64,000 bases of DNA from an uncultured Pelagibacteraceae bacterium (lineage in GTDB: Bacteria > Pseudomonadota > Alphaproteobacteria > Pelagibacterales > Pelagibacteraceae). This document shows positions 1 to 64,000 of the stretch, one piece after another. Numbering within the stretch: position 1 is the stretch's first letter; every line of letters starts with the position of its first letter. The translations under genes were made by a program, and so were the position numbers. The stretch spans positions 1 through 64,000 of the forward strand of contig CACPHV010000005.1 in the NCBI GenBank assembly GCA_902633985.1, read 5' to 3'. The notes beneath the pieces were generated by a model. The model did not search any database and had not been told where the DNA came from. It saw nothing but the letters and a program-made list of their open reading frames with translations.

Positions 1-657
1 TGGCCTAACAGGACTTGCTTTCATAAAGTATTGTTTAGTATCATTTGTAAACCCAGTTAACATAAAAACATTTAATACATCATGAACAATTTTCTCTGCA
101 TGTTCTAAATGTATATTTTTCTCTTTAATTAAAGCTCTAGTTAAATTTGAGTGACAACAATAATGATAATCAGTATTGGTCAAAAGTTTTGAAGTATAAG
201 GATCACATCTTGTACCAATTACATCATGAACTGATCCTCCATCTTTATCGTAACCATACCAATCTAAAGTATCCCATGTTATTGTGGCTAATGATCTAAG
301 ATATGGAAAACTGCTAAACATTTTGTCTCCAACAGAAAGATGAGTTCCATATAGAGCTCTAGTTTTTCCTGAATAAAATTTTTCTTCTATATTTTTTAAA
401 TTAAATAAATTTAGGTCTCCTACCTGGGGGCCATCTACACTCTCAATTCTAAAAAACTCACCAAATTTAACCTCAAAAGTTTTTGCATCTCTAGGAGGAA
501 TAATAATTTCATTTTTTTTTACTAAGTGTTCTCGTGCAGAATGTAAAATACTTAAATTTTTTTCTTCAATATTTATATTTGGATAACAGACTATTGGTTT
601 GGCTCCAATTCTTGTCTTTATATCTAGTGGTTTTTCTGAAAATTTTTTAATTTTCAT
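1..657 (-). CDS. DUF1989 family protein (urea carboxylase-associated type), 3' end outside window
   Basis: An open frame of 219 codons begins with ATG at 657 and runs off the left edge, so the C-terminus is missing. I recognise the DUF1989 family from the segment GPQVGDLNLF near residue 76 and DVIGTRCDPYT near residue 145, followed by a paired cysteine and histidine (CCHSN) near 167. Family members occur beside urea carboxylase or in aminomethyl-type degradation, but their reaction is not well defined. The start lies two bases after the stop of cimA on the same strand, so it is probably cotranscribed as the last visible gene of the glmU-to-cimA run. No urea genes are in the window, so a urea role is not supported here. 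Confidence 0.75.
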   Translation of the reverse strand, partial: MKIKKFSEKPLDIKTRIGAKPIVCYPNINIEEKNLSILHSAREHLVKKNEIIIPPRDAKTFEVKFGEFFRIESVDGPQVGDLNLFNLKNIEEKFYSGKTRALYGTHLSVGDKMFSSFPYLRSLATITWDTLDWYGYDKDGGSVHDVIGTRCDPYTSKLLTNTDYHYCCHSNLTRALIKEKNIHLEHAEKIVHDVLNVFMLTGFTNDTKQYFMKASPVRP

Positions 658-659
658 TA

Positions 660-2261
660 TTACAAACTTCCGGGGGCTTTATCTTTGAATAACTTATAGT
701 CTAGACTATCTACTAAAGCTTTGAAAGATGCGTCAATTATATTTGGCGATACTCCTATAGTAAACCAATTTACTCCTTTCGAGTCTGTACTTTCAATACT
801 AACTCTTGTTACAGCTTCTGTACCAGTGTTTAAAATTCTAACTTTGTAATCAACAAGTCTTAAATCTTTTAAATATTCTGAATATTTAGCAAGCTTGTTA
901 ACATTCTTTCTGATAGCGTTATCTAAGGCATTAACAGGTCCGTTTCCTTGTCCTTCACACAATATTTTATCCCCATCGACTTCTAATTGAGCTTTTGCGT
1001 ATGAAATAATCTCTCCTACACTATCTTTCTTAACTGAAACATCATATTCATTAATAGAAATATATCTTGGTATCTCCCCCATTAATCTTCGTGCTAATAA
1101 CTCAAATGATGCATCAGCACCGTCATAACTATAACCAATAAATTCTCGATCTTTAACTTCATCCAAAAGTTTTTTAATTTTTGGATCACTCTTTTCAACT
1201 TTTATTCCTATTAGATTTAGTCTAGACATAATATTTGATTGTCCTGATTGATCTGAAACAACTATATTTCTAGAATTTCCCACCTCTTCAGGATTAACAT
1301 GTTCGTAAGTTTTTGGATCTTTTTGAACAGCAGAAACATGCATACCACCTTTATGAGAAAAAGCAGAAGCTCCAACATAGGGTAAATGTTTATTTGGTTT
1401 TCTATTTAAGAGTTCATCCAATAATCTTGAGCATTGAGTAAGATTTTTTAAATTTTCGCGTTTGATATTTAATTCATAATTTTCATAAAAATCTTTTTTT
1501 AAAAAAAAAGTTGGAATCAATGAAACTAAATTCGCATTTCCACATCTTTCTCCCAACCCGTTTAAGGTTCCTTGAACTTGTCTAACGCCTGCTTGGACTG
1601 CTATTAAACTATTGGCTACAGCATTTTCAGTATCATTATGTGCATGAATTCCTAAGTTTTTACCTGGTATGTATTTAATGACTTCTTTAACAATTTTAGC
1701 AACTTCGTGGGGAAGAGTTCCGCCATTCGTATCACACAAAATAATCCATCTGGCACCATTATCATATGCAGCTTTTACACAAGAAATAGCATATTCTGGA
1801 TTTGATTTATATCCATCAAAGAAATGTTCTGCATCAAACATGAATTCTTTACCTGATTTAACTATATGTTTTGCGCTTTCACTTATGTTTAAAAGATTTT
1901 GACTATTAGAGATGCCAAGAGCAACATTAACTTGAAAATCCCATGATTTACCAAACAAACATACTGATGAACTTTTTGAATTTATTAAAGAAGATAGCAT
2001 TGGATCATTTTCAGCACTATGTTCAGTTTTTTTTGTCATACCGAATGCTGTTAATTTTGCAGATTTAAATTTATGATCCTTGTTAAAAAATTCAGTGTCT
2101 GTAGGATTTGCCCCAGGCCATCCTCCTTCAATATAATCAATACCTAGACTATCTAAGGAGAATGATATCTTTTCTTTATCATCAATTGAAAAATCTACAC
2201 CTTGAGTCTGTGCACCATCACGCAGCGTTGTATCAAATATATATAACCGATCTTTACTCAT
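660..2261 (-). CDS. cimA: (R)-citramalate synthase
   Basis: Condenses acetyl-CoA with pyruvate to citramalate, the threonine-independent entry into isoleucine synthesis. The 533-residue protein starts with the HMGL-like barrel (FDTTLRDGAQT near residue 9), carries the metal-binding HAHND motif and GLGERCGN, and ends with a LeuA-type allosteric dimer domain from about residue 390. The length and the spacing of DTTLRDG fit the CimA branch rather than 2-isopropylmalate synthase LeuA, though the distinction is by pattern only. The ATG overlaps the cysS stop by four bases, so translation is probably coupled. Feedback control by isoleucine through the C-terminal domain is expected from the family. 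Confidence 0.9.
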   Translation of the reverse strand: MSKDRLYIFDTTLRDGAQTQGVDFSIDDKEKISFSLDSLGIDYIEGGWPGANPTDTEFFNKDHKFKSAKLTAFGMTKKTEHSAENDPMLSSLINSKSSSVCLFGKSWDFQVNVALGISNSQNLLNISESAKHIVKSGKEFMFDAEHFFDGYKSNPEYAISCVKAAYDNGARWIILCDTNGGTLPHEVAKIVKEVIKYIPGKNLGIHAHNDTENAVANSLIAVQAGVRQVQGTLNGLGERCGNANLVSLIPTFFLKKDFYENYELNIKRENLKNLTQCSRLLDELLNRKPNKHLPYVGASAFSHKGGMHVSAVQKDPKTYEHVNPEEVGNSRNIVVSDQSGQSNIMSRLNLIGIKVEKSDPKIKKLLDEVKDREFIGYSYDGADASFELLARRLMGEIPRYISINEYDVSVKKDSVGEIISYAKAQLEVDGDKILCEGQGNGPVNALDNAIRKNVNKLAKYSEYLKDLRLVDYKVRILNTGTEAVTRVSIESTDSKGVNWFTIGVSPNIIDASFKALVDSLDYKLFKDKAPGSL

Positions 2262-3613
2262 TTAAATTTCCAGACCGTTTTACCATCTTTATCTTCTATT
2301 AAAACACCTTTGTCTAAAAGCTCATCCCTTATTTTATCAGCTTCATCATAATTTTTATTAATTCTAGCTTCATTTCTCAGATTAATTTTAATTAAAATTT
2401 CATTTTCAGAAATTGATAACTTATTTTTCTTAAATTTAAGCCAATCCTCTTTAGTTTCATTCAATAATCCAATAAAATGACATGCTGTAATAAATAGTCT
2501 TTTATCTTCTTCAGAACCTTTTAACGCTTTCTCATATAATTTATGCAAATTAGCAATATAACCTGGTGTATTTAAATCATCGAGAAGAGGTTTTAGAATT
2601 TCATCTTGAATTTTGAGGTGTTTTTTAATGTTTAAATAAACATTATACCACTTAGTGATTGTGTTTTCACATTCGTCTAAAAGCTTATTATTCCATTCAA
2701 GTGGCTGTCGATAATGAGCGCTCATTAAAGCCAATCTTAAAACTTGACCGCTTTTATTATTTCTAAAATTTTTAATTTTTAAAATATTTCCTTGAGATTT
2801 TGCCATTTTTTCATTGGACATTGTGATAAAAGCATTATGCAACCAATAATTAGCAAACACCTTACTATCATTTGCGCATCTTGATTGAGCTATTTCATTT
2901 TCGTGATGGGGAAATAATAAATCAACACCTCCTCCATGAATATCAAATTCTTTTCCTAAATACTTTTTAGACATTGCTGAACATTCTAAATGCCAACCAG
3001 GTCTTCCTTTTCCCCAAGGCGAATCCCAGGATGGCTCGTCTGTTTCTGATGGTTTCCATAGAACAAAATCTTCAGGATTTTTTTTATTATCACTTACTTC
3101 AATTCTTGATCCTGCAACTAATTCGTCTAATTTTTTGTTTGATAATTGCCCGTAATCTTTAAATTTTTTAACTTCGAAATAAATATGCTTCTGATTTTCG
3201 TATGCAAATCCTTTTTCAATTAATTCAGAGATCATTTCTATCATCTCAGAAATATGCTCAGTTGCTTTAGGCTCATGATTTGGTTTTTCACATTTTAGGT
3301 AATTGCAATCCTCGTTAAAACTTTGAGTAATTTTTTTTGTAAGATCTAAAATAGAAACATTATTTTCCTTTGATGATTTTATTATTTTATCATCTACATC
3401 TGTAATATTTCTTACATATGTTACATTTGGATATTTATTTTTTAAAATTTTAAAAAGAATATCAAATACAACTATTGGTCTAGCATTACCAATATGTGGA
3501 TCATCATAAACTGTTGGACCGCAGACATACATTCTTACATTATTTTTGTCTTGAGGAATAAATTTTTCTTTTTTGTTTGTAAGATTGTTTGTTAAAAAAA
3601 TATCTAAACTCAT
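2258..3613 (-). CDS. cysS: Cysteinyl-tRNA synthetase
   Basis: Charges tRNA-Cys in the cytoplasm. The 451-residue class I synthetase shows the HIGH-type motif PHIGN near residue 40, the zinc-site cysteine in VCGPTVYD, a second cysteine/histidine set (CSAMS, HHENE), and the KMSKS loop as EKMAKSQGN, where Ala replaces the first Ser. The C-terminal DALR-like region is shorter than in enteric enzymes but complete. It overlaps cimA by four bases downstream and follows nadE after 45 bases. Confidence 0.97.
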   Translation of the reverse strand: MSLDIFLTNNLTNKKEKFIPQDKNNVRMYVCGPTVYDDPHIGNARPIVVFDILFKILKNKYPNVTYVRNITDVDDKIIKSSKENNVSILDLTKKITQSFNEDCNYLKCEKPNHEPKATEHISEMIEMISELIEKGFAYENQKHIYFEVKKFKDYGQLSNKKLDELVAGSRIEVSDNKKNPEDFVLWKPSETDEPSWDSPWGKGRPGWHLECSAMSKKYLGKEFDIHGGGVDLLFPHHENEIAQSRCANDSKVFANYWLHNAFITMSNEKMAKSQGNILKIKNFRNNKSGQVLRLALMSAHYRQPLEWNNKLLDECENTITKWYNVYLNIKKHLKIQDEILKPLLDDLNTPGYIANLHKLYEKALKGSEEDKRLFITACHFIGLLNETKEDWLKFKKNKLSISENEILIKINLRNEARINKNYDEADKIRDELLDKGVLIEDKDGKTVWKFK

Positions 3614-3636
3614 AGCTGAAGAAATATACTTAAATT

Positions 3637-3654
3637 ATAGATTTGTGAATCTAT
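3637..3654. repeat. Short inverted repeat between nadE and cysS
   Basis: ATAGATT and AATCTAT form a seven-base-pair stem with a four-base loop in the 45-base gap. It is A+T-rich and has no U tract on the transcribed strand, so a terminator function is doubtful; it may be chance. Confidence 0.35.
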
Positions 3655-3658
3655 TTGA

Positions 3659-4396
3659 TTAATTTGGAATTATGCATACCGGAATTGGCTCCATTTTATG
3701 CATATTTTGTTTTCTAATATTTTCGTATTTTACACGATTCGGAGAATTTGGATTCTCCATAGCTTCTTCTAATTCGTTATATTTTAAACCAAGTTGACCT
3801 TCATCGGTTCTACCATCATCCCATAATCCATCTGTTGGAGGTGCATCGATAATCTCTTGTAATATTCCAAGCTCTTTTCCTAATTCCCAGACTTGAGTTT
3901 TATTACAATCAGCTATTGGTGAAATATCAACTCCACCATCGCCATACTTTGTATAAAATCCAACACCAAAATCCTCAACTTTGTTTCCAGTACCTACAAC
4001 AATTCCTTTATTGGCTGCTGCAACCTGATAAAGAGTAGTCATTCTTAATCTAGCTCTTGAATTAGCCATACCATGCTCACTATCAAATTTTGATAAGCTT
4101 GCATTAAATGCTAAAAATAACTCGTCTAGATTAATTGTATGAGCTTCAACATTTTTGAAATTTTTTACTAACCATTCTTGATGCTTTAAACTCAAATCAT
4201 GTTGATGTGATTTTTGTTTGATTGGCATAGATAAAACTATAGTTTTTAAACCTGTCATAGCACTAAGTGTGCTTGATACCGATGAATCAATTCCTCCAGA
4301 AATTCCTATGACTAATGATTCTGCCTTAGTTGGCATATTTTCAACATAATTCTTAATCCAATCAGAGATAAATTTAACTTTTTTAGAAATTTCCAT
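3659..4396 (-). CDS. nadE: NH3-dependent NAD+ synthetase
   Basis: Amidates nicotinic acid adenine dinucleotide to NAD+. The 245-residue protein is the short, ammonia-using form with no nitrilase-type glutaminase domain. The ATP pyrophosphatase loop SGGIDSS is near residue 34, and GTGNKVEDFGVGFYTKYGDG matches the family's conserved NaAD/ATP-binding region. A separate source of ammonia is therefore needed. It sits 38 bases after the DAHP synthase gene on the same strand. Confidence 0.95.
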   Translation of the reverse strand: MEISKKVKFISDWIKNYVENMPTKAESLVIGISGGIDSSVSSTLSAMTGLKTIVLSMPIKQKSHQHDLSLKHQEWLVKNFKNVEAHTINLDELFLAFNASLSKFDSEHGMANSRARLRMTTLYQVAAANKGIVVGTGNKVEDFGVGFYTKYGDGGVDISPIADCNKTQVWELGKELGILQEIIDAPPTDGLWDDGRTDEGQLGLKYNELEEAMENPNSPNRVKYENIRKQNMHKMEPIPVCIIPN

Positions 4397-4434
4397 ATGA
4401 TTTCATTATTAAATTTTTAAAATTTTACAATGTA

Positions 4435-5814
4435 TTAAGATGCCGCTCTATCTGCATTTTTTGAATACGAGCTATTCTTTTTAATCTCATCTGATATTAA
4501 AAATGCCAATTCTAAAGCTTGGTTTCCATTAAGTCTTGGATCGCAATGAGTATGATATCTGGATGATAAATCTTTTTCAGATATTTTTTGAGCACCTCCT
4601 ATACACTCTGTTACATCTTGACCAGTCAATTCGATATGTAAGCCTCCCGCATAACTTCCTTCACTTTGGTGACATGCAAAAACTTCTTTTACTTCTTTTA
4701 AAACACTATTGAATGGTCTTGTTTTGAAACCTGTAGCTGCTTTGATTGTATTACCATGACAAGGATCACATGACCAAATCACATTTAATCCCTCTTTTTT
4801 TATTGCTCTAATTAATTTTGGTAAAAATTTTGATACATTGTCTGCTCCAAATCTTGATATTAAAGTAATTTTACCTTTTTCATTTCTCGGATTAATTCTG
4901 TTACACAAGTTGATTAAATCATCAGCTTTTAAAGTTGGTCCACATTTAATTCCAATTGGATTTTCTATTCCTCTGCAAAACTCAACATGACCACCGTCTA
5001 ATTGTCTAGTTCTGTCTCCAATCCAAACAAAATGAGCAGATGTATCATGATTTTCACCAGTGGTAGAATCTGTTCTAGTCATAGATTCCTCAAAAGGTAG
5101 TAGTAAAGCTTCATGTGATGTCCAAAAATTTACTGTGTACAATCTATTATTAAAATCTGAAGTAATTCCACATGCTCTCATGAAAGCTATTGCGTCAGCA
5201 ATTTTATCTTCAAGATCCTTAAATTTTTTAGCTTGTGGACTTTTTTTAATATAATCTAAATTCCATAAGTGGACTTTATTTAAATCTGCAAAACCACCTT
5301 TCGAGAAAGCTCTAATAAGATTAAGAGTAGCAGCTGATTGCGAATAAGCTTTAAACAATCTTTTAGGATCTGGAACTCTTGCTTTTTCAGAAAATTCCAT
5401 TGCATTTATGTTATCACCTAAGTAGCTTGGCAGTTCTACACCATCTTTGATTTCTGTTGGAGCACTTCTAGGTTTTGAAAACTGTCCAGCTATTCTTCCA
5501 ACTTTAACAACTGGTAAGGATGCCGAATAAGTCAAAACTAATGACATTTGCAACATAAGTTTAAAAGTATCTCTAATATTATCTGGGTTAAATTCTGCAA
5601 AACTTTCTGCACAGTCTCCGCCTTGAAGTAAAAATGCTTTACCATCTACAACATCAGCTAACTGACTTTTAAGATGTCTTGTTTCTCCTGCAAAGACTAA
5701 TGGAGGAAATGTTCCTATCTTATCCAAAACTTTATCAAGTTCTTTTTTATCTGGATATTCTGGAACGTGTTTTACAGGATATTTTCTCCAACTATTTTTT
5801 TTCCAACTTTTCAT
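4435..5814 (-). CDS. Class II 3-deoxy-7-phosphoheptulonate (DAHP) synthase
   Basis: First step of the shikimate pathway, joining phosphoenolpyruvate and erythrose 4-phosphate. The roughly 459-residue protein is of the plant/mycobacterial class II type: FLLQGGDCAESF near residue 80, KVGRIAGQF, and the C-terminal HIELTGQDVTECIGG and SRYHTHCDPRLN signatures are all present. An in-frame TTG lies at 5820, but ATG at 5814 has AGG six bases upstream and is preferred. The gene lies between glmS and nadE in the same orientation. Class II enzymes are unrelated in sequence to AroF/G/H of E. coli. Confidence 0.95.
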   Translation of the reverse strand: MKSWKKNSWRKYPVKHVPEYPDKKELDKVLDKIGTFPPLVFAGETRHLKSQLADVVDGKAFLLQGGDCAESFAEFNPDNIRDTFKLMLQMSLVLTYSASLPVVKVGRIAGQFSKPRSAPTEIKDGVELPSYLGDNINAMEFSEKARVPDPKRLFKAYSQSAATLNLIRAFSKGGFADLNKVHLWNLDYIKKSPQAKKFKDLEDKIADAIAFMRACGITSDFNNRLYTVNFWTSHEALLLPFEESMTRTDSTTGENHDTSAHFVWIGDRTRQLDGGHVEFCRGIENPIGIKCGPTLKADDLINLCNRINPRNEKGKITLISRFGADNVSKFLPKLIRAIKKEGLNVIWSCDPCHGNTIKAATGFKTRPFNSVLKEVKEVFACHQSEGSYAGGLHIELTGQDVTECIGGAQKISEKDLSSRYHTHCDPRLNGNQALELAFLISDEIKKNSSYSKNADRAAS

Positions 5815-5849
5815 ATTCAACCTAAGGGTGTTTTAACAGAGTTTAAAGT

Positions 5850-7670
5850 TTATTCAACAGTGACAGATTTAGCTAAATTTCTAGGCTTATCAATATCATA
5901 ACCTTTTTTAAGAGCAGAGTAATACGCAAGTTTTTGAAGTGGAATAGTTAAAAGAAATGGAAGCAAATCATCATTGGTATTCTCAACTTCAATAGTTTCC
6001 CAAATATTTTCTGACACAACTTCATCTTTACTTTTATTTGTTATCAATAACACTTTTGCTCCTCTTGCAATAACTTCCTGCATATTTGAAATTGTTTTTT
6101 TATAATAATTATCTCTAGGTGCCAAAACTACAACAGGCATTCCCTCTTCAATCAAAGCTAATGGCCCATGTTTCATTTCACCTGCTGGATATCCCTCAGC
6201 ATGAACATAAGAAAGTTCTTTAAGCTTTAACGCACCTTCTAAAGCTATTGGGTAGGAAAAACCTCTTCCTAAAAACATTGAGCCCTTAGCTTCGTTAAAA
6301 GTTGAAGAAATCGCCTGAATATCATTATCATGAAGCAATGTTTTTTCTAATAAATTAGGTAAGGCTTTTAAATCTTGAATTTTTTCTTGATATTCTTTTT
6401 TTTTAATTTCTTTTCTCAATGATCCAAGTTTTAAGCACAAAATATATAAAACAAGTATTTGTCCTAGAAAAGCTTTAGTCGATGCGACTCCTATTTCTGG
6501 GCCACAATGGATGGGTAAGACAAAATTAGAATCTCTTGCTATTGAGCTTTCAATTACATTAACCACCGCACATGTCTTCATATTATTTTTATTACAAAGA
6601 TCTAATGCGGCATAAGTATCTGCCGTCTCACCTGATTGTGAAACAAAGACATATAGATTATCTTTTTTAAACCTATTTTTTCTGTATCTAAATTCTGATG
6701 CTATATCTATATTAACATCTAATTTTGTAAGTTCCTCAAACCAATATTTAGCCATTAAACAAGAATGATATGCAGTACCACAGCCAATTAAAGTTATTGA
6801 ATTAATCTCTTCTATTTTCCATGGAAAATTAAAAATATTTATTTCTTTATTCGCATTATCTATATATTCTTTAATACCTGTTTTAATTGTTATTGGTTGC
6901 TCCTCAATTTCTTTTGCCATGAAATGTTTAAAATCACCTTTATCATAACTTGCTTGATCTGATGATAGTTCTAATATTTTTTTATTAACTTTTTTTCCTT
7001 CTTCATTAAAAAAAAGAACTTGATCCTTTTTTACAACACAAAATTCACCATCATCAAGATACGTAATCTTATTCGTCATAGATTTCAAAGCATAAGAGTC
7101 TGATCCTAGATAATTTTCATTTGGACCATAACCAACAGCTAGTGGCGATCCTCTTCTAGCTCCAACTATTAAGTCTGGCATATCTTTAAAAACAATTCCA
7201 AGAGCAAAGCTACCATGAAGTTGTTTTAACGTTTTTGTGATAGCTTCCTCTAATTCTGAAGTCTTTAAATGTTCTGTTATCAAATGAACGATTACTTCTG
7301 TATCTGTCTGTGATTTAAATTTGTGACCTTTGTTAATTAAATGTTTTTTTAATAATGTAGAGTTTTCAATAATTCCATTGTGAACTACTGATACATTGTG
7401 AGAGGAATGAGGATGTGCATTTAAACTGTTTGGGATTCCGTGAGTTGCCCATCTTACATGACCTATACCAATATTTCCTCTTAAGTTTTTTAAATCAAAA
7501 TTATTTTCTAAATTATCTACTCTACCCTCTGATTTCACTTCATTGATTTCACCATCTGAAAGTGTAGCTATACCCGCTGAGTCATATCCTCTGTATTCTA
7601 ATTTTTTTAATGAATTAATTATATTTGCAGAAACAGGTTTGTTGCTAGATATTCCAATAATTCCACACAT
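5850..7670 (-). CDS. glmS: Glucosamine-6-phosphate synthase (isomerising)
   Basis: Makes glucosamine 6-phosphate from fructose 6-phosphate and glutamine, feeding peptidoglycan and LPS. At 606 residues it is full length: an N-terminal class II glutaminase with catalytic Cys2 (MCGIIG), two SIS isomerase domains (SQSGETADT near residue 345 and a second around 455-590), and the conserved C-terminus ending KPRNLAKSVTVE. It starts three bases after the stop of the GlmU-like acetyltransferase gene, so the two hexosamine genes are surely one transcript. No glmS ribozyme-like leader is possible in a three-base gap. Confidence 0.97.
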   Translation of the reverse strand: MCGIIGISSNKPVSANIINSLKKLEYRGYDSAGIATLSDGEINEVKSEGRVDNLENNFDLKNLRGNIGIGHVRWATHGIPNSLNAHPHSSHNVSVVHNGIIENSTLLKKHLINKGHKFKSQTDTEVIVHLITEHLKTSELEEAITKTLKQLHGSFALGIVFKDMPDLIVGARRGSPLAVGYGPNENYLGSDSYALKSMTNKITYLDDGEFCVVKKDQVLFFNEEGKKVNKKILELSSDQASYDKGDFKHFMAKEIEEQPITIKTGIKEYIDNANKEINIFNFPWKIEEINSITLIGCGTAYHSCLMAKYWFEELTKLDVNIDIASEFRYRKNRFKKDNLYVFVSQSGETADTYAALDLCNKNNMKTCAVVNVIESSIARDSNFVLPIHCGPEIGVASTKAFLGQILVLYILCLKLGSLRKEIKKKEYQEKIQDLKALPNLLEKTLLHDNDIQAISSTFNEAKGSMFLGRGFSYPIALEGALKLKELSYVHAEGYPAGEMKHGPLALIEEGMPVVVLAPRDNYYKKTISNMQEVIARGAKVLLITNKSKDEVVSENIWETIEVENTNDDLLPFLLTIPLQKLAYYSALKKGYDIDKPRNLAKSVTVE

Positions 7671-7673
7671 AAA

Positions 7674-8285
7674 TTATTTTTTCTTTCTTTTATAATTCTT
7701 AACTTCTAATTGTGGCGATCGTGTTAATGCTAAAGATTTTGTTCTTACATTCTTTGTAATCACTGAACCAGCTCCAATAATACTATCTTTGTTTACGGTA
7801 ATTGGAGCAACCAATGAAGAATTTGAGCCAATAAACACTTTGTCTTTGATCTTAGTTTTGTTTTTATTTACTCCATCATAATTACAAGTAATAGTACCCG
7901 CTCCTATATTTACTGATTTTCCAATTATGGTATCTCCTACATAAGATAAATGATTTACTTTAGATTTATTTCCTAAAGTACTTTTTTTAATTTCGACAAA
8001 ATTTCCTACTTTAGATCCTGATTTTAAAATTGTGTTAGGTCTTATTCTGGCATAAGGTCCAATTTCAACTTTACTTTCAATTTTACAAGACTCTAGATGT
8101 GAAAAAGATTTTATAATTACATTATTTCCAATTTTAACCTTAGAACCAATAACAACATAAGGTTCTATAGTTACCTTCTTTCCAATCTTAGTATCTTTTG
8201 AAAAAAAAATAGTTTCAGGCCCTATCATCTTAACTCCTGATTTTATAAATTTTTCTCTTAGTTTTTTTTGATTTAAAACTTCCAT
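7674..8285 (-). CDS. Stand-alone GlmU C-terminal acetyltransferase domain (glucosamine-1-phosphate N-acetyltransferase)
   Basis: The 203 residues correspond only to the left-handed beta-helix acetyltransferase half of GlmU. Its first residues (MEVLNQKKLREKF) line up with the linker just before the beta-helix of the 456-residue E. coli enzyme, and the rest follows it to the end, including ARIRPN, VGNFVEIKK, the catalytic histidine in NHLSYVGD (about residue 112) and NIGAGTITCNYDG. The uridyltransferase half is absent; ATG at 8285 is followed upstream by only 69 bases before the divergent gph. It should acetylate glucosamine 1-phosphate, with the UDP-transfer step supplied by another protein. 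Position next to glmS and gph is the usual alphaproteobacterial glmU locus. Confidence 0.85.
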   Translation of the reverse strand: MEVLNQKKLREKFIKSGVKMIGPETIFFSKDTKIGKKVTIEPYVVIGSKVKIGNNVIIKSFSHLESCKIESKVEIGPYARIRPNTILKSGSKVGNFVEIKKSTLGNKSKVNHLSYVGDTIIGKSVNIGAGTITCNYDGVNKNKTKIKDKVFIGSNSSLVAPITVNKDSIIGAGSVITKNVRTKSLALTRSPQLEVKNYKRKKK

Positions 8286-8354
8286 TTAGAATTGATTTAC
8301 ATTAAGAATATGTCTTGATTAATTCACAATTTATTTCTTTAAAATACTTTTAAA

Positions 8355-9020
8355 ATGAAACAAAAATTTACAGTTTTATTTGATTTAGACGGTACTTTAG
8401 TGGATACCGCACCTGATCTAATACGTGCCCATAATCATGTAATGAAAAAATTTGGTTATCCTACAAAAACTTTAGGAGAATTGAAAAATGCTGTTGGCAA
8501 AGGAGCAAAAGCTATGATGGCAAAAGCTAACGGGCAATGGAAGTGGTTTGATGAAAAAATTCAAAACGAAATGACTGATGAATTTCTATCTTATTATGGA
8601 AAAAATATTTTACATGAAAGTAAATTAATTAATGGCGTTAAGGAATTTTTAAATTGGTGTAAAAATGAAAATATTTCTATGGCAGTATGCACCAATAAAA
8701 CTGAACACTTAGCGGTTGATCTTTTAAAAAAAATCGGGATTTATGATTATTTTGAATATGTTGCAGGATTCAACACGTTTGAATATTGTAAACCAGACCC
8801 TCGACATTTAACAACTACTATAGAAATATTAGATGGTGATAAAAATAAATCGTTGATGATTGGTGATAGTGAAACAGACGCTAATGCTGCTAAGGCTGCT
8901 GAAATTCCAATAATATTACTAAAATATGGATATACAGAAAAAAGATCTGAAGAAATTTATCATAATCATATAATAAAAGACTTTGTAGGTATTGAGAAAA
9001 TAGTATCTGAATATCTTTAA
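8355..9020 (+). CDS. gph: Phosphoglycolate phosphatase (HAD family)
   Basis: Removes phosphate from 2-phosphoglycolate. The 221-residue HAD hydrolase has the nucleophile motif FDLDGTLVDTAPD at residue 7, motif II threonine in CTNKTE near 117, and motif IV GDSETDANAA near 177. The alpha-helical cap lies between motifs I and II. Specificity within the HAD group is by similarity; other sugar phosphates are possible. It is divergent from glmU across a 69-base gap, an arrangement common in Alphaproteobacteria. Confidence 0.88.
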   Translation: MKQKFTVLFDLDGTLVDTAPDLIRAHNHVMKKFGYPTKTLGELKNAVGKGAKAMMAKANGQWKWFDEKIQNEMTDEFLSYYGKNILHESKLINGVKEFLNWCKNENISMAVCTNKTEHLAVDLLKKIGIYDYFEYVAGFNTFEYCKPDPRHLTTTIEILDGDKNKSLMIGDSETDANAAKAAEIPIILLKYGYTEKRSEEIYHNHIIKDFVGIEKIVSEYL

Positions 9021-9073
9021 TATTGATTAATTTATTTTAACTATTAAAACAAAATCACAACTTAGGAGTTATT

Positions 9074-10576
9074 TTGTTATTACATACAGTTAAAGTATAT
9101 CCGTCTAAAATTAATTTTCCAAAGAGGAAACAGCTTGCTTGGAAAATTGCAGAGATAGCGAGCGATAATGCTAAGTTAAATAAAGATGCAATTGAAATGG
9201 TTATCAATAGAATCATTGATAATGCTTCTGTAGCAATTGCCTCTTTAAACAGGAAACCAGTAATTTCATCTAGAGAAATGGCTTTAAGACACTCAAGAAA
9301 AAATGGTGCAACTCTTTTTGGTATTAATTCAAAATTAAAATTTGATTGTGAATGGGCAGCTTGGTCTAACGGAACAGCGGTTAGAGAGTTAGATTTTCAT
9401 GACACTTTTTTAGCCGCAGACTATAGTCATCCGGGAGATAATATTCCTCCATTAATAAGCGTTGCACAACAAAATAAAAAAAATGGATTGGATTTATTAA
9501 GGGGAATTATTACTGCATATGAAGTTCAGGTAAATTTAGTTAAAGGTATTTGTTTGCATAAGCATAAAGTTGATCACATTGCTCATTTAGGACCAAGTGT
9601 AGCTGCTGGATTAGGTGCAATGTTAAAATTAAATACTGAAACTATTTATCAAGCTATCCAACAAGCACTACATACAACAATATCAACTAGACAATCTAGA
9701 AAAGGAGAAATCTCAAGTTGGAAAGCCTATGCTCCAGCTCATGCAGGCAAACTTGCTATAGAAGCTGTAGATAGGGCTATGAGAGGTGAAGGTGCTCCAA
9801 GTCCAATATACGAAGGCGAAGATAGTGTAATAGCAAGAATATTAGATGGAAAAAAAGCAAAATACAAAGTCCCTTTACCAAAAAAAGGTGAAAGCAAAAA
9901 AGCCATTTTAGAAACTTATACAAAAGAGTATTCTGCTGAATATCAATCTCAGGCATTAATTGATCTAGCCAAAAAACTTAAAACAAAAATCACTAATTTA
10001 AATCATATTAAAAAGATTGATATTTTTACAAGTCATCACACTCATTATGTAATTGGAACGGGTGCTAATGATCCTCAAAAAATGGACCCTAAAGCTAGCA
10101 GAGAAACATTGGATCACTCTATAATGTATATATTCGCTGTAGCCTTGGAAGATGGAGATTGGCATCATGTAAAATCTTACACAAAAACAAGAGCTAGCAA
10201 AAAAAGTACAATTAAAATTTGGAGATCAATAAAAACTTATGAAGATAAGAAATGGACAAAAAAATATCACGACCCAAATCCAAAGAATAAATCTTTTGGG
10301 GCTAAAGTTGTTGTGACACTTAACAATGGAAAAAAAATCATAGAAAAATTAGAAAGGGCTGATGCGCATCCATATGGGGCAAGACCATTTAAAAGACAAA
10401 ATTATATAAATAAATTTTTAACTCTTACTGAAGGTATTTTAGATAAAAAAGAAAGTAATCGTTTTTTAAAAATTGTACAAAATTTAAAAAATCTAAAATC
10501 TGGTCATCTACATAAGTTAAATATTGAGGTTAGAAAAAATAAATTAAAACAAAATAATAAAAAGGGAATTTTTTAA
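9074..10576 (+). CDS. prpD: MmgE/PrpD family 2-methylcitrate dehydratase
   Basis: Dehydrates 2-methylcitrate in the methylcitrate cycle for propionyl-CoA. The 500-residue protein shows the PrpD-type blocks: [18 protein letters not shown] near residue 96, HPGDN-type SHPGDNIPP near 117, [14 protein letters not shown] near 221 and a C-terminal [14 protein letters not shown]. The start is TTG at 9074, supported by AGGAG six bases upstream; no ATG fits. It is the first gene of prpD-prpB-prpC, with the prpB ATG overlapping its stop by one base. Confidence 0.88.
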
Positions 10577-11472
10577 TGCACTTTGTTGAAAAAGAGCCAA
10601 GTCAAAAAAGAATAGATTTTGACCAGAAATTAAAATTAAATAAAATATTACGAGTTCCTGGAGCATATAATCCACTGACAGCAAAATTAATTGAGGAAAT
10701 TGGTTACGATGCAGTTTATGTATCTGGTGGAGTAATGGCTAATGACCTTGGATTTCCTGATATTGGTTTAACAACACTCCAAGATGTTAGCACAAGATCT
10801 TATTTAATTTCAAGAGTAACAAATCTTCCCACAATAGTTGATATAGATACTGGTTTCAAATCTTGTAAAGAAACTATAGAAACATTTGAGGAATTTGGAA
10901 TTACTGGTGTACACTTAGAAGATCAAATTGAAAGAAAAAGATGTGGGCATCTCGATAATAAGGAGCTTATCTCTACTGATGCTATGATTAAAAAAATTAA
11001 AGAATGTGTTGCTGCAAAAAAAGATCAAAATTTTAAAATTATCGCGCGTTCAGATGCTAAGAGTGTTGAAGGAATTGATAAAATGATTGAAAGGTGTAAA
11101 GCCTATATTGATGCTGGTGCTGAAATTATATTCCCTGAAGCTCTCGAAAATGAGAAAGATTTTGAAAAAGTTCGTAAAGAATTATCTGTATACTTATTAG
11201 CTAATATGACTGAATTTGGTAAATCGAAATTATTTAACTACAAAGAGTTAGAAAATTTTGGGTATAATATTGTGATTTATCCCGTAACTACACAAAGATT
11301 AGCAATGAAAAATGTAGAAGACGGATTAAGAGACATTTATGCAAATGGACATCAAAATAATATAATTGATAAAATGCAGACTAGAAAAAGATTGTATGAA
11401 TTAGTTGATTATGAAAAATATAATTCGTTAGATGAAAAAATTTATAATTTTAGTACAGAAGGACATGAATAA
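10576..11472 (+). CDS. prpB: 2-methylisocitrate lyase
   Basis: Splits 2-methylisocitrate into pyruvate and succinate. The 298-residue isocitrate-lyase/PEP-mutase-fold protein has VPGAYNPLTAKLIEEIGYDA near residue 27, the metal-binding DIDTGF near 91, EDQ near 115 followed by the active-site loop KRCGHL, and IIARSDA near 153. The KRCGHL loop favours methylisocitrate lyase over PEP mutase. One-base overlaps join it to prpD upstream and prpC downstream. Confidence 0.93.
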   Translation: MHFVEKEPSQKRIDFDQKLKLNKILRVPGAYNPLTAKLIEEIGYDAVYVSGGVMANDLGFPDIGLTTLQDVSTRSYLISRVTNLPTIVDIDTGFKSCKETIETFEEFGITGVHLEDQIERKRCGHLDNKELISTDAMIKKIKECVAAKKDQNFKIIARSDAKSVEGIDKMIERCKAYIDAGAEIIFPEALENEKDFEKVRKELSVYLLANMTEFGKSKLFNYKELENFGYNIVIYPVTTQRLAMKNVEDGLRDIYANGHQNNIIDKMQTRKRLYELVDYEKYNSLDEKIYNFSTEGHE

Positions 11473-12597
11473 TGAGTGATGATATTAAAAAAGGATTACT
11501 AGGCATTGTCGTAGATGAAACTGAAGTTTCAAAAGTAATGCCAGAAATTAATTCTCTTACTTACAGAGGATACGCTGCTCAAGATTTATGTGAATATTGT
11601 AGATTTGAAGAAGTTGCTTATTTAATTTTAAATAAAGACCTTCCAAATACCATTGAACTTAGACAATTTGAGAAAGAAGAGAAAAATAATAGAGAACTTA
11701 CAAAAAATTTATATGAAATAATAAGACATATGCCTAAACGATCACACCCAATGGACGTAGCAAGAACTGCTGTTAGCGTAATGGGATTGGAAGATAAAGA
11801 AACAACCGACTCGTCACCTGAAGCAAATACGAGAAAAGCTTTACGAATTTTTGCAAAAACTCCTACTGCTCTTGCTGCTTTTTACAGAATTAGAAAAGGT
11901 AAAAAAATTATCAAACCGAAAAAAACCTTAACTTTTGCTGAAAACTTTTTTTACATGTGTTTTGGTAAAGTGCCTCAAAAAGAAATTGTAAAGGCTTTTG
12001 ACGTATCTTTAATTTTGTATGCTGAACATAGTTTTAATGTTTCAACATTTACTGCTAGAACAATTACTAGTAGCCTATCTGATATACATGGTGCAATAAC
12101 TGGAGCAATTGCTAGTTTAAAAGGTCCACTGCATGGTGGTGCAAATGAGGAAGTTATGCATATGATGAATAAAATTAAAAAACCTGAAAACGCCCTTAAA
12201 TGGATAAATAATGCTCTTAAAAATAAAGAGGTAGTAATGGGTTTTGGGCACAGAGTTTATAAGTCAGGAGACTCTAGGGTTCCTACAATGAGAAAATATT
12301 TTGGAAAGGTTGCTAAGCTCAAAAAAAGATAAAAAGTTTGAAAAAATTTATGATATTGTTGAAAAAGTGATGATTAAAGAGAAAAATATACACCCCAATG
12401 TAGATTATCCTACTGGTCCAACATACCATTTAATGGGATTTGATACTGACTTTTTCACACCTATTTTTGTAATCTCTAGAATCACAGGATGGTCTGCACA
12501 CATTATGGAGCAACACGCTGCTAATAAACTAATCAGACCTTTAGCAAGCTACAAAGGTAATAAGCACAGAAAAGTAATGCAATTAAATCAAAGATAA
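11472..12597 (+). CDS. prpC: 2-methylcitrate synthase, interrupted by a one-base frameshift
   Basis: Condenses propionyl-CoA with oxaloacetate. Frame one (11472-12332) runs 286 residues through SLKGPLHGGANEEV and GFGHRVYKSGDSRVPTM, then stops directly after an A7 run at 12321-12327. The rest of the enzyme (KKFEKIYDIVEK, PTGPTYHLMGF, FTPIFVISRITGWSAHIMEQ) continues in the next frame to 12597. Removing one A restores a single protein of about 374 residues, the usual length. Every citrate-synthase motif is intact on both sides, so this is a sequencing or assembly slip, slippage during expression, or a very recent mutation rather than an old pseudogene. Confidence 0.9.
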
Positions 12598-12598
12598 G

Positions 12599-13228
12599 TT
12601 AATTTTTTTGTATTCTAGCAAATCTATCATTGCAAATTATTGAACATTTTAGGCCATTTATTGATGAAAATTCATCAATAGCTTTCTTGACACCAGGTGC
12701 ATATGATAAATCATAATCGTCACAAAGAACAGTTCCACCATTTATAATGACTTCTTTACAGCAATCCAAGTCATTTTTTACTGTTTGATAATCGTGACCT
12801 CCATCTAAAAAAACATAATCAACCTTCGACATGTCAATTTTTTTTAGAATCTTATTTGAGTTTCCTTTGATTAAAGAAACATTATTTTTAAATTTTTTTA
12901 GAAGTTCTTCAACAGCTTCTAAACTATATGGATTTTGTTTTTTTATATAATTAAAGTAAATATTCTTTAACGGGTTAGAAAATTTTGTGTTTGGAATAAC
13001 TTCGTTTTTATTTTCTAAATTTTCTTCAAATAAGTCTAAACCAACGTACTTGAAATCATTTCCATGCAAATTTTTTAATAATTCACAAATATTTCTCGCT
13101 GTAACTCCATGAAAAACCCCTACTTCAAGAAAAATTTTAGGTTTTTTTATAGCAACTTCATTTAAAAAAAAATCACCAACACCTTTTTGTTTTAAACTAG
13201 TTTTTCGAAAATATTTTTTATATTTCAA
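12599..13228 (-). CDS. Class I SAM-dependent methyltransferase-like protein
   Basis: A 209-residue protein with a Rossmann-type AdoMet fold: FLEVGVFHGVTARN near residue 33 is the glycine-rich motif I, YVFLDGGHDYQTVKNDL near 137 and VLCDDYD near 165 are later strands. The DGGHDY motif is typical of the methyltransferase-24 group, which often acts on sugars or small molecules, but the substrate cannot be told. It starts directly behind nrdB on the same strand and converges on prpC with a one-base gap. Confidence 0.7.
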   Translation of the reverse strand: MKYKKYFRKTSLKQKGVGDFFLNEVAIKKPKIFLEVGVFHGVTARNICELLKNLHGNDFKYVGLDLFEENLENKNEVIPNTKFSNPLKNIYFNYIKKQNPYSLEAVEELLKKFKNNVSLIKGNSNKILKKIDMSKVDYVFLDGGHDYQTVKNDLDCCKEVIINGGTVLCDDYDLSYAPGVKKAIDEFSSINGLKCSIICNDRFARIQKN

Positions 13229-14236
13229 TTAACTGAACGCTTCTGCCCAAGTACCCTGAGTTGATGCTTTAGAATATTCTGTTGCACGACCTTCAAAAAA
13301 GTTCATATGTTCAACAGCGTTAAGCATCGTATCTAACCATGTTAAAGGATTTTTTTGAATGTCATAAATTGGTTCTAATCCTAATTGATCAAGTCTTCTA
13401 TTAGCGATAAATCTAATATAATCTTTTACCTCTTGTGCTGTTAAACCTTCCATTGGACCCATTTCGAAAGCTAAATCTATAAAGGCATCCTCATGTTCAA
13501 CAATAACTCTACAAGCTTCATAAAGTTCTTTTTTTAATTTTGGAGTCCAGATTTCAGGATTTTCTTTTATAAACTCTTTAAAAATTCTAATCATAGAATT
13601 ACAATGAAGAGTTTCATCTCTAACAGACCAAGTAACTATCTGTCCCATTCCTTTCATTTTATTATGTCTTGGAAAATTTAATAAAATAGCAAAACTTGCA
13701 AATAACTGTAATCCTTCTGTAAAAGCACTAAACACAGCAACTGTTTTTGCAATGTCCTCTTTAGAATTTACATTAAAACCTTGCATATAATCATATTTAT
13801 CTTTCATCTCTTTATATTTCATGAAAGCTGAATATTCTGACTCTGGCATGCCTATTGTATCAAGCAAATGAGAGTAGGCAGCAACGTGTACTGTCTCCAT
13901 TGCAGCAAAAGCTGTCATCATCATCAAGACTTCTGTAGGTTTAAAAACTGTTGTATAATGTCTTAAATAACAATTATTCACCTCAACATCAGCTTGTGTA
14001 AAAAATCTAAAAATTTGTGTAAGTAAGTTTTTCTCTGGTTGAGATAAATTTTTTTGCCAATCTCTTACATCGTCTCCGAGAGGAACTTCTTCAGGCAACC
14101 AATGAATTCGTTGTTGAGTTAACCAGGCATCGTAGCACCATGGATATCTAAATGGTTTGTAGACAGGATTTTCAACTAGTAATCCCATTTTTTTTGGTTG
14201 GATAATTTCTTTATTAATCTTCTCTGCTACTGACAT
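13229..14236 (-). CDS. nrdB: Ribonucleoside-diphosphate reductase, class I beta subunit
   Basis: Houses the metal cofactor and radical that activate NrdA. Ferritin-like ligands are visible: Asp in TQADVEVNN, Glu and His in METVHVAAY, Glu in FTEGLQLF, and Glu/His in RDETLHCN. A tyrosine stands four residues after the first His, where the radical Tyr is found in E. coli NrdB. An in-frame GTG at 14245 exists, but ATG at 14236 is preceded by GAGGAG at good spacing and is chosen. The start overlaps the end of nrdA by ten bases, implying translational coupling. Confidence 0.95.
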   Translation of the reverse strand: MSVAEKINKEIIQPKKMGLLVENPVYKPFRYPWCYDAWLTQQRIHWLPEEVPLGDDVRDWQKNLSQPEKNLLTQIFRFFTQADVEVNNCYLRHYTTVFKPTEVLMMMTAFAAMETVHVAAYSHLLDTIGMPESEYSAFMKYKEMKDKYDYMQGFNVNSKEDIAKTVAVFSAFTEGLQLFASFAILLNFPRHNKMKGMGQIVTWSVRDETLHCNSMIRIFKEFIKENPEIWTPKLKKELYEACRVIVEHEDAFIDLAFEMGPMEGLTAQEVKDYIRFIANRRLDQLGLEPIYDIQKNPLTWLDTMLNAVEHMNFFEGRATEYSKASTQGTWAEAFS

Positions 14237-16167
14237 GATAGGCACTCCTCGTATTCTGGCTCTTCGTTAGTTGGTTGATTTTTAGATTTATAAACATTAG
14301 CTGTAATATCTGTTGATTTAGCGTCATTAATATTTTCAGCTCTTTGAATTGATTTTGATCTACAGTAATAAAGGCTCTTTAAACCTTTCTTCCAAGCATC
14401 AAAATGAATTTTATGTAATTCTTTTTTATGAACATCTGCTGGTAAAAATAAATTTACTGATTGAGCTTGTGAAATATAAGGAGTTCTGTCACCACTTAAT
14501 TCAATTATCCAATTTTGGTTAAGCTCAAATGCTGTTTTAAATACATCTTTTTCTAAATCAGTTAAGAAATCTAAATGACTAACAGATCCTTGGTTAGTAG
14601 TAATTGTAGACCATGTTTCGTCATCATTTTTTCCGTGTGATTGAAGAATTTCTTCTAAATATCTATTTTTAACATTAAAAGATCCTGAAAGAGTTTTGTG
14701 TGTATAACTGTTTGCAGCAACAGGTTCTACCCCTGGAGATGCGCCTCCACAAATGATTGAAATAGAAGCTGTTGGAGCTATTGCTGTCTTATTAGAAAAT
14801 CTTTCTTTGTAACCATATTCAGCAGCATCAGGACATGCACCTCTCTCTTCAGCTAAATCTTTAGATGCCTGATTTACTTTTTCATCAATATTTTTAAATA
14901 TTTTTTTATTCCATGATTTTGCCATTACTGACTCAAGTGGAATTCTATTTTTTTGTAAAAATGAATGAAAGCCCATTACACCTAATCCAACACTTCTTTC
15001 TCTTTCTGCTGAGTATTTTGCATCTTTAAATTGGTCAGGAGCTTTGTTAATAAAATCAGATAAAACGTTATCCAAAAATCTCATCACATCATTAATCATG
15101 TCTGGATCATCTTTCCATTCATCATACTTTTCTAAATTTAAAGAAGATAAACAGCATACAGCAGTTCTATCTCTCCCATCTTTATCAATTCCTGTTGGCA
15201 AAGTTATTTCACTACACAAGTTAGAAGTTTTAACTGTGAGGTTTGCTAACTTATGGTGTTGAGGGATTTGTCTATTAACAGTATCAATATAAATAATATA
15301 TGGTTCCCCTGTTTCTATTCTTGCAGTTAATAATCTAATCCATAAATTTCTTGCCGAAATAGTTTGCTGTACAGTTCCATCAGCAGGACTTTTTAATGCC
15401 CATTGCTCATCTGTTTCCACTGCTCTCATAAACGCATCAGAAACTAAAACGCCGTGATGTAAATTTAATGCTTTTCTATTTGGGTCGCCACCTGTTGGTC
15501 TTCTCATTTCAATAAACTCCTCTATCTCAGGATGATCAATTGGTAGATAACATGCTGCAGAACCTCTTCTGAGCGATCCTTGACTAATTGCCATCGTTAA
15601 AGAGTCCATAACTTTTATAAATGGAATTATTCCAGAAGTTTTTCCAACTCTTCCAATTTTTTCACCAATGGATCTCAAGTTACCCCAGTAACTTCCAATT
15701 CCACCACCCTTAGCAGCTAACCAAACATTCTCACTCCATAAATCAAGAATACCTCCTAAGCTATCGGATGCTTCATTTAAAAAACATGAAATCGGCAAAC
15801 CTCTTTTTGTACCACCATTTGATAACACGGGTGTAGCTGGCATAAACCAAAGATTGCTTATGTAGTTGTAAATTCTTTGAGCATGTAAATTATCATCTGC
15901 ATAAGTACTTGCTACTCTTGCAAATAAATCTTGGTAAGATTCGTTTAAACCTAGGTATCTATCTTTTAAAGTTGCTTTACCGAAATCTGTTAGATTTGCA
16001 TCTTTTGAACGATCAATCTTAATTATTATGCCTTTATCATTTTGAAACAATTCTGTTTCATTGTTTAAAGAAAAAAGATCAGGCTTATTTATTTTGGAAA
16101 CTTCTTTAACTTCTGGGCTATATTCAGAGACAGCTTTTTTGAGGGCCTGAGAAAGAATCTTATTCAT
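14227..16167 (-). CDS. nrdA: Ribonucleoside-diphosphate reductase, class I alpha subunit
   Basis: Catalytic subunit that reduces ribonucleotides. The 646-residue protein shows ATPVLSNGGTKRGLPISCF with the first redox Cys, the active-site SNLCSEI, the partner Cys in AVCCLSS, and PTASISIICGGASPGVEP near the C-terminal half. It ends with ECLSCQ, the cysteine pair that relays electrons from thioredoxin or glutaredoxin. I see no clear N-terminal ATP-cone of the usual sequence, so overall activity control by dATP is uncertain. A possible NrdR operator lies just upstream at about 16202. Confidence 0.95.
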   Translation of the reverse strand: MNKILSQALKKAVSEYSPEVKEVSKINKPDLFSLNNETELFQNDKGIIIKIDRSKDANLTDFGKATLKDRYLGLNESYQDLFARVASTYADDNLHAQRIYNYISNLWFMPATPVLSNGGTKRGLPISCFLNEASDSLGGILDLWSENVWLAAKGGGIGSYWGNLRSIGEKIGRVGKTSGIIPFIKVMDSLTMAISQGSLRRGSAACYLPIDHPEIEEFIEMRRPTGGDPNRKALNLHHGVLVSDAFMRAVETDEQWALKSPADGTVQQTISARNLWIRLLTARIETGEPYIIYIDTVNRQIPQHHKLANLTVKTSNLCSEITLPTGIDKDGRDRTAVCCLSSLNLEKYDEWKDDPDMINDVMRFLDNVLSDFINKAPDQFKDAKYSAERERSVGLGVMGFHSFLQKNRIPLESVMAKSWNKKIFKNIDEKVNQASKDLAEERGACPDAAEYGYKERFSNKTAIAPTASISIICGGASPGVEPVAANSYTHKTLSGSFNVKNRYLEEILQSHGKNDDETWSTITTNQGSVSHLDFLTDLEKDVFKTAFELNQNWIIELSGDRTPYISQAQSVNLFLPADVHKKELHKIHFDAWKKGLKSLYYCRSKSIQRAENINDAKSTDITANVYKSKNQPTNEEPEYEECLSCQ

Positions 16168-16200
16168 AAAAGTTTAATATATTTTGTTATTAGTACGAAA

Positions 16201-16241
16201 ACAACTATATGTTGTAGGCGTTTGATGTAAATATACTACAT
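16201..16241 (-). promoter_or_regulatory. Possible NrdR-box operator upstream of nrdA
   Basis: The segment at 16202-16217 contains CTATATGTTG, matching the core CwAtATaTwG of known NrdR boxes at nine of ten positions. A second, weaker imperfect palindrome centred near 16233 (GTAAATATACTAC) follows. NrdR sites usually come as a pair about three helical turns apart in front of nrd operons; here the spacing is about two and a half turns, which counts against it. nrdR itself is not in the window. Confidence 0.4.
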
Positions 16242-16347
16242 AAACATTTTAACAACAGAACATTTATAGAACGCGACAATATGATAATCAATAAAAAAAT
16301 TAAATTTTTTCCAAGAAATTAACATAAAAAGGGTAAGTAAATACCTA

Positions 16348-17802
16348 ATGAATCAAAACATAAAAATAGACCCCTATGGATTTAGAGAATATGACGCTCG
16401 TTGGTTGTACGACAAAGACATAAATTCAGCTGGAATTGAGAATCTTGGTAAAGGACTAGGAACACAAATAAAAATTCATACTAAAAAAGAAAATCCAAGA
16501 ATCATCGTTGGACATGATTACCGATCTTATAGCGAAGAAATAAAAGCTGCTCTTAAAAAAGGATTAATATTTACCGGATGTAATATTGAAGATGTGGGTC
16601 TATCCTTATCTCCAATGGTTTATTTTGCACAATTTAAATTAGGCGCAGATGCAGTTGCTATGGTTACAGCAAGTCATAATGAAAATGGTTGGACTGGTGT
16701 AAAAATGGGTATCAAAAAAGGATTAACTCACGCACCCGAAGAAATGAAAGAATTAAAAGAAATTACATTAAGTCAAAATTTTTCTGAAGGACAAGGAAAA
16801 GAAAAACAAATAACTAATTTTGATAAAATCTATAAAAATGACTTAATTAATAAAAATAAAATAGAAAAAAAAATTAAAGCTGTAGTTGCTTGCGGGAATG
16901 GGACTGCAGGGGTTTTTGCTCCCGATATATTAAGAGGTATTGGTTGTGAGGTAATTGAGTTAGATTGTAAATTAGATTGGGATTTTCCAAAATATAATCC
17001 AAACCCAGAAGATTTAGAAATGCTTCACGAAATTGCCAAAGTGGTCAAGGAAAATAATGCAGATATAGGTTTTGGATTCGACGGTGATGGAGATAGAGTT
17101 GGCGTTATAGATAATGAAGGAAATGAAATATTTTCAGATAAAATAGGTCTTTTAATAGCTAGAAATTTATCAAACAAACATAATAATTCTAAATTTATAG
17201 TTGATGTTAAGTCAACTGGATTATACTCAAAAGATCAAATTTTAATTAAAAATAACTGTAAAACTATTTATTGGAAAACAGGACATTCTCATATTAAACG
17301 AAAAGTTAATACTGAAAAAGCACTAGCAGGATTTGAAAAGAGTGGCCATTTCTTTTTTAATCAACCATTGGGATATGGTTATGATGATGGAATTAATTCA
17401 GCTATTCACGTATGTCACTTATTAGACAATCAAAATAAAAAGATGAGCGAAATTATAAGTGAATTACCTAAAACATTTCAAACACCAACAATGGCACCTT
17501 TTTGCAAAGATGAAGAAAAATATTTAGTTGTTGAGGAATTAGTTAAGCAAATTGAAAATTTAAAAAAAAATAACACCAAAGTAGATGGTCAAACAATAAG
17601 TGATATTTTAACTGTTAATGGAGTTAGGTTTTCATTTGAAGATGGTTCTTGGGGGCTAATAAGAGCTTCTTCAAATAAGCCATCTCTGGTAATTGTTACC
17701 GAAAGCCCAACTTCAGATGAAAGAAAGAAAAAAATCTTTGATTTTATTGACGATTTGTTACAAAAAACAGGTAAGGTCGGTGAATATGATCAGAAAATTT
17801 AA
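16348..17802 (+). CDS. Phosphomannomutase/phosphoglucomutase
   Basis: Interconverts hexose 1- and 6-phosphates for surface polysaccharide precursors. The 484-residue alpha-D-phosphohexomutase has all four active-site elements: phosphoserine loop TASHNENGWTG near residue 111, metal loop GFDGDGDRVG near 240, sugar loop FEKSGHFFF near 331 and the phosphate loop RASSNKPSLVIVTES near 452. It looks like the bacterial PMM/PGM (AlgC) type; preference for mannose or glucose cannot be read. Its last four bases overlap the convergent coiled-coil gene. Confidence 0.92.
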   Translation: MNQNIKIDPYGFREYDARWLYDKDINSAGIENLGKGLGTQIKIHTKKENPRIIVGHDYRSYSEEIKAALKKGLIFTGCNIEDVGLSLSPMVYFAQFKLGADAVAMVTASHNENGWTGVKMGIKKGLTHAPEEMKELKEITLSQNFSEGQGKEKQITNFDKIYKNDLINKNKIEKKIKAVVACGNGTAGVFAPDILRGIGCEVIELDCKLDWDFPKYNPNPEDLEMLHEIAKVVKENNADIGFGFDGDGDRVGVIDNEGNEIFSDKIGLLIARNLSNKHNNSKFIVDVKSTGLYSKDQILIKNNCKTIYWKTGHSHIKRKVNTEKALAGFEKSGHFFFNQPLGYGYDDGINSAIHVCHLLDNQNKKMSEIISELPKTFQTPTMAPFCKDEEKYLVVEELVKQIENLKKNNTKVDGQTISDILTVNGVRFSFEDGSWGLIRASSNKPSLVIVTESPTSDERKKKIFDFIDDLLQKTGKVGEYDQKI

Positions 17803-18902
17803 TTCTTTAAATTATCTTCATCGTTTTTATTTTCTAAATTTTCGTTATCAGTTTTAGATTCTAAATTATCGCCATCCTGATTATTTTCTTGTTCAGGAGT
17901 TTCGTCGCTATAAAACTTTCTAACCAATTCCTCCTCTTTAAGTCGTTGTTCTTCATCAAATTTTTTCTCCCATTCTTTCATTCGCCTATTTTCCTCATCC
18001 TCTCTCTCTTTTTGAGCAATTTCAGCTAATCTAATTCTCTCATTTTCTTCATCAATTCTTTTTTGTCTTTCCTCCTCTATTTTCAATTCTCTTTCTCTTT
18101 GACGTCTTTCATTTTCTTTATTTATTCTCTCACGTTCAGCTTCTTTAAGTTCTTTTTCTTTATTTCTTAATTCATCTTCTTTCGCTCTTTGCTCAGCCTC
18201 TTCTTTTAAAATTTGTCTTTGAATTTCTTGCTGTCTTTCAGTTTCTAGATCTCTTAATCTTTCTTCCATTTCTTTAAGTTTTTCTTGCTCATATTTCAGC
18301 TTCCTAGCTGCCTCTCTTAATCTTTGCTCTTCCTCAAGTCTATTTTTCCTTTCAATTTCTTTTAATCTTATTTTTTCTTGTCTTTCTTTTTCTTTTTCAT
18401 CTCTTCTCTTTTGAGCTTCAATTTCCTTATTTTTTAATTCTTCTTCTTTAATTTTAAATTTTTCTTCTCTAATTCTTTGTCTCTCTAACATTTTTAGCCT
18501 TAAATCTTCTTCTTTAAGCTTTCTGGCTTCCTCTCTAAGTTTTCTAGTTTCTTCATCTTTAATTTTTTTCTGTTCTATTTTAATTCTTTGAGCTTCTACT
18601 TTTTGTCTTTTTTCTTCATTCTTTTTTTCTTGTTTTTCATTTTCAATTATTAATTTTTTTTGAAAAAGAAGTTTCTTTCTTTCTTCTTTCAGTTCATCTT
18701 GCTTAGCTTTTTTTGCTAATTTTTTCTCTAAAATTGATTCTCTTTTCTTTTCTTTTTCTAATTGTTTTTGTAATGCTAAATCTTTTTTAACTTTGTTTTT
18801 TTTAAAATCATTTAAAAGCGAGGAAAATTTATTTTTTATTTTATCTATTGGATTAAATAAATTTTTTTTAATATTTTTATTAATGTCTTTTATTGAAACC
18901 AT
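17799..18902 (-). CDS. Long charged coiled-coil protein of unknown function
   Basis: About 367 residues, of which roughly residues 45-330 are almost only Lys, Glu, Arg, Leu, Gln and Asp in short repeats such as RLREEERLKEE, with no proline or glycine. This predicts a continuous helix, either a coiled coil or a single stable alpha-helix. The last 40 residues are acidic and Asn-rich (DNLE/NENLEN repeats). There is no signal peptide, membrane segment or recognisable enzymatic domain. ATG at 18902 is preferred over the in-frame TTG at 18917. Similarity to the TolA or IF2 helical regions would be compositional only. Function unknown. Confidence 0.75.
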   Translation of the reverse strand: MVSIKDINKNIKKNLFNPIDKIKNKFSSLLNDFKKNKVKKDLALQKQLEKEKKRESILEKKLAKKAKQDELKEERKKLLFQKKLIIENEKQEKKNEEKRQKVEAQRIKIEQKKIKDEETRKLREEARKLKEEDLRLKMLERQRIREEKFKIKEEELKNKEIEAQKRRDEKEKERQEKIRLKEIERKNRLEEEQRLREAARKLKYEQEKLKEMEERLRDLETERQQEIQRQILKEEAEQRAKEDELRNKEKELKEAERERINKENERRQRERELKIEEERQKRIDEENERIRLAEIAQKEREDEENRRMKEWEKKFDEEQRLKEEELVRKFYSDETPEQENNQDGDNLESKTDNENLENKNDEDNLKN

Positions 18903-19030
18903 TTTTAAAAGTATCAATTAGAATAATAACACTAAATATCATGTGTGGCTAAATTGAGTTTTTATTATAAGACTAAATACAACTTAAGATTGTCTGATTT
19001 TAAATTAGTTAATAACAGGCATTTTCAACT

Positions 19031-19116
19031 AATAAGTGTTCTTAAATATTTAAAGAATCACTTAATCTAAATTTGTGAGGTGATGGAGGGAGACTGAAGT
19101 CACCTCTTTTTTTTTT
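19031..19116 (+). ncRNA. Candidate small RNA with two hairpins and a terminator
   Basis: In the 218-base gap between two minus-strand genes there is a plus-strand signature with no plus-strand gene to serve. A hairpin pairs 19033-19043 with 19053-19064 (one bulged base). It is followed by GAGGTGA/TCACCTC (19077-19083 and 19100-19106) and then ten T residues, a classical intrinsic terminator. No open frame of useful size precedes it on this strand. The 5' end is unknown and may lie as far upstream as about 18930. I did not recognise 6S, SRP, tmRNA or a known riboswitch. Confidence 0.6.
19077..19116 (+). terminator. Intrinsic terminator (plus strand)
   Basis: A perfect seven-base-pair G+C-rich stem (GAGGTGA with TCACCTC), a 16-base loop and T10 at 19107-19116. 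The T tract is on the plus strand only, so it ends a plus-strand transcript, not the TauE-family gene that ends at 19121 on the other strand. Confidence 0.8.
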
Positions 19117-19120
19117 GTTG

Positions 19121-19906
19121 TTATAATTTTAAGTATTCGTAAAAAAATTTAATTGAAACTACTAAAAGAAAAATTCCAAAAAACTTACTAATTTTATTCT
19201 TGTCGATACTGTGAACTGTTTTAGCACCTATCCGAGCCATGAAAGTTGTAATTGGTATAAATATTAAAAAGGCTGGTATATTTATAAAACCAATGCTTAA
19301 AGGAAGACTAGAATTTAAATAATTTCCTGAAATTAAAAAACCTATTGCTCCAAATAGAGCAATTAAAAAACCTATTGCTGCTGCACTTCCTATTGCTTTA
19401 TTTATTGAATAACCAAAAAACTTAAGAATAGGAACGTTCATTACAGCTCCTCCAATACCCATAGGAGCAGATATAAACCCAACAACAAAACCAAGAATTA
19501 CTTTTAAATGTAATTTCATTTTAACAATTATGTTTTGCTCCTTTTCTTTTATTAAAAGTAAGTAAATTCCTAAAAATAGAATCATTATAGAAAAAAATAA
19601 AACTAAAGATTTGGTTTTTAGAGAAGCTGCAAAAACAGTTCCAACAATCACTCCTATTACAACAAAAAGACCGTAATTCTTTACAATATCAAAATCAACT
19701 GCTTTAAATTTATGATGTGTTAAAACTGAAACAGTAGATGTTGGTATTATAATTGCAAAGGAAGTTCCTACTGCAAGGTGCATAACATATTGAGGATCAA
19801 TTTCTAAAGAACCAAAAATAAAATATAAAAAAGGCACAGTTATTAACCCTCCTCCAATGCCAAATAATCCAGCCACAAAACCTACTGGAATAGCTGTTAA
19901 AGCCAT
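19121..19906 (-). CDS. TauE/SafE-family membrane permease
   Basis: A 261-residue, about eight-helix membrane protein with the two family repeats: FGIGGGLITVPFL near residue 16 and PMGIGGAVMNVPIL near 147. Such proteins are linked to export of sulfite, sulfoacetate or other organic anions. The start is uncertain: the frame stays open upstream to the dusA stop and encodes extra hydrophobic residues that would complete the first helix, but no ATG, GTG or TTG is available there; a rare ATT start is possible. It is the last gene of the rpoZ-dusA run. Substrate not known. Confidence 0.82.
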   Translation of the reverse strand: MALTAIPVGFVAGLFGIGGGLITVPFLYFIFGSLEIDPQYVMHLAVGTSFAIIIPTSTVSVLTHHKFKAVDFDIVKNYGLFVVIGVIVGTVFAASLKTKSLVLFFSIMILFLGIYLLLIKEKEQNIIVKMKLHLKVILGFVVGFISAPMGIGGAVMNVPILKFFGYSINKAIGSAAAIGFLIALFGAIGFLISGNYLNSSLPLSIGFINIPAFLIFIPITTFMARIGAKTVHSIDKNKISKFFGIFLLVVSIKFFYEYLKL

Positions 19907-19946
19907 TAATAAAATAATATAACTGTATTCGTTTGTTAATATTGAA

Positions 19947-20939
19947 CTAAGCAGACTGCCCTACTCTAGTATCTGAATTATTGTATTTAATTTTATCCAT
20001 GATGTGATCAATTTTTTTCACATCAGCATCTCTTACACACATGTTTTCACTTAAATATCTTTTCCAATAACTTGCGCCTGTTTGACCATGAAATAAACCA
20101 AGAGTGTGTCTCATAATTTGATTCAATCTTGTTCCTTTTTTTAATTCTTCTTTAACATAAGGAATGAGTTGTTCAATTACATCTTGTCTACTTGGAACAT
20201 CATCATTATTAAATATTTCTCTTTCAATATCTGCTAATAAATAAGGGTTATGATACGCAGCTCTTCCTATCATTACACCATCTGTTTTTTCTAAATGAGG
20301 TTTTATTTCATCTACTGAAGTTATTCCTCCATTGATAATAATTTCTTCATTTGGAAAATCTTTTTTTAATTTATAAACATATTCGTATTTTAAAGGAGGA
20401 ATATTTAAATTTTGCTTAGGTGTAAATTTACCTAACATTGCTTTTCTTGCATGAATAATGAAAGTTTTAACCCCAGTTGCTTTTAGAGTAGAAATAAAAC
20501 TATGTAAATTTTCATAATCTTCTACATCATCGTAACCAATTCTTGTTTTTATAGTTATTGGTAGTTTTGTAACTGATTGCATTTTACTTAAACAATCTGC
20601 CACTAAATTTGGTTCTTTCATTAAACAAGCACCAAATCTATTTTTTTCAACTTTTTTACTAGGACAACCTAAGTTCAGATTAATTTCATCATAACCAAAA
20701 TCTTCGCCTACTTTAGTGGCTTCAGCTAAAAGTTTCGGAGAAGAGCCTCCTAATTGAAGTGTTACAGGTTTCTCATTAATATTAAACTCTAATAACTTTT
20801 TTTTATCTCCTCTATTTATAGCTTCATCGACTACCATCTCAGTGTAAAGAAGAGTATTTTTGGATATTAATCTTAGAAAAAATCGTTCATGACGATCCGT
20901 GCAATCCATCATAGGAGCAACTGATACTTTCCTATTCAT
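19947..20939 (-). CDS. dusA: tRNA-dihydrouridine synthase A
   Basis: FMN enzyme that reduces uridines in the tRNA D-loop. The 330-residue barrel begins with VAPMMDCTDRHERFF, where CTDRH is typical of DusA, and has NLNLGCPSKKVEKNRFGACL near residue 87 with the catalytic Cys in the GACLM loop. IKTRIGYDD near 139 and GGITS/GVMIGRAAYHNP near 205-230 form the flavin phosphate site. It follows rpoZ after 22 bases. Confidence 0.93.
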   Translation of the reverse strand: MNRKVSVAPMMDCTDRHERFFLRLISKNTLLYTEMVVDEAINRGDKKKLLEFNINEKPVTLQLGGSSPKLLAEATKVGEDFGYDEINLNLGCPSKKVEKNRFGACLMKEPNLVADCLSKMQSVTKLPITIKTRIGYDDVEDYENLHSFISTLKATGVKTFIIHARKAMLGKFTPKQNLNIPPLKYEYVYKLKKDFPNEEIIINGGITSVDEIKPHLEKTDGVMIGRAAYHNPYLLADIEREIFNNDDVPSRQDVIEQLIPYVKEELKKGTRLNQIMRHTLGLFHGQTGASYWKRYLSENMCVRDADVKKIDHIMDKIKYNNSDTRVGQSA

Positions 20940-20961
20940 GGTATAACTTTATATTATTTTT

Positions 20962-21498
20962 TTAAGAGTTTGAAGCTTCAGTGTCGTCTGAAGATACATC
21001 AGCTTCTTGATTTTCTGATTCTGATACTTCATCTAAAGAAACTTCTCCTTGATCATTAATAGTTTCTTCTCCAACTGAATTGTCAACATCTGCTGCAGCC
21101 GTTTCAGATAGCTCAGCCAAATCTTCTTTTGTTACTTGAATTTTTTCTGGAGTTTTTCTTGCTCTTTTAGATGGTAAAATTGGGGTACCACTTTTTGAAA
21201 TTTCACCTTTGTAAAGATTTTCAAAATCATCACCTATTTCTTCATCATCTTCAGCACTATCATCAACTTGTTCAACATGTTTTCTAAGTTTGTAAACGGC
21301 GCTATCAGTTAAATCTGAAACTTTAATTTTTTCTTCAGCAATTTCTCTTAATGAAATAACTGTATTTTTATCGTTATCTCTATCAATTGTTGGTTCTATT
21401 CCTGCATTAAGTTGAGTAGCTCTTTCTTTAGCAACAAGTACTAATTCGTAAGGACTCTCTACTTTATCTATACAGTCTTCTACAGTTACTCTTGCCAT
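20962..21498 (-). CDS. rpoZ: RNA polymerase omega subunit with long acidic tail
   Basis: The first 75 or so residues are a standard omega subunit: MARVTVEDCIDKV, YELVLVAKERATQLN and VISLREIAEEKI. Beyond that, about 100 residues rich in Glu, Asp, Ser and Ala extend the protein to 178, clearly longer than the common 70-130. The tail has no predicted fold and no hydrophobic segment. ATG at 21498 gives the canonical N-terminus. In many Alphaproteobacteria rpoZ precedes spoT/relA; here it precedes dusA instead. Confidence 0.9.
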   Translation of the reverse strand: MARVTVEDCIDKVESPYELVLVAKERATQLNAGIEPTIDRDNDKNTVISLREIAEEKIKVSDLTDSAVYKLRKHVEQVDDSAEDDEEIGDDFENLYKGEISKSGTPILPSKRARKTPEKIQVTKEDLAELSETAAADVDNSVGEETINDQGEVSLDEVSESENQEADVSSDDTEASNS

Positions 21499-21541
21499 GC
21501 GGAGTATCTACACAGTGAGTCTTTAAAAATCAAGGGCTATT

Positions 21542-22747
21542 TTATAAATATTTTGGATTTAGCTTATTTTTAACCGAATAAAGAAGGATAATTGAGGTAA
21601 AGATATATACTCCTGAAACAACAGCTATTTGTTCAATTGAAAAACCAATATCAATCAAGAAACCAAATAAAGCTGTACCAAAAGCTGTTGAAAATACCAT
21701 TAGTGCAGTTGTTAAGGCCTTTATTGATCCAATATATTTAACGCCATAAATCTCAGCCCAAGTTGAGGAACCTAGAACATTTGCGAATCCATTGGTTACT
21801 CCAAGCAAACCAAAAAAAACAAAAGATGATAATGGTGCATTAAAATAGTAAAGAACTAAAGTTGAAAAAAAAAGTGGAACATTCATATAAATTAATAATT
21901 TTCTACTTGAAAATTTATCAATTAAAAAACCAGATATAAAAAGAGTGATCACGGATAAAATTGAGTAAGCCATAAATGATTGTGCAATCACATAAGGACC
22001 CCATTCTTTAGAAGAAGATATAAAAGACTGATAAACAAAAGAACCTGTTGCAATCCATGGCATGGCTAACATCGTCATGCAAATAATATAAAATCTATAA
22101 TCTTTTATAACTTCTATTCTTTTCCATTGTTTAACTTCTTTATTATTCTCTTCTATTTTAGATTCTTCTCTAGTATCAAGCTTAACATCTTTAACTAAAA
22201 GAAAAGCTGCAACAGGTAAAACAAGTATAATTAAAATAGATATTGAGACCCAAATATCTCTCCATTCTATAAAAGTTAATAAAAAAACAATTAAAACTGG
22301 CATTATAAATTCAGCCAATGACAATCCTAACCATCCTGTACTTAAAGCTCTGCCTCTATTTTTTACAAAAAAACGAGATATGGTTGTTGTTGCTGTATGA
22401 CTTGATAAACCTTGTCCAGCTAATCGCATTAAAAAAATTCCTACAAATAAAAAAATAACAGATGAAATTTTTGAAAATATAAAGCAAGAAGCAGAAAGAA
22501 AAATAATTACATAAGAAGCAAACTTTAATATGTTTACGTCATCAATTTTTTTTCCAATCCAAACTAAAACAATACTACTTAGTAAAGTGGCTGATGCATA
22601 AATTGAGCCAAATTGTCCATGTGTAATTGATAAGGCATCTCTAATACTAGAATTAAATAGGCCAAGAAAAAAACTCTGTCCAAAACTTGAAAAAAATGTA
22701 AAAATAAACCCAAATACAATTACTTTTAAACTTAAACTTTTAAACAT
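21542..22747 (-). CDS. MFS transporter
   Basis: A 401-residue protein of about twelve membrane helices with a central charged loop near residues 190-210 (REESKIEENNKEVKQWKR). Family features include GQFGSIYASATLLSS and the GWLGLSLAEF region after helix 4. It resembles the monocarboxylate/oxalate-formate group in general layout, but the substrate cannot be read. Its start codon lies only 11 bases from that of the divergent hydroxyacid dehydrogenase, which suggests joint control and possibly a shared substrate. Confidence 0.8.
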   Translation of the reverse strand: MFKSLSLKVIVFGFIFTFFSSFGQSFFLGLFNSSIRDALSITHGQFGSIYASATLLSSIVLVWIGKKIDDVNILKFASYVIIFLSASCFIFSKISSVIFLFVGIFLMRLAGQGLSSHTATTTISRFFVKNRGRALSTGWLGLSLAEFIMPVLIVFLLTFIEWRDIWVSISILIILVLPVAAFLLVKDVKLDTREESKIEENNKEVKQWKRIEVIKDYRFYIICMTMLAMPWIATGSFVYQSFISSSKEWGPYVIAQSFMAYSILSVITLFISGFLIDKFSSRKLLIYMNVPLFFSTLVLYYFNAPLSSFVFFGLLGVTNGFANVLGSSTWAEIYGVKYIGSIKALTTALMVFSTAFGTALFGFLIDIGFSIEQIAVVSGVYIFTSIILLYSVKNKLNPKYL

Positions 22748-22758
22748 AGAAATAAATT

Positions 22759-23634
22759 ATGACTTGTAATGTTGCTTTCATAGGTCTTGGGGTTATGGGC
22801 TACCCAATGGCTGGATATATATCAAAAGCCGGACACAATGTAACTGTTTTTAATAGAACTAAATCTAAAGCTGAAAAATGGATTGGTGAATATAAAGGTA
22901 AAATGGCCAATACACCTGCGGAGGCTGCAGATGGTGCTGATTTTATTTTTACATGTGTTGGTAATGATGATGATTTAAGAGAAGTAGCGACTGGAGAAAA
23001 TGGATTATTTAACACAGCAAAAGCTGGATCTATTTTTATTGATAACTCAACTGTATCTGCAGAAGTATCAAGAGAATTAAATAAAAAAGCAACTGATAAA
23101 GGTTTTAGTTTTTTAGATGCTCCTATTTCTGGAGGACAAGCTGGAGCTGAGGGTGGAATACTTACAGTAATGGTTGGGGGTGATGAAGAAGTATTTAAAA
23201 AGGCTGAGCCTGTAATTGATTGTTATAGTAAAAAAGTAAAATTAATCGGTCCTTGTGGAAGTGGTCAGTTAACAAAGATGATGAACCAAATGTGTATTGC
23301 TGGAACGGTTCAAGGTTTATCAGAGGCAATTAATTTTGGAATAAACGCAGGTTTAGATATGGATAAAGTTATGGAAACAATATCTAAAGGTGCAGCACAA
23401 TCTTGGCAGATGGAAAACAGATACCGAACTATGACAGATGATAAATTTGATTATGGTTTTGCTATTGATTGGATGAGAAAAGATTTAAAAATTGCAATTG
23501 AAGAAGCAAAGAAAAATGGCTCGCCTGTTCCTATAACAGAAATTATTGATGGATATTATGCTGAGGTCCAAGAAATGGGTGGAAACCGTTGGGATAGTTC
23601 AGGTTTGATTGCTCGATTAAAAAAGAAAAAATAA
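22759..23634 (+). CDS. NAD(P)-dependent beta-hydroxyacid dehydrogenase (3-hydroxyisobutyrate dehydrogenase family)
   Basis: A 291-residue enzyme with an N-terminal Rossmann fold (FIGLGVMGYPMAGYISKAGH), the substrate loop DAPISGGQAGAEGG near residue 120, and the catalytic lysine in GSGQLTKMMNQ near 171. Members include 3-hydroxyisobutyrate dehydrogenase, tartronate semialdehyde reductase and glyoxylate/succinic semialdehyde reductases; the exact substrate is open. It starts a short plus-strand run with the FMN-binding protein and a small membrane protein. Confidence 0.88.
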   Translation: MTCNVAFIGLGVMGYPMAGYISKAGHNVTVFNRTKSKAEKWIGEYKGKMANTPAEAADGADFIFTCVGNDDDLREVATGENGLFNTAKAGSIFIDNSTVSAEVSRELNKKATDKGFSFLDAPISGGQAGAEGGILTVMVGGDEEVFKKAEPVIDCYSKKVKLIGPCGSGQLTKMMNQMCIAGTVQGLSEAINFGINAGLDMDKVMETISKGAAQSWQMENRYRTMTDDKFDYGFAIDWMRKDLKIAIEEAKKNGSPVPITEIIDGYYAEVQEMGGNRWDSSGLIARLKKKK

Positions 23635-23639
23635 TATTT

Positions 23640-24245
23640 GTGACAGATACAGTTCCTTACTACGAGGACTTTGCAGAGATCAAAAAGAAAATTTGGTCTA
23701 TGCTAGATAATGCTGTTAAAGATAGAAGCTCAACTTTTAGAATACCTGTATTTATTTGTGGGGATCAATCCGACTTAGATGGAAGAATTGTGGTTTTGAG
23801 AAAATCAGACCAGTCAAACAATATAGTGCAATATCATAGTGACATTCGATCGGATAAAATAGAAAAGCTAAAAGCAAATAAAAATGCTGCAATGTTATTT
23901 TATGATAAAGATGAAAAGATACAAGTCAGATTAAAAGTAGAATGTATTATTAATCACAATAATGATGTAACAAAAGAATCTTGGTCTAAAACTCAACATA
24001 TAAGTAGAAAATGTTATTTAGTTGATAATGGACCTGGAACTGAGTCAGATCTACCAACCTCTGGATTAAAACCAGAATTAGACAATTTTGATTACACCAA
24101 AGAACAAAGTGAAGAAGGTTACAAAAACTTTACTGTTATACAGTGTAAAATCAAATCTATAGAGTGGCTTTATTTAGCAGCTAAAGGTCATCGAAGAGCA
24201 AAGTTTAATTTGGAAAATAATAAAGATACTTGGTTAGTTCCATAA
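23640..24245 (+). CDS. Pyridoxamine 5'-phosphate oxidase-like FMN-binding protein
   Basis: A 201-residue split-barrel flavin protein. RIVVLRKSD near residue 50, YHSDIRSDKIEKLKAN near 66 and VRLKVE near 99 match the Alr4036-type group of the PNPOx clan rather than PdxH itself, which it is not likely to replace. The start is GTG at 23640, five bases after the preceding stop. The next gene begins immediately after its stop. Ligand and reaction unknown. Confidence 0.75.
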   Translation: MTDTVPYYEDFAEIKKKIWSMLDNAVKDRSSTFRIPVFICGDQSDLDGRIVVLRKSDQSNNIVQYHSDIRSDKIEKLKANKNAAMLFYDKDEKIQVRLKVECIINHNNDVTKESWSKTQHISRKCYLVDNGPGTESDLPTSGLKPELDNFDYTKEQSEEGYKNFTVIQCKIKSIEWLYLAAKGHRRAKFNLENNKDTWLVP

Positions 24246-24449
24246 ATGGTTACTGGATATATATTTACAGCGTTTCTTATTATTTTGGGATTAGCTGTAA
24301 TGAGATTTGGGAGCATTCACTTTAAAAAATTTAAAGAAGGAAAAACAAGAATAAAAGCTCAATTAAGTGGAACAATTTCTTTTTTAATTCTATTAATTAT
24401 TATTATTGGGTTGATAGTTTATTCGATTAACGATCTATTATTTAATTAA
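24246..24449 (+). CDS. Small two-helix membrane protein
   Basis: Sixty-seven residues beginning with the ATG directly after the stop of the FMN protein. Two hydrophobic helices (about residues 3-20 and 42-62) are separated by a basic loop rich in Lys and Arg, which should lie in the cytoplasm by the positive-inside rule. No family recognised. Zero-base spacing to the upstream gene supports it being real and cotranslated. Confidence 0.65.
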   Translation: MVTGYIFTAFLIILGLAVMRFGSIHFKKFKEGKTRIKAQLSGTISFLILLIIIIGLIVYSINDLLFN

Positions 24450-24466
24450 ATAACTGACTATTTTTT

Positions 24467-25051
24467 TCATTTAGATATTTTTTTATCATTAAGTTTTGTC
24501 ATTGCTTTGCCAGCAGAAAATGTATAATCATTGTCATCCATTAATTTTCCACTTCCATCATAAAGTTTCCAATTGAATTTGACTTTATCTTTTTGTTTTT
24601 TTCCTAGTTTTAAAATAGTCAATTCAATTTTTCTTGTCTTTCCTCCAGAAGATCCGTTAAATGTTCTTTTTTCACCTTCTTTCCAAACACCTAAAGGAAA
24701 TTTACATCCATTTACAATTATTCTTCCACCACGCCTACTATCCCAAACTCTTCCAATACATTGTCCGTCATTAGTAACAGTAAAAAGTTGGGTTTTTACT
24801 CCACTTTGCCCTTTTCTTGTTCTTTTATAAACTTCTATTAATTTTCCAGTTTGAGGATTTTTCCAATCTTCAGGACCTACTATTTTTTTTCTTTTCTTTT
24901 CTCCAAAGACCAAATTAGCTTTTGTAAATTTAATTTCTGTATCATCACGAATTTCTCCACCTGTGAATAATTCAAGTGGTATAAATCTTTCATTTGCTTG
25001 AGATAATTGAGAAATTAAAGAAATTATTAAAATTACTAAAAGTTTTTTCAT
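24467..25051 (-). CDS. Secreted protein of unknown function
   Basis: A 194-residue protein with an N-terminal signal peptide (hydrophobic residues 4-19 ending SQANE). The mature part is rich in Lys, Gly and beta-forming residues and has two cysteines (in GQCIGRVWDSRRGG and NGCKFPLG) that could form a disulfide. I do not recognise a family. Its ATG overlaps the stop of the metallopeptidase-like gene by one base, so the two are cotranscribed. Confidence 0.7.
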   Translation of the reverse strand: MKKLLVILIISLISQLSQANERFIPLELFTGGEIRDDTEIKFTKANLVFGEKKRKKIVGPEDWKNPQTGKLIEVYKRTRKGQSGVKTQLFTVTNDGQCIGRVWDSRRGGRIIVNGCKFPLGVWKEGEKRTFNGSSGGKTRKIELTILKLGKKQKDKVKFNWKLYDGSGKLMDDNDYTFSAGKAMTKLNDKKISK

Positions 25052-25980
25052 TAACTAAAAATATCCTGTATCTTTAATGTTTTACTTGGAAGTATTTTTT
25101 TAAGATCTTTTCTTTTGTATTTACTTAACCTTTCATAAAATTCATCCAAAGTCATACCAAAAGTATTTTTAAAAGTAGTTTGCCAATTCCAGCCCGAAGT
25201 TTGTTTAGCCCTTTGTATCCAGAATTCTCTAAAAACTAATTCAAAGGCTTTTTCTTCAGAAATATTATTTTTTTTTAATTCGTTAACTAATGCCAGTACT
25301 ATGAATGCAGAGCCAGCATAATTGCTATCAAATCCATTTTTTTGTGGTGATGTCTTATGTTTTTCGTATAAATGAGGTTCTTTAGTAACCTTTTTAATAC
25401 TCCATCTTTTGCTCTCTTGAATGTCGCTCTTTAAAAGATCTTTTTTATAATATTGCCTTGAATAAATCTCTTCTAAAACTTTAGCGCCTCCCTCGACCAA
25501 CCATTTTGCACTGTTTTCAGACAGACACCTATCTCTATAAGAAAGTGCGGTTTGATAAACATGAAAATACTCATGAACAATAACAGTATAAGTGCGAATT
25601 TTATTAATTGAACTTGTAAAATCTTGTGGAAATATATCTAGTTGCATCCATGGTTCAGGTGAATTACATCCTTCAATACCTGAGTATTTCATATTAGCAC
25701 GCTTTTCTGGAAAAGGATTTTTTGTGCTTTGCCATGCAAAGATATCCATATTATAGCCCTGTTTTATGTTTGTTAATGTCATATTATTCTTGACCCAGTG
25801 GTTAGTGTTCTCATTTATAGGCATAACTTCTTGAACAATATTCATGATATTATTGAATTCTTTAATCCATTTCTTTGGTAAATTTTCATGCAAGTTATAT
25901 TTGAACTTAAATTTTTCAACGGCAACTACTGAAGTAGAATAAAAAACTAAGGCAATTAAAACTATAAATATTTTTCTCAT
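25051..25980 (-). CDS. Secreted putative zinc metallopeptidase (gluzincin-like)
   Basis: A 309-residue protein with a signal peptide (residues 1-20, ending VVAVE). It carries HEYFH at about 136-140, and a glutamate in AKWLVEGGAK 23 residues later, the spacing of a gluzincin-type HExxH...E zinc site. No wider family match is obvious. The aromatic-rich C-terminus (SGWNWQTTFKNTFG) resembles regions seen in basic-secretory or Peptidase-MA-like proteins. It is expected in the periplasm. The 3' end of the DUF1330 gene overlaps its start by four bases. Confidence 0.65.
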   Translation of the reverse strand: MRKIFIVLIALVFYSTSVVAVEKFKFKYNLHENLPKKWIKEFNNIMNIVQEVMPINENTNHWVKNNMTLTNIKQGYNMDIFAWQSTKNPFPEKRANMKYSGIEGCNSPEPWMQLDIFPQDFTSSINKIRTYTVIVHEYFHVYQTALSYRDRCLSENSAKWLVEGGAKVLEEIYSRQYYKKDLLKSDIQESKRWSIKKVTKEPHLYEKHKTSPQKNGFDSNYAGSAFIVLALVNELKKNNISEEKAFELVFREFWIQRAKQTSGWNWQTTFKNTFGMTLDEFYERLSKYKRKDLKKILPSKTLKIQDIFS

Positions 25981-26267
25981 AGACCTTTAATAATTATATT
26001 CGTCCCTTCAGAATTATCCAATCTTATTTGTTTTATTGGTTTGTACTCTTCAGAATTGTACCATTCTAATGCTTTATTATAAGATGGAAATTTCAGAATA
26101 ATAATTCTAGGAAATTTTGTTTCTCCATCAAAAATTTGAAATTCTCCAGCTCTTACCAAAAATTCTCCACCAAATTTTTTAACAATTGGATTAACTTTTT
26201 CAACATACTCTTTATAATTTTTAGGATTAGTTATTTTTAATTGAGCTATCACATAACCTGCTGGCAT
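25977..26267 (-). CDS. DUF1330 family protein
   Basis: A 96-residue ferredoxin-like alpha/beta barrel protein: GYVIAQLKITNPKNYKEYV at the start and FPSYNKALEWYNSEEYKPIK near residue 60 are characteristic of DUF1330. The function of the family is not established. A strong AGGAGG stands seven bases before ATG at 26267. It lies between two secreted metallopeptidase-like genes although it has no signal peptide. Confidence 0.85.
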   Translation of the reverse strand: MPAGYVIAQLKITNPKNYKEYVEKVNPIVKKFGGEFLVRAGEFQIFDGETKFPRIIILKFPSYNKALEWYNSEEYKPIKQIRLDNSEGTNIIIKGL

Positions 26268-26276
26268 ATTTTCCTC

Positions 26277-27608
26277 CTAAAAATCTAATTTAGCTAAACA
26301 ATTTAATGAATTTTCGTGACTATATTTACTTAATCTTCTTGTTGTGACACAACCTTTTAAATAAGGAAGTAATTGTGGATCAAATTCTGTTGGCGTTAAG
26401 TAAGCGCTTCTCTTTAAATCCATAGGACAATTTGTATTGGAATGACCATAATATTCAGTATTTTTTTTATCAATATTGTTTGCATCACCACCCATATCAC
26501 TCATGATATCTCCACTATATTTTAAGTGATCATTTTTTCCCCATCTACTATTTTTTTCTGTTACTGCACCAGGGGCACATAACTGCACAAAACCTAGGGC
26601 ATGAAATATTTCATGAAGATGATGCTTCCACGAGTCTTGAGTACCATGACCCAAGTATGTAACACCAGATATAATTTCCACATTTCCTTTGTCTCCAAAT
26701 AGCATTGCTTGCCCAACTTGTCCTCTTTCATCTCTGTATTTGTCCTGATAAAAAATAGTATAAATTTTTTTGGGATGGTAAAACCCATTTTTGACTGCCA
26801 TTCCTGTTAGATATGTAGCTGCATCATCAGCATTTATTTGTTTTTTTGTCCTATCAACTCTCAAAAAACTTACATCAAGTTTACCATCTTTAGTTAAATC
26901 TAATCTTAATTCTTTTCCTTTTGTTTTCTTTTTCATATTTTTGTTGGCCTTAAAAACAATTTTTTCGATTATTCCTTTTACATCAAATTGCTTGTCTTTA
27001 GAGTCGGCAGCTAAAATATATATTGCATGAATTTGATAATCATCTGTCACATCTTTCTGATCAAATAAATAACGTCCTAGAATCTCGTCTTCTTTCTTTT
27101 TAAATTTAAGTTCCTTTTTTTGATTTTTATATTTTACAAAATCATTTTCGCTTGATTTTACGTTCCAACGTCCATCAAATGTAAAATCAATATCTTCTTC
27201 TGTAGTTTCATTATTTTGTTTTTTTGCCAATGTTTTTTTAAACATTGCCATTCTTCTTTCAGATAATTGCCAAACCATGTTTTGATTTTCTGAAAAAAGG
27301 AAACATTCTCCTGTACCGCGCTTTTTAGAATTTTTAGTGCAATTTTTAAAAGCTTTTGTGTGAGCTTTTTCAATGTTTTTAGAGGATTGCCAAGTCCACG
27401 AATATTCTCCGCTTGAAGGATCGCATGCTAAATACACCACTCCTTTAAGTTTTGGTTTTTTTTCTAGGTATTCTTGGAGCTCAAAGTAAGCATCTAGCGC
27501 ACCTACTGCACACTTCAGACTATTAATTTTTCCTGGTTCTTTAATATCAGCTTGAGAATAATTTAATAATGAAAAAAATAACAATATTAAGAATAAAAAT
27601 ATTTTCAT
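26277..27608 (-). CDS. Secreted putative metzincin-like metallopeptidase with N-terminal DUF4189-like region
   Basis: A 443-residue protein with a signal peptide (residues 1-20). Residues about 30-110 resemble DUF4189-type domains (CAVGALDAY, AC, GECFLFS with paired cysteines). The C-terminal part has HEIFHALGFVQLCAPG at 332, a third possible zinc ligand His361 in KNDHLKYSGDIM, and a Met-turn-like DIM. I know this HExxHALGFxxxCAP...DLM pattern from secreted bacterial proteins annotated only as hypothetical. It should act in the periplasm or outside the cell. Confidence 0.65.
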   Translation of the reverse strand: MKIFLFLILLFFSLLNYSQADIKEPGKINSLKCAVGALDAYFELQEYLEKKPKLKGVVYLACDPSSGEYSWTWQSSKNIEKAHTKAFKNCTKNSKKRGTGECFLFSENQNMVWQLSERRMAMFKKTLAKKQNNETTEEDIDFTFDGRWNVKSSENDFVKYKNQKKELKFKKKEDEILGRYLFDQKDVTDDYQIHAIYILAADSKDKQFDVKGIIEKIVFKANKNMKKKTKGKELRLDLTKDGKLDVSFLRVDRTKKQINADDAATYLTGMAVKNGFYHPKKIYTIFYQDKYRDERGQVGQAMLFGDKGNVEIISGVTYLGHGTQDSWKHHLHEIFHALGFVQLCAPGAVTEKNSRWGKNDHLKYSGDIMSDMGGDANNIDKKNTEYYGHSNTNCPMDLKRSAYLTPTEFDPQLLPYLKGCVTTRRLSKYSHENSLNCLAKLDF

Positions 27609-28121
27609 TTAAAATATTGATTTAGAGTATTTTTTCCAATTGTCTTGATAATGTTTTGTGTTTTCTAATACTGCTTTTTTTTCTTCCTCTGAAACTTCTC
27701 TAATTACTTTACCTGGTGAGCCAACGACCAAAGAGTTATCTGGTATGATTTTATTTTCTGTTATTAAAGCTTTAGCTCCAATAATACAATTCTTTCCAAT
27801 ATTAGCTTTATTTAAGATAACAGCTCCAATCCCAATTAAACTATTATCTCCAATAGTACATCCATGAAGCATAACTAAATGTCCAACAGTAACATTTTTT
27901 CCTACTTTTAAAGGACATCCAGGATCTGTGTGTAATACGCTTCCATCTTGTACATTAGATCCTTCACCAATATGAATATTTTCAATATCTCCTCTAAGCA
28001 CTGCATTAAACCAAATACTTGTATTTTTTTCTAAAGTAACATCCCCTATTATTGTAGCATTCGGAGCTACCCAATTTTCGCCAGAGTTTTTTGGTTTTTT
28101 ATCTTTTAAATCATAAAACAT
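27609..28121 (-). CDS. Gamma-carbonic-anhydrase-like hexapeptide protein
   Basis: A 170-residue left-handed beta-helix protein of the YrdA/PaaY group: WFNAVLRGDIENIHIGEGSN near residue 36, then HTDPGCPLKVG, VTVGHLVMLHGCTIG with zinc-binding histidines, and GIGAVILNKANIG. Related proteins bind zinc as trimers and may hydrate CO2, but many have no proven activity. It follows the metallopeptidase gene upstream on the same strand and is divergent from the redoxin gene over only 19 bases. Confidence 0.87.
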   Translation of the reverse strand: MFYDLKDKKPKNSGENWVAPNATIIGDVTLEKNTSIWFNAVLRGDIENIHIGEGSNVQDGSVLHTDPGCPLKVGKNVTVGHLVMLHGCTIGDNSLIGIGAVILNKANIGKNCIIGAKALITENKIIPDNSLVVGSPGKVIREVSEEEKKAVLENTKHYQDNWKKYSKSIF

Positions 28122-28140
28122 AATCTATATATTTTACATT

Positions 28141-28695
28141 ATGCCTATACAAACTCCAATATGTGATTTTGGTCAAAAAGCTATTCCATTTGAATTAAAA
28201 TCTACTGATAATAAAATTCTGTCTTTAAATGATATTAAAGGTGAAAATGGAACTTTGATAATGTTTATTTGTAATCATTGTCCATATGTAAAAGCTATTA
28301 CAAAAGAATTAGTTGAAGATTGTAGTGAATTAAACAAAATTGGTATTAACTCTGTTGCCATCTGCTCAAATGACTTTGTTAATTATCCAGACGACTCATT
28401 TGATAACATGATCAATTTTTCAAATGAAAATCATTTCAATTTTCCTTATTTACATGATGAAACTCAAGAAATTGCTAAAGCATATGATGCTGTATGTACT
28501 CCGGATTTCTTTGGCTACAATAAAAATCTAGAACTTCAATACAGAGGACGATTAAGAGAACTTAAAAAGTTTATTCCAGTTAAAGACGGAGAAAGTGATC
28601 TGCTAACAGCTATGAGACAAATAGCTGAAACTGGAAAAGGTCCTGAAGATCAAATACCCAGCGCGGGCTGTGGTATTAAATGGAAGTATGATTAA
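28141..28695 (+). CDS. Thioredoxin-fold (redoxin) protein
   Basis: A 184-residue AhpC/TSA-type protein. The active-site segment is FICNHCPYVKAI near residue 45, a CxxC-like pair (CNHC) placed where peroxiredoxin-like 'thioredoxin family' proteins have it. LHDETQEIAKAYDAVCTPDFF near 101 is also typical. It lacks a signal peptide, so it is cytoplasmic. Whether it acts as a peroxidase is unknown. Its stop overlaps the start of the glycosyltransferase gene by one base. Confidence 0.85.
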   Translation: MPIQTPICDFGQKAIPFELKSTDNKILSLNDIKGENGTLIMFICNHCPYVKAITKELVEDCSELNKIGINSVAICSNDFVNYPDDSFDNMINFSNENHFNFPYLHDETQEIAKAYDAVCTPDFFGYNKNLELQYRGRLRELKKFIPVKDGESDLLTAMRQIAETGKGPEDQIPSAGCGIKWKYD

Positions 28696-29777
28696 TGTAT
28701 CTAATTATAACTAGATCATTCCCACCTGAACTTGGTGGTATGCAAAATCTAATGTGGGGCCTTTCAAGAGAACTGTCTAAAAACTTTATGATAAAAGTTT
28801 TTGCAGATCATATAGAAGGTCATAAAGAATTTGATAAGCAAGCCTCTTTTTCGATCGAAAGAGTTGGAGGAATTAAACTACTTAGAAAATATAGAAAAGC
28901 ACAATTAATCAATGAATATATCAAAGAAAATAAAATAGATGGAATTATTGCTGATCATTGGAAAAGTTTAGAGCTTATTAAAACTTCTAAGAAAAAATAC
29001 TGTTTAATTCATAGTAAAGAAATCAACCATCCCAAAGGTTCTAGTCAAAATAAAAGAGCAATTAGTATTTTAAATAATGTTGAAAAAGTTATAGCAAATT
29101 CTCAGTTTACAAAAAACCTAGCAATAGAACTTGGTGTTAATGAAAATAAAGTAATTGTAATAAATCCAGGTGTGGATCCTGCTGAAGAATTAAATAAAAA
29201 AACTTTAGATAAAGTTGAAAGTATACTTAAAGTTAAAAATCCAAGACTAATTACAGTTTCAAGATTTGATAAACGTAAAAATCATGAAAAAATAGTAATG
29301 GCTATAAGGAATTTAAAACAAATTTATCCTGATATTGTTTACATTTGTGTTGGATATGGAGAAGAAGAGGAAAATATTAAAAAATTGGTAAAAGAACTAG
29401 ATCTTGAAGCACAAGTTATTTTTTTTAAAGATATTAGTAATGATTTAAAAAATGCTTTAGTTTCAAAATCAAATATCTTTGTGATGCCATCCATAATACA
29501 TAAAAAATCAGTTGAAGGTTTTGGTATAGCTTACGTTGAAGCTGCACAATACAGTATTCCATCAATTGGTGGTAAAGATGGTGGTGCAGCAGATGCAATT
29601 GATCACGAAAAAACTGGTTTAATATGTGATGGAAATAGTCTTGATGATATTTATTCTTCAATTACTTCAATGTTAGAAAATAAAAAATATTTAAACCTTG
29701 GGAAAAATGCAAAAGAATTTGTTAATAAATTTCAATGGTCAAAAATAATTGAAGAATACAAAAAGATACTAAATTGA
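28695..29777 (+). CDS. GT4-type glycosyltransferase
   Basis: A 360-residue GT-B fold enzyme. The N-terminal domain opens with FPPELGGMQNLMWGL; the nucleotide-sugar side has SRFDKRKNHEKIVMAI near residue 193, VGYGEEEENIKKLV near 218 and the E-x7-E element PSIIHKKSVEGFGIAYVEAA near 271. It probably adds a sugar to a lipid or surface glycan; donor and acceptor are not readable. It ends overlapping the next gene's TTG start by four bases. Confidence 0.87.
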   Translation: MYLIITRSFPPELGGMQNLMWGLSRELSKNFMIKVFADHIEGHKEFDKQASFSIERVGGIKLLRKYRKAQLINEYIKENKIDGIIADHWKSLELIKTSKKKYCLIHSKEINHPKGSSQNKRAISILNNVEKVIANSQFTKNLAIELGVNENKVIVINPGVDPAEELNKKTLDKVESILKVKNPRLITVSRFDKRKNHEKIVMAIRNLKQIYPDIVYICVGYGEEEENIKKLVKELDLEAQVIFFKDISNDLKNALVSKSNIFVMPSIIHKKSVEGFGIAYVEAAQYSIPSIGGKDGGAADAIDHEKTGLICDGNSLDDIYSSITSMLENKKYLNLGKNAKEFVNKFQWSKIIEEYKKILN

Positions 29778-30664
29778 TTTCAAATAATAAATTAGCAATT
29801 TTTTTAATTATAATCTCAGTTTTTTGTGGAACATTGATGTTAACCTTTTTAAAATTAGCACAAGAAGAAGTTAATGTTTATGTTGCTGGATTTTTTAGAT
29901 TTTTATTTGGTTTACTAATTATTTTTCCCTACATGCTAAAATCTAATTTTACAGTTTTTAAAACAAATCATCATAAAAAACATTTTTTAAGAGCAATTTT
30001 AAACTTGCCTTCAATGTTATTATATTTCTCAGCCTTAGTAATGATGCCAATTGAAAAAGCTACAGCTATATCTTTTGTGGTTCCTTTCATAGTAACAATA
30101 TTGGCAGTTTTGTTTCTGGGAGAAAAAATTTACATATATAGAGGTTTTGCACTGGTTTTAGGATTTATTGGAATGTTAATAATTTTAAGACCAGGAATAA
30201 TTGAAATCTCTCTTGGAGTTTATATGGCACTGGCATCTTCTTTTATGTGGTCAATAGTAATTATAATTACCAAAACTATCGCAAAAGATGATAGTTCGAT
30301 TACGATTTTATCTTATGGATACACGTATATGACAATTTTTAGTTTCATTATTGCGTTGTTTTATTGGCAAACACCTAGTTTTCAAACTTTGATTTATTTA
30401 TTTTTTGCAGGTTTGTTTGGTACATTGTTGCATCTTTGCATAAATCACGCATACAAATTAGTAGATGTTAGTATGACACAACCATACTCGTTTCTAAGTT
30501 TAGTGTTTGCTTCTTTAATTGGCTATTATGTTTTTAGTGAAACACCTGATCTATTCACTTGGATTGGTGCTAGTGTTATATTTTTAGGTGTTTTAATCAT
30601 GTCATATCGTGAAATGAAGCTTGATAAAGAAATTATTAGAAAACGTATAGATATTAAATCTTAA
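29774..30664 (+). CDS. EamA/DMT-family transporter
   Basis: A 296-residue inner-membrane protein with ten predicted helices in two EamA repeats (first about 8-137, second about 150-283). Motifs such as ATAISFVVPFIVTILAVLFLGEK near the end of each repeat are typical. The start is TTG at 29774, overlapping the preceding stop, with no better ATG before the first helix. Substrate unknown; the family exports or imports amino acids, nucleosides or other metabolites. Confidence 0.85.
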   Translation: MISNNKLAIFLIIISVFCGTLMLTFLKLAQEEVNVYVAGFFRFLFGLLIIFPYMLKSNFTVFKTNHHKKHFLRAILNLPSMLLYFSALVMMPIEKATAISFVVPFIVTILAVLFLGEKIYIYRGFALVLGFIGMLIILRPGIIEISLGVYMALASSFMWSIVIIITKTIAKDDSSITILSYGYTYMTIFSFIIALFYWQTPSFQTLIYLFFAGLFGTLLHLCINHAYKLVDVSMTQPYSFLSLVFASLIGYYVFSETPDLFTWIGASVIFLGVLIMSYREMKLDKEIIRKRIDIKS

Positions 30665-32160
30665 TTTTTTCTCTTAAAGGTTTTGTAAATATGCCAAACT
30701 ACAATTAAAATTGTAGTTGCTAAGATACATGCAGTTAATGTTCTGTCCCACAAAAATTCCCATGAACCATTACTTAATAATAAAGACCTTCTAAGATTTT
30801 CCTCCATCAATCCACCTAAAACGAAAGCTAATATTAAAGGTGGCATTGGAAAATCATATAATCTTAAAAAAGTTGCAACTACAGCAATCCCAATCATCAA
30901 ATAAATATCAAAATTATTAAATGACATTACGTAAATCCCAGTAACGGAGAAAAATAAAATAAGAGGAATTAAATAATTTTTAGGAACAGCAAGAATTCTA
31001 GCTATATAAGGGATTAGTGGTAAGTTTAATATCAGCAAAATTACCATTCCAATATACATAGACATAATTATTGACCAAAAAATCTCTGGATTCGTCATAT
31101 AAAGTCTAGGACCGGGCTGAACCCCAAAACCTAGAAGAGCCCCTAGCATTACAGCTGTAGTTCCACTCCCAGGAATTCCTAAAGTGAGCATTGGCACAAA
31201 AGAACCTGAGCAAGCAGCGTTGTTTGCAGTTTCTGGTGCCGACAAACCATTTACACTGCCTTTACCAAATTTTTCTTTTTCCTCATCACTAACTACGTTT
31301 CGTTCCATTCCATAAGCTAAAAAAGATGCAATTGTTGCACCAGCTCCAGGCAAAACACCAATTAAAAAACCAATTACTGATGATCTTGGAATTGTTTTAT
31401 ACATTTTAGTTCGTTCTTCTTTATTAATCTTAATCGAGCCTAATTCAGTTAAAGAAACTTGTTTAGCAGCACTGGTTGGATCATTTCTTTTTAAAATAAT
31501 TGTTAATGCTTCACTCATTGCAAAAGTTGCCATCACAACTAGTACAAAACTAATTCCGTCAGTTAAGTTCATATTATTAAATGTAAATCTTGTAATATCA
31601 GACAAACTATCTTGGCCAACAGATGCTAACATCAATCCAAGAACTACCATCATCATTGCTTTCAAAAATTGTCCTTTGGAAGAAAAAGCAGCAATCGCTG
31701 TTAAACCTAAAATCATTAAAGCAAAGTAATCTGGTGATCTAAAAGATAAACTTACTTTTGACAAACTTGGAGCCATAAATAATAAATAAATTGCAGATAA
31801 TGTTCCACCTGCAAACGAACTCCATGCTGCAATCGCTAAAGCCTTACCCGCCTTACCTTGTTGTGCCATAGGATAACCATCAAATGAAGTGGCAACTGTT
31901 CCAGGAACCCCGGGTGCATTTAACAATATAGAAGAAGTAGAACCACCAAATACTGCTCCATAATAAACACCAGCCATCAAAATTAATCCTGTTGCAGGAT
32001 CGAAACCATAGGTAATTGGTATCATCAATGCGATAGCTGTCATTGGTCCAAGACCAGGGAGCATTCCAATTATTGTTCCAAAAAAACAACCAACCATAAC
32101 CATTAATATATTTTGAAAAGTAAGTGCTGTTGTTAATCCAATTAATATTCCTTCAATCAT
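30661..32160 (-). CDS. tctA: Tripartite tricarboxylate transporter, large permease TctA
   Basis: A 499-residue, roughly twelve-helix membrane subunit. The conserved signatures are GTIIGMLPGLGPMTAIALMIP near residue 29 with GVYYGAVFGGSTSSILLNAPG near 64, and GVLPGAGATIASFLAYGMER near 269. It is the last gene of tctC-tctB-tctA and overlaps tctB by four bases. With TctB it forms the channel for a periplasm-bound carboxylate driven by an ion gradient. Confidence 0.95.
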   Translation of the reverse strand: MIEGILIGLTTALTFQNILMVMVGCFFGTIIGMLPGLGPMTAIALMIPITYGFDPATGLILMAGVYYGAVFGGSTSSILLNAPGVPGTVATSFDGYPMAQQGKAGKALAIAAWSSFAGGTLSAIYLLFMAPSLSKVSLSFRSPDYFALMILGLTAIAAFSSKGQFLKAMMMVVLGLMLASVGQDSLSDITRFTFNNMNLTDGISFVLVVMATFAMSEALTIILKRNDPTSAAKQVSLTELGSIKINKEERTKMYKTIPRSSVIGFLIGVLPGAGATIASFLAYGMERNVVSDEEKEKFGKGSVNGLSAPETANNAACSGSFVPMLTLGIPGSGTTAVMLGALLGFGVQPGPRLYMTNPEIFWSIIMSMYIGMVILLILNLPLIPYIARILAVPKNYLIPLILFFSVTGIYVMSFNNFDIYLMIGIAVVATFLRLYDFPMPPLILAFVLGGLMEENLRRSLLLSNGSWEFLWDRTLTACILATTILIVVWHIYKTFKRKN

Positions 32161-32627
32161 CCCATAACTCCTATTGATTGTAATAATGGATCCCTCAAAT
32201 ATATATCAAGAATACCGTGTAGGAGATACATAAAGGCTGCAACAAATGGAAAGGATAGTAAAAACATTAAAATCCATCTTCGTTCTCCTAAAAAGTAATA
32301 TGACGCAAATAAAAATAAAGATGTAGTCAAAAAATATCCAACTTTTAAAATTGTAGCTCCATAAATAATAGCAATAAGTATAAGTATACCTGTTTTCTTA
32401 TATTCTAAATTTTTATGATCAACTTTAATAGTATTTGGATCTGGTAAAATAAGTTTTAATCCAGAAAAAAATAATCCTGCATAACCTAAATAAATTGGAA
32501 ATGTTCTCGCATTAAATGGTGCATTTTCGTCAAATGCAAAAACTTGAATTTGGTAAGCAGTGTATAAATAAAATGCTGAAAAAATAAAAAAGAGCAGTGA
32601 TATAATTTTTGTAGTATTTATATTCAC
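32157..32627 (-). CDS. tctB: Tripartite tricarboxylate transporter, small permease TctB
   Basis: A 156-residue, four-helix protein of TctB type, with NARTFPIYLGYAGLFFSGLKL near residue 39 in the expected place. The start is GTG at 32627. That codon sits inside a strong inverted repeat (32590-32600 with 32624-32634), so initiation may be restrained by mRNA folding. It begins 28 bases after tctC and overlaps tctA by four bases. Confidence 0.88.
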   Translation of the reverse strand: MNINTTKIISLLFFIFSAFYLYTAYQIQVFAFDENAPFNARTFPIYLGYAGLFFSGLKLILPDPNTIKVDHKNLEYKKTGILILIAIIYGATILKVGYFLTTSLFLFASYYFLGERRWILMFLLSFPFVAAFMYLLHGILDIYLRDPLLQSIGVMG

Positions 32628-32634
32628 TGCTCTT
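32590..32634 (-). promoter_or_regulatory. Inverted repeat sequestering the tctB start codon
   Basis: AAGAGCAGTGA at 32590-32600 is the exact reverse complement of 32624-32634, with further pairing after a one-base bulge. On the minus strand the stem contains the tctB GTG start (32625-32627) and its weak ribosome-binding region, paired with codons about 10-13. Confidence 0.55.
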
Positions 32635-32641
32635 ATTTCAA

Positions 32642-32658
32642 ATAATCCTAAGGATTAT
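32642..32658 (-). repeat. Inverted repeat at the tctC stop codon
   Basis: ATAATCC and GGATTAT (32642-32648 and 32652-32658) form a seven-base-pair stem with a three-base loop that includes the stop codon of tctC. It lies between the binding-protein gene and the membrane genes. Confidence 0.5.
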
Positions 32659-33635
32659 ATCACTCCTAGTTTTTTCATAAGAGCTGTCATTTCTTGAGTT
32701 TGTTTTTCTAAGAAAGAAACAAACTTGCCTTCTGGATTATATATATTAACCCAAGCATTTCTTGCTCTGACAGTTTCCCATTCAGGAGTTTTTTGTACAT
32801 CGCCAAGCATTTTTGCAATAGCTGATCTATCAGTATTGCTCATACCTGGAGGGCCAAAGAAACCTCTCCAGTTAACGAATTGTACATCATATCCTTGTTC
32901 TTTAAGAGTTGGTGCATCTGGTGCATCAGAAACTCTTGAAGGCGCAGTGATACCAATAATTCTTACTTGGTCTCTTGCACCCATCAATTCACCTAAACCA
33001 GTTGATATGATTTGAGTTTCTCCAGATAAAAGTCCAGCTAAAGCTTTTCCACCAGCATCATAAGGAATGTATTGAACAGCATTCGGATCTGCACCTGCAG
33101 CTTGGAAAGCTAAAGCACCAATTAAATGATCCATACTTCCTCTCACTGATCCACCAGCCATTTTAACTGAATTTGGATCTTTTTTATAAGCATTAACTAC
33201 ATCTTTAAAATTTTTAAAAGATGAACTTTTTGCAACTGCGATAGCACCGTAGTCACCAATTACACCAGCTATTGGCACAACATCTTTATAAGATAAAGTT
33301 CCACTTCCTTTTACATAACCTTTGTGTCTAGTAATTGATCTTAATACTAATGGTGTTGATTGAACTAAAACTGTATTAGCAGGTTTAGTATTGATCATGT
33401 AAGCTAAAGCTTTACCACCACCACCACCTGACATATTTTCAAATGATGCACTACTTAACATACCAGCTTTTGTTAAAGCTTCTCCAGTACCTCTAGCGGT
33501 TCCATCCCAACCACCACCAGCACCACCACCAATTACAAAATGCAATTTGTCAATTGCAACTGAGCTTGTAGTTGTTGCTGAGAATAATAGGATTGCTGAG
33601 AATAATACTGAAACTATTTTTTTTAAGTTTTTCAT
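32655..33635 (-). CDS. tctC: Tripartite tricarboxylate transporter substrate-binding protein (TctC/Bug family)
   Basis: A 326-residue periplasmic receptor with a signal peptide (residues 1-28). Bug-family marks are present: FVIGGGAGGGWDGTARGTGE near residue 33 in place of the usual P-GG-D sequence, VPYDAGGKALAGLLSGETQ near 195 and DAPTLKEQGYDVQFVNWRGFF near 238. A good purine-rich site (GAGAGGG) precedes ATG at 33635. The ligand, probably a carboxylate, cannot be read. Confidence 0.93.
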   Translation of the reverse strand: MKNLKKIVSVLFSAILLFSATTTSSVAIDKLHFVIGGGAGGGWDGTARGTGEALTKAGMLSSASFENMSGGGGGKALAYMINTKPANTVLVQSTPLVLRSITRHKGYVKGSGTLSYKDVVPIAGVIGDYGAIAVAKSSSFKNFKDVVNAYKKDPNSVKMAGGSVRGSMDHLIGALAFQAAGADPNAVQYIPYDAGGKALAGLLSGETQIISTGLGELMGARDQVRIIGITAPSRVSDAPDAPTLKEQGYDVQFVNWRGFFGPPGMSNTDRSAIAKMLGDVQKTPEWETVRARNAWVNIYNPEGKFVSFLEKQTQEMTALMKKLGVI

Positions 33636-33858
33636 TATTTATCCCTCTCTAATTTAAAAACGTTAGTTAATTATAGTCTTAATGTTTATTCAACCTGTAA
33701 TTAAGTAACACAACTTTTAATTGAAACAGCTTTAACAAAAAAAATATCAATCAAATATGATGTTTTATTTTTTTTTACAGATTAAAGTTTCACTTAATTC
33801 ACTAGTTTTAATCTCTTTTTTCTTATCTTTTAAAAAGTTGATGATAGAAGCTTAGTGA

Positions 33859-34935
33859 ATGATTACACATCAAATCAAATCTTATCTTGAAAATGCTAAA
33901 CAAGTATTTTCAATTAAATTTATTTCTGTTCTGATAATTTCTTTTCCTAGCGCAATTATTGCTGACTATTTTAATATTCCTCTTGCTTGGTTTTTAGGTC
34001 CAATGATTATCACATCACTTGCTGCTTTATCAGGTCTTAAAATTACTATGCCAAAAATTGTATTAAGTTTTATCTTGATAATTTTGGGTTTGCATATTGG
34101 AAATTACATTGATCAAAATCTATTTAATCAAATGCTTGATTGGATTTGGACTTCATTAATTATGTTAATCTACATAATAATTTGTATTTTAGTTATAGCT
34201 AAATACCTACAAAAATTTGCAAGTTATGGAGAAAAAGCTTCAATATTTTCAGCAGCACCTGGTGCACTGGGTCCTTTAATGATTTTAGCTGAAAATGAAA
34301 AAACAGATTTATCTCAAGTTGCAACTTCTCACTTAATTAGATTAATAATCATAATAACTTTCATTCCATTTATTATAGTTAATAATACTGACAACAATGT
34401 TTTGTTAAATGATGACTTCAATTATTTAGATCAAAATCATTTCAATTTAATTTTACTTATTTTTGCTTCTTTGTTTTTTATATTTTTTTTTGATAAAATT
34501 AGAATACCTGCAGCTTTACTATCTGGAACATTGTTTGCGAGTGGTTTGTTACAAATTACAGATATAGCCTCATATAAATTACCAAACGAAACAGTAAATT
34601 TTTGTTTGTTAATTCTCGGCTCTTCAGTTGGTTGTAGATTTGCTGAAAAAACTGTTAAAGAGATAGCTAATAATTCTCTTCATAGTATTGTGGCTACTAC
34701 TATTTTGGTAGTATTAGGTTTGTTTGCAGCCTATGTTGCAACATTCTTTGTAGAGACAAATATTTTAACTTTAATATTATCTTATAGTCCTGGTGGAATT
34801 TATGAGGTGGCAGTTATAGCAATTGCTTTTGATCTAGACCCAGATTTTGTTGCTTTTCACCATATAATAAGATTACTTTTTATACTTTTCACAGTTCCTG
34901 TATTTTTAAGAGTATTAGAAAAAATTAAGAAATAA
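33859..34935 (+). CDS. AbrB-family (PF05145-type) membrane protein
   Basis: A 358-residue membrane protein built from two similar halves, each containing a segment like PLAWFLGPMIITSLAALSGL near residue 41 and PAALLSGTLFASGLLQ near 217, and the motif FSAAPGALGPLMILAE near 129 matched by LSYSPGGIYEVAVIA near 310. The family is misnamed after an ammonia-monooxygenase annotation and is not a transcription factor. It is divergent from tctCBA over a 223-base gap; such proteins are often found beside Tct systems. Transport role inferred. Confidence 0.82.
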   Translation: MITHQIKSYLENAKQVFSIKFISVLIISFPSAIIADYFNIPLAWFLGPMIITSLAALSGLKITMPKIVLSFILIILGLHIGNYIDQNLFNQMLDWIWTSLIMLIYIIICILVIAKYLQKFASYGEKASIFSAAPGALGPLMILAENEKTDLSQVATSHLIRLIIIITFIPFIIVNNTDNNVLLNDDFNYLDQNHFNLILLIFASLFFIFFFDKIRIPAALLSGTLFASGLLQITDIASYKLPNETVNFCLLILGSSVGCRFAEKTVKEIANNSLHSIVATTILVVLGLFAAYVATFFVETNILTLILSYSPGGIYEVAVIAIAFDLDPDFVAFHHIIRLLFILFTVPVFLRVLEKIKK

Positions 34936-35866
34936 TTTCAGAAAGTTTTTCAAAAACTTTTTCTGCTGAGAGTTTGGATAATTCAGGAGCTTGTATTGCT
35001 TTAAAATTTTCCCTTTCGATACTTACTTTAAAAGGAGTTGTGTGAGATCCAAATAAAGCAATTCCTTTTGAACCTAAATGAGCTGTCATATGTGCTGGTC
35101 CAGTATCATTTGCAACAACAAATGAACTATCTTTAATTAATGTTGCTAACTGAGAAATATCTAAAGCTTTACCATTATCTAAAACACAAAGTGCATTAAT
35201 ATTTGACGCTTCTTTAATTTCACTCGGCCCAGGTGCAATTACTACTTTAAATTTGTTATCTGACTTTTCATTAATCATAGCAATTAACTCATTATAATAA
35301 GGCCATTTCTTTGAAGTTAAATGAGGCGAACAAAATGGAAAAAGAAGAATATATTTATCTAATTGATGGTAATTTTTTATTTGAGATATATCTGTTGTAC
35401 TCCATGAAAAATCAGGTTTCAAAGTATGATTTGTATTTATGCCCGAAGTTTTTAATTGATAATCAAATCTAGACAACACAGAGTCTTTATCAAAATTCTG
35501 TTTTGTGGATCCTTCAGGTAATGTTGTGTCAGTAGATGACCAGGTATCTTTTGTTGCTTTTGGAAATAAAATTTTTTTATAAAAAGCTGTTCTACTTGAG
35601 TTTTGTAGATCATAAACTTTAGAAAAATTATATTTTTTTATATTTTTCATTAATGAATATAAATAAATTAGGTTTATTCTTGATAGCCGCTTGTCTAAAA
35701 TGACATTAGAAATATGTGGATTTTTTTTAAATAAATCAAAGTATGGTTTGGTTGTGAGCAAATGAATTTCATCTTCTTTATGATTCTCAGAAATATCTTG
35801 AATTGCACCACAAGCTTGAGCTATATCACCCAAAGATCCATGTTTAACGATTAAAATATTAGACAT
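34925..35866 (-). CDS. GT9-family glycosyltransferase (ADP-heptose:LPS heptosyltransferase type)
   Basis: A 313-residue protein with the heptosyltransferase frame: ILIVKHGSLGDIAQACGAI at the N-terminus (the RxGDxxxxxP-type loop), FPFCSPHLTSKKWPYYNELI near residue 176 and the C-terminal SFVVANDTGPAHMTAHLGSKG near 249. It probably works on LPS core. Its last 11 bases overlap the convergent AbrB-family gene, and it is divergent from the DUF6165 gene over 32 bases, which is often near such transferases. Confidence 0.88.
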   Translation of the reverse strand: MSNILIVKHGSLGDIAQACGAIQDISENHKEDEIHLLTTKPYFDLFKKNPHISNVILDKRLSRINLIYLYSLMKNIKKYNFSKVYDLQNSSRTAFYKKILFPKATKDTWSSTDTTLPEGSTKQNFDKDSVLSRFDYQLKTSGINTNHTLKPDFSWSTTDISQIKNYHQLDKYILLFPFCSPHLTSKKWPYYNELIAMINEKSDNKFKVVIAPGPSEIKEASNINALCVLDNGKALDISQLATLIKDSSFVVANDTGPAHMTAHLGSKGIALFGSHTTPFKVSIERENFKAIQAPELSKLSAEKVFEKLSEIIS

Positions 35867-35898
35867 ATTTTTAACAATTTAACATAGTATTAAATTTT

Positions 35899-36288
35899 AT
35901 GAATAAAATTATAGTAGAAGTATCTGTAGGGGAGCTTTTAGACAAAATTTCAATCTTAGAAATTAAAAAAGAAAAAATAAAAGATCCTGTAAAGCTAAAA
36001 TTTATATCAAATGAACATTTGATTCTAAAAGATCAGTTAGAAAAAAATGTTAAATCTGATGACAAACTAAATAAACTATTCCAAGATTTAAAAGAAATTA
36101 ATGCCAAACTTTGGGTTATAGAGGATGACAAAAGAGATTGTGAAAAAAATAAGGACTTTGGTGATAAATTTATAAAATTATCTAGAGATGTTCATTTTTT
36201 AAATGATGATAGAGCAAAAATTAAATTAGAAATGAATAATCACACTGGATCAAGCATTAAAGAAATTAAAGAATATACTAGCTACTAA
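35899..36288 (+). CDS. DUF6165 family protein
   Basis: A 129-residue helical protein. VEVSVGELLDKISILEIKKE near the start followed by KLKFISNEHLILKD and the later DDRAKIKLEMN are the marks of DUF6165, which is usually found in LPS or glycan gene clusters. The body looks like an antiparallel helical bundle. No enzyme activity is known. The last 11 bases overlap the convergent PhyH gene. Confidence 0.75.
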   Translation: MNKIIVEVSVGELLDKISILEIKKEKIKDPVKLKFISNEHLILKDQLEKNVKSDDKLNKLFQDLKEINAKLWVIEDDKRDCEKNKDFGDKFIKLSRDVHFLNDDRAKIKLEMNNHTGSSIKEIKEYTSY

Positions 36289-37066
36289 AAACTTTAGGAA
36301 ACCAATCATATCTCATCAAATCTCCCGTTTTTAAATTGATTCCATCAAATGGAGGTGAGGTTGGACCACCTCTATCAATATATTTTACATCATCTCCTAT
36401 AAATCTCATCGAAAATGCTCTTCGTGATTTAGAGGAATTGTTTCCTGTTGAACCATGTACAATTTTAAAATTAAATAAAACAGCATCACCCAAACTTAAT
36501 TCTGGAATTAAAATATTTTCTTCAAATTCTTTTAATGATGGTAAATCCATAAAAGAACTATCATCATCATACCAAGATTGGTTATTTGACCATTTTGTAG
36601 GTCTAATTAATTTTGACCATTTGTGAGATCCTAAAATTAATTTAAGATTATTTTTCCGATCAACTTCATCTAGTGGAATCCAAAAACTTCCAGTATCGTT
36701 ACCATCAACACAATAATAAGGCATATCTTGGTGCCAAGGTGTTTCTTTGTGAGTACCTGGATCTTTTATAAAAATATGTTCATGAAAAATTTGAGTAGAT
36801 TTAGAATTAGTTGCTTCTGCAACAATTTGAGCTCCAGGTGAGTTATATAAACAATCCTTAAATTCTTCTATTCTCTCCCAATTACAATAATCCTCAAAAA
36901 ATCTTCCATTGTCATCAGTTACATTTTCTCTTCCGTGCTTACTTGGACTCTTTAAAACTTTTTGGAATCCTTTTCTAAGTGGCTCAATCCAATCTTTAAA
37001 TATATTCTTAATTATTATTACACCATCGTTTTGATATTCATTAATTTGTTTGTCTGATAAAAACAT
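36278..37066 (-). CDS. Phytanoyl-CoA dioxygenase (PhyH) family protein
   Basis: A 262-residue Fe(II)/2-oxoglutarate oxygenase. The iron ligands are seen as HQD in TPWHQDMPYY near residue 117 and the distal His in FKIVHGSTGN near 202, with the 2-oxoglutarate-binding Arg in SRRAFSMRF just after. Substrates in this family range from fatty acyl-CoAs to ectoine and small metabolites; the target here is unknown. It is two bases downstream of the amino-acid permease genes on the same strand, so it may act on a compound linked to that uptake system. Confidence 0.85.
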   Translation of the reverse strand: MFLSDKQINEYQNDGVIIIKNIFKDWIEPLRKGFQKVLKSPSKHGRENVTDDNGRFFEDYCNWERIEEFKDCLYNSPGAQIVAEATNSKSTQIFHEHIFIKDPGTHKETPWHQDMPYYCVDGNDTGSFWIPLDEVDRKNNLKLILGSHKWSKLIRPTKWSNNQSWYDDDSSFMDLPSLKEFEENILIPELSLGDAVLFNFKIVHGSTGNNSSKSRRAFSMRFIGDDVKYIDRGGPTSPPFDGINLKTGDLMRYDWFPKVFSS

Positions 37067-37068
37067 TT

Positions 37069-37746
37069 TTATTGTTGAAAACTATACTTTTTCTCTAAAT
37101 ATTTAATTACATTATGGATGATAAAAGTCATGAACAGATAAATTCCACCAGCAACAATAAATACTTCAATTGGTTTAAAAGTAGTTGAAATTATATATTT
37201 TGCAACACCAGTTAAATCCATCAAGGTTACTGTGCTTGCTAATGAAGTGCCTTTCATCATCAATATGATTTCATTTCCGTATGCTGGAAGTGATTGTCGA
37301 ATAGCAATTGGAATTTGAATTTTATAAAAGATAATCTTATTTGATATACCTAAACTTTTTCCAGCCTCAATTATACCTGGTTTTATAGTTTGAAATGCTG
37401 ATCTTAAAATTTCAGAGGTATATGCACCTGTATTTAGAGTAAATGCTATTATTGCACACCAATAAGGTTCTTTTAAAATAACCCATAGAAATGTTGTTCT
37501 TAAATACTCAATCTGTCCTAATCCAAAGTAAATTATGAAAATCTGGACCAATAATGGTGTTCCTCTAAATATATATGAATAGCCATAAGCAAATTTGTTA
37601 ATAAATATATTTTTATTTAATCTTAAAATTGCAAAAAAAAGACCTAGGAATAACCCAAAAAATAATGATGCAAATAATAATTTTAAAGTAACTACAGTTG
37701 CTCCTAAAAGCTTAGGAAAACTAGTGATGATTAAATCTAAATCCAT
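37069..37746 (-). CDS. Polar amino-acid ABC transporter permease (second)
   Basis: A 225-residue permease of the HisM/ArtM type with about five helices. The permease signature GIIEAGKSLGISNKIIFYKI near residue 126 contains the EAA-type coupling loop, and RGTPLLVQIFIIYFGLGQ near 59 is typical for amino-acid importers. It overlaps the first permease by one base. No ATPase gene follows; the next gene is the PhyH oxygenase. Confidence 0.92.
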   Translation of the reverse strand: MDLDLIITSFPKLLGATVVTLKLLFASLFFGLFLGLFFAILRLNKNIFINKFAYGYSYIFRGTPLLVQIFIIYFGLGQIEYLRTTFLWVILKEPYWCAIIAFTLNTGAYTSEILRSAFQTIKPGIIEAGKSLGISNKIIFYKIQIPIAIRQSLPAYGNEIILMMKGTSLASTVTLMDLTGVAKYIISTTFKPIEVFIVAGGIYLFMTFIIHNVIKYLEKKYSFQQ

Positions 37747-38438
37747 TAATACCCCTTACTATACCTAACTTCTAGTTTGTTGATTAATTTCATACTCACA
37801 TAAGTAAGCAGCAGATATAAAACTGCTGCAAATGAATAGAAAAAAAGCGGATCTCTAGTTGATCCTGCTGCAATATAAGATTGTCTCATTATTTCAACCA
37901 ATCCTGTTACTGAAATAAGAGAAGTATCTTTTAAAGTTATTTGCCAAACATTGCTTAAATTTGGAATAGCTAGTCTTAACATCTGAGGAAGTATTATTTT
38001 ATAAAATTGCCCAAACTTATTTATTCCAAGAACCTTTGCAGCTTCAAATTGCCCTTTATCTATAGATTGTACGGCGCCTCTAAATACCTCTGTTGAATAT
38101 GCTCCAGAAATAATACCAATAGCCATTGAACCAGTTATAAAAGCGTTAATTTCTATGTATTCATAATAACCAAAAATAGAAGCTACATACATGATGGCTC
38201 CACTGCCCCCAAAAAAGAAAAGGTATATTACTAATAGTTCAGGTACTCCACGTATAACTGTGGTGTAAAAATTACCAACTAAATTTAAAGTTTTGTATTT
38301 TGAAAGTTTTAAAGGAGTAAAGATTAATGCAAAAAAGAAGCCAACCAACATTGCTGTTATTGATACAGCTATTGTCATTAAGGTTGCGTAAAATAACTCG
38401 TCACCCCAACCTGTTTTACCAAATGCGAGAAGTTCCAT
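37746..38438 (-). CDS. Polar amino-acid ABC transporter permease (first)
   Basis: A 230-residue permease of the HisQ/ArtQ type with the conserved RGVPELLVIYLFFFGG near residue 65 and the coupling loop GQFEAAKVLGINKFGQFYKI near 130. It follows the binding-protein gene across 44 bases that contain an 11-base-pair perfect inverted repeat, and overlaps the second permease by one base. The matching ATP-binding subunit must be encoded elsewhere. Confidence 0.93.
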   Translation of the reverse strand: MELLAFGKTGWGDELFYATLMTIAVSITAMLVGFFFALIFTPLKLSKYKTLNLVGNFYTTVIRGVPELLVIYLFFFGGSGAIMYVASIFGYYEYIEINAFITGSMAIGIISGAYSTEVFRGAVQSIDKGQFEAAKVLGINKFGQFYKIILPQMLRLAIPNLSNVWQITLKDTSLISVTGLVEIMRQSYIAAGSTRDPLFFYSFAAVLYLLLTYVSMKLINKLEVRYSKGY

Positions 38439-38444
38439 ATAGAT

Positions 38445-38469
38445 TGGCGACTATATATTATAGTCGCCA
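38445..38469 (-). repeat. Perfect inverted repeat between binding-protein and permease genes
   Basis: TGGCGACTATA (38445-38455) and TATAGTCGCCA (38459-38469) form an 11-base-pair stem with a three-base loop in the 44-base gap. There is no long U tract on the minus strand, so it looks more like a partial terminator or a 3'-end stabiliser for the binding-protein mRNA. Confidence 0.7.
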
Positions 38470-38482
38470 GATCTGAAATGAA

Positions 38483-39334
38483 TTACATAGAAGCGTCGAA
38501 ACCAAAGTGCTTAATAGCAAGTTTGCTAATAATTCCTTGTTTTCTAGCTTTATCAATTGCTTTGTTGAAGTCCTTTAAGATTTTAGCATCTCTTTTTCCA
38601 ATAGCACTATCGCTAGCTTGTCTGATACCAACACCTACACCATTACCAAATGCACCACCTGAAAAAGTTGGTCCAACTAATACAACTGGTTTGCCTGATT
38701 TATCTGCATAATCTGTAAATGCTACTGCTGCAGCTAAAGCAACATCACATCTTCCAGAAGTTAGATCAAGATTAACTTCATCTTGAGTTTTATAAGTTCT
38801 AACATTTACACTTCCTACATCACCAGACTCTAAAAAGTTTTGGTGAATTGTTCCTGTTTGAGTACAAACAGTTTTACCAGCAAGTGCTCCTGTTAATGTT
38901 TTAAGAGCTTTTTTAACATCAGATCCACCCAATGATAAATTAATACCTTCTGGTGTATCCATGCCCTCTAGACTTGAACCTTTCATTACTGCTAGAGAAG
39001 CTACTTCATCAGCATAACCTTGTGAAAAAGTAATTGTTTTTTGTCTTTCAGCAGTAATTGACATTCCAGCCATTATTGCATCAAACTTTCTCATTACTAG
39101 AGCTGGTATCATGCCGTCCCAGTCTTGTTCAACAATTGTACACTCATACTTCATAATTGTACAAAGTTCTTGAGCAAGCTCGACTTCAAAACCTATTAGA
39201 TTACCTGATGCATCTTTTGAATTCCATGGAGGGTAAGCGCCTTCGGTTCCAATTTTTATTTTTTCAGCAGAAACATTTCCAATGATAAATAAAGAAGCAA
39301 GAACTGTTAAAATAGTTTTTTTGAATATATTCAT
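38483..39334 (-). CDS. Amino-acid ABC transporter substrate-binding protein
   Basis: A 283-residue periplasmic protein with a signal peptide (about residues 1-23, ending NVSAEK). IKIGTEGAYPPWNSKDASG followed by LIGFEVELAQELC is the SBP family-3 signature, closest in feel to Lys/Arg/Ornithine (HisJ/ArgT/ArtJ) receptors. DWDGMIPALVMRKFDAIMAG near residue 96 carries the ligand-binding region. An AAGGAG site precedes ATG at 39334. The position directly behind the spermidine-type enzyme suggests arginine, ornithine or a polyamine precursor as ligand, but this is inference. Confidence 0.92.
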   Translation of the reverse strand: MNIFKKTILTVLASLFIIGNVSAEKIKIGTEGAYPPWNSKDASGNLIGFEVELAQELCTIMKYECTIVEQDWDGMIPALVMRKFDAIMAGMSITAERQKTITFSQGYADEVASLAVMKGSSLEGMDTPEGINLSLGGSDVKKALKTLTGALAGKTVCTQTGTIHQNFLESGDVGSVNVRTYKTQDEVNLDLTSGRCDVALAAAVAFTDYADKSGKPVVLVGPTFSGGAFGNGVGVGIRQASDSAIGKRDAKILKDFNKAIDKARKQGIISKLAIKHFGFDASM

Positions 39335-39393
39335 TATTTTCTCCTTTAATAAGGAATAATTATTTCACAGTTTTAAAAAAGAAAAAAGAAAAA

Positions 39394-40434
39394 TTAATGA
39401 TTTATTGAAGAAGAAAAATTCCAAGAGCAATCAAAACTAGGTATATAAACTCTTGATAATTTTGCATTTCCAAAGTTTTGATTAAAAACATTTAACCAAT
39501 TTTCAACCTGCTGTGGTTTTTTATCCTGACTTCCTACTTGAGCCGTAATAACTCCCTTTGGTTTTAACATTCTGACTAACGAGTCCATATTTTTTGCAGC
39601 TAAATCTATACAAAATTGATCATCATTTAGATCTACAAATATATGATCGTAAGTATCATCACTTACTGATTTAATACTTTCAAAAGCATCACCCCAAACA
39701 CATTTTACAGAATTTTTTTCAGTTGCTTTTTTTCCAATATCTCCAAGATGTTTATTACAAACATCGACTACTTCAGGGTCTAGCTCGTACCAATCGATAA
39801 AGTTAAAATTTTTTGAAATACATTCTCTTGCAACTCCACCGTCTCCTCCACCAATAATTGCCGCTCTTTCATTATCTTTATTTAAATCTAAACCAGAACC
39901 TACAAAGGTTGAGCTATATAAATGCTCATCAGTTGATGCGACTTGTATTTCACCATCAATAAATAAAGATTTACCAAATTGTTCTAGATCTAAAATTTCT
40001 ATATGTTGACCAACTTTAGATTTAAAATCTTCTAAAACATCATTAACTACATATGATTTTTGTAAGCCTGGTGAACTGTATATGTCACGATAAAGAGACT
40101 TGGTATCTCTATTAAATTCTTTTTTAACTATTCTTTTGTGTTCAAATTCTTTTTTTACAATATCAATTGCAACTGATGGGCTTACTTTACCACAAGTGAA
40201 GAAATCAAAGCTTATAATACCTTTTTCTGGAAATGTATGAAAACTTATATGGCTTTCAGCCAATAATGCTAAAATTGTAAAACCTTGTGGTTCAAATTTA
40301 TATTTTGAAATATTTAAAATTGTTACTTTTGCAGCTTTTGCAATATCACGAATTACTTTTTCAAATACAGATGGATCATACTCTTTAGTTGTTCCAATGA
40401 TGTCTAGAGTGATATGCTCCCCAACTTTATTCAT
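39394..40434 (-). CDS. Fused pyruvoyl decarboxylase (SpeD) and aminopropyltransferase (SpeE)
   Basis: A 346-residue two-domain protein. Residues 1 to about 115 are a class Ib AdoMet decarboxylase: LLAESHISFHTFPEKG holds the self-cleaving Ser61 that becomes the pyruvoyl group and His66, and DFFTCGK holds Cys81. Residues about 116-346 are a spermidine-synthase-like domain with the AdoMet loop GGGDGGVARE at 195 and YELDPEVVDVC near 216. The usual DxxDPxGPA-type segment is altered to DLNDDQF at 268. Both activities in one chain would couple decarboxylated AdoMet to putrescine. It begins four bases after the aldolase gene in the mtnP-mtnA operon. Confidence 0.88.
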   Translation of the reverse strand: MNKVGEHITLDIIGTTKEYDPSVFEKVIRDIAKAAKVTILNISKYKFEPQGFTILALLAESHISFHTFPEKGIISFDFFTCGKVSPSVAIDIVKKEFEHKRIVKKEFNRDTKSLYRDIYSSPGLQKSYVVNDVLEDFKSKVGQHIEILDLEQFGKSLFIDGEIQVASTDEHLYSSTFVGSGLDLNKDNERAAIIGGGDGGVARECISKNFNFIDWYELDPEVVDVCNKHLGDIGKKATEKNSVKCVWGDAFESIKSVSDDTYDHIFVDLNDDQFCIDLAAKNMDSLVRMLKPKGVITAQVGSQDKKPQQVENWLNVFNQNFGNAKLSRVYIPSFDCSWNFSSSINH

Positions 40435-40438
40435 ATAA

Positions 40439-41104
40439 CTAACTGCTTTTATAATTTTTAACTTTTTCCAAGATTTTTTTCATTTCTGCTAAAGAAAGTT
40501 TCTTGGGCTCACCCATCTTTAAAGCAATAATATATTGATGGCAAATATTTTCTACCTCTTGAGCAAGCTCGAAAGCTTTAGATAAATTTTCTCCAAATGC
40601 AACCTGTCCATGGTTTGCCATAAGACATGCCTTTCTATCTTTTAAGGCTTTAATCATATTCATCGAAAGTTCATGGGTACCAAAAGTTGCATATTCAGAG
40701 CATCTTATGTCTTCACCACCCGCAAGAGCAATCATGTAATGAAATGGTGGAATAGATTTTCCATGAGTAGATACTGCTGTAGCATGAGGTGAATGGGCAT
40801 GGACTATTGCTTTTGCCTCCCACTTGTTTTTATAAATATCTTGGTGAAAACGCCATTCTGATGATGGATTTTTTCCAGAATTAAACCAAGATAAGAAGTC
40901 TTTTTCCTCGGTTAAAGATAAAAAAACAATATCTTCTGGTTTTAAAGATTCATACTTCTTTCCAGATGGAGTTATAAAAAAACCCTCAATACCATCCTCA
41001 ATTCCTCTAACAGAAATATTTCCTGACCTTAAAGGAGATAAATTAGTTGTATTCAGTTTAATTGAATACTCAATTACCTCTTCTCTTTCTTTTAAATTTT
41101 TCAT
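40439..41104 (-). CDS. Class II aldolase of the FucA/Ald2 type, probable 5-methylthioribulose-1-phosphate aldolase
   Basis: A 221-residue zinc aldolase closely following E. coli L-fuculose-1-phosphate aldolase: NPSSEWRFH with Glu83, IVHAHSPH with His102 and His104, IPPFHYMIALAGG, YATFGTHELS, and the last ligand His165 in ANHGQ. It overlaps mtnA by four bases, so its substrate is very likely the MtnA product 5-methylthioribulose 1-phosphate, as for Ald2 of the dihydroxyacetone-phosphate shunt. The products would be DHAP and methylthioacetaldehyde. The alternative is MtnB dehydratase, which the strong FucA similarity makes less likely. Confidence 0.8.
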   Translation of the reverse strand: MKNLKEREEVIEYSIKLNTTNLSPLRSGNISVRGIEDGIEGFFITPSGKKYESLKPEDIVFLSLTEEKDFLSWFNSGKNPSSEWRFHQDIYKNKWEAKAIVHAHSPHATAVSTHGKSIPPFHYMIALAGGEDIRCSEYATFGTHELSMNMIKALKDRKACLMANHGQVAFGENLSKAFELAQEVENICHQYIIALKMGEPKKLSLAEMKKILEKVKNYKSS

Positions 41105-42171
41105 TTAAATAATTTGCTTAACCCATCAAAAGAGGCTTTAGTAATACCTCTTTCAGTAATTAATCCTGTCACATATTTTGCAGGTGTAACATCAAAAGCT
41201 AAATTCATAGCTTTACTTTTAGATGGATATATCAAAACTTTTTTAATTTCATTATTCTCATCTATCCCTTCAACATGAGATAATTCCTCTGAATTTCTTT
41301 CTTCAATAGGAATATCTTTTGCATCTTTAATGTCCCAATCAATTGTTGAGCTTGGAAGAGCCACATAAAAAGGAACGTTATTATCATGAGCAGCTAATGC
41401 TTTAAGATAAGTTCCAATTTTATTACAAACGTCTCCATTGGATAAAGTCCTATCAGTACCTACAATACACATATCAACTTCACCCCTCTGCATTAAAATA
41501 CCCCCTGTATTATCAGCAATAATTGTGTTTGGAATTTCCTCTTCGTTTAATTCGTATGATGTTAAGTTTGCACCTTGATTTCTTGGTCTTGTTTCATCTA
41601 CCCATACATGAACTGGTATTCCTTTTTTATGAGCATGGTAAATAGGTGATGTTGCTGTGCCCCAATTAATAGTTGCTAACCAACCTGCATTACAATGTGT
41701 TAATATGTTTACTGTATCTTTCTTTTTATTATAAATTTCTTCAATTATTTTTAATCCATTAATACCAATATTTTCACAAAACTTTTCATCCTCATCACAT
41801 ATTTCTTTTGCTTCATTTAAAGCAATATTTAATAGTTGATCACTATTAATTTCTGTTAATTTTTTTATCATTCGGTCTACAGCCCACTTTAAATTAATAG
41901 CAGTAGGTCTTGATTGAATTAATTCTTTCGCGCTTTTTTTTATAAATTCTGGATCATTATTTTCTTGAACTGCCAAAGCTAGGCCATAAGCAGCTGTACC
42001 ACCAATTAGAGGTGCGCCTCTTACCTCCATTATTTTAATTGCATTTATTGCATCATTTACGGTTTTAAGTTCTTTAATTAAAAATTGGTGAGGAAGTTTT
42101 GTTTGATCAATAATCTTAACAACATTATTTTCAAACCAGATAGTTCGGTACTCTTTTCCCTCTATTCTCAT
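41101..42171 (-). CDS. mtnA: 5-methylthioribose-1-phosphate isomerase
   Basis: Isomerises methylthioribose 1-phosphate to methylthioribulose 1-phosphate. The 356-residue protein is related to eIF2B subunits: MEVRGAPLIGGTAAYGLAL near residue 48, the catalytic Cys in ILTHCNAGWLAT near 158, ETRPRNQGANLTSYEL near 192 and catalytic Asp in VGTDRTLSNGDVCNKIGTY near 237. Four-base overlaps join it to mtnP upstream and the aldolase downstream. Confidence 0.95.
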   Translation of the reverse strand: MRIEGKEYRTIWFENNVVKIIDQTKLPHQFLIKELKTVNDAINAIKIMEVRGAPLIGGTAAYGLALAVQENNDPEFIKKSAKELIQSRPTAINLKWAVDRMIKKLTEINSDQLLNIALNEAKEICDEDEKFCENIGINGLKIIEEIYNKKKDTVNILTHCNAGWLATINWGTATSPIYHAHKKGIPVHVWVDETRPRNQGANLTSYELNEEEIPNTIIADNTGGILMQRGEVDMCIVGTDRTLSNGDVCNKIGTYLKALAAHDNNVPFYVALPSSTIDWDIKDAKDIPIEERNSEELSHVEGIDENNEIKKVLIYPSKSKAMNLAFDVTPAKYVTGLITERGITKASFDGLSKLFK

Positions 42172-43040
42172 TTATTTAAAACTCTACCAGCCACATTTTT
42201 TAATTTCTCTATAGTCTTTTTTGTTCTTTTTTCTGGAGCAGTAATAATTGCTACATCTAAACAATTATTTGTGGGATCATTTGGATCAACATAACTCTCA
42301 AAATTATCAATCAAATTTTTAATCATAATTTTTGCTTTTTCTGCGTTTCCTAATAGAACTTTAATAACTTGCTGAACATCAACATTTTCATGATCTGGAT
42401 GCCAACAATCAAAATCTGTAACCATAGAGACAGATGCATATCTAATTTCTGCTTCTCTTGCTAATTTTGCCTCAGGCATATTTGTCATTCCAATTACATC
42501 TGCTTTCCAAGATCTATATAAATTTGACTCTGCTAATGTAGAAAATTGAGGTCCTTCCATAACAACATAAGTTCCATTTCTTTGATAGTCTATATTTGAT
42601 TTTTTAATTGCCTCTTCGCATGCATTCATTAAACCATTTGAAGTTGGATGAGCCATTGATACATGGGCTACTATTTCATCGTCAAAAAAAGTTTTATTTC
42701 TTGCAAAAGTCCTATCTATAAATTGATCTACAATTACAAATTTTCCAGGAGGTAAAGTTTCTTTAAGAGAACCAACAGCTGACACGGAAACAATATCTGT
42801 TACCCCTAACTGTTTAAGTGCATCTATATTTGCTCTAAAATTTATATTTGAAGGGGAAACAAAATGCCCTCTTCCATGTCTTGGTAAAAAATAAACTTCC
42901 TTACTATTATATTTAGTTTTTAAAATCTGATCAGAGGGTTTGCCCCAGGGCGTTTGTAAATCAAGTAATTCTCTTTCTTTGAATTCTTCAACATCATAAA
43001 GACCACTACCACCAATTATTGCCAATTTATTTGTTGTCAT
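42168..43040 (-). CDS. mtnP: S-methyl-5'-thioadenosine phosphorylase
   Basis: Phosphorolyses methylthioadenosine to adenine and methylthioribose 1-phosphate. The 290-residue nucleoside phosphorylase has the phosphate-binding IIGGSGLYD at residue 8, FLPRHGRGHFVSPS near 52, VVMEGPQFSTLAES near 159 and IGMTNMPEAKLAREAEI near 180, the MTAP-specific pattern with TDFDCW later. It is the first gene of the MTA/polyamine operon, divergent from apt over 41 bases; apt can reuse the adenine it releases. Confidence 0.96.
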   Translation of the reverse strand: MTTNKLAIIGGSGLYDVEEFKERELLDLQTPWGKPSDQILKTKYNSKEVYFLPRHGRGHFVSPSNINFRANIDALKQLGVTDIVSVSAVGSLKETLPPGKFVIVDQFIDRTFARNKTFFDDEIVAHVSMAHPTSNGLMNACEEAIKKSNIDYQRNGTYVVMEGPQFSTLAESNLYRSWKADVIGMTNMPEAKLAREAEIRYASVSMVTDFDCWHPDHENVDVQQVIKVLLGNAEKAKIMIKNLIDNFESYVDPNDPTNNCLDVAIITAPEKRTKKTIEKLKNVAGRVLNK

Positions 43041-43081
43041 ACTAAAAAAATTATTTATTTATACTTTTATATTTAACTATT

Positions 43082-43609
43082 ATGAATTTAAAAGATTATA
43101 TTAGATCTATTCCTGATTATCCAAAAAAAGGCATTTTATTTAGAGATATAACTACCTTAATCAAAGATGAGAATGCATTCGCAGAGACAATTAATCAAAT
43201 TATTGAAAGATCAAAAAAGTATAATTTTACAAAAATAGCAGCAATTGAAGCTAGAGGTTTTGTATTTGCTTCAGCTGTTTCGTTTGTTCTTAAAAAACCG
43301 TTTATTATGCTTAGAAAAAAAAATAAGTTACCAGCAGATGTTCACTCGATTGATTTTGAGCTTGAATATGGAACCGCAACGATTGAAGTTCATAAAGACT
43401 CTATAAATGAAAAAGATGAAGTTCTAATTATAGACGATTTAATTGCAACCGGAGGTACAGCTGAAGCAGCAGCAAAATTAGTCGAGATGTCAAAAGGTAG
43501 GGTTGCTGCATTTATATTTGTAATAAACCTTTTTGATCTAGGTGGATCAGATAATCTAGTAAAAAGTAATTATAAAGTTGAGAATTTAATTGAATTTCCA
43601 GGGCATTAG
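43082..43609 (+). CDS. apt: Adenine phosphoribosyltransferase
   Basis: Salvages adenine to AMP. The 175-residue protein has the Apt signature: IPDYPKKGILFRDITTL at the start, EARGFVFASAV near residue 58, LRKKNKLP near 78 and the PRPP-binding VLIIDDLIATGGTAEAA near 118. It is divergent from mtnP, whose reaction makes adenine, so the two should be used together. Confidence 0.96.
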   Translation: MNLKDYIRSIPDYPKKGILFRDITTLIKDENAFAETINQIIERSKKYNFTKIAAIEARGFVFASAVSFVLKKPFIMLRKKNKLPADVHSIDFELEYGTATIEVHKDSINEKDEVLIIDDLIATGGTAEAAAKLVEMSKGRVAAFIFVINLFDLGGSDNLVKSNYKVENLIEFPGH

Positions 43610-43622
43610 AAAGTAAAAAAAC

Positions 43623-43631
43623 TTATCCACA
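43623..43631 (+). promoter_or_regulatory. Single consensus DnaA box
   Basis: TTATCCACA is an exact match to the high-affinity DnaA box. It stands alone in the 71-base gap between apt and guaC, so it does not mark an origin. It may titrate DnaA or tune guaC, or be chance. Confidence 0.35.
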
Positions 43632-43680
43632 GGCTATATAATGTTTGAAATAAATTATTATGATTATAACTTAATTATCA

Positions 43681-44715
43681 ATGAGAATTGAAGAAGAGCT
43701 TAAGTTAGATTATTCAGACGTACTTTTTAGACCTAAAAGAAGTACCTTAAAAAGCCGAAAAGACGTAAATCTTTTAAGAACATACAGATTCAAATACAGT
43801 AAAAATGAATGGTCGGGTATTCCAATAATGGCAGCAAATATGGATGGTGTTGGAGAGCTAAGAGTTGCTGAAAAATTAAATGAATATGGAATGATCACAT
43901 CATTAACCAAACAACATGACGTCAAAAAAATTAAACAAAATAAAAATATAAAAAAAATATATCCTAATATCGCACTTAGTGTTGGCATAAAAAAAGAAGA
44001 TTTTCAAAATTTAGATAAAGTTTTAAAAGAATTTAGTTTTTTTAAGTTTATTTGTATTGATGTTGCAAATGGATACACAGAGCATTTCACCAATTTTATT
44101 AAATCTGTAAGGGATAAATACCCAACTAAAACAATAATTGCTGGTAACGTAGTAACAGCTGATATGACTCAAGAATTAGTTTTAAGCGGAGCAGATATTG
44201 TTAAAATTGGAATTGGTCCTGGAAGTGTTTGTACAACAAGAATTCAAACTGGTGTCGGTTACCCTCAATTAAGTGCTGTAATAGAATGTGCTGACGCAGC
44301 ACATGGTCTCGGGGCGCATGTAATAGCAGATGGTGGATGCACATGCCCTGGTGATGTTGCCAAAGGTTTTGGAGGTGGTGCTGATTTCGTAATGCTTGGA
44401 GGCATGCTTGCCGGACATGACGAAGGGAACGGTAAAATTGTTAAAGTTAATGGAGAAAAATATATAGAATTCTATGGATCTAGTTCTGAAGTTGCTAATA
44501 AAAAACACTATGGTGGATTATCAGATTATCGAAGTAGTGAAGGGAGAAAAGTAAGAGTAAAATACAGAGGTAAAATTAACGATACAATTTTAAATATTCT
44601 TGGTGGTTTAAGGAGTAGCTGTACTTATGTTGGAGCACCCTCACTTAAACAATTAAGTAAATGTACAACATTTGTTAGAGTATCAAGTCAGTTTAATGAT
44701 AGTTTAATTAAATAA
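43681..44715 (+). CDS. guaC: GMP reductase
   Basis: Reduces GMP to IMP with NADPH. The 344-residue IMPDH/GMPR barrel has KLDYSDVLFRPKRSTL near residue 8, the catalytic loop IGIGPGSVCTTRIQTGVGYP near 176 with its Cys, and ADGGCTCPGDVAKGFGGGAD near 216. There is no CBS domain pair. The GCTCPGD segment and CTTR loop favour GMP reductase over IMP dehydrogenase. It belongs with the surrounding purine-salvage genes. Confidence 0.93.
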   Translation: MRIEEELKLDYSDVLFRPKRSTLKSRKDVNLLRTYRFKYSKNEWSGIPIMAANMDGVGELRVAEKLNEYGMITSLTKQHDVKKIKQNKNIKKIYPNIALSVGIKKEDFQNLDKVLKEFSFFKFICIDVANGYTEHFTNFIKSVRDKYPTKTIIAGNVVTADMTQELVLSGADIVKIGIGPGSVCTTRIQTGVGYPQLSAVIECADAAHGLGAHVIADGGCTCPGDVAKGFGGGADFVMLGGMLAGHDEGNGKIVKVNGEKYIEFYGSSSEVANKKHYGGLSDYRSSEGRKVRVKYRGKINDTILNILGGLRSSCTYVGAPSLKQLSKCTTFVRVSSQFNDSLIK

Positions 44716-44719
44716 TTAA

Positions 44720-45235
44720 TTATTTAAACTTAAAATCTTTTATATTTGTAGTTTCATATTTCTCAAAAGGCATATGTATCCATGGAGAGTCTTTTAAGTA
44801 ATCTACAGAATAATTAGGTTTAAATTTCGAAGTTGATTTATGCCATATAACTGCGGTTTTAATTTTTTCCTCAAAATAAAATCCATAAAAATGCTCTAAC
44901 CATTTAATACTTTTTATTAAAGTTTTCCCTGAGTCTGCTAAATCATCAACTAATAAAACATGAGAACCTAAATTTGGAGTGGTTTTTGCCAAATCTCTTG
45001 AAAAAGTAAACTGTCCTTGTTGGTTTTTAATATCATCACTATCACCATGATATGATTCAACAGATAAAATAGCTAAAGGGACATTGAAAAGTCTACTAAA
45101 AATATCTCCTACTCTTAATCCACCTTTTGCAATACAAATAATTTGATTAAATTGTAAATTACTATCATGAATTTTTTTAGCTAATTGCTCTATTTTGTTA
45201 TGGTAATCATCCCAAGTTATATAAATATCTTTCAT
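44720..45235 (-). CDS. Phosphoribosyltransferase (xanthine/guanine type)
   Basis: A 171-residue type I phosphoribosyltransferase with the PRPP loop VLLVDDLADSGKTLIKSI near residue 93 and IICIAKGGLRVGDIFSRLF near 33, like Gpt and related purine PRTases. WIHMPFEKYE near the C-terminus covers the base-binding hood. Base preference (xanthine, guanine or hypoxanthine) is not certain. It converges on guaC with a four-base gap. Confidence 0.85.
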   Translation of the reverse strand: MKDIYITWDDYHNKIEQLAKKIHDSNLQFNQIICIAKGGLRVGDIFSRLFNVPLAILSVESYHGDSDDIKNQQGQFTFSRDLAKTTPNLGSHVLLVDDLADSGKTLIKSIKWLEHFYGFYFEEKIKTAVIWHKSTSKFKPNYSVDYLKDSPWIHMPFEKYETTNIKDFKFK

Positions 45236-45241
45236 AATTCA

Positions 45242-45318
45242 TGGTAGCGGGAAGTGGGATCGAACCACTGACCTCGGGCTTATGAGTCCCGCGCTCTAAC
45301 CAACTGAGCTACCCCGCC
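45242..45318 (-). tRNA. tRNA-Met (anticodon CAT)
   Basis: On the minus strand the 77 bases start GGCGGGG and end in an encoded CCA. The D-arm (GTAGCTCAGTTGGTTAGAGC), the anticodon loop CTCATAA with CAT, and the T-arm GTGGTTCGATCCCAC are all clear. The acceptor stem has G-U pairs at both ends. The first pair G1-U72 is a true pair, so it is not the initiator; elongator Met is preferred over tRNA-Ile2 with a modified CAT, which sequence alone does not fully exclude. Confidence 0.93.
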
Positions 45319-45386
45319 GTATTTGATAAATGATTTATAATATAAATCTTTATTGTTTCAATAAACTTTTTAAATCAAATTCTAAA

Positions 45387-45596
45387 CTAGATAATAAAAT
45401 AAATAGCTAACGAACTAACTAAACCAGCCAAAATAATTGAAAAAACAATTCTTTTTTTTAATGCTCTTTTTTGATCTAATCTAACTCTATTTAGTAAAAT
45501 ATTTACATTAGTTGTTTTAATCTTATCAAATTCTATACCTTTATTTGAAGCATTGTCGGGGTTAGGTAATATTATATCTCGATCGTTTTTTTTCAC
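45387..45596 (-). CDS. Small tail-anchored membrane protein (paralogue of the one at 61304)
   Basis: Sixty-nine residues: a hydrophilic N-terminal part of about 47 residues, a basic stretch (QKRALKKR) and one C-terminal helix (about residues 50-68). The start is GTG at 45596. From about residue 29 the pattern NVNILLNRV...KKR plus helix matches NVDVLKQRL...VKR plus helix in the protein at 61304-61501, supporting both as real, related genes. No known family. Confidence 0.6.
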   Translation of the reverse strand: MKKNDRDIILPNPDNASNKGIEFDKIKTTNVNILLNRVRLDQKRALKKRIVFSIILAGLVSSLAIYFII

Positions 45597-45645
45597 ATCC
45601 TATTTAAACAGTTAATTCATTTAAACACAATAAAATTAAGAAATA

Positions 45646-48090
45646 CTAAATATTTTTAAAATCTTTTGTGTTTAATGGTTTTGAAAGAATTTCAACTGGA
45701 TACTTGATTTTTTCAACCTCTATAAATAAATTTTGATCTCGAAGTGTCTTTATTGTATTTCCATAATTAACATAGCCAAATGATAAATTTTTATTATAAC
45801 AGAAAGAATAATTTCCAGAAGTTGTTCTTCCAATAATTTTATCATCTAAATAAATGGGCTCTTCATGTAACAATAAAGGCTCACCAGGTTGACTATCTTT
45901 TAATGTAAACATCATCATTCTTTTTTTTAAAGGTTTTTCTTTAATTTTTAACAAAGCATCTTTACCAATAAAATTGGTATTTTTTTTATAGCTAATTGTA
46001 AATTTTAAACCAGCTTGATACTGATTTTCCTCTGGAGAAATATCATGCCCCCAATGTAAAAAACCGTTTTCCATTCTCATTATATCCATTGCATGCATAC
46101 CACAATGAGATAAATCAAAATTTTTACCTTCTTTAATCAAAATTTTATATAGTCTTAATGCATTTTCTTTTTCAACATATAGCTCAAAACCAAGTTCACC
46201 TACATAAGATATTCTTTGTGCCCAAACTTTAATATCATCTACATCTATATTTTTGCCTGTACCAAATTTAAAATTTTCAGAACTAAAATCATCTTTACTT
46301 ATCTTTTGAATCATTTTTCTGCTTTTGGGACCAAACAAACCAAGACAACAAATAGTTTCCGTTACATCATTAAACTTAACTTCATCAGATAAATATTTAA
46401 GAATATGAAATTTATCTCTTTCTCTAGTGGCTGCAGAACTAACTATTCTAAAATGATTTTTATCAATGCAAACAACAGTCAGGTCTGCTTCAATACCACC
46501 TTCTTCATTAAGCATATGCGTATAACTTGTTTTTCCAATTTCATTTTTAATATTTGCTGTGCAAATTTTTTGTAAATCATTGTGAACTTTCTCACCTTTT
46601 AAATGAAATTTAGAAAAAGTTGAAAAATCAAAAAGTCCAACATTTTTTCTTGCATTTAAAGTTTCATATTTTACAGATGGATACCAATTTTGGTAATTAA
46701 AACTGTAATTATACTTCGGTTCTTCACCGTTTAAGGAATACCACATAGGTCTTTCAAAACCTCCTGTAACACCGAAACAAGCACCGGCTTTTTTTAATTC
46801 ATTGTGATAAGGTAATAATTTTTGATTTCTTGAAGTTAAATGCTGTTTATACGGCCAATGCATTCCATACAAATCTCCTAAAGTTTCAGTGACCCTTTCC
46901 ATAATAAATTTTTTTGAAGAATGAAACTTTTGAAATCTTTTTATATCTAAAGAAAATAAATCTTCATTAATATGTCCATTTACCATCCATTCAGCTGTTA
47001 CTCGACCCGCTCCTCCAGAACTTGCTATTCCAATACTGTTAAATCCACAACATGTAAAAAAATTTTTTACTTCTGCAGTCTCACCTAATAGGTACTGAGT
47101 ATCAGGTGTAAATGACTCAGGACCTGAAAAGAATTTTCTTATACCTACATTTTTTAACATTGGAAGTCTATGAAACGATTTCTCAAGGTAAGGTTCAAAG
47201 TGATCAAAATCATCAGGAAATTCTCCAAATGAAAAATCATCAGGGACATTTCCACTATCTTGAAAAGCTGGTTTTGCGTTAGGTTCGAAAATTCCAACTA
47301 ATATTTTTCCAGCATCTTCTTTTAAATATAGACAAGCATTATAATCTCTTAAAACAGGTAAATCTTTTGGAAGATCTTTCATTGGTTCTGTAATCACATA
47401 GAAGTGCTCATTAGGATATAATGGAACACTAACACCAATATCCTCACCAATTTGTCTAGACCACATTCCTGAAGCTAAAACCACATATTCACAATCAATT
47501 TTTCCCTTAGAAGTTTCAACACCACATATTCTTTTATTTTTTACTAAAATTTTTTTTACTGGCGTCTTCTCAAATATTTGAGCTCCAAGCATTTTTGCAG
47601 CTTTAGCTAATACATTAGTAACGCCTACTGGATCTGCCTGACCATCTTTAGGCATATAAACACCACCAACAAGATCTTCGTTTTTTACTACTGGATATAA
47701 TTCTTTTATTCTATCTTTGTTTAATACTTCTACCTCAACATTAGATAATTGAGCTGTTGTTGCTTGCCTCAATAACTCCTGCATCCTCTCTTTAGATGAC
47801 GCAACTGTTATTGCTCCATTTTGTTTAAGACCAGTGGATAATCCAGTAGTTTTTTCTAATTCTTTATATAGATCTAAGGAATATTTTCTTAATTTGGTGA
47901 TTGTTGAAGTTGCTCCTAATTGCCCCATTAATCCTGCAGCATGCCAAGTTGTACCAGATGTTAATTGATCTCTTTCTAATAGAACCACATCTTTCCAACC
48001 AAATTTTGCTAAGTGGTATGCACAAGAGGTACCAGCAACACCACCTCCTATTACAACTACCTTTGAACTTGAAGGATAGTTTTTTTCCAT
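45646..48090 (-). CDS. FAD-dependent dimethylglycine/sarcosine dehydrogenase-like protein with GcvT domain
   Basis: An 814-residue two-part enzyme. The N-terminal DAO-type flavin domain (VVVIGGGVAGTSCAYHLAK at residue 12) includes TTWHAAGL near 48, where related enzymes bind FAD covalently through His. From about residue 420 a GcvT-type folate domain follows to the end. The pair oxidatively removes N-methyl groups and passes formaldehyde units to tetrahydrofolate. Substrate could be dimethylglycine, sarcosine or another N-methylated amine. It follows ald after two bases. Confidence 0.87.
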   Translation of the reverse strand: MEKNYPSSSKVVVIGGGVAGTSCAYHLAKFGWKDVVLLERDQLTSGTTWHAAGLMGQLGATSTITKLRKYSLDLYKELEKTTGLSTGLKQNGAITVASSKERMQELLRQATTAQLSNVEVEVLNKDRIKELYPVVKNEDLVGGVYMPKDGQADPVGVTNVLAKAAKMLGAQIFEKTPVKKILVKNKRICGVETSKGKIDCEYVVLASGMWSRQIGEDIGVSVPLYPNEHFYVITEPMKDLPKDLPVLRDYNACLYLKEDAGKILVGIFEPNAKPAFQDSGNVPDDFSFGEFPDDFDHFEPYLEKSFHRLPMLKNVGIRKFFSGPESFTPDTQYLLGETAEVKNFFTCCGFNSIGIASSGGAGRVTAEWMVNGHINEDLFSLDIKRFQKFHSSKKFIMERVTETLGDLYGMHWPYKQHLTSRNQKLLPYHNELKKAGACFGVTGGFERPMWYSLNGEEPKYNYSFNYQNWYPSVKYETLNARKNVGLFDFSTFSKFHLKGEKVHNDLQKICTANIKNEIGKTSYTHMLNEEGGIEADLTVVCIDKNHFRIVSSAATRERDKFHILKYLSDEVKFNDVTETICCLGLFGPKSRKMIQKISKDDFSSENFKFGTGKNIDVDDIKVWAQRISYVGELGFELYVEKENALRLYKILIKEGKNFDLSHCGMHAMDIMRMENGFLHWGHDISPEENQYQAGLKFTISYKKNTNFIGKDALLKIKEKPLKKRMMMFTLKDSQPGEPLLLHEEPIYLDDKIIGRTTSGNYSFCYNKNLSFGYVNYGNTIKTLRDQNLFIEVEKIKYPVEILSKPLNTKDFKNI

Positions 48091-48092
48091 TT

Positions 48093-49211
48093 CTAATGTT
48101 TTATAGCTTCTCCAGGTTCAACAAAATTGTGTCCAAAAACATCAGCTACTGCTTTGTAAGTCACTTGACCTTTGTGAATATTTAATCCTGCTAAAAAGTT
48201 TTTATCTTCACTAAGTGCTTTTTGATAACCTTTATTTGCTAGTTTTACTAGATAAGGAAGTGTCGCTTGATTTAATGCAAATGTAGAAGTTCTAGGAACT
48301 CCGCCAGGCATATTCGCGACACAATAATGAACCACATCATCAACTATATAAGTTGGATCTCCATGTGTTGTAGGTTTGCTTGTTTCAACACATCCGCCTT
48401 GATCAATTGCAACATCAACAATAACCGAACCTCTTTTCATTAATTTCAACATATCTTTAGTTATAAGTTTTGGAGCTTCTGCGCCTGGAATTAATACACC
48501 TCCAACCAAAAGATCTGCTTGAGCAACTAATTTATTTAAATCAACTTTATCACTTTGCTCAGGTATAATTTTATCACCAAACATTTTCACGAGTTGATTT
48601 AATCTTGCCTCAGATTTGTCAACTATATGAACTTTCGCTTGCATACCAGTTGCGATTGTTGCTGCGTTCTCTCCAACTACTCCACCTCCTAGAATTAATA
48701 CATTGGCTGGTTCACCTCCTGGTGCCCCTCCTAATAATACTCCTCTACCTTTTTGATTTTTTTCTAAACAATGAGCGCCTGCTTGTACCGACATTCTTCC
48801 TGCAACAGCACTCATTGGAGCAAGTAATGGTAATCTTCCATTATCATCTGTTACAGTTTCATAAGCAATATTAATACTCTTAGATTTTATTAAACCTTCG
48901 GTTAATTCTTTTGCTGCAGCTAAATGTAAATATGTATATACGATTTGATTTTCTCTTATCATATCTACTTCTGCTTTTTGTGGTTCTTTAACTTTAACTA
49001 TTATTTCTGCATCGTTAAAAATATCAGCTGCTGTGTTAGCAATTTTTGCTCCTGCTTTTAAATATTGATCATTCTCAAAACCAGCTTCAAAACCACCGTT
49101 ATTTTCAACTAACACCTCATGACCTTCTGAAACTAAAGCTTTTACACTATCAGGTGTTAAACCAATTCTATTTTCTTGAGGTTTTATCTCTTTAGGAACT
49201 CCAATTTTCAT
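48093..49211 (-). CDS. ald: Alanine dehydrogenase
   Basis: NAD-dependent interconversion of alanine with pyruvate and ammonia. The 372-residue protein begins MKIGVPKEIKPQENRIGLTP; the catalytic Lys and His appear in VKVKEP near residue 74 and TYLHLAA near 92; the Rossmann loop is VLILGGGVVGENAATIATGM near 170. It is nine bases downstream of the class III aminotransferase, an arrangement that would regenerate pyruvate from the alanine made by an omega-aminotransferase. Confidence 0.96.
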   Translation of the reverse strand: MKIGVPKEIKPQENRIGLTPDSVKALVSEGHEVLVENNGGFEAGFENDQYLKAGAKIANTAADIFNDAEIIVKVKEPQKAEVDMIRENQIVYTYLHLAAAKELTEGLIKSKSINIAYETVTDDNGRLPLLAPMSAVAGRMSVQAGAHCLEKNQKGRGVLLGGAPGGEPANVLILGGGVVGENAATIATGMQAKVHIVDKSEARLNQLVKMFGDKIIPEQSDKVDLNKLVAQADLLVGGVLIPGAEAPKLITKDMLKLMKRGSVIVDVAIDQGGCVETSKPTTHGDPTYIVDDVVHYCVANMPGGVPRTSTFALNQATLPYLVKLANKGYQKALSEDKNFLAGLNIHKGQVTYKAVADVFGHNFVEPGEAIKH

Positions 49212-49220
49212 AAACGAAAA

Positions 49221-50567
49221 TTAATTCTTTTTACTTTTTGCGTAATTTGTTATTCCAGTTCGAAGTTTTTCAATTATTTCATCAATATGTTTTTTTTCAC
49301 AAATAAACATTGGAGCAATAATTAAACAATCACCGGTAGCTTTGAAATTCACTCCTGCTTCATAACAATGTTTAAAACAAGTAAGTCCAGCAGCACCTGG
49401 TTTTTTATCCATAACTATATCTATTCCCCCCATCATTCCGTATCCTCTAATGTTATCAACAACATCAATGTCTTTTAAGGACATCAAACCTTCTTGGAAA
49501 TAAGGTGCTAAATTTTTTGCTCTATTAAAAATATCATCTTTTTCAATAATATCTTGAACAGCTAAACCCGCAGCCACAGATATTGGTATTCCAGAATAGG
49601 TATAACCGTGAAATAATTCGATTGTTCCTTTGGGAGCATTTTCTGCAATAGCATCATAAATGTCTTCTTTACATGCAACAACTCCCATTGGGCTAATCCC
49701 ATTTGTAGTAGCTTTTGCCATTGTAATCATATCTGGAGTTACACCGTACTCTTGAGATGCAAATGGAGATCCTGTTCTTCCCCATCCAGTAATTACTTCA
49801 TCAAAAATTAAAAGTATTCCATGTTTGTCACAAATTTCTCTTAATCTTTGCAGGTATCCCTTTGGTGGAACCAATGTACCTGTCGATCCTGCAATAGGTT
49901 CAACAATACAAGCTGCTATATTTTCAGATCCAAAGTTCATACAAATTCTTTCTAAATCTTCTGCTAACTCAACACCAGTTTCTGGTTGACCACTTACAAA
50001 CTTATGTTCTGGCAAATGTGTATGTCTCATATGAACAACACCTGGCATTAAAACACTTGCAAAAGTTTTAACATTATTAACCATACCCCCAACAGAGGTC
50101 GCACCAATATTCATTCCGTGGTAGCCTCTTTCTCTACCAACAAATCTAAATCTTTGACTATCTCCTCTTGCTCTATGGTAAGCGATTGCAATTTTTATTG
50201 CAGTTTCAACAGCTGTTGAACCACAAATTGTATAAAACATTCTATTTAAGTTTCCTGGAGTATGTTTTGAAATTCTTGTAGCTAATTCAAATGATCCACC
50301 AAAACCTTGTTGGAAAGGTTGACAATAATCTAAAGTTTTTAATTGATTTGTAATTGCTTCAATAATTTCTTCTCTACCATGGCCTAAAGGATTACAAAAC
50401 AGCCCTGAGCTTGCATCAATTTGTGTTTGACCCTGATGATTTTTTAAATACACACCTTTAGCTTCTACAATTAATCTTGGGTTCTCTTTGAAATCTTTGT
50501 TAGATGTAAATGGCATCCAATGCTCATTTAGGGAATTTGGAATTGCTGTTTTATTTTGTGTGCTCAT
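49221..50567 (-). CDS. Class III (omega-amino acid:pyruvate type) aminotransferase
   Basis: A 448-residue PLP enzyme. It has the class III marks IFDEVITGWGRTGSPFASQE near residue 237, the PLP lysine in ITMAKATTNG near 269 and ELFHGYTYSG near 300. Taurine:pyruvate or beta-alanine:pyruvate transaminase are the best candidates because the gene is divergent from a TauABC-like importer and followed by alanine dehydrogenase. Sequence alone does not fix the donor. Confidence 0.85.
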   Translation of the reverse strand: MSTQNKTAIPNSLNEHWMPFTSNKDFKENPRLIVEAKGVYLKNHQGQTQIDASSGLFCNPLGHGREEIIEAITNQLKTLDYCQPFQQGFGGSFELATRISKHTPGNLNRMFYTICGSTAVETAIKIAIAYHRARGDSQRFRFVGRERGYHGMNIGATSVGGMVNNVKTFASVLMPGVVHMRHTHLPEHKFVSGQPETGVELAEDLERICMNFGSENIAACIVEPIAGSTGTLVPPKGYLQRLREICDKHGILLIFDEVITGWGRTGSPFASQEYGVTPDMITMAKATTNGISPMGVVACKEDIYDAIAENAPKGTIELFHGYTYSGIPISVAAGLAVQDIIEKDDIFNRAKNLAPYFQEGLMSLKDIDVVDNIRGYGMMGGIDIVMDKKPGAAGLTCFKHCYEAGVNFKATGDCLIIAPMFICEKKHIDEIIEKLRTGITNYAKSKKN

Positions 50568-50748
50568 AAAAATATCTTTTTAAAATAATTTAATTTAAAT
50601 CTTAAAGCCTCTTTAGACTAAAATAAATGGATTAACTACCACATTATTGACACAACCACCAATTGTATAAACTTTCTTTTTTGTTTTACTTCGGGCTCAA
50701 TTTGAATTTAAATATCGAGAATTTAATTAATTAAACATAGGGGAATAA

Positions 50749-51690
50749 ATGAAAAAAATACTAAGTTTTATTCTAGGATCTATTTTTGCACTTAACCTAT
50801 CAATTTCAGTTGCTAATTCAGCTGCAAATGAAGTTAGAGTTGCATACTTTCTAGAATGGCCGAGCCCAAATCTAGAGGACATGCAGAAGAAAAATTTTGC
50901 TAAAGCTCTTGGTGTACCAGTTAAATGGACTAACTTCACAAATGGTGGAGCAATGACTGATGCAATGTTAGCAGGAGATATTGATATTTCTTACTCACAA
51001 GGATTAGTGCCTTTTATCAATGCTGTAAAATCTAATGCACCTATCAAATTAGTTGATATTGCTATGGAATACGGAATGGGTGGAACTACTTGTGTTACAT
51101 CTAACGCTTCTGGAATTACAAAAGCAAACGCTACTGAATTAGAAGGTAAAAAAGTTGCTGTTCCATTAGGAACAATGGCTGAATACGTTTTTGATGAAAG
51201 TATGAAAGTTGTTGGTGCTGACAGAGGTAAAATGGATATTATTCAAATGGACCCAGAAGAAGGTGCTGCTGCATTAGTAAGTGGCGATGTTGTAATGGCA
51301 TGTTTATTTGGTGGTAACTCTATCAAAGCAGCAACTGCGGTTGGATCAAGACTTTTAACTGTAGATGAAGCTAGAGCAGCTGGTATCTTGGGTATAGATA
51401 TCACTTCTGTTACAGATAAATTCATGAAAGAAAACCCAGGAATGTTAAGAACTTTCATCGAAGTTACTCATGAAGCTAATGCTAGATATAAAGCTGGTAA
51501 AGCTGACATGAACGCTATGGCGAAAGCTTCTGAAATGAAGGTTTCAGATATGAAAGAAACTTTAAGTGGTTTCAAATTCTTAACTCCAGAAGAAACAAAA
51601 GCATCTATGGAAAGTGGTAATCTTGATGGTTTCCTAAAAGGTATGGGAACTCCAGGAGGATCTGTAGATACAAGTTTCTTACCTTTATAA
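50749..51690 (+). CDS. tauA: Taurine-type ABC transporter substrate-binding protein
   Basis: A 313-residue periplasmic protein with a signal peptide (residues 1-24, ending NSAANE). The SsuA/TauA (NMT1-like) fold is seen from RVAYFLEWPSPNLEDMQ near residue 29, NGGAMTDAMLAGDIDISYSQ near 64 and LEGKKVAVPLGTMAEYVFDE near 126. GGGG-type ribosome site precedes ATG at 50749. Taurine is suggested by family and by the neighbouring aminotransferase and ald; other sulfonates or nitrogen compounds remain possible. A terminator-like hairpin follows. Confidence 0.85.
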   Translation: MKKILSFILGSIFALNLSISVANSAANEVRVAYFLEWPSPNLEDMQKKNFAKALGVPVKWTNFTNGGAMTDAMLAGDIDISYSQGLVPFINAVKSNAPIKLVDIAMEYGMGGTTCVTSNASGITKANATELEGKKVAVPLGTMAEYVFDESMKVVGADRGKMDIIQMDPEEGAAALVSGDVVMACLFGGNSIKAATAVGSRLLTVDEARAAGILGIDITSVTDKFMKENPGMLRTFIEVTHEANARYKAGKADMNAMAKASEMKVSDMKETLSGFKFLTPEETKASMESGNLDGFLKGMGTPGGSVDTSFLPL

Positions 51691-51711
51691 TTTTAAGGGT
51701 TTAAAACTTTT

Positions 51712-51749
51712 AAATAGGCACCGATTTATAATTGGTGCCTATTTTTTTT
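51712..51749 (+). terminator. Strong hairpin with T tract between tauA and tauB
   Basis: AAATAGGCACC (51712-51722) pairs exactly with 51734-51744, extended by inner pairs, and ends in eight T residues (51742-51749). It has the form of an intrinsic terminator inside the transporter operon, so transcription of tauBC depends on read-through or on another promoter. Confidence 0.88.
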
Positions 51750-51774
51750 GTCAAATTTCTAATATAAGGCAGTT

Positions 51775-52572
51775 ATGAGCGATCTAGTTTCTCAAAATCT
51801 AAATATGATTTTTAAAACTCCAAAAGGAGAAACAGTTCACGCTTTAAAAGATGTAAGCTTTACTTTAAAAAAAGGAGAATTGCTTACAGTTCTTGGTCCT
51901 TCTGGTTGTGGAAAAACAACTTTATTAAATATTACTGCAGGATTTTTAAGACCTACTTCAGGAAAAATAACACTTAACAATAATGAAATTGATGGACCTG
52001 GTGTTGAAAGAGGAATGGTATTTCAACAAGGTGCTTTGTTTGAATGGCTAACGGTAGCTGAGAATGTAAATTTCGGACTTAGGATGAAAAAAGAAGATCC
52101 TGAAGTTACAGCTAAGAAAGTAGATGAATGGTTAGATATAGTTGGGCTTAAAGGTTTTGGTAACACGCCAACTTATCAATTATCTGGTGGTATGCAGCAA
52201 AGAGTTGCGCTTGCAAGGTGTTTAATAAATGATCCTGATTTAATTTTAATGGATGAACCTTTGGGTGCATTAGATGCTTTAACTAGAGAAAAGATGCAGT
52301 CTTTAGTTTTAAAGATTTGGAAAGAAACAGGAAAAACTATTATTTTAATTACTCACTCTGTTGAAGAAGCATTGTTACTTGGAGAAAGATTATATGTAAT
52401 GGCACCAAGACCAGGTAGGATACATAAAGAGTATAATCTGCCATTTGCAGAAATGGGTCTTACACAAGACTTAAGAGAAATAAAAAAGAATAAGGAATTC
52501 TCTTCTACCAGAGAAGAAATCTTATCAATGATTTGGAATATGGAAGAAGAAATTATGGGGAAAGAAAATTAA
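51775..52572 (+). CDS. tauB: Taurine-type ABC transporter ATP-binding protein
   Basis: A 265-residue ATPase of the SsuB/TauB group: Walker A GPSGCGKTT near residue 42, Q-loop FQQGALFEWL near 83, signature LSGGMQQRVALAR near 138 and Walker B LILMDEPLGALDALT near 158, then the H-loop LITHSVEEAL. It powers the tauC permease, which begins on the base after its stop codon. Confidence 0.94.
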   Translation: MSDLVSQNLNMIFKTPKGETVHALKDVSFTLKKGELLTVLGPSGCGKTTLLNITAGFLRPTSGKITLNNNEIDGPGVERGMVFQQGALFEWLTVAENVNFGLRMKKEDPEVTAKKVDEWLDIVGLKGFGNTPTYQLSGGMQQRVALARCLINDPDLILMDEPLGALDALTREKMQSLVLKIWKETGKTIILITHSVEEALLLGERLYVMAPRPGRIHKEYNLPFAEMGLTQDLREIKKNKEFSSTREEILSMIWNMEEEIMGKEN

Positions 52573-54498
52573 ATGTTAACCCAATTTGTAACGATCTTAA
52601 TATTTGTAGCTGTAATTGGATGCATTCTTTATGGAAGAAGATTAATTAGAACTGAAAAAGTGGATGCAGTCTTTGGTAATCCTGAAAGAGCAAAAGGTGG
52701 AACGCACTGGGTAATCGTTGGTAGCAGCGTAATTCTAATGCTATGGCTTTATTATTCCTGGGACATTGCAAAAGGTTTTTATCCAAAATCAGCAAATGAA
52801 TTATGTCAAGTAGCTAAAATTAATGAGTCATTATTAGGTTTAAAATATCAGTTCCCTATTGAAGAAAGAGAATTTAAAAGCACATCCATTATTAAAGTTG
52901 AAAATAAAAATCTTGTAAAAATTGCAAATGAAATAAAAGCATCACCAGATCTAAATGATCAACAAAAAACAATCCTTGTAGGTTACATTGATAGAACTTC
53001 TAAATTAATTCCATTTTTAACAAGTGAAGAACTAATGGAAATGGATACCAAAATTAAACTTAAGGAAATGACAGAAGAAATAAAACTTCTAAGTTTCAAT
53101 TTCCAAAAGAAAGATTATCCATTTGAGACAGATGCTGAAAAAACTGAAAGACAGAAACTTATTGATGAACAAGGTGGCTGGGGAATTACAACTATAAACT
53201 CTGGAACTGGTACAATTGAAAATACCATTGAAATACCGACTGCACCTCAAACTAATAAAGGTTTAAAATTTCATGCAGCTGCAGCAGAACTAAAAAAAAT
53301 TGACGACAAATTTTTTAAATTAAAAAACCATAACCCACAGTTCAAAAGCGCAATCAAACAACTTAAAGATGATATTAAGGCTTACAGAAAAGGATTAGAT
53401 GATAGTGAAGAAATAGCATCTGACTATGCAAAAAATATTGTTAAAATTGCAAGAAGAATAGAGTTTGCAAGCATCTATCCTCCTAATGCATTAAATGAAA
53501 TGCAAGCAGCAATAATAGAGTTTGATGAATTACAAAATAAAGAGCAAGGTGGATTAAGATTAATTGATATTCTTTTATTTCCAGCAGGAACAATTGTAGC
53601 AAGTGGACCAACATGTTCTGAACAAGGTTCAGGCAGATGGTTACCCAAACCATCAGATACATTTAATAAGTTTGTATTGATGTCTAAACCAAGTGTTGGA
53701 TACAAAAATATTCCTCTTTTATGGATTGAGATGGTCGATGTGAGTAAAATGATCGGATTTATTTTACCAGACTGGATTGCAGACATATTGCCTGGTGAAT
53801 ATCCAGTACATTCAAAAGATGGAATTGTAAAAGAAAACTTTAAAAGCAATGTTTTAAAAGTTGTTACGGGTGACTTTAAATTATTTAAAGTGCCTGTTCC
53901 ATATGGACATATATGGGACTCATTCTTAAGAGTATTTTTAGGTTTAGTTTTTGGAATTCTTATTGGGGTGCCATTAGGATTGTTTATGGGTCTAAATCGA
54001 TTTGCTAAAGGTTTCTTTGATCCTTTAATCGAATTATACAGACCTGTTCCACCATTAGCTTGGGCGCCATTGATTATTTCAGTTCTTGGTATAGATAATA
54101 CGGGTAAAATATTTTTATTATTCATGGTCTCACTTTCAATTATGATTATTTCTGCAAGAGCTGGTGCATCAGGAACACAGCTTTCAAAAATACATGCTGC
54201 ACATTCGTTAGGAGCTACTAAAAAACAAATTTTAAGATATGTGATTTTCCCTAATTCACTTCCTGAAATTCTTACAGGAATTAGAGTTGCTGTTGGTATG
54301 TGCTGGGGAACACTTGTTGCTGCAGAGTTTCTAGCAGGTACAACTGGTATTGGTTTTGTTGAAAATGTTGCAAAAAAATACTTTCAATATGAAGTTATTT
54401 GGATAACAATTTTCATAATGGGTCTGCTGGGTCTTTTATTTGATATATCTTTAAGAAAAATAATAGATAAGTCTATTCCTTGGAGAGGCAAAGGTTAA
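52573..54498 (+). CDS. tauC: Taurine-type ABC transporter permease with a large extra N-terminal region
   Basis: A 641-residue protein, more than twice the usual 250-280 of TauC. Residues about 430-635 are the normal permease domain, with FLRVFLGLVFGILIGVPLG, RPVPPLAWAPLIISVLG and the coupling loop HAAHSLGATKKQILRYVIFP. Before it come two membrane segments (about 1-18 and 47-63) and roughly 330 hydrophilic, partly helical residues with a Lys/Glu-rich middle that should lie in the periplasm. The single reading frame shows no break, so the extension is real. Role of the extra region unknown. Confidence 0.88.
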   Translation: MLTQFVTILIFVAVIGCILYGRRLIRTEKVDAVFGNPERAKGGTHWVIVGSSVILMLWLYYSWDIAKGFYPKSANELCQVAKINESLLGLKYQFPIEEREFKSTSIIKVENKNLVKIANEIKASPDLNDQQKTILVGYIDRTSKLIPFLTSEELMEMDTKIKLKEMTEEIKLLSFNFQKKDYPFETDAEKTERQKLIDEQGGWGITTINSGTGTIENTIEIPTAPQTNKGLKFHAAAAELKKIDDKFFKLKNHNPQFKSAIKQLKDDIKAYRKGLDDSEEIASDYAKNIVKIARRIEFASIYPPNALNEMQAAIIEFDELQNKEQGGLRLIDILLFPAGTIVASGPTCSEQGSGRWLPKPSDTFNKFVLMSKPSVGYKNIPLLWIEMVDVSKMIGFILPDWIADILPGEYPVHSKDGIVKENFKSNVLKVVTGDFKLFKVPVPYGHIWDSFLRVFLGLVFGILIGVPLGLFMGLNRFAKGFFDPLIELYRPVPPLAWAPLIISVLGIDNTGKIFLLFMVSLSIMIISARAGASGTQLSKIHAAHSLGATKKQILRYVIFPNSLPEILTGIRVAVGMCWGTLVAAEFLAGTTGIGFVENVAKKYFQYEVIWITIFIMGLLGLLFDISLRKIIDKSIPWRGKG

Positions 54499-54517
54499 GT
54501 AAACACTTTTTTATTAA

Positions 54518-55027
54518 TTAGACCTTTTTTATAAAACCAATAGCGGCACCAATGGTAGTCAAAAATCCAGCTAAAGGGAGGATAGCTACTGCATATTTTT
54601 TGGGCATATAATTCGGTTTGAACTCAATGCCTTGCATACTAAATTCTAAATACCACATTTCCCAATACTTCCCTCGCATACCCTCTACAAGTTCAATTCC
54701 ATAAATTATTAAGACTATACCAATTATCATAATCATAATTTTCCAGAACTGGCGTATGTATAATGAAACTCTCTCTGGTAATTTTTCATAAATTAAATTT
54801 AATGCTACATGTTCATTATCTCTTGCTGTTAGAGAAAGTGCTATAAACATCAACCAAATATTACTTAATACTGTTAGCAAATCTCCCCAAACAGGAGGGT
54901 TATTAAAAACATATCGCATTGTAACATTGTAAAGAGTAAAACCAACCATAGCAGCCAACAATATTGAACACATAGCTTCCAACGTACGATGAATAAAACG
55001 ATCAATACTGTTTAAAAATTTCATCAT
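54518..55027 (-). CDS. TRAP transporter small permease (DctQ type)
   Basis: A 169-residue, four-helix protein. MRYVFNNPPVWGDLLTVLSN near residue 38 followed by LTARDNEHVALNLIYEKLP is the DctQ pattern. Two adjacent ATG codons (55027 and 55024) could start it. It overlaps the dctM-type gene by one base and is the last of the TRAP genes. Confidence 0.92.
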   Translation of the reverse strand: MMKFLNSIDRFIHRTLEAMCSILLAAMVGFTLYNVTMRYVFNNPPVWGDLLTVLSNIWLMFIALSLTARDNEHVALNLIYEKLPERVSLYIRQFWKIMIMIIGIVLIIYGIELVEGMRGKYWEMWYLEFSMQGIEFKPNYMPKKYAVAILPLAGFLTTIGAAIGFIKKV

Positions 55028-56310
55028 TAATTACTCAATAAGTTTGGAAGAAACATTGTTAGTTCTGGTACAATAAGAATAAAAAATAAAAGTAAAAAAA
55101 GACCAACAAGATAAGGAATTAACGCAATAGCAACTTTTTCAAGACGCACTTGCGCTATTGTTGCAGAGGTAAAGTAGGCAACACCAACAGGTGGTGTTAC
55201 TGATCCTATTAAGAAACCAACTATAACAACCATAGCTGCTTGTACCTCAGGAAAGCCAGCTTGAGACATAACATTCACTAGAACTGGGCCAACAATGATA
55301 ATGTTAACTGCTGAGTCCATTACCGTTCCAAGAAGAAAGATGAATAATATCAAAGCTAAAATAAATAATATAGGAGAATCCGCTAAGCCTAAAAGCCAGG
55401 TTTCAAGATCACCTATTGCACCAAGAGAAGTAAGTAACCAACTGAAAGGTCCTGATGCAGCTATGATAATAAAAACCATTGCTGAATTACGGAATGCTCG
55501 ACGAAAAGCACCTGTGCAATCTTTCCATTTAATAGTTCTATAAACAAATACACCTGTAAATAACGCAACTAATGCTGTGATAGCTCCGGCCTCAACAACA
55601 GATGCAACACCTCCCATCACTGAACCAACTAAAACCAAAGGTATCAAAAGGGCAAATGAAGAACGATATAATTCTTTACCAGCTCGACGTACCGAAAATG
55701 GTTCATCGCTACGTTCGAAATTGTATTTAACTGCAAAGTAATGGTTGATTACCATTATTACAACACCAATCAAAATCCCTGGAATAATCCCAGCTGCAAA
55801 TAAAGATGCAATCGAAATCTCGGTTGCATTAGCAAGTACAATCATCATGATACTAGGTGGAATAATCCCTCCTATAGTGGAACTTACACCTGTTACCGCA
55901 GCTGAAAATGCTGCTGGATAACCTGCTTTCTTCATTGCTGGTAATACTAATGCACCAACTGTAGCTGTATCTGCTACGACAGATCCATTCATACCCGCAA
56001 AAAACATACTTACCAAAACATTGACTTGAGCTAATCCTCCTCGTATACGCCCAATCAACGCCCTACTCAAAGCAACTAAACGATCTGTAATCGTTGCACT
56101 TGTCATTAACTCACCTGTCAACATAAAGAATGCAATTGCAGTTAATGGAACTGAGTCAATAGCGGTAAACATTTGACTAGGGATTAAAACAAGAGGCACA
56201 GCATCTGTGAGAAGAATATAAACAAATGGAATCAGTATTAATATAAAGCCAATTGGAGCTCCTAATAAAATTAGAAAAAGGAGTACTACAAGTAAAATAA
56301 TACTTTCCAT
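55027..56310 (-). CDS. TRAP transporter large permease (DctM type)
   Basis: A 427-residue membrane protein with about twelve helices. Family marks include FFAGMNGSVVADTATVGALV near residue 102, PAMKKAGYPAAFSAAVTG near 124 and GGIIPPSIMMIVLA near 147, with GSVTPPVGVAYFTSATIAQ near 370. It uses a sodium gradient to import the compound held by the binding protein encoded upstream, across a gap holding a 16-base-pair inverted repeat. Confidence 0.95.
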   Translation of the reverse strand: MESIILLVVLLFLILLGAPIGFILILIPFVYILLTDAVPLVLIPSQMFTAIDSVPLTAIAFFMLTGELMTSATITDRLVALSRALIGRIRGGLAQVNVLVSMFFAGMNGSVVADTATVGALVLPAMKKAGYPAAFSAAVTGVSSTIGGIIPPSIMMIVLANATEISIASLFAAGIIPGILIGVVIMVINHYFAVKYNFERSDEPFSVRRAGKELYRSSFALLIPLVLVGSVMGGVASVVEAGAITALVALFTGVFVYRTIKWKDCTGAFRRAFRNSAMVFIIIAASGPFSWLLTSLGAIGDLETWLLGLADSPILFILALILFIFLLGTVMDSAVNIIIVGPVLVNVMSQAGFPEVQAAMVVIVGFLIGSVTPPVGVAYFTSATIAQVRLEKVAIALIPYLVGLFLLLFFILIVPELTMFLPNLLSN

Positions 56311-56341
56311 GAATACTTATAAGTTAAGATTTATTTTAGGC

Positions 56342-56377
56342 AAAGACCACTTAATTCTAGTGAATTAAGTGGTCTTT
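56342..56377 (-). repeat. Sixteen-base perfect inverted repeat between TRAP binding-protein and permease genes
   Basis: The arm AAAGACCACTTAATTC (56342-56357) is exactly repeated in inverse at 56362-56377 with a four-base loop. It fills the 88-base gap between the binding-protein stop and the large-permease start. The flanking U tract is only three bases, so it may act as a weak terminator or as an mRNA 3' stabiliser. Confidence 0.85.
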
Positions 56378-56398
56378 ACACATTTTCTGTTGAACGAA

Positions 56399-57439
56399 TT
56401 ATAGAGCGCCAGCTGCTTCTAACTGAGCTACAAATCCATCCATACCTTGTTCTAGAAGTACTCTTTTAGCTACTTCTGGTTCAAAAGTACCCTTAGCGTC
56501 TAACCAAGCACCGATTGCACCTGCTCTCCACTTAGTCATTTCCGCTTCTGTTGGTACATACCACTCTTTAGCAGATGCTTTAATTGCATCTTCACCATTT
56601 TTAATCCAAGCGTTATCCAACTCGTTTACTTTTTCTCCATAGGCATCAGCTGCTTCGTGTAACCATTTTCTTTGTTGGTCAGACAATGCATTGTACTGTT
56701 TAGCATCCATCGCTAAAATATTTCCAGACCACATTCCTCCGATCTCAGTGAAATATTTTGCAACTTCATGAAGTTTTGCTACATGCTGCCATGGACTAGC
56801 AACATATTGACCTTCAACTACACCTGATTGAAGACCTTGATATAATTGACTCCAGTCATAAGGTGTTGGTGTTGCGCCCCAATTTTTAACTAGCATGAAC
56901 TCAACTGGACTTTTAGTAGTTCTCCATTTAAGTCCTTTCATATCATCAGGTTCATGAACAGGTTTAGTTGCATTTCCAAGTTGTCTAAATCCTCCACTTG
57001 AATATACAGAAAGGCAAATGTGACCAGCATTCTCAAGAGCTAGTTTGCACTGTCTTTCAGCTAACCATTCATCTGATATTCTTTTAGCATCCTCTAAAGA
57101 TTTGAAAATAAAAGGCAAATCGAAAATTGCTAATTCTGGCCCAAAGTTACCGTAGTTTGCAGTAGAACTAGTCCACAATGCTATAAGTCCTTGGTTTGCT
57201 TGTTCACCACATTTTTGTTCTGCGCATAAGCTTCTTTGATAGTGAGGTTCAATTTTCATCTTACCTCCAGATGCTTTCTCCATTGCTGGTATCAAAGCCT
57301 GATCTATTGCGTCACCAATTGGCATACCCAATCTACCAGTAGTTCCAAGCTTAAGAGTTATTTCTGCATAAGCAGCTTGTGCAAAGAAAATAATCGCAAC
57401 CACTTTGATAAGTGTTTTGCTAATTGTTTTAATAAACAT
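56399..57439 (-). CDS. TRAP transporter substrate-binding protein (DctP type)
   Basis: A 346-residue periplasmic receptor with a signal peptide (residues 1-24, ending AYAEI). LKLGTTGRLGMPIGDAIDQAL near the start, DDMKGLKWRTTKSPV near residue 163 with the ligand-binding Arg, and WSQLYQGLQSGVVEGQYVASP near 196 are typical of the DctP family. AGAGGAG precedes ATG at 57439. The ligand is unknown; the divergent aldehyde dehydrogenase/epoxide hydrolase/LDH2 operon may degrade it. Confidence 0.93.
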   Translation of the reverse strand: MFIKTISKTLIKVVAIIFFAQAAYAEITLKLGTTGRLGMPIGDAIDQALIPAMEKASGGKMKIEPHYQRSLCAEQKCGEQANQGLIALWTSSTANYGNFGPELAIFDLPFIFKSLEDAKRISDEWLAERQCKLALENAGHICLSVYSSGGFRQLGNATKPVHEPDDMKGLKWRTTKSPVEFMLVKNWGATPTPYDWSQLYQGLQSGVVEGQYVASPWQHVAKLHEVAKYFTEIGGMWSGNILAMDAKQYNALSDQQRKWLHEAADAYGEKVNELDNAWIKNGEDAIKASAKEWYVPTEAEMTKWRAGAIGAWLDAKGTFEPEVAKRVLLEQGMDGFVAQLEAAGAL

Positions 57440-57664
57440 TTTACTTCTCTCCTCTTAGTTAGTTTAAAGTATAAATTTAAATTAATTTAAGCCTAATTAA
57501 GTTTCCAACGGAAGTACACACAAAAAAACTTATTTAATCAAAATGAGATTGCAATTAAAAGTTGTATTAATAATTTAATAGTTAATCTATTTATTTTAGT
57601 CTCAAGGTGTCTTAGATTAAAATTATAAAAAATAAAATAAATTACAATTTATAGAAAGAAATTT

Positions 57665-59152
57665 ATGAGTTCAGGTAACAAATATAAATTAATAGCTAGT
57701 AAACTTAAATTTGAAGGAAGAGCATTTATTAATGGGAAATATGTAAATGCTATTGATGGCAAGAAATTTGAAACAATTAATCCAGCAACTGGTAAGAAAC
57801 TATGTGCTGTTGCAAAATGTAATCACAAAGATGTTAACTTAGCAGTTAAAGTTTCAAGAAAAGCTTTTAATAGTGGAGTTTGGTCTAAAAGCTCACCTGA
57901 GCATAGAAAAGAAGTTTTATTAAAATTTGCTGAATTACTTAGAAAACATGGTGATGAAAATTCAGTTTTAGAAAGTGTTGATACAGGTAAACTTATCACG
58001 GATTGTATTAATGAAGTTGCAAATGATGCCCCAATGCACTTTCAATGGTATGGAGAATTAATTGATAAAGTATTTGGAAAAGTTGGTCCAACAGAACCTT
58101 CCATTACTAGTTTAATTGTTAAAGAACCAATTGGAGTTGTTGCTGGAATTGTTCCTTGGAACTTTCCTTTAATGATGGCGGTATGGAAAATGGCACCAGC
58201 TCTTGCAGCAGGCTGTTCGGTAATAATTAAACCAGCAGAAGACACACCTCTTACTGCAATAAGAGTTGCTCAAATTGGAAGAGAAGCTGGCATACCAGAT
58301 GGAGTTTTGAATGTACTTCCAGGTTATGGTGATGTTGGTGAAGCTTTAGGTCGACACAAAGATGTTGATGCAGTTTCATTTACAGGTTCAACTGAAGTAG
58401 GTGGTTATTTTTTAAAATACGCAAGTGAAAGTAATTTAAAACCTGTTGCATTAGAGATGGGAGGAAAAAGTCCATTTATAGTTTTAGAGGATGCTAAAAT
58501 CACTGAAGATTTGATTGATAATGCAATGAATTCTGCATTTTGGAACGGTGGACAGAACTGTTCAGCAAATATGAGACAGATAGTTCATAAAAAAGTAAAA
58601 GATGAATTTTTAGATAAAATTTTTAAAAAAGTTAAAAAATTAAAAGTGGGAGATCCATTAGATCTAAAATCGAATATGGGATCTATGATTTCAAAAGGAC
58701 ATTTACAAACTGTTGATGGATATATCCAAAAAGGAATCGACGAAGGGGCAAAACTTTTATCTGGAGGAGTTTCAGATAATAAGCAAAAAGGTTTTTATGC
58801 AAAACCAACTTTATTTGATGGATTAAAAGAAAATATGACCATCGCTCAGGAAGAGATATTTGGACCAGTGCTTGGTGTTTTAACCGTTAAAAATGATGAA
58901 GAAGCTTTAAAAATTGCTAGTAATTCTAAATATGGATTACATGCAAGTGTATTTACTCAAGATATAAATAGAGCATTCCATTTAGCTAAAAGTTTACCCT
59001 GTGGAACTGTGTCAGTGAATACTTTTTCTGAAGGAGACATCAAAACTCCTTTTGGTGGATATAAACAATCTGGTTCACTAAGTAGAGATCAAGGTACTGA
59101 AGCTTTAAATTCATTTCTTCAAACAAAAACAATCTGGATAAGTCATAATTAA
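57665..59152 (+). CDS. NAD(P)-dependent aldehyde dehydrogenase
   Basis: A 495-residue ALDH-superfamily enzyme. Catalytic Glu lies in LEMGGKSPFIVLED near residue 263 and catalytic Cys in GGQNCSANMRQIV near 299; the cofactor site is PWNFPLMMAVWKMAPALAAG near 160 and TGSTEVGGYFLKY near 241. It is nearest in type to broad-range gamma-aminobutyraldehyde/betaine aldehyde-like enzymes, but the substrate is not readable. First gene of a three-gene plus-strand run. Confidence 0.92.
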   Translation: MSSGNKYKLIASKLKFEGRAFINGKYVNAIDGKKFETINPATGKKLCAVAKCNHKDVNLAVKVSRKAFNSGVWSKSSPEHRKEVLLKFAELLRKHGDENSVLESVDTGKLITDCINEVANDAPMHFQWYGELIDKVFGKVGPTEPSITSLIVKEPIGVVAGIVPWNFPLMMAVWKMAPALAAGCSVIIKPAEDTPLTAIRVAQIGREAGIPDGVLNVLPGYGDVGEALGRHKDVDAVSFTGSTEVGGYFLKYASESNLKPVALEMGGKSPFIVLEDAKITEDLIDNAMNSAFWNGGQNCSANMRQIVHKKVKDEFLDKIFKKVKKLKVGDPLDLKSNMGSMISKGHLQTVDGYIQKGIDEGAKLLSGGVSDNKQKGFYAKPTLFDGLKENMTIAQEEIFGPVLGVLTVKNDEEALKIASNSKYGLHASVFTQDINRAFHLAKSLPCGTVSVNTFSEGDIKTPFGGYKQSGSLSRDQGTEALNSFLQTKTIWISHN

Positions 59153-59155
59153 TTG

Positions 59156-60310
59156 ATGATCAAACCTTACAAGATAAGTGTACCTAAAAGTACACTTAAT
59201 AATATATATAAAAAAGTAAGATCCTATCCATGGAATATGATGCAAAATGTAAATGGATGGGAGTATGGAACTAATTATAATTATCTTAAAAAAATATCTA
59301 AGTATTGGGTTTCAAAATATAATTGGAAGAAATTTGAAAACAAATTTAATTCTTATAAAAATTATAAGACCAATGTGGATGGTATAAATCTGCATTTTAT
59401 TATTGAAAAAAGTAAAAATACTAAATCAAGACCATTATTACTTTTGCACGGTTGGCCTGGGAGTGTAATTGAGTTTTTTGATATCATTCCAAAGCTTGCT
59501 CACCCTGAACAATTTGGTGGAAAAATTGAAGATGGTTTTGATGTCATTGTGCCCTCTTTACCTGGATTTGGTTTTTCAACACCTATTAAAAAAGCTTTAG
59601 GTCCAAGAAGGATTGGAAAAATTTTAAACAAATTTATGGTCAAAAATTTAGGTCATAAAAATTATATTGTGCAAGGTGGGGATTGGGGAGCTACTATTGC
59701 TGGATGGATTGGTCTTGATAGCGCAAAAAATTGTAAAGGAATTCATATTAATTGCTTACCAATCAGGCATCCAAAAGGACCAAAAAATAATAAAGAAAAA
59801 AAATGGGAAAAAAAATTCAATTTTGATCAAATAATGCAGGAAGGATACAGGACGCAACAAGCTACAAAACCACAAAGTTTATCTTATGCAATGATAGATA
59901 GTCCAGTAGGAACTGCAGCATGGATTTTAGAAAAATTTCACGGTTGGTCTGACCTTAACAAAGGCAAAATAGAAAAAACATTTTCAAAAGATGAATTAAT
60001 TTCAAATATAATGATCTACATAATTACTAATAGTTTTAATACTGCTGCTTGGATATATTTTGGAAGAAGAAAAGAAGGTGGTCGATCTTTTCCAAAAAAT
60101 TTCAAAAAAATAAAAGTTCCTACTGCAATAGCAGAATTTCCTAAAGAAATGCTTGAATGGCCACCAAAATCTTATGTGAACAGAATTTTTAATATTAAAA
60201 GATGGAAAAAATTCCCTAAAGGCGGTCATTTTGCAGCTTTAGAGGTCCCAAATTTATTAAGTAATGATATTAAAAATTTTTTTAATAAAGATATTAAAGT
60301 ATTCAAATAA
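59156..60310 (+). CDS. Epoxide hydrolase family protein (EHN plus alpha/beta hydrolase)
   Basis: About 384 residues with the N-terminal EHN domain (to about residue 105) found in microsomal-type epoxide hydrolases. The alpha/beta hydrolase core has LLLLHGWPGSVIEFFDIIP near 98, nucleophile Asp in VQGGDWGATIAGW near 173 and catalytic His in GGHFAALEVPNLL near 360. ATG at 59156 is preferred to TTG at 59153, three bases after the ALDH stop. Hydrolysis of an epoxide to a diol is expected; natural substrate unknown. Confidence 0.87.
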   Translation: MIKPYKISVPKSTLNNIYKKVRSYPWNMMQNVNGWEYGTNYNYLKKISKYWVSKYNWKKFENKFNSYKNYKTNVDGINLHFIIEKSKNTKSRPLLLLHGWPGSVIEFFDIIPKLAHPEQFGGKIEDGFDVIVPSLPGFGFSTPIKKALGPRRIGKILNKFMVKNLGHKNYIVQGGDWGATIAGWIGLDSAKNCKGIHINCLPIRHPKGPKNNKEKKWEKKFNFDQIMQEGYRTQQATKPQSLSYAMIDSPVGTAAWILEKFHGWSDLNKGKIEKTFSKDELISNIMIYIITNSFNTAAWIYFGRRKEGGRSFPKNFKKIKVPTAIAEFPKEMLEWPPKSYVNRIFNIKRWKKFPKGGHFAALEVPNLLSNDIKNFFNKDIKVFK

Positions 60311-61315
60311 GTGAAAACACCTCTGCTTAAAAAACAAATCATTAAGATTTTTCAAAAATTTGGTTTAAGTAATGATCATGCTTTAATTTCAGCAAATGCT
60401 TTAATCAATGCAGAATTAGTTGGTGCATATGGTCATGGTTTATCAAGACTTAAAATGTATTGTGATCGAATTTCTAAAAAAGTAATTAATTCAAAACCAA
60501 AAATTAAAATCAAAAAAATTTCTTCTTCTATTTCTCATATTGATGCAAATAATAGTATTGGTTTTGTTGCAGCTGATTTAGGAATTAAAACTGCAATTAA
60601 ACATGCACAAAAAACTGGAATAGGAATGGTAGCAGTTAAAAATAGTGGTCACTATGGTTTATCAGGTTATTATGCTGAACAAGCAGTAAAGAAAAATTTA
60701 ATTACAATGATCTATACTAACGCTCCTCCTGCAGTTGCTCCACATGGTGCTTTAAAATCTTTATTTGGTACAAATCCAATTTGTTTTGGATCCCCTACTG
60801 GTTCTAAAATTCCTTTTATTTTAGATACATCAATCTCAGTGATTAATAGAGGTAAAATTAGAGTTGCTGCAAGAAATAATAAATCAATTCCTATAGGAGT
60901 TGCTTTAGATAAATTTGGTAAACCAACTACCGACGCAAAAAAGGCATTAGCCGGAGTTCAATTACCAATTGCAGGCTTTAGAGGATCGGGACTTGCTTGG
61001 ATGATAGACATTTTAAGTGGAGTTTTAACTGGAGGAAATCATGCAGGAAGAGTTAAAGATCCGTTTGATGATTTTTCAGGTCCACAAAATATTGGACATT
61101 TATTTATTACCTTTAAAGCAAATTTATTTCAAAAAAATTATAACCAACGAATTAAAGATAATATTAAAACAATAAAAAAACTTCCTAAGATAAAAGGTGT
61201 TAAGGAAATAATGTATCCAGGCCAAAATAAATTTAACCGCTATAAAAATAACTCAAAAAAAGAAATTTCTATACCAGATATAATAAAGAAAGATTTGGAA
61301 AACTTAATAAGTTAA
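60311..61315 (+). CDS. Malate/L-lactate dehydrogenase family (LDH2) oxidoreductase
   Basis: A 334-residue NAD(P)-dependent 2-hydroxyacid dehydrogenase of the LDH2/MDH2 fold. AYGHGLSRLKMYCDRI near residue 35, catalytic His in KNSGHYGLSGYYAEQ near 114, and NAPPAVAPHGALKSLFGTNP near 138 are clear. LPIAGFRGSGLAWMIDILSG near 219 completes the site. Family members act on malate, lactate, ureidoglycolate, sulfolactate or imino acids. GTG start at 60311, directly after the hydrolase stop. The last 12 bases overlap the convergent small gene. Confidence 0.9.
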   Translation: MKTPLLKKQIIKIFQKFGLSNDHALISANALINAELVGAYGHGLSRLKMYCDRISKKVINSKPKIKIKKISSSISHIDANNSIGFVAADLGIKTAIKHAQKTGIGMVAVKNSGHYGLSGYYAEQAVKKNLITMIYTNAPPAVAPHGALKSLFGTNPICFGSPTGSKIPFILDTSISVINRGKIRVAARNNKSIPIGVALDKFGKPTTDAKKALAGVQLPIAGFRGSGLAWMIDILSGVLTGGNHAGRVKDPFDDFSGPQNIGHLFITFKANLFQKNYNQRIKDNIKTIKKLPKIKGVKEIMYPGQNKFNRYKNNSKKEISIPDIIKKDLENLIS

Positions 61316-61501
61316 CATCGTTAGAGCACCCAAAGAAACGATAACAGATGATAAAATTATTGTTCGTTTAACTTTTTCCTTCTTTTTTTCTTCTAGAAGT
61401 CTTTGCTTTAGAACATCCACGTTAACCCTTTTTGGGGTTTCAACATATTGAGAGGGGGTCTCTACAATCTCGGATGTTCTATTAAAGCTTTCTGTACTCA
61501 T
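61304..61501 (-). CDS. Small tail-anchored membrane protein (paralogue of the one at 45387)
   Basis: Sixty-five residues starting ATG at 61501: a polar N-terminal segment rich in Ser, Thr and Glu, a charged helix (VDVLKQRLLEEKKKEKVKR) and a single hydrophobic C-terminal helix (about residues 47-64). From residue 26 on it parallels the protein at 45387-45596 in order and spacing of NV-(D/N)-x-L-x-x-R, the basic run and the tail helix. Function unknown. Confidence 0.6.
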   Translation of the reverse strand: MSTESFNRTSEIVETPSQYVETPKRVNVDVLKQRLLEEKKKEKVKRTIILSSVIVSLGALTMLTY

Positions 61502-61554
61502 ATTTGATTTATAATTTTAAATTTAATCATTATTAGTTAAATATTTACATACTA

Positions 61555-61582
61555 GGGTTGTCCAAAATGGGTTGACTCCAAT
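61555..61582 (+). promoter_or_regulatory. Tandem imperfect 14-base repeat upstream of the regulator gene
   Basis: Two copies beginning GGGTTG (61555 and 61569) agree at 10 of 14 positions, and a third GGGTT occurs at 61601. They lie 34-61 bases before the ATG of the HTH protein, in the space shared with the divergent small gene. They could be operator half-sites for that regulator; this is inference. Confidence 0.35.
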
Positions 61583-61615
61583 TTCTCTTTTGTTCATATT
61601 GGGTTTTTTTAAAAT

Positions 61616-62578
61616 ATGAACGCTATACCAAGTATTTCTGAACATATTGATGAGAAGGTAATCAATAAAGTAATTCAAGATAATTTTGCCGCACTGGCAC
61701 CGGCTTATTTTACTTTAACAAGTAACTGGTTTGTAAGAGCCTATGATCATTATAAAGACATAGATAAGTTTATCCTCATTATATATTTGATACATCAAGA
61801 CCTTATATATTTCAGACAAAATGGAGTAAAAATTAACTATGACACATTTTATAAGGATAAACCAATCGAAATTAATAAAATTAATATTTCAGACATCTCA
61901 AAAGATTTAGGAATTCCCAAAGAAAGTATCAGAAGAAAAGTTTTAGAATTAGAAAAACTAAAAGTAATTAAAAGAACTGGTAAGAAAATTTTTGTTGTTC
62001 GAGATACGCTTTACTCAGCTAAAGCGGTAGACACTCTTACAGAGGTTGCAAATATCTTGTATGAATTTAATAAAATTTTAAAAAAAGAAAAATTAGTGAC
62101 TGAAGTTTACTCCGTTAAAGAAATAATATTAGCAATAAAAGAAAATTTTTCTTACTGCTTGTATCAGTTTAATAAATTTTGGTTTATTTTTATTAAAAGA
62201 TGGAGAGAAGAATTGAAGGATTTAGAAGTTTTTGCAATCGGCATGGTTGTAGTAATAAATACAATTAAAAATCCAAAATTTACTCCAAAAAAACCTAATT
62301 TAGACTCATATAGAAAAGAGATTCAGGGGTCAGATAAAAGAGGAGTTAATGCCATGTCAATTTCTGAGATAACTGGTATTCCTAGACCTACAGTTGTTAG
62401 AAAAATAAAATATTTAGTTGATAAAAAATTTCTTCATATAAATGACAAAAAATTAATTACATACAATACTAAAGATAGTGCTTTTGTAACAACAAAGGGA
62501 ATGGTGAATAAAAATGTTCTTAGCTTAAGCCATTTTATTTATAAAGTTTTTAATCAAATAAGAATAATCAATAATTAA
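61616..62578 (+). CDS. Putative transcriptional regulator with two winged-helix motifs from an internal duplication
   Basis: A 320-residue cytoplasmic protein with two helix-turn-helix regions. The first is near residues 90-128 (SDISKDLGIPKESIRRKVLE), the second near 246-284 (SISEITGIPRPTVVRKIKYL). The segments just before them also match (WF..AY.H.KDIDKF near 38-52 and WF..KRW.EELKDLEVF near 189-206), so the whole appears to be two copies about 155 residues long. Both copies keep the G-I-P turn and following basic helix. I know no named family for it. Its last four bases overlap the convergent symporter gene. Confidence 0.7.
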   Translation: MNAIPSISEHIDEKVINKVIQDNFAALAPAYFTLTSNWFVRAYDHYKDIDKFILIIYLIHQDLIYFRQNGVKINYDTFYKDKPIEINKINISDISKDLGIPKESIRRKVLELEKLKVIKRTGKKIFVVRDTLYSAKAVDTLTEVANILYEFNKILKKEKLVTEVYSVKEIILAIKENFSYCLYQFNKFWFIFIKRWREELKDLEVFAIGMVVVINTIKNPKFTPKKPNLDSYRKEIQGSDKRGVNAMSISEITGIPRPTVVRKIKYLVDKKFLHINDKKLITYNTKDSAFVTTKGMVNKNVLSLSHFIYKVFNQIRIINN

Positions 62579-63426
62579 TTAGACTTTCTTAAAAAATAAA
62601 TAAAAATAAATCCTGTTATATACATGATTAGTGCATAAGCACCGGTTGGTAATGCATACAATATATCTGTACCAAATATTTGCGTAGAGACAAATAAGGC
62701 TAAAGTACCATTTTGTAATCCACATTCTAAAGCAATACACTTCATTTGTTTAACGCCCGAAGCAAAAGCTTTTGCAATGTAATATGCAATAACCATCATT
62801 GAAATATTTAAAATTAAAGCAATTAAACCTGCTTGTTTGATAAAGCTAAGAATATTTTCTCTTTCTTCATAAAACGCTGCTACAAAAAAAACAATAAACA
62901 AAACTATGTTGAGTTTATTAAATATTTCAACTTTAGAAGATATGAAATTTTCAGCAAATTTTCTGATAATCATTCCTAATATTACAGGTACTGTTACAAC
63001 TAAAAACATTTTTAGTGCTATTCCCGTCATTGAAATGTTTTGAGAAACTTCTGCTATCCCTAACATGTCTGCAGATGTAAAGATTATTAAAGGAACTGTA
63101 ATTATGCTTAATAAACTAATTACAGCAGTTAAAGATATTGATAATGCAACATCACCATCAGCAAACTTTGTCATTACATTAGATGTTACACCTCCTGGTG
63201 CTGCAGCTATGATCATAACCCCTATTGCTATTTCAGGTGGTGTTTTTAAAATTAAAATTAATATGTATGCTACAATTGGAAGAATTATTAATTGAGAAAT
63301 AAAACCGACAATAAAATCTTTTGGTGTTTTGAATACTCTTCCAAAATCTTCCAGTTTTAATCCTAGGCCTAAGCCTAACATTATCAAGGCTAAAATAATT
63401 GGCGCAATTTTAGTTACAATTTCCAA
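62575..63426 (-). CDS. Bile acid:sodium symporter (BASS) family protein
   Basis: A 283-residue membrane protein of about nine or ten helices. IMLGLGLGLKLEDFGRVFKTPK near residue 15 and MIIAAAPGGVTSNVMTKFADG near 72 match the family, as does ALECGLQNGTLALFV near 226. The start is TTG at 63426, which gives the usual N-terminus; a GGGGGAG run lies upstream. Substrates of bacterial members include organic acids such as pyruvate or pantoate; here unknown. Confidence 0.88.
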   Translation of the reverse strand: MEIVTKIAPIILALIMLGLGLGLKLEDFGRVFKTPKDFIVGFISQLIILPIVAYILILILKTPPEIAIGVMIIAAAPGGVTSNVMTKFADGDVALSISLTAVISLLSIITVPLIIFTSADMLGIAEVSQNISMTGIALKMFLVVTVPVILGMIIRKFAENFISSKVEIFNKLNIVLFIVFFVAAFYEERENILSFIKQAGLIALILNISMMVIAYYIAKAFASGVKQMKCIALECGLQNGTLALFVSTQIFGTDILYALPTGAYALIMYITGFIFIYFLRKSN

Positions 63427-63526
63427 AGTCTCCCCCGCTCAGAGCCAATTATATAAACTTGTTAAATTTATATAAAGAATTTTTTTTTATATACATGTTC
63501 AGTTTTTTCACTTATTTGTAGAAAAC

Positions 63527-64000
63527 ATGCTTTCAAACAAAGAAATTGTCTGTCCAAACAACTTATTAGATTTAGCTCATAAAAAAAAAGGAGTTACAGT
63601 TGCGGTTGTAAATGCTGGTAAACCTTTACCCATGTTATCAGTTCAAGATGCGGTTAATGAAAATTTAATTGAGCCAATATTTATTGGTCATGAAGTAGAA
63701 ATTCAAAAATGCGCTGAAGATATCAAATGGGATATTTCTAAATATGAACTTATCCATGAACCAGTAGAAAATGATACTGCTAAAATTGCTGCTAAATTAG
63801 CAAGTGAAGGCAAGGTGCAAATAATAGTGAAAGGCCATATTCATACAGATGTGCTTATGAAAGAAGTGCTTAAACGTGAATATAATTTATTGGGGAGAAC
63901 AAGATTAAGTCATATTTGGCATATGACTATCGGTAAAGATGACAAACCATTAATTATTACTGATGGAGCATTAAATGTTTTACCAAATGTTAAAACAAAA
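63527..64000 (+). CDS. Phosphate acetyl/butyryltransferase, 3' end outside window
   Basis: An open frame of 158 codons from ATG at 63527 to the window edge. VAVVNAGKPLPMLSVQDAVN near residue 25, PIFIGH near 49, AKLASEGKVQIIVKGHIHTD near 88 and RTRLSHIWHM near 124 match the phosphotransacetylase/phosphotransbutyrylase fold. The usual partner MaoC-type domain seen in bifunctional forms is not at this N-terminus. An acetate-type kinase may follow outside the window. The 100-base gap to the divergent symporter gene probably holds both promoters. Confidence 0.85.
   Translation, partial: MLSNKEIVCPNNLLDLAHKKKGVTVAVVNAGKPLPMLSVQDAVNENLIEPIFIGHEVEIQKCAEDIKWDISKYELIHEPVENDTAKIAAKLASEGKVQIIVKGHIHTDVLMKEVLKREYNLLGRTRLSHIWHMTIGKDDKPLIITDGALNVLPNVKTK

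Follow-up and report, generated by a model that had tools for sequence, protein, structure and literature searches.

In the window, the whole stretch of 64,000 nt that was analysed and a contig of a 1.22-Mb Pelagibacter (SAR11) genome, a gap of about 200 nt between two minus-strand genes holds a hairpin and a T10 terminator on the plus strand. SAR11 are the most numerous bacteria of the surface ocean, and they have few transcription factors. The genes and elements of the locus are as follows.

16348-17802, plus strand: phosphoglucomutase/phosphomannomutase (Pfam, neighbour survey), in many relatives the gene next to the sRNA on its upstream side
17799-18917, minus strand: coiled-coil-like gene without a Pfam match, between phosphomutase and sRNA in some relatives
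19009-19015, plus strand: candidate -10 element TTAATAA, predicted and not universal
19021-19116, plus strand: putative sRNA gene as conserved (blastn block, covariance model match at 19021-19117, positional conservation)
19024-19040, plus strand: box 1, TTCAACTAATAAGTGTT, consensus TTCAAYTAWTAMGNGTT, conserved in sequence in hosts and absent from phage contexts
19033-19064, plus strand: first hairpin, UAAGUGUUCUU/AAGAA-U-CACUUA, a predicted fold without covariation support
19054-19064, plus strand: box 2, AGAATCACTTA, consensus AGAATCRNNTA, conserved in sequence in hosts
19077-19106, plus strand: 3' hairpin with an 8-bp stem, GAGGTGAT (19077-19084) pairing with GTCACCTC (19099-19106), marked by compensatory changes, an invariant loop and a 50-bit model match
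19085-19098, plus strand: the 14-nt loop of this hairpin, GGAGGGAGACTGAA, consensus NNAGGGAGACURAA, almost invariant
19107-19116, plus strand: T10 tract, tail of the intrinsic terminator
19121-19906, minus strand: TauE/SafE family permease (Pfam, neighbour survey), convergent with the sRNA

This arrangement agrees with a preliminary description of the window, which had set the plus-strand element apart from the phosphomutase: that gene ends at 17802, the opposing gene at 17799-18917 lies between, and the minus-strand gene at 19121-19906 lies beyond. Inspection of the sequence also bore out the hairpin at 19077-19106 and the T10 at 19107-19116. The transcribed region had been drawn from 18930, and this start has to be moved, since the conserved part begins near 19021. 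The coiled-coil-like gene is rich in E/K/R repeats, and it is inserted in some relatives and missing in others. Across relatives, the upstream neighbour is the phosphomutase or the coiled-coil gene, often on the strand opposite to the sRNA, and the downstream neighbour is TauE, a HIT protein, a malonyl-CoA-decarboxylase-like protein or others. In three genomes that have no sRNA, the phosphomutase and TauE genes are directly convergent across a very short gap with no remnant, that is, the absence is clean.

Conservation and parts of the host gene

In a blastn search of the gap against 100 relatives, more than 25 had the conserved block 19024-19115 in the same position. A covariance model built from 28 copies (R1) matched 122 of 201 genomes of the genus and another 28 in a second genus; over the order, matches were obtained in 160 of 297 sampled genomes, all of them in two genera of one family. 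Among the matches listed in a pattern scan, the named genomes with the hairpin were only Pelagibacteraceae and other Pelagibacterales, and 289 further genomes, from the class but outside the genus, gave no convincing match, one marginal match (G713) being taken as chance. Nearly always there is one copy per genome, and 13 of 17 hosts have the hairpin, one each. A repeat element was rejected on this single copy number. One genome (G378) has two tandem sRNA copies about 480 nt apart (L091, 4300-4900), which differ in their 5' parts and have the same loop. Presence of the sRNA differs between close relatives, and several Pelagibacter genomes of 96-99% completeness do not have it, so the sRNA is dispensable.

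P. ubique HTCC1062 also has a copy, in the gap 1142870-1143031 (32.1% GC) between a SulP-type permease and a HIT protein; the predicted RNA is placed at 1142941-1143037 on the plus strand. The assignment to this strain was made because the gap coordinates, neighbours and GC content equal the values for the SAR11_1190/SAR11_1191 gap in Table 1 of Meyer et al. (2009; PMC2704228), where 29 BLAST hits and no RNA are entered. That screen covered only gaps with more than 200 BLAST hits. Another gap of HTCC1062, between recA and a protease gene (L450, 626974-627168), has 1168 BLAST hits and stands unassigned in that paper. This gap is GC-rich; recA is followed there by a strong terminator, the minus strand is structured, and a further RNA may lie in it. 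In one set of genomes, which comprises L031, L033, L096 and many other relatives, a short membrane-protein gene begins with its ATG directly at the end of the T tract of the sRNA (MADKKIRSFAKTFSWR...). Since the tract abuts the ATG, the hairpin would there lie in the leader of that gene, which is missing in the window.

The 172 aligned host copies share one layout: TTAATAA, an A, box 1, a variable stretch, box 2, a variable linker and the hairpin. Box 2 begins 30 nt from the start of box 1 in nearly all copies, and the spacing from box 2 to the hairpin differs by single bases between copies, so the conserved block is not a reading frame. We predict a 5' end at about 19021, where an A is found in 85% of the aligned host copies, and a 3' end at the T tract. 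Counted from GAATC, the TTAATAA region stands out as a peak of conservation between -46 and -40, and it is a fair candidate for a -10 element. In three of the upstream contexts 55-60% of copies have a TNAATAA-like match, in a fourth 0 of 15 do, and for this reason the 5' end is given only as a prediction. A promoter scan returned no sigma-70-like site at TTAATAA, and no clear -35 was seen in the alignment. Boxes 1 and 2 themselves were rejected as sigma-70 promoter hexamers on inspection of the 172-copy alignment, their spacings being unfit.

The two-hairpin fold of 19020-19120 (-22.4 kcal/mol) is only modestly unusual on energy alone, since it has a z of -2.05 against shuffles and 8 of 200 shuffles were as good. 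The hairpin at 19033-19064, which the preliminary description had set beside the terminator, was recovered as a predicted fold but was rejected as a conserved structure: relatives keep only 69% of the pair cells, with no covariation beyond that of the second hairpin's stem. What is conserved around 19033-19064 thus appears to be sequence, namely the two boxes, and not structure.

The 3' hairpin in hosts and phages

The 3' hairpin behaves differently. Covariance analysis in related genomes had been suggested earlier as a check on the gene, and here it showed compensatory changes in 7 of the 8 stem pairs. In the set of 54 distinct host and viral hairpins, 94.9% of stem cells are paired, and 99 two-sided cells were counted against 32.7 in shuffles, related sequences being included in these counts; sliding the stem partner abolishes the signal. 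The stem changes from GGUGA/UCACC to GGUGG/CCACC, GGUAG/CUACC, GGCAG/CUGCC and GGCGG/CCGCC. The loop core GGGAGACU is identical in 54 of 54 distinct hairpins, partly by construction, as the searches required most of the loop; a loop-tolerant model (R2) detected no strong loop variant in whole genomes. The loop can fold into a GAGA tetraloop on two pairs (GG/CU) above a purine-rich 3x3 internal loop. In the window, a hairpin-only model scored 50 bits (E 1.3e-10), with no comparable match elsewhere in the window's genome. Because there is one copy per host genome, the hairpin does not serve host mRNAs in general as a signal.

We then observed the same module in viruses. Among viral contigs, a strict pattern detected 15 and a relaxed one 74, 72 of them with a real stem, and a GC-rich version added 96; the viral loci with the hairpin come to 173 in total. 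Within 50,697 phage records, full-length matches (at least 14 records) belonged to Pelagibacter phages and one uncultured marine phage. The Pelagibacter phages were HTVC019P, 021P, 022P, 031P, 048P, 105P, 121P, 131P, 142P, 201P and 304P, together with EXVC012P and EXVC014P. Outside Pelagibacter phages, searches with alternative stems hit nothing but short chance matches, and plasmids gave only partial chance matches, none convincing. All 19 phage or viral records that were searched whole have exactly one hairpin. Host boxes 1 and 2 are absent from the phage hairpin contexts.

The strand that carries the loop coincides with the coding strand in 97 of 100 distinct viral contexts, and the hairpin lies between cistrons, at a median of 22 nt past one gene and 25 nt ahead of the next. 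There is one position per phage lineage: between lysozyme or amidase and primase in HTVC021P and HTVC022P, between phrog_2402, whose function is unknown, and a different primase, or, in HTVC031P and HTVC142P, between capsid and tail tubular A. In HTVC022P the hairpin is at 8215-8244. Public RNA-seq exists for HTCC1062, both uninfected and infected with HTVC022P or HTVC027P (PMC12753301). No identical hairpin sequence is shared by host and virus, so recent exchange between them is not indicated. In several temperate pelagiphages (L294 to L297; L289, L277), GCCCAGAATCGAACTGGGAT occurs within about 20 nt after the hairpin; it resembles a tRNA 3' half on the opposite strand and is probably where the phage attaches to the host chromosome. 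This tRNA-like sequence is often immediately preceded by a strong second hairpin, CGCTCCTAGTTAGAAATAGCTAGGGGCG. GGGAGA as a start site of a T7-type RNA polymerase was considered and dropped, as the sequence ahead of the phage hairpins is not conserved.

Host and viral copies differ in what follows the stem. T5 is present in the tail of 121 of 179 distinct host copies, about two thirds, vs 2 of 76 viral ones. Where host copies are without the T tract (e.g. L020, L169, CTCGTCTCCTAAG), the tail is often pyrimidine-rich, whereas viral tails overall are not. In one clade, the T-less tail GTCTCC is the exact complement of GGAGAC in the loop, and a pseudoknot could form. Since the same hairpin almost never has a T tract in phages, it is more than a terminator. 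The loop persists in hairpins that do not terminate, so termination is not the reason for its conservation. The hairpin lies on the sense strand and its stem covaries, and its function is therefore at the RNA level. As to the earlier claim of a stand-alone sRNA, the conserved unit, its varying neighbours and its occurrence in two genera speak for it; the emphasis has to shift, because the terminator hairpin itself is the main feature, recurring as it does in Pelagibacter phages and not as a terminator.

A putative recognition hairpin and its alternatives

The simplest reading of these results is a trans-acting partner that recognises the loop. By profile search, Hfq (PF17209) and ProQ/FinO (PF04352) were absent in the window's genome and in an HTCC1062-like genome, with positive controls for Hfq, and CsrA (PF02599) was absent in four genomes. 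The best explanation is an sRNA independent of all three proteins. The partner would then be either a new factor or a known ribonuclease that has taken on a new function, because Hfq, ProQ and CsrA were not found. With one hairpin per host genome, a general factor of the ribonuclease or chaperone kind would have a single such substrate in the host.

We favour, with modest confidence, an sRNA gene whose 3' hairpin is a recognition module for a trans-acting factor common to host and phage. The gene would be transcribed from the plus strand into an RNA of about 95 nt that ends at its own intrinsic terminator. One module of this RNA would be a mostly single-stranded 5' part with the two conserved boxes, found in hosts only; the other would be the 3' hairpin, with a loop NNAGGGAGACURAA that hardly changes and a stem that covaries. 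On the loop would sit the factor, for which an RNA-binding protein or a ribonuclease of the host is the most likely candidate. Pelagiphage mRNAs would carry the hairpin once, between cistrons, and may thereby recruit this factor, so that the phage mRNA is processed, stabilised or regulated.

Base pairing could also account for an invariant loop. The loop or the 5' boxes would then be a seed for host mRNAs, and the phage copies would be mimics or sponges. A purine-rich invariant loop and conserved unpaired boxes do resemble seeds, and the loop is retained in the phage copies; but the 8-nt complement AGTCTCCC has only 1-9 further occurrences per genome, below the reversed control, and its sites in eight genomes are not in homologous genes and lie mostly antisense within coding regions. 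An 8-nt loop seed with a conserved target was rejected in these eight genomes, which have no orthologous site. As Hfq and ProQ were also not found by profile search, we regard base pairing as unlikely. The relation between host and phage may instead be reversed, with the host sRNA as a decoy that mimics the phage-mRNA hairpin and titrates a phage-encoded factor in infection. The hairpin's occurrence in many Pelagibacter phages at one position per lineage, and the difference in host-copy presence between close relatives, would suit a decoy. Against it, the loop is common to distinct phage lineages that differ in their genes, and this speaks for a host partner; the host copies have conserved boxes of their own that a decoy would not need, and no hairpin sequence is identical in host and virus; a decoy is thus quite improbable.

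The plainest account would be an ordinary 3' UTR or terminator of a neighbour, e.g. the phosphomutase; the phage copies would mark transcript ends in the manner of T7 Tphi. In many relatives the hairpin comes after the stop codon of the phosphomutase and on the strand of that gene, T10 is present in the window, and in HTVC031P and HTVC142P the hairpin between capsid and tail tubular A is at what we take to be the place of Tphi. A plain phosphomutase terminator is nevertheless rejected, because the neighbours vary, the upstream genes often lying on the opposite strand, and because viral copies are without T tracts. The tract is missing in one third of host copies and in nearly all viral copies, a terminator does not need an invariant 8-nt loop, and the upstream boxes are likewise conserved in a unit with one copy per host genome. 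Taken together, these findings make an ordinary terminator very unlikely.

Collectively, the presence of the hairpin in host and virus points to an RNA-recognition system used by both. A wider proposal, put forward tentatively and with somewhat more doubt than belief, is that SAR11 has a regulatory system of its own built on the invariant-loop hairpin, and that pelagiphages of several lineages have each put the module once into their mRNAs to use or compete for the host factor. If this is true, a host sRNA pathway would be hijacked or contested by phages in the ocean's most abundant bacteria. The hairpin common to SAR11 and its phages is a concrete handle, and it can be used as bait for the missing RNA-binding factor.

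Comparison with known systems

No family of Rfam 15 reached its gathering threshold in the window or at the HTCC1062-like and phage loci, and relaxed matches were weak and implausible, in agreement with the preliminary description, which had recognised no known class. The best weak cmscan match was AniS (RF02274), at 24.8 bits against a gathering threshold of 50, with an E of 0.026 in a small search; AniS is of similar size and has a 3' hairpin and a T tail, but there is no identity in loop sequence. sRNAs associated with Hfq or ProQ resemble this RNA in size, in a single-stranded conserved 5' part and in a terminator hairpin with a long T tract. Here, in contrast, no Hfq or ProQ gene was found, and the terminator loop is invariant, which is unusual. 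A CsrA sponge of the CsrB/RsmZ type was rejected, since CsrA was not found and there is one hairpin instead of several GGA hairpins.

In T7, Tphi lies between genes 10 and 11, and the RNase III site R3.8 precedes gene 4. We take the pelagiphage hairpins to be at corresponding places, the one between capsid and tail tubular A at that of Tphi and the one between lysozyme and primase at that of R3.8. These positions suggest a control of transcript ends, yet the host copy of the module ends an sRNA. The pelagiphages differ from T7 in having one invariant-loop hairpin at both places, without a T tract and shared with the host.

The nearest precedents in the same organisms are the rhtB, pntA, babIM and SAR11_0636 elements, structured RNA candidates of 'Candidatus Pelagibacter ubique' that came out of a comparison of this type (Meyer et al., 2009; PMC2704228). 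The rhtB element is likewise a single hairpin with a conserved loop, and half of its copies have a poly-U tail. These elements lie at other places in the genome, our hairpin model gives no match at their loci, and the sections of that paper used here report no phage occurrence. In the open literature, to which the survey was confined, we found neither a name for this RNA nor a pelagiphage non-coding RNA.

In summary, the locus has two properties of a bacterial sRNA gene, a non-coding unit conserved independently of its neighbours and an intrinsic terminator. A stand-alone sRNA gene of about 95 nt outside the described classes is well supported by this comparative evidence. The sRNA appears to form a new family of Pelagibacteraceae, and as a kind it would be a variant of the small regulatory RNAs, distinguished by a module with a covarying stem and the loop NNAGGGAGACURAA that is found in Pelagibacter and in its phages.
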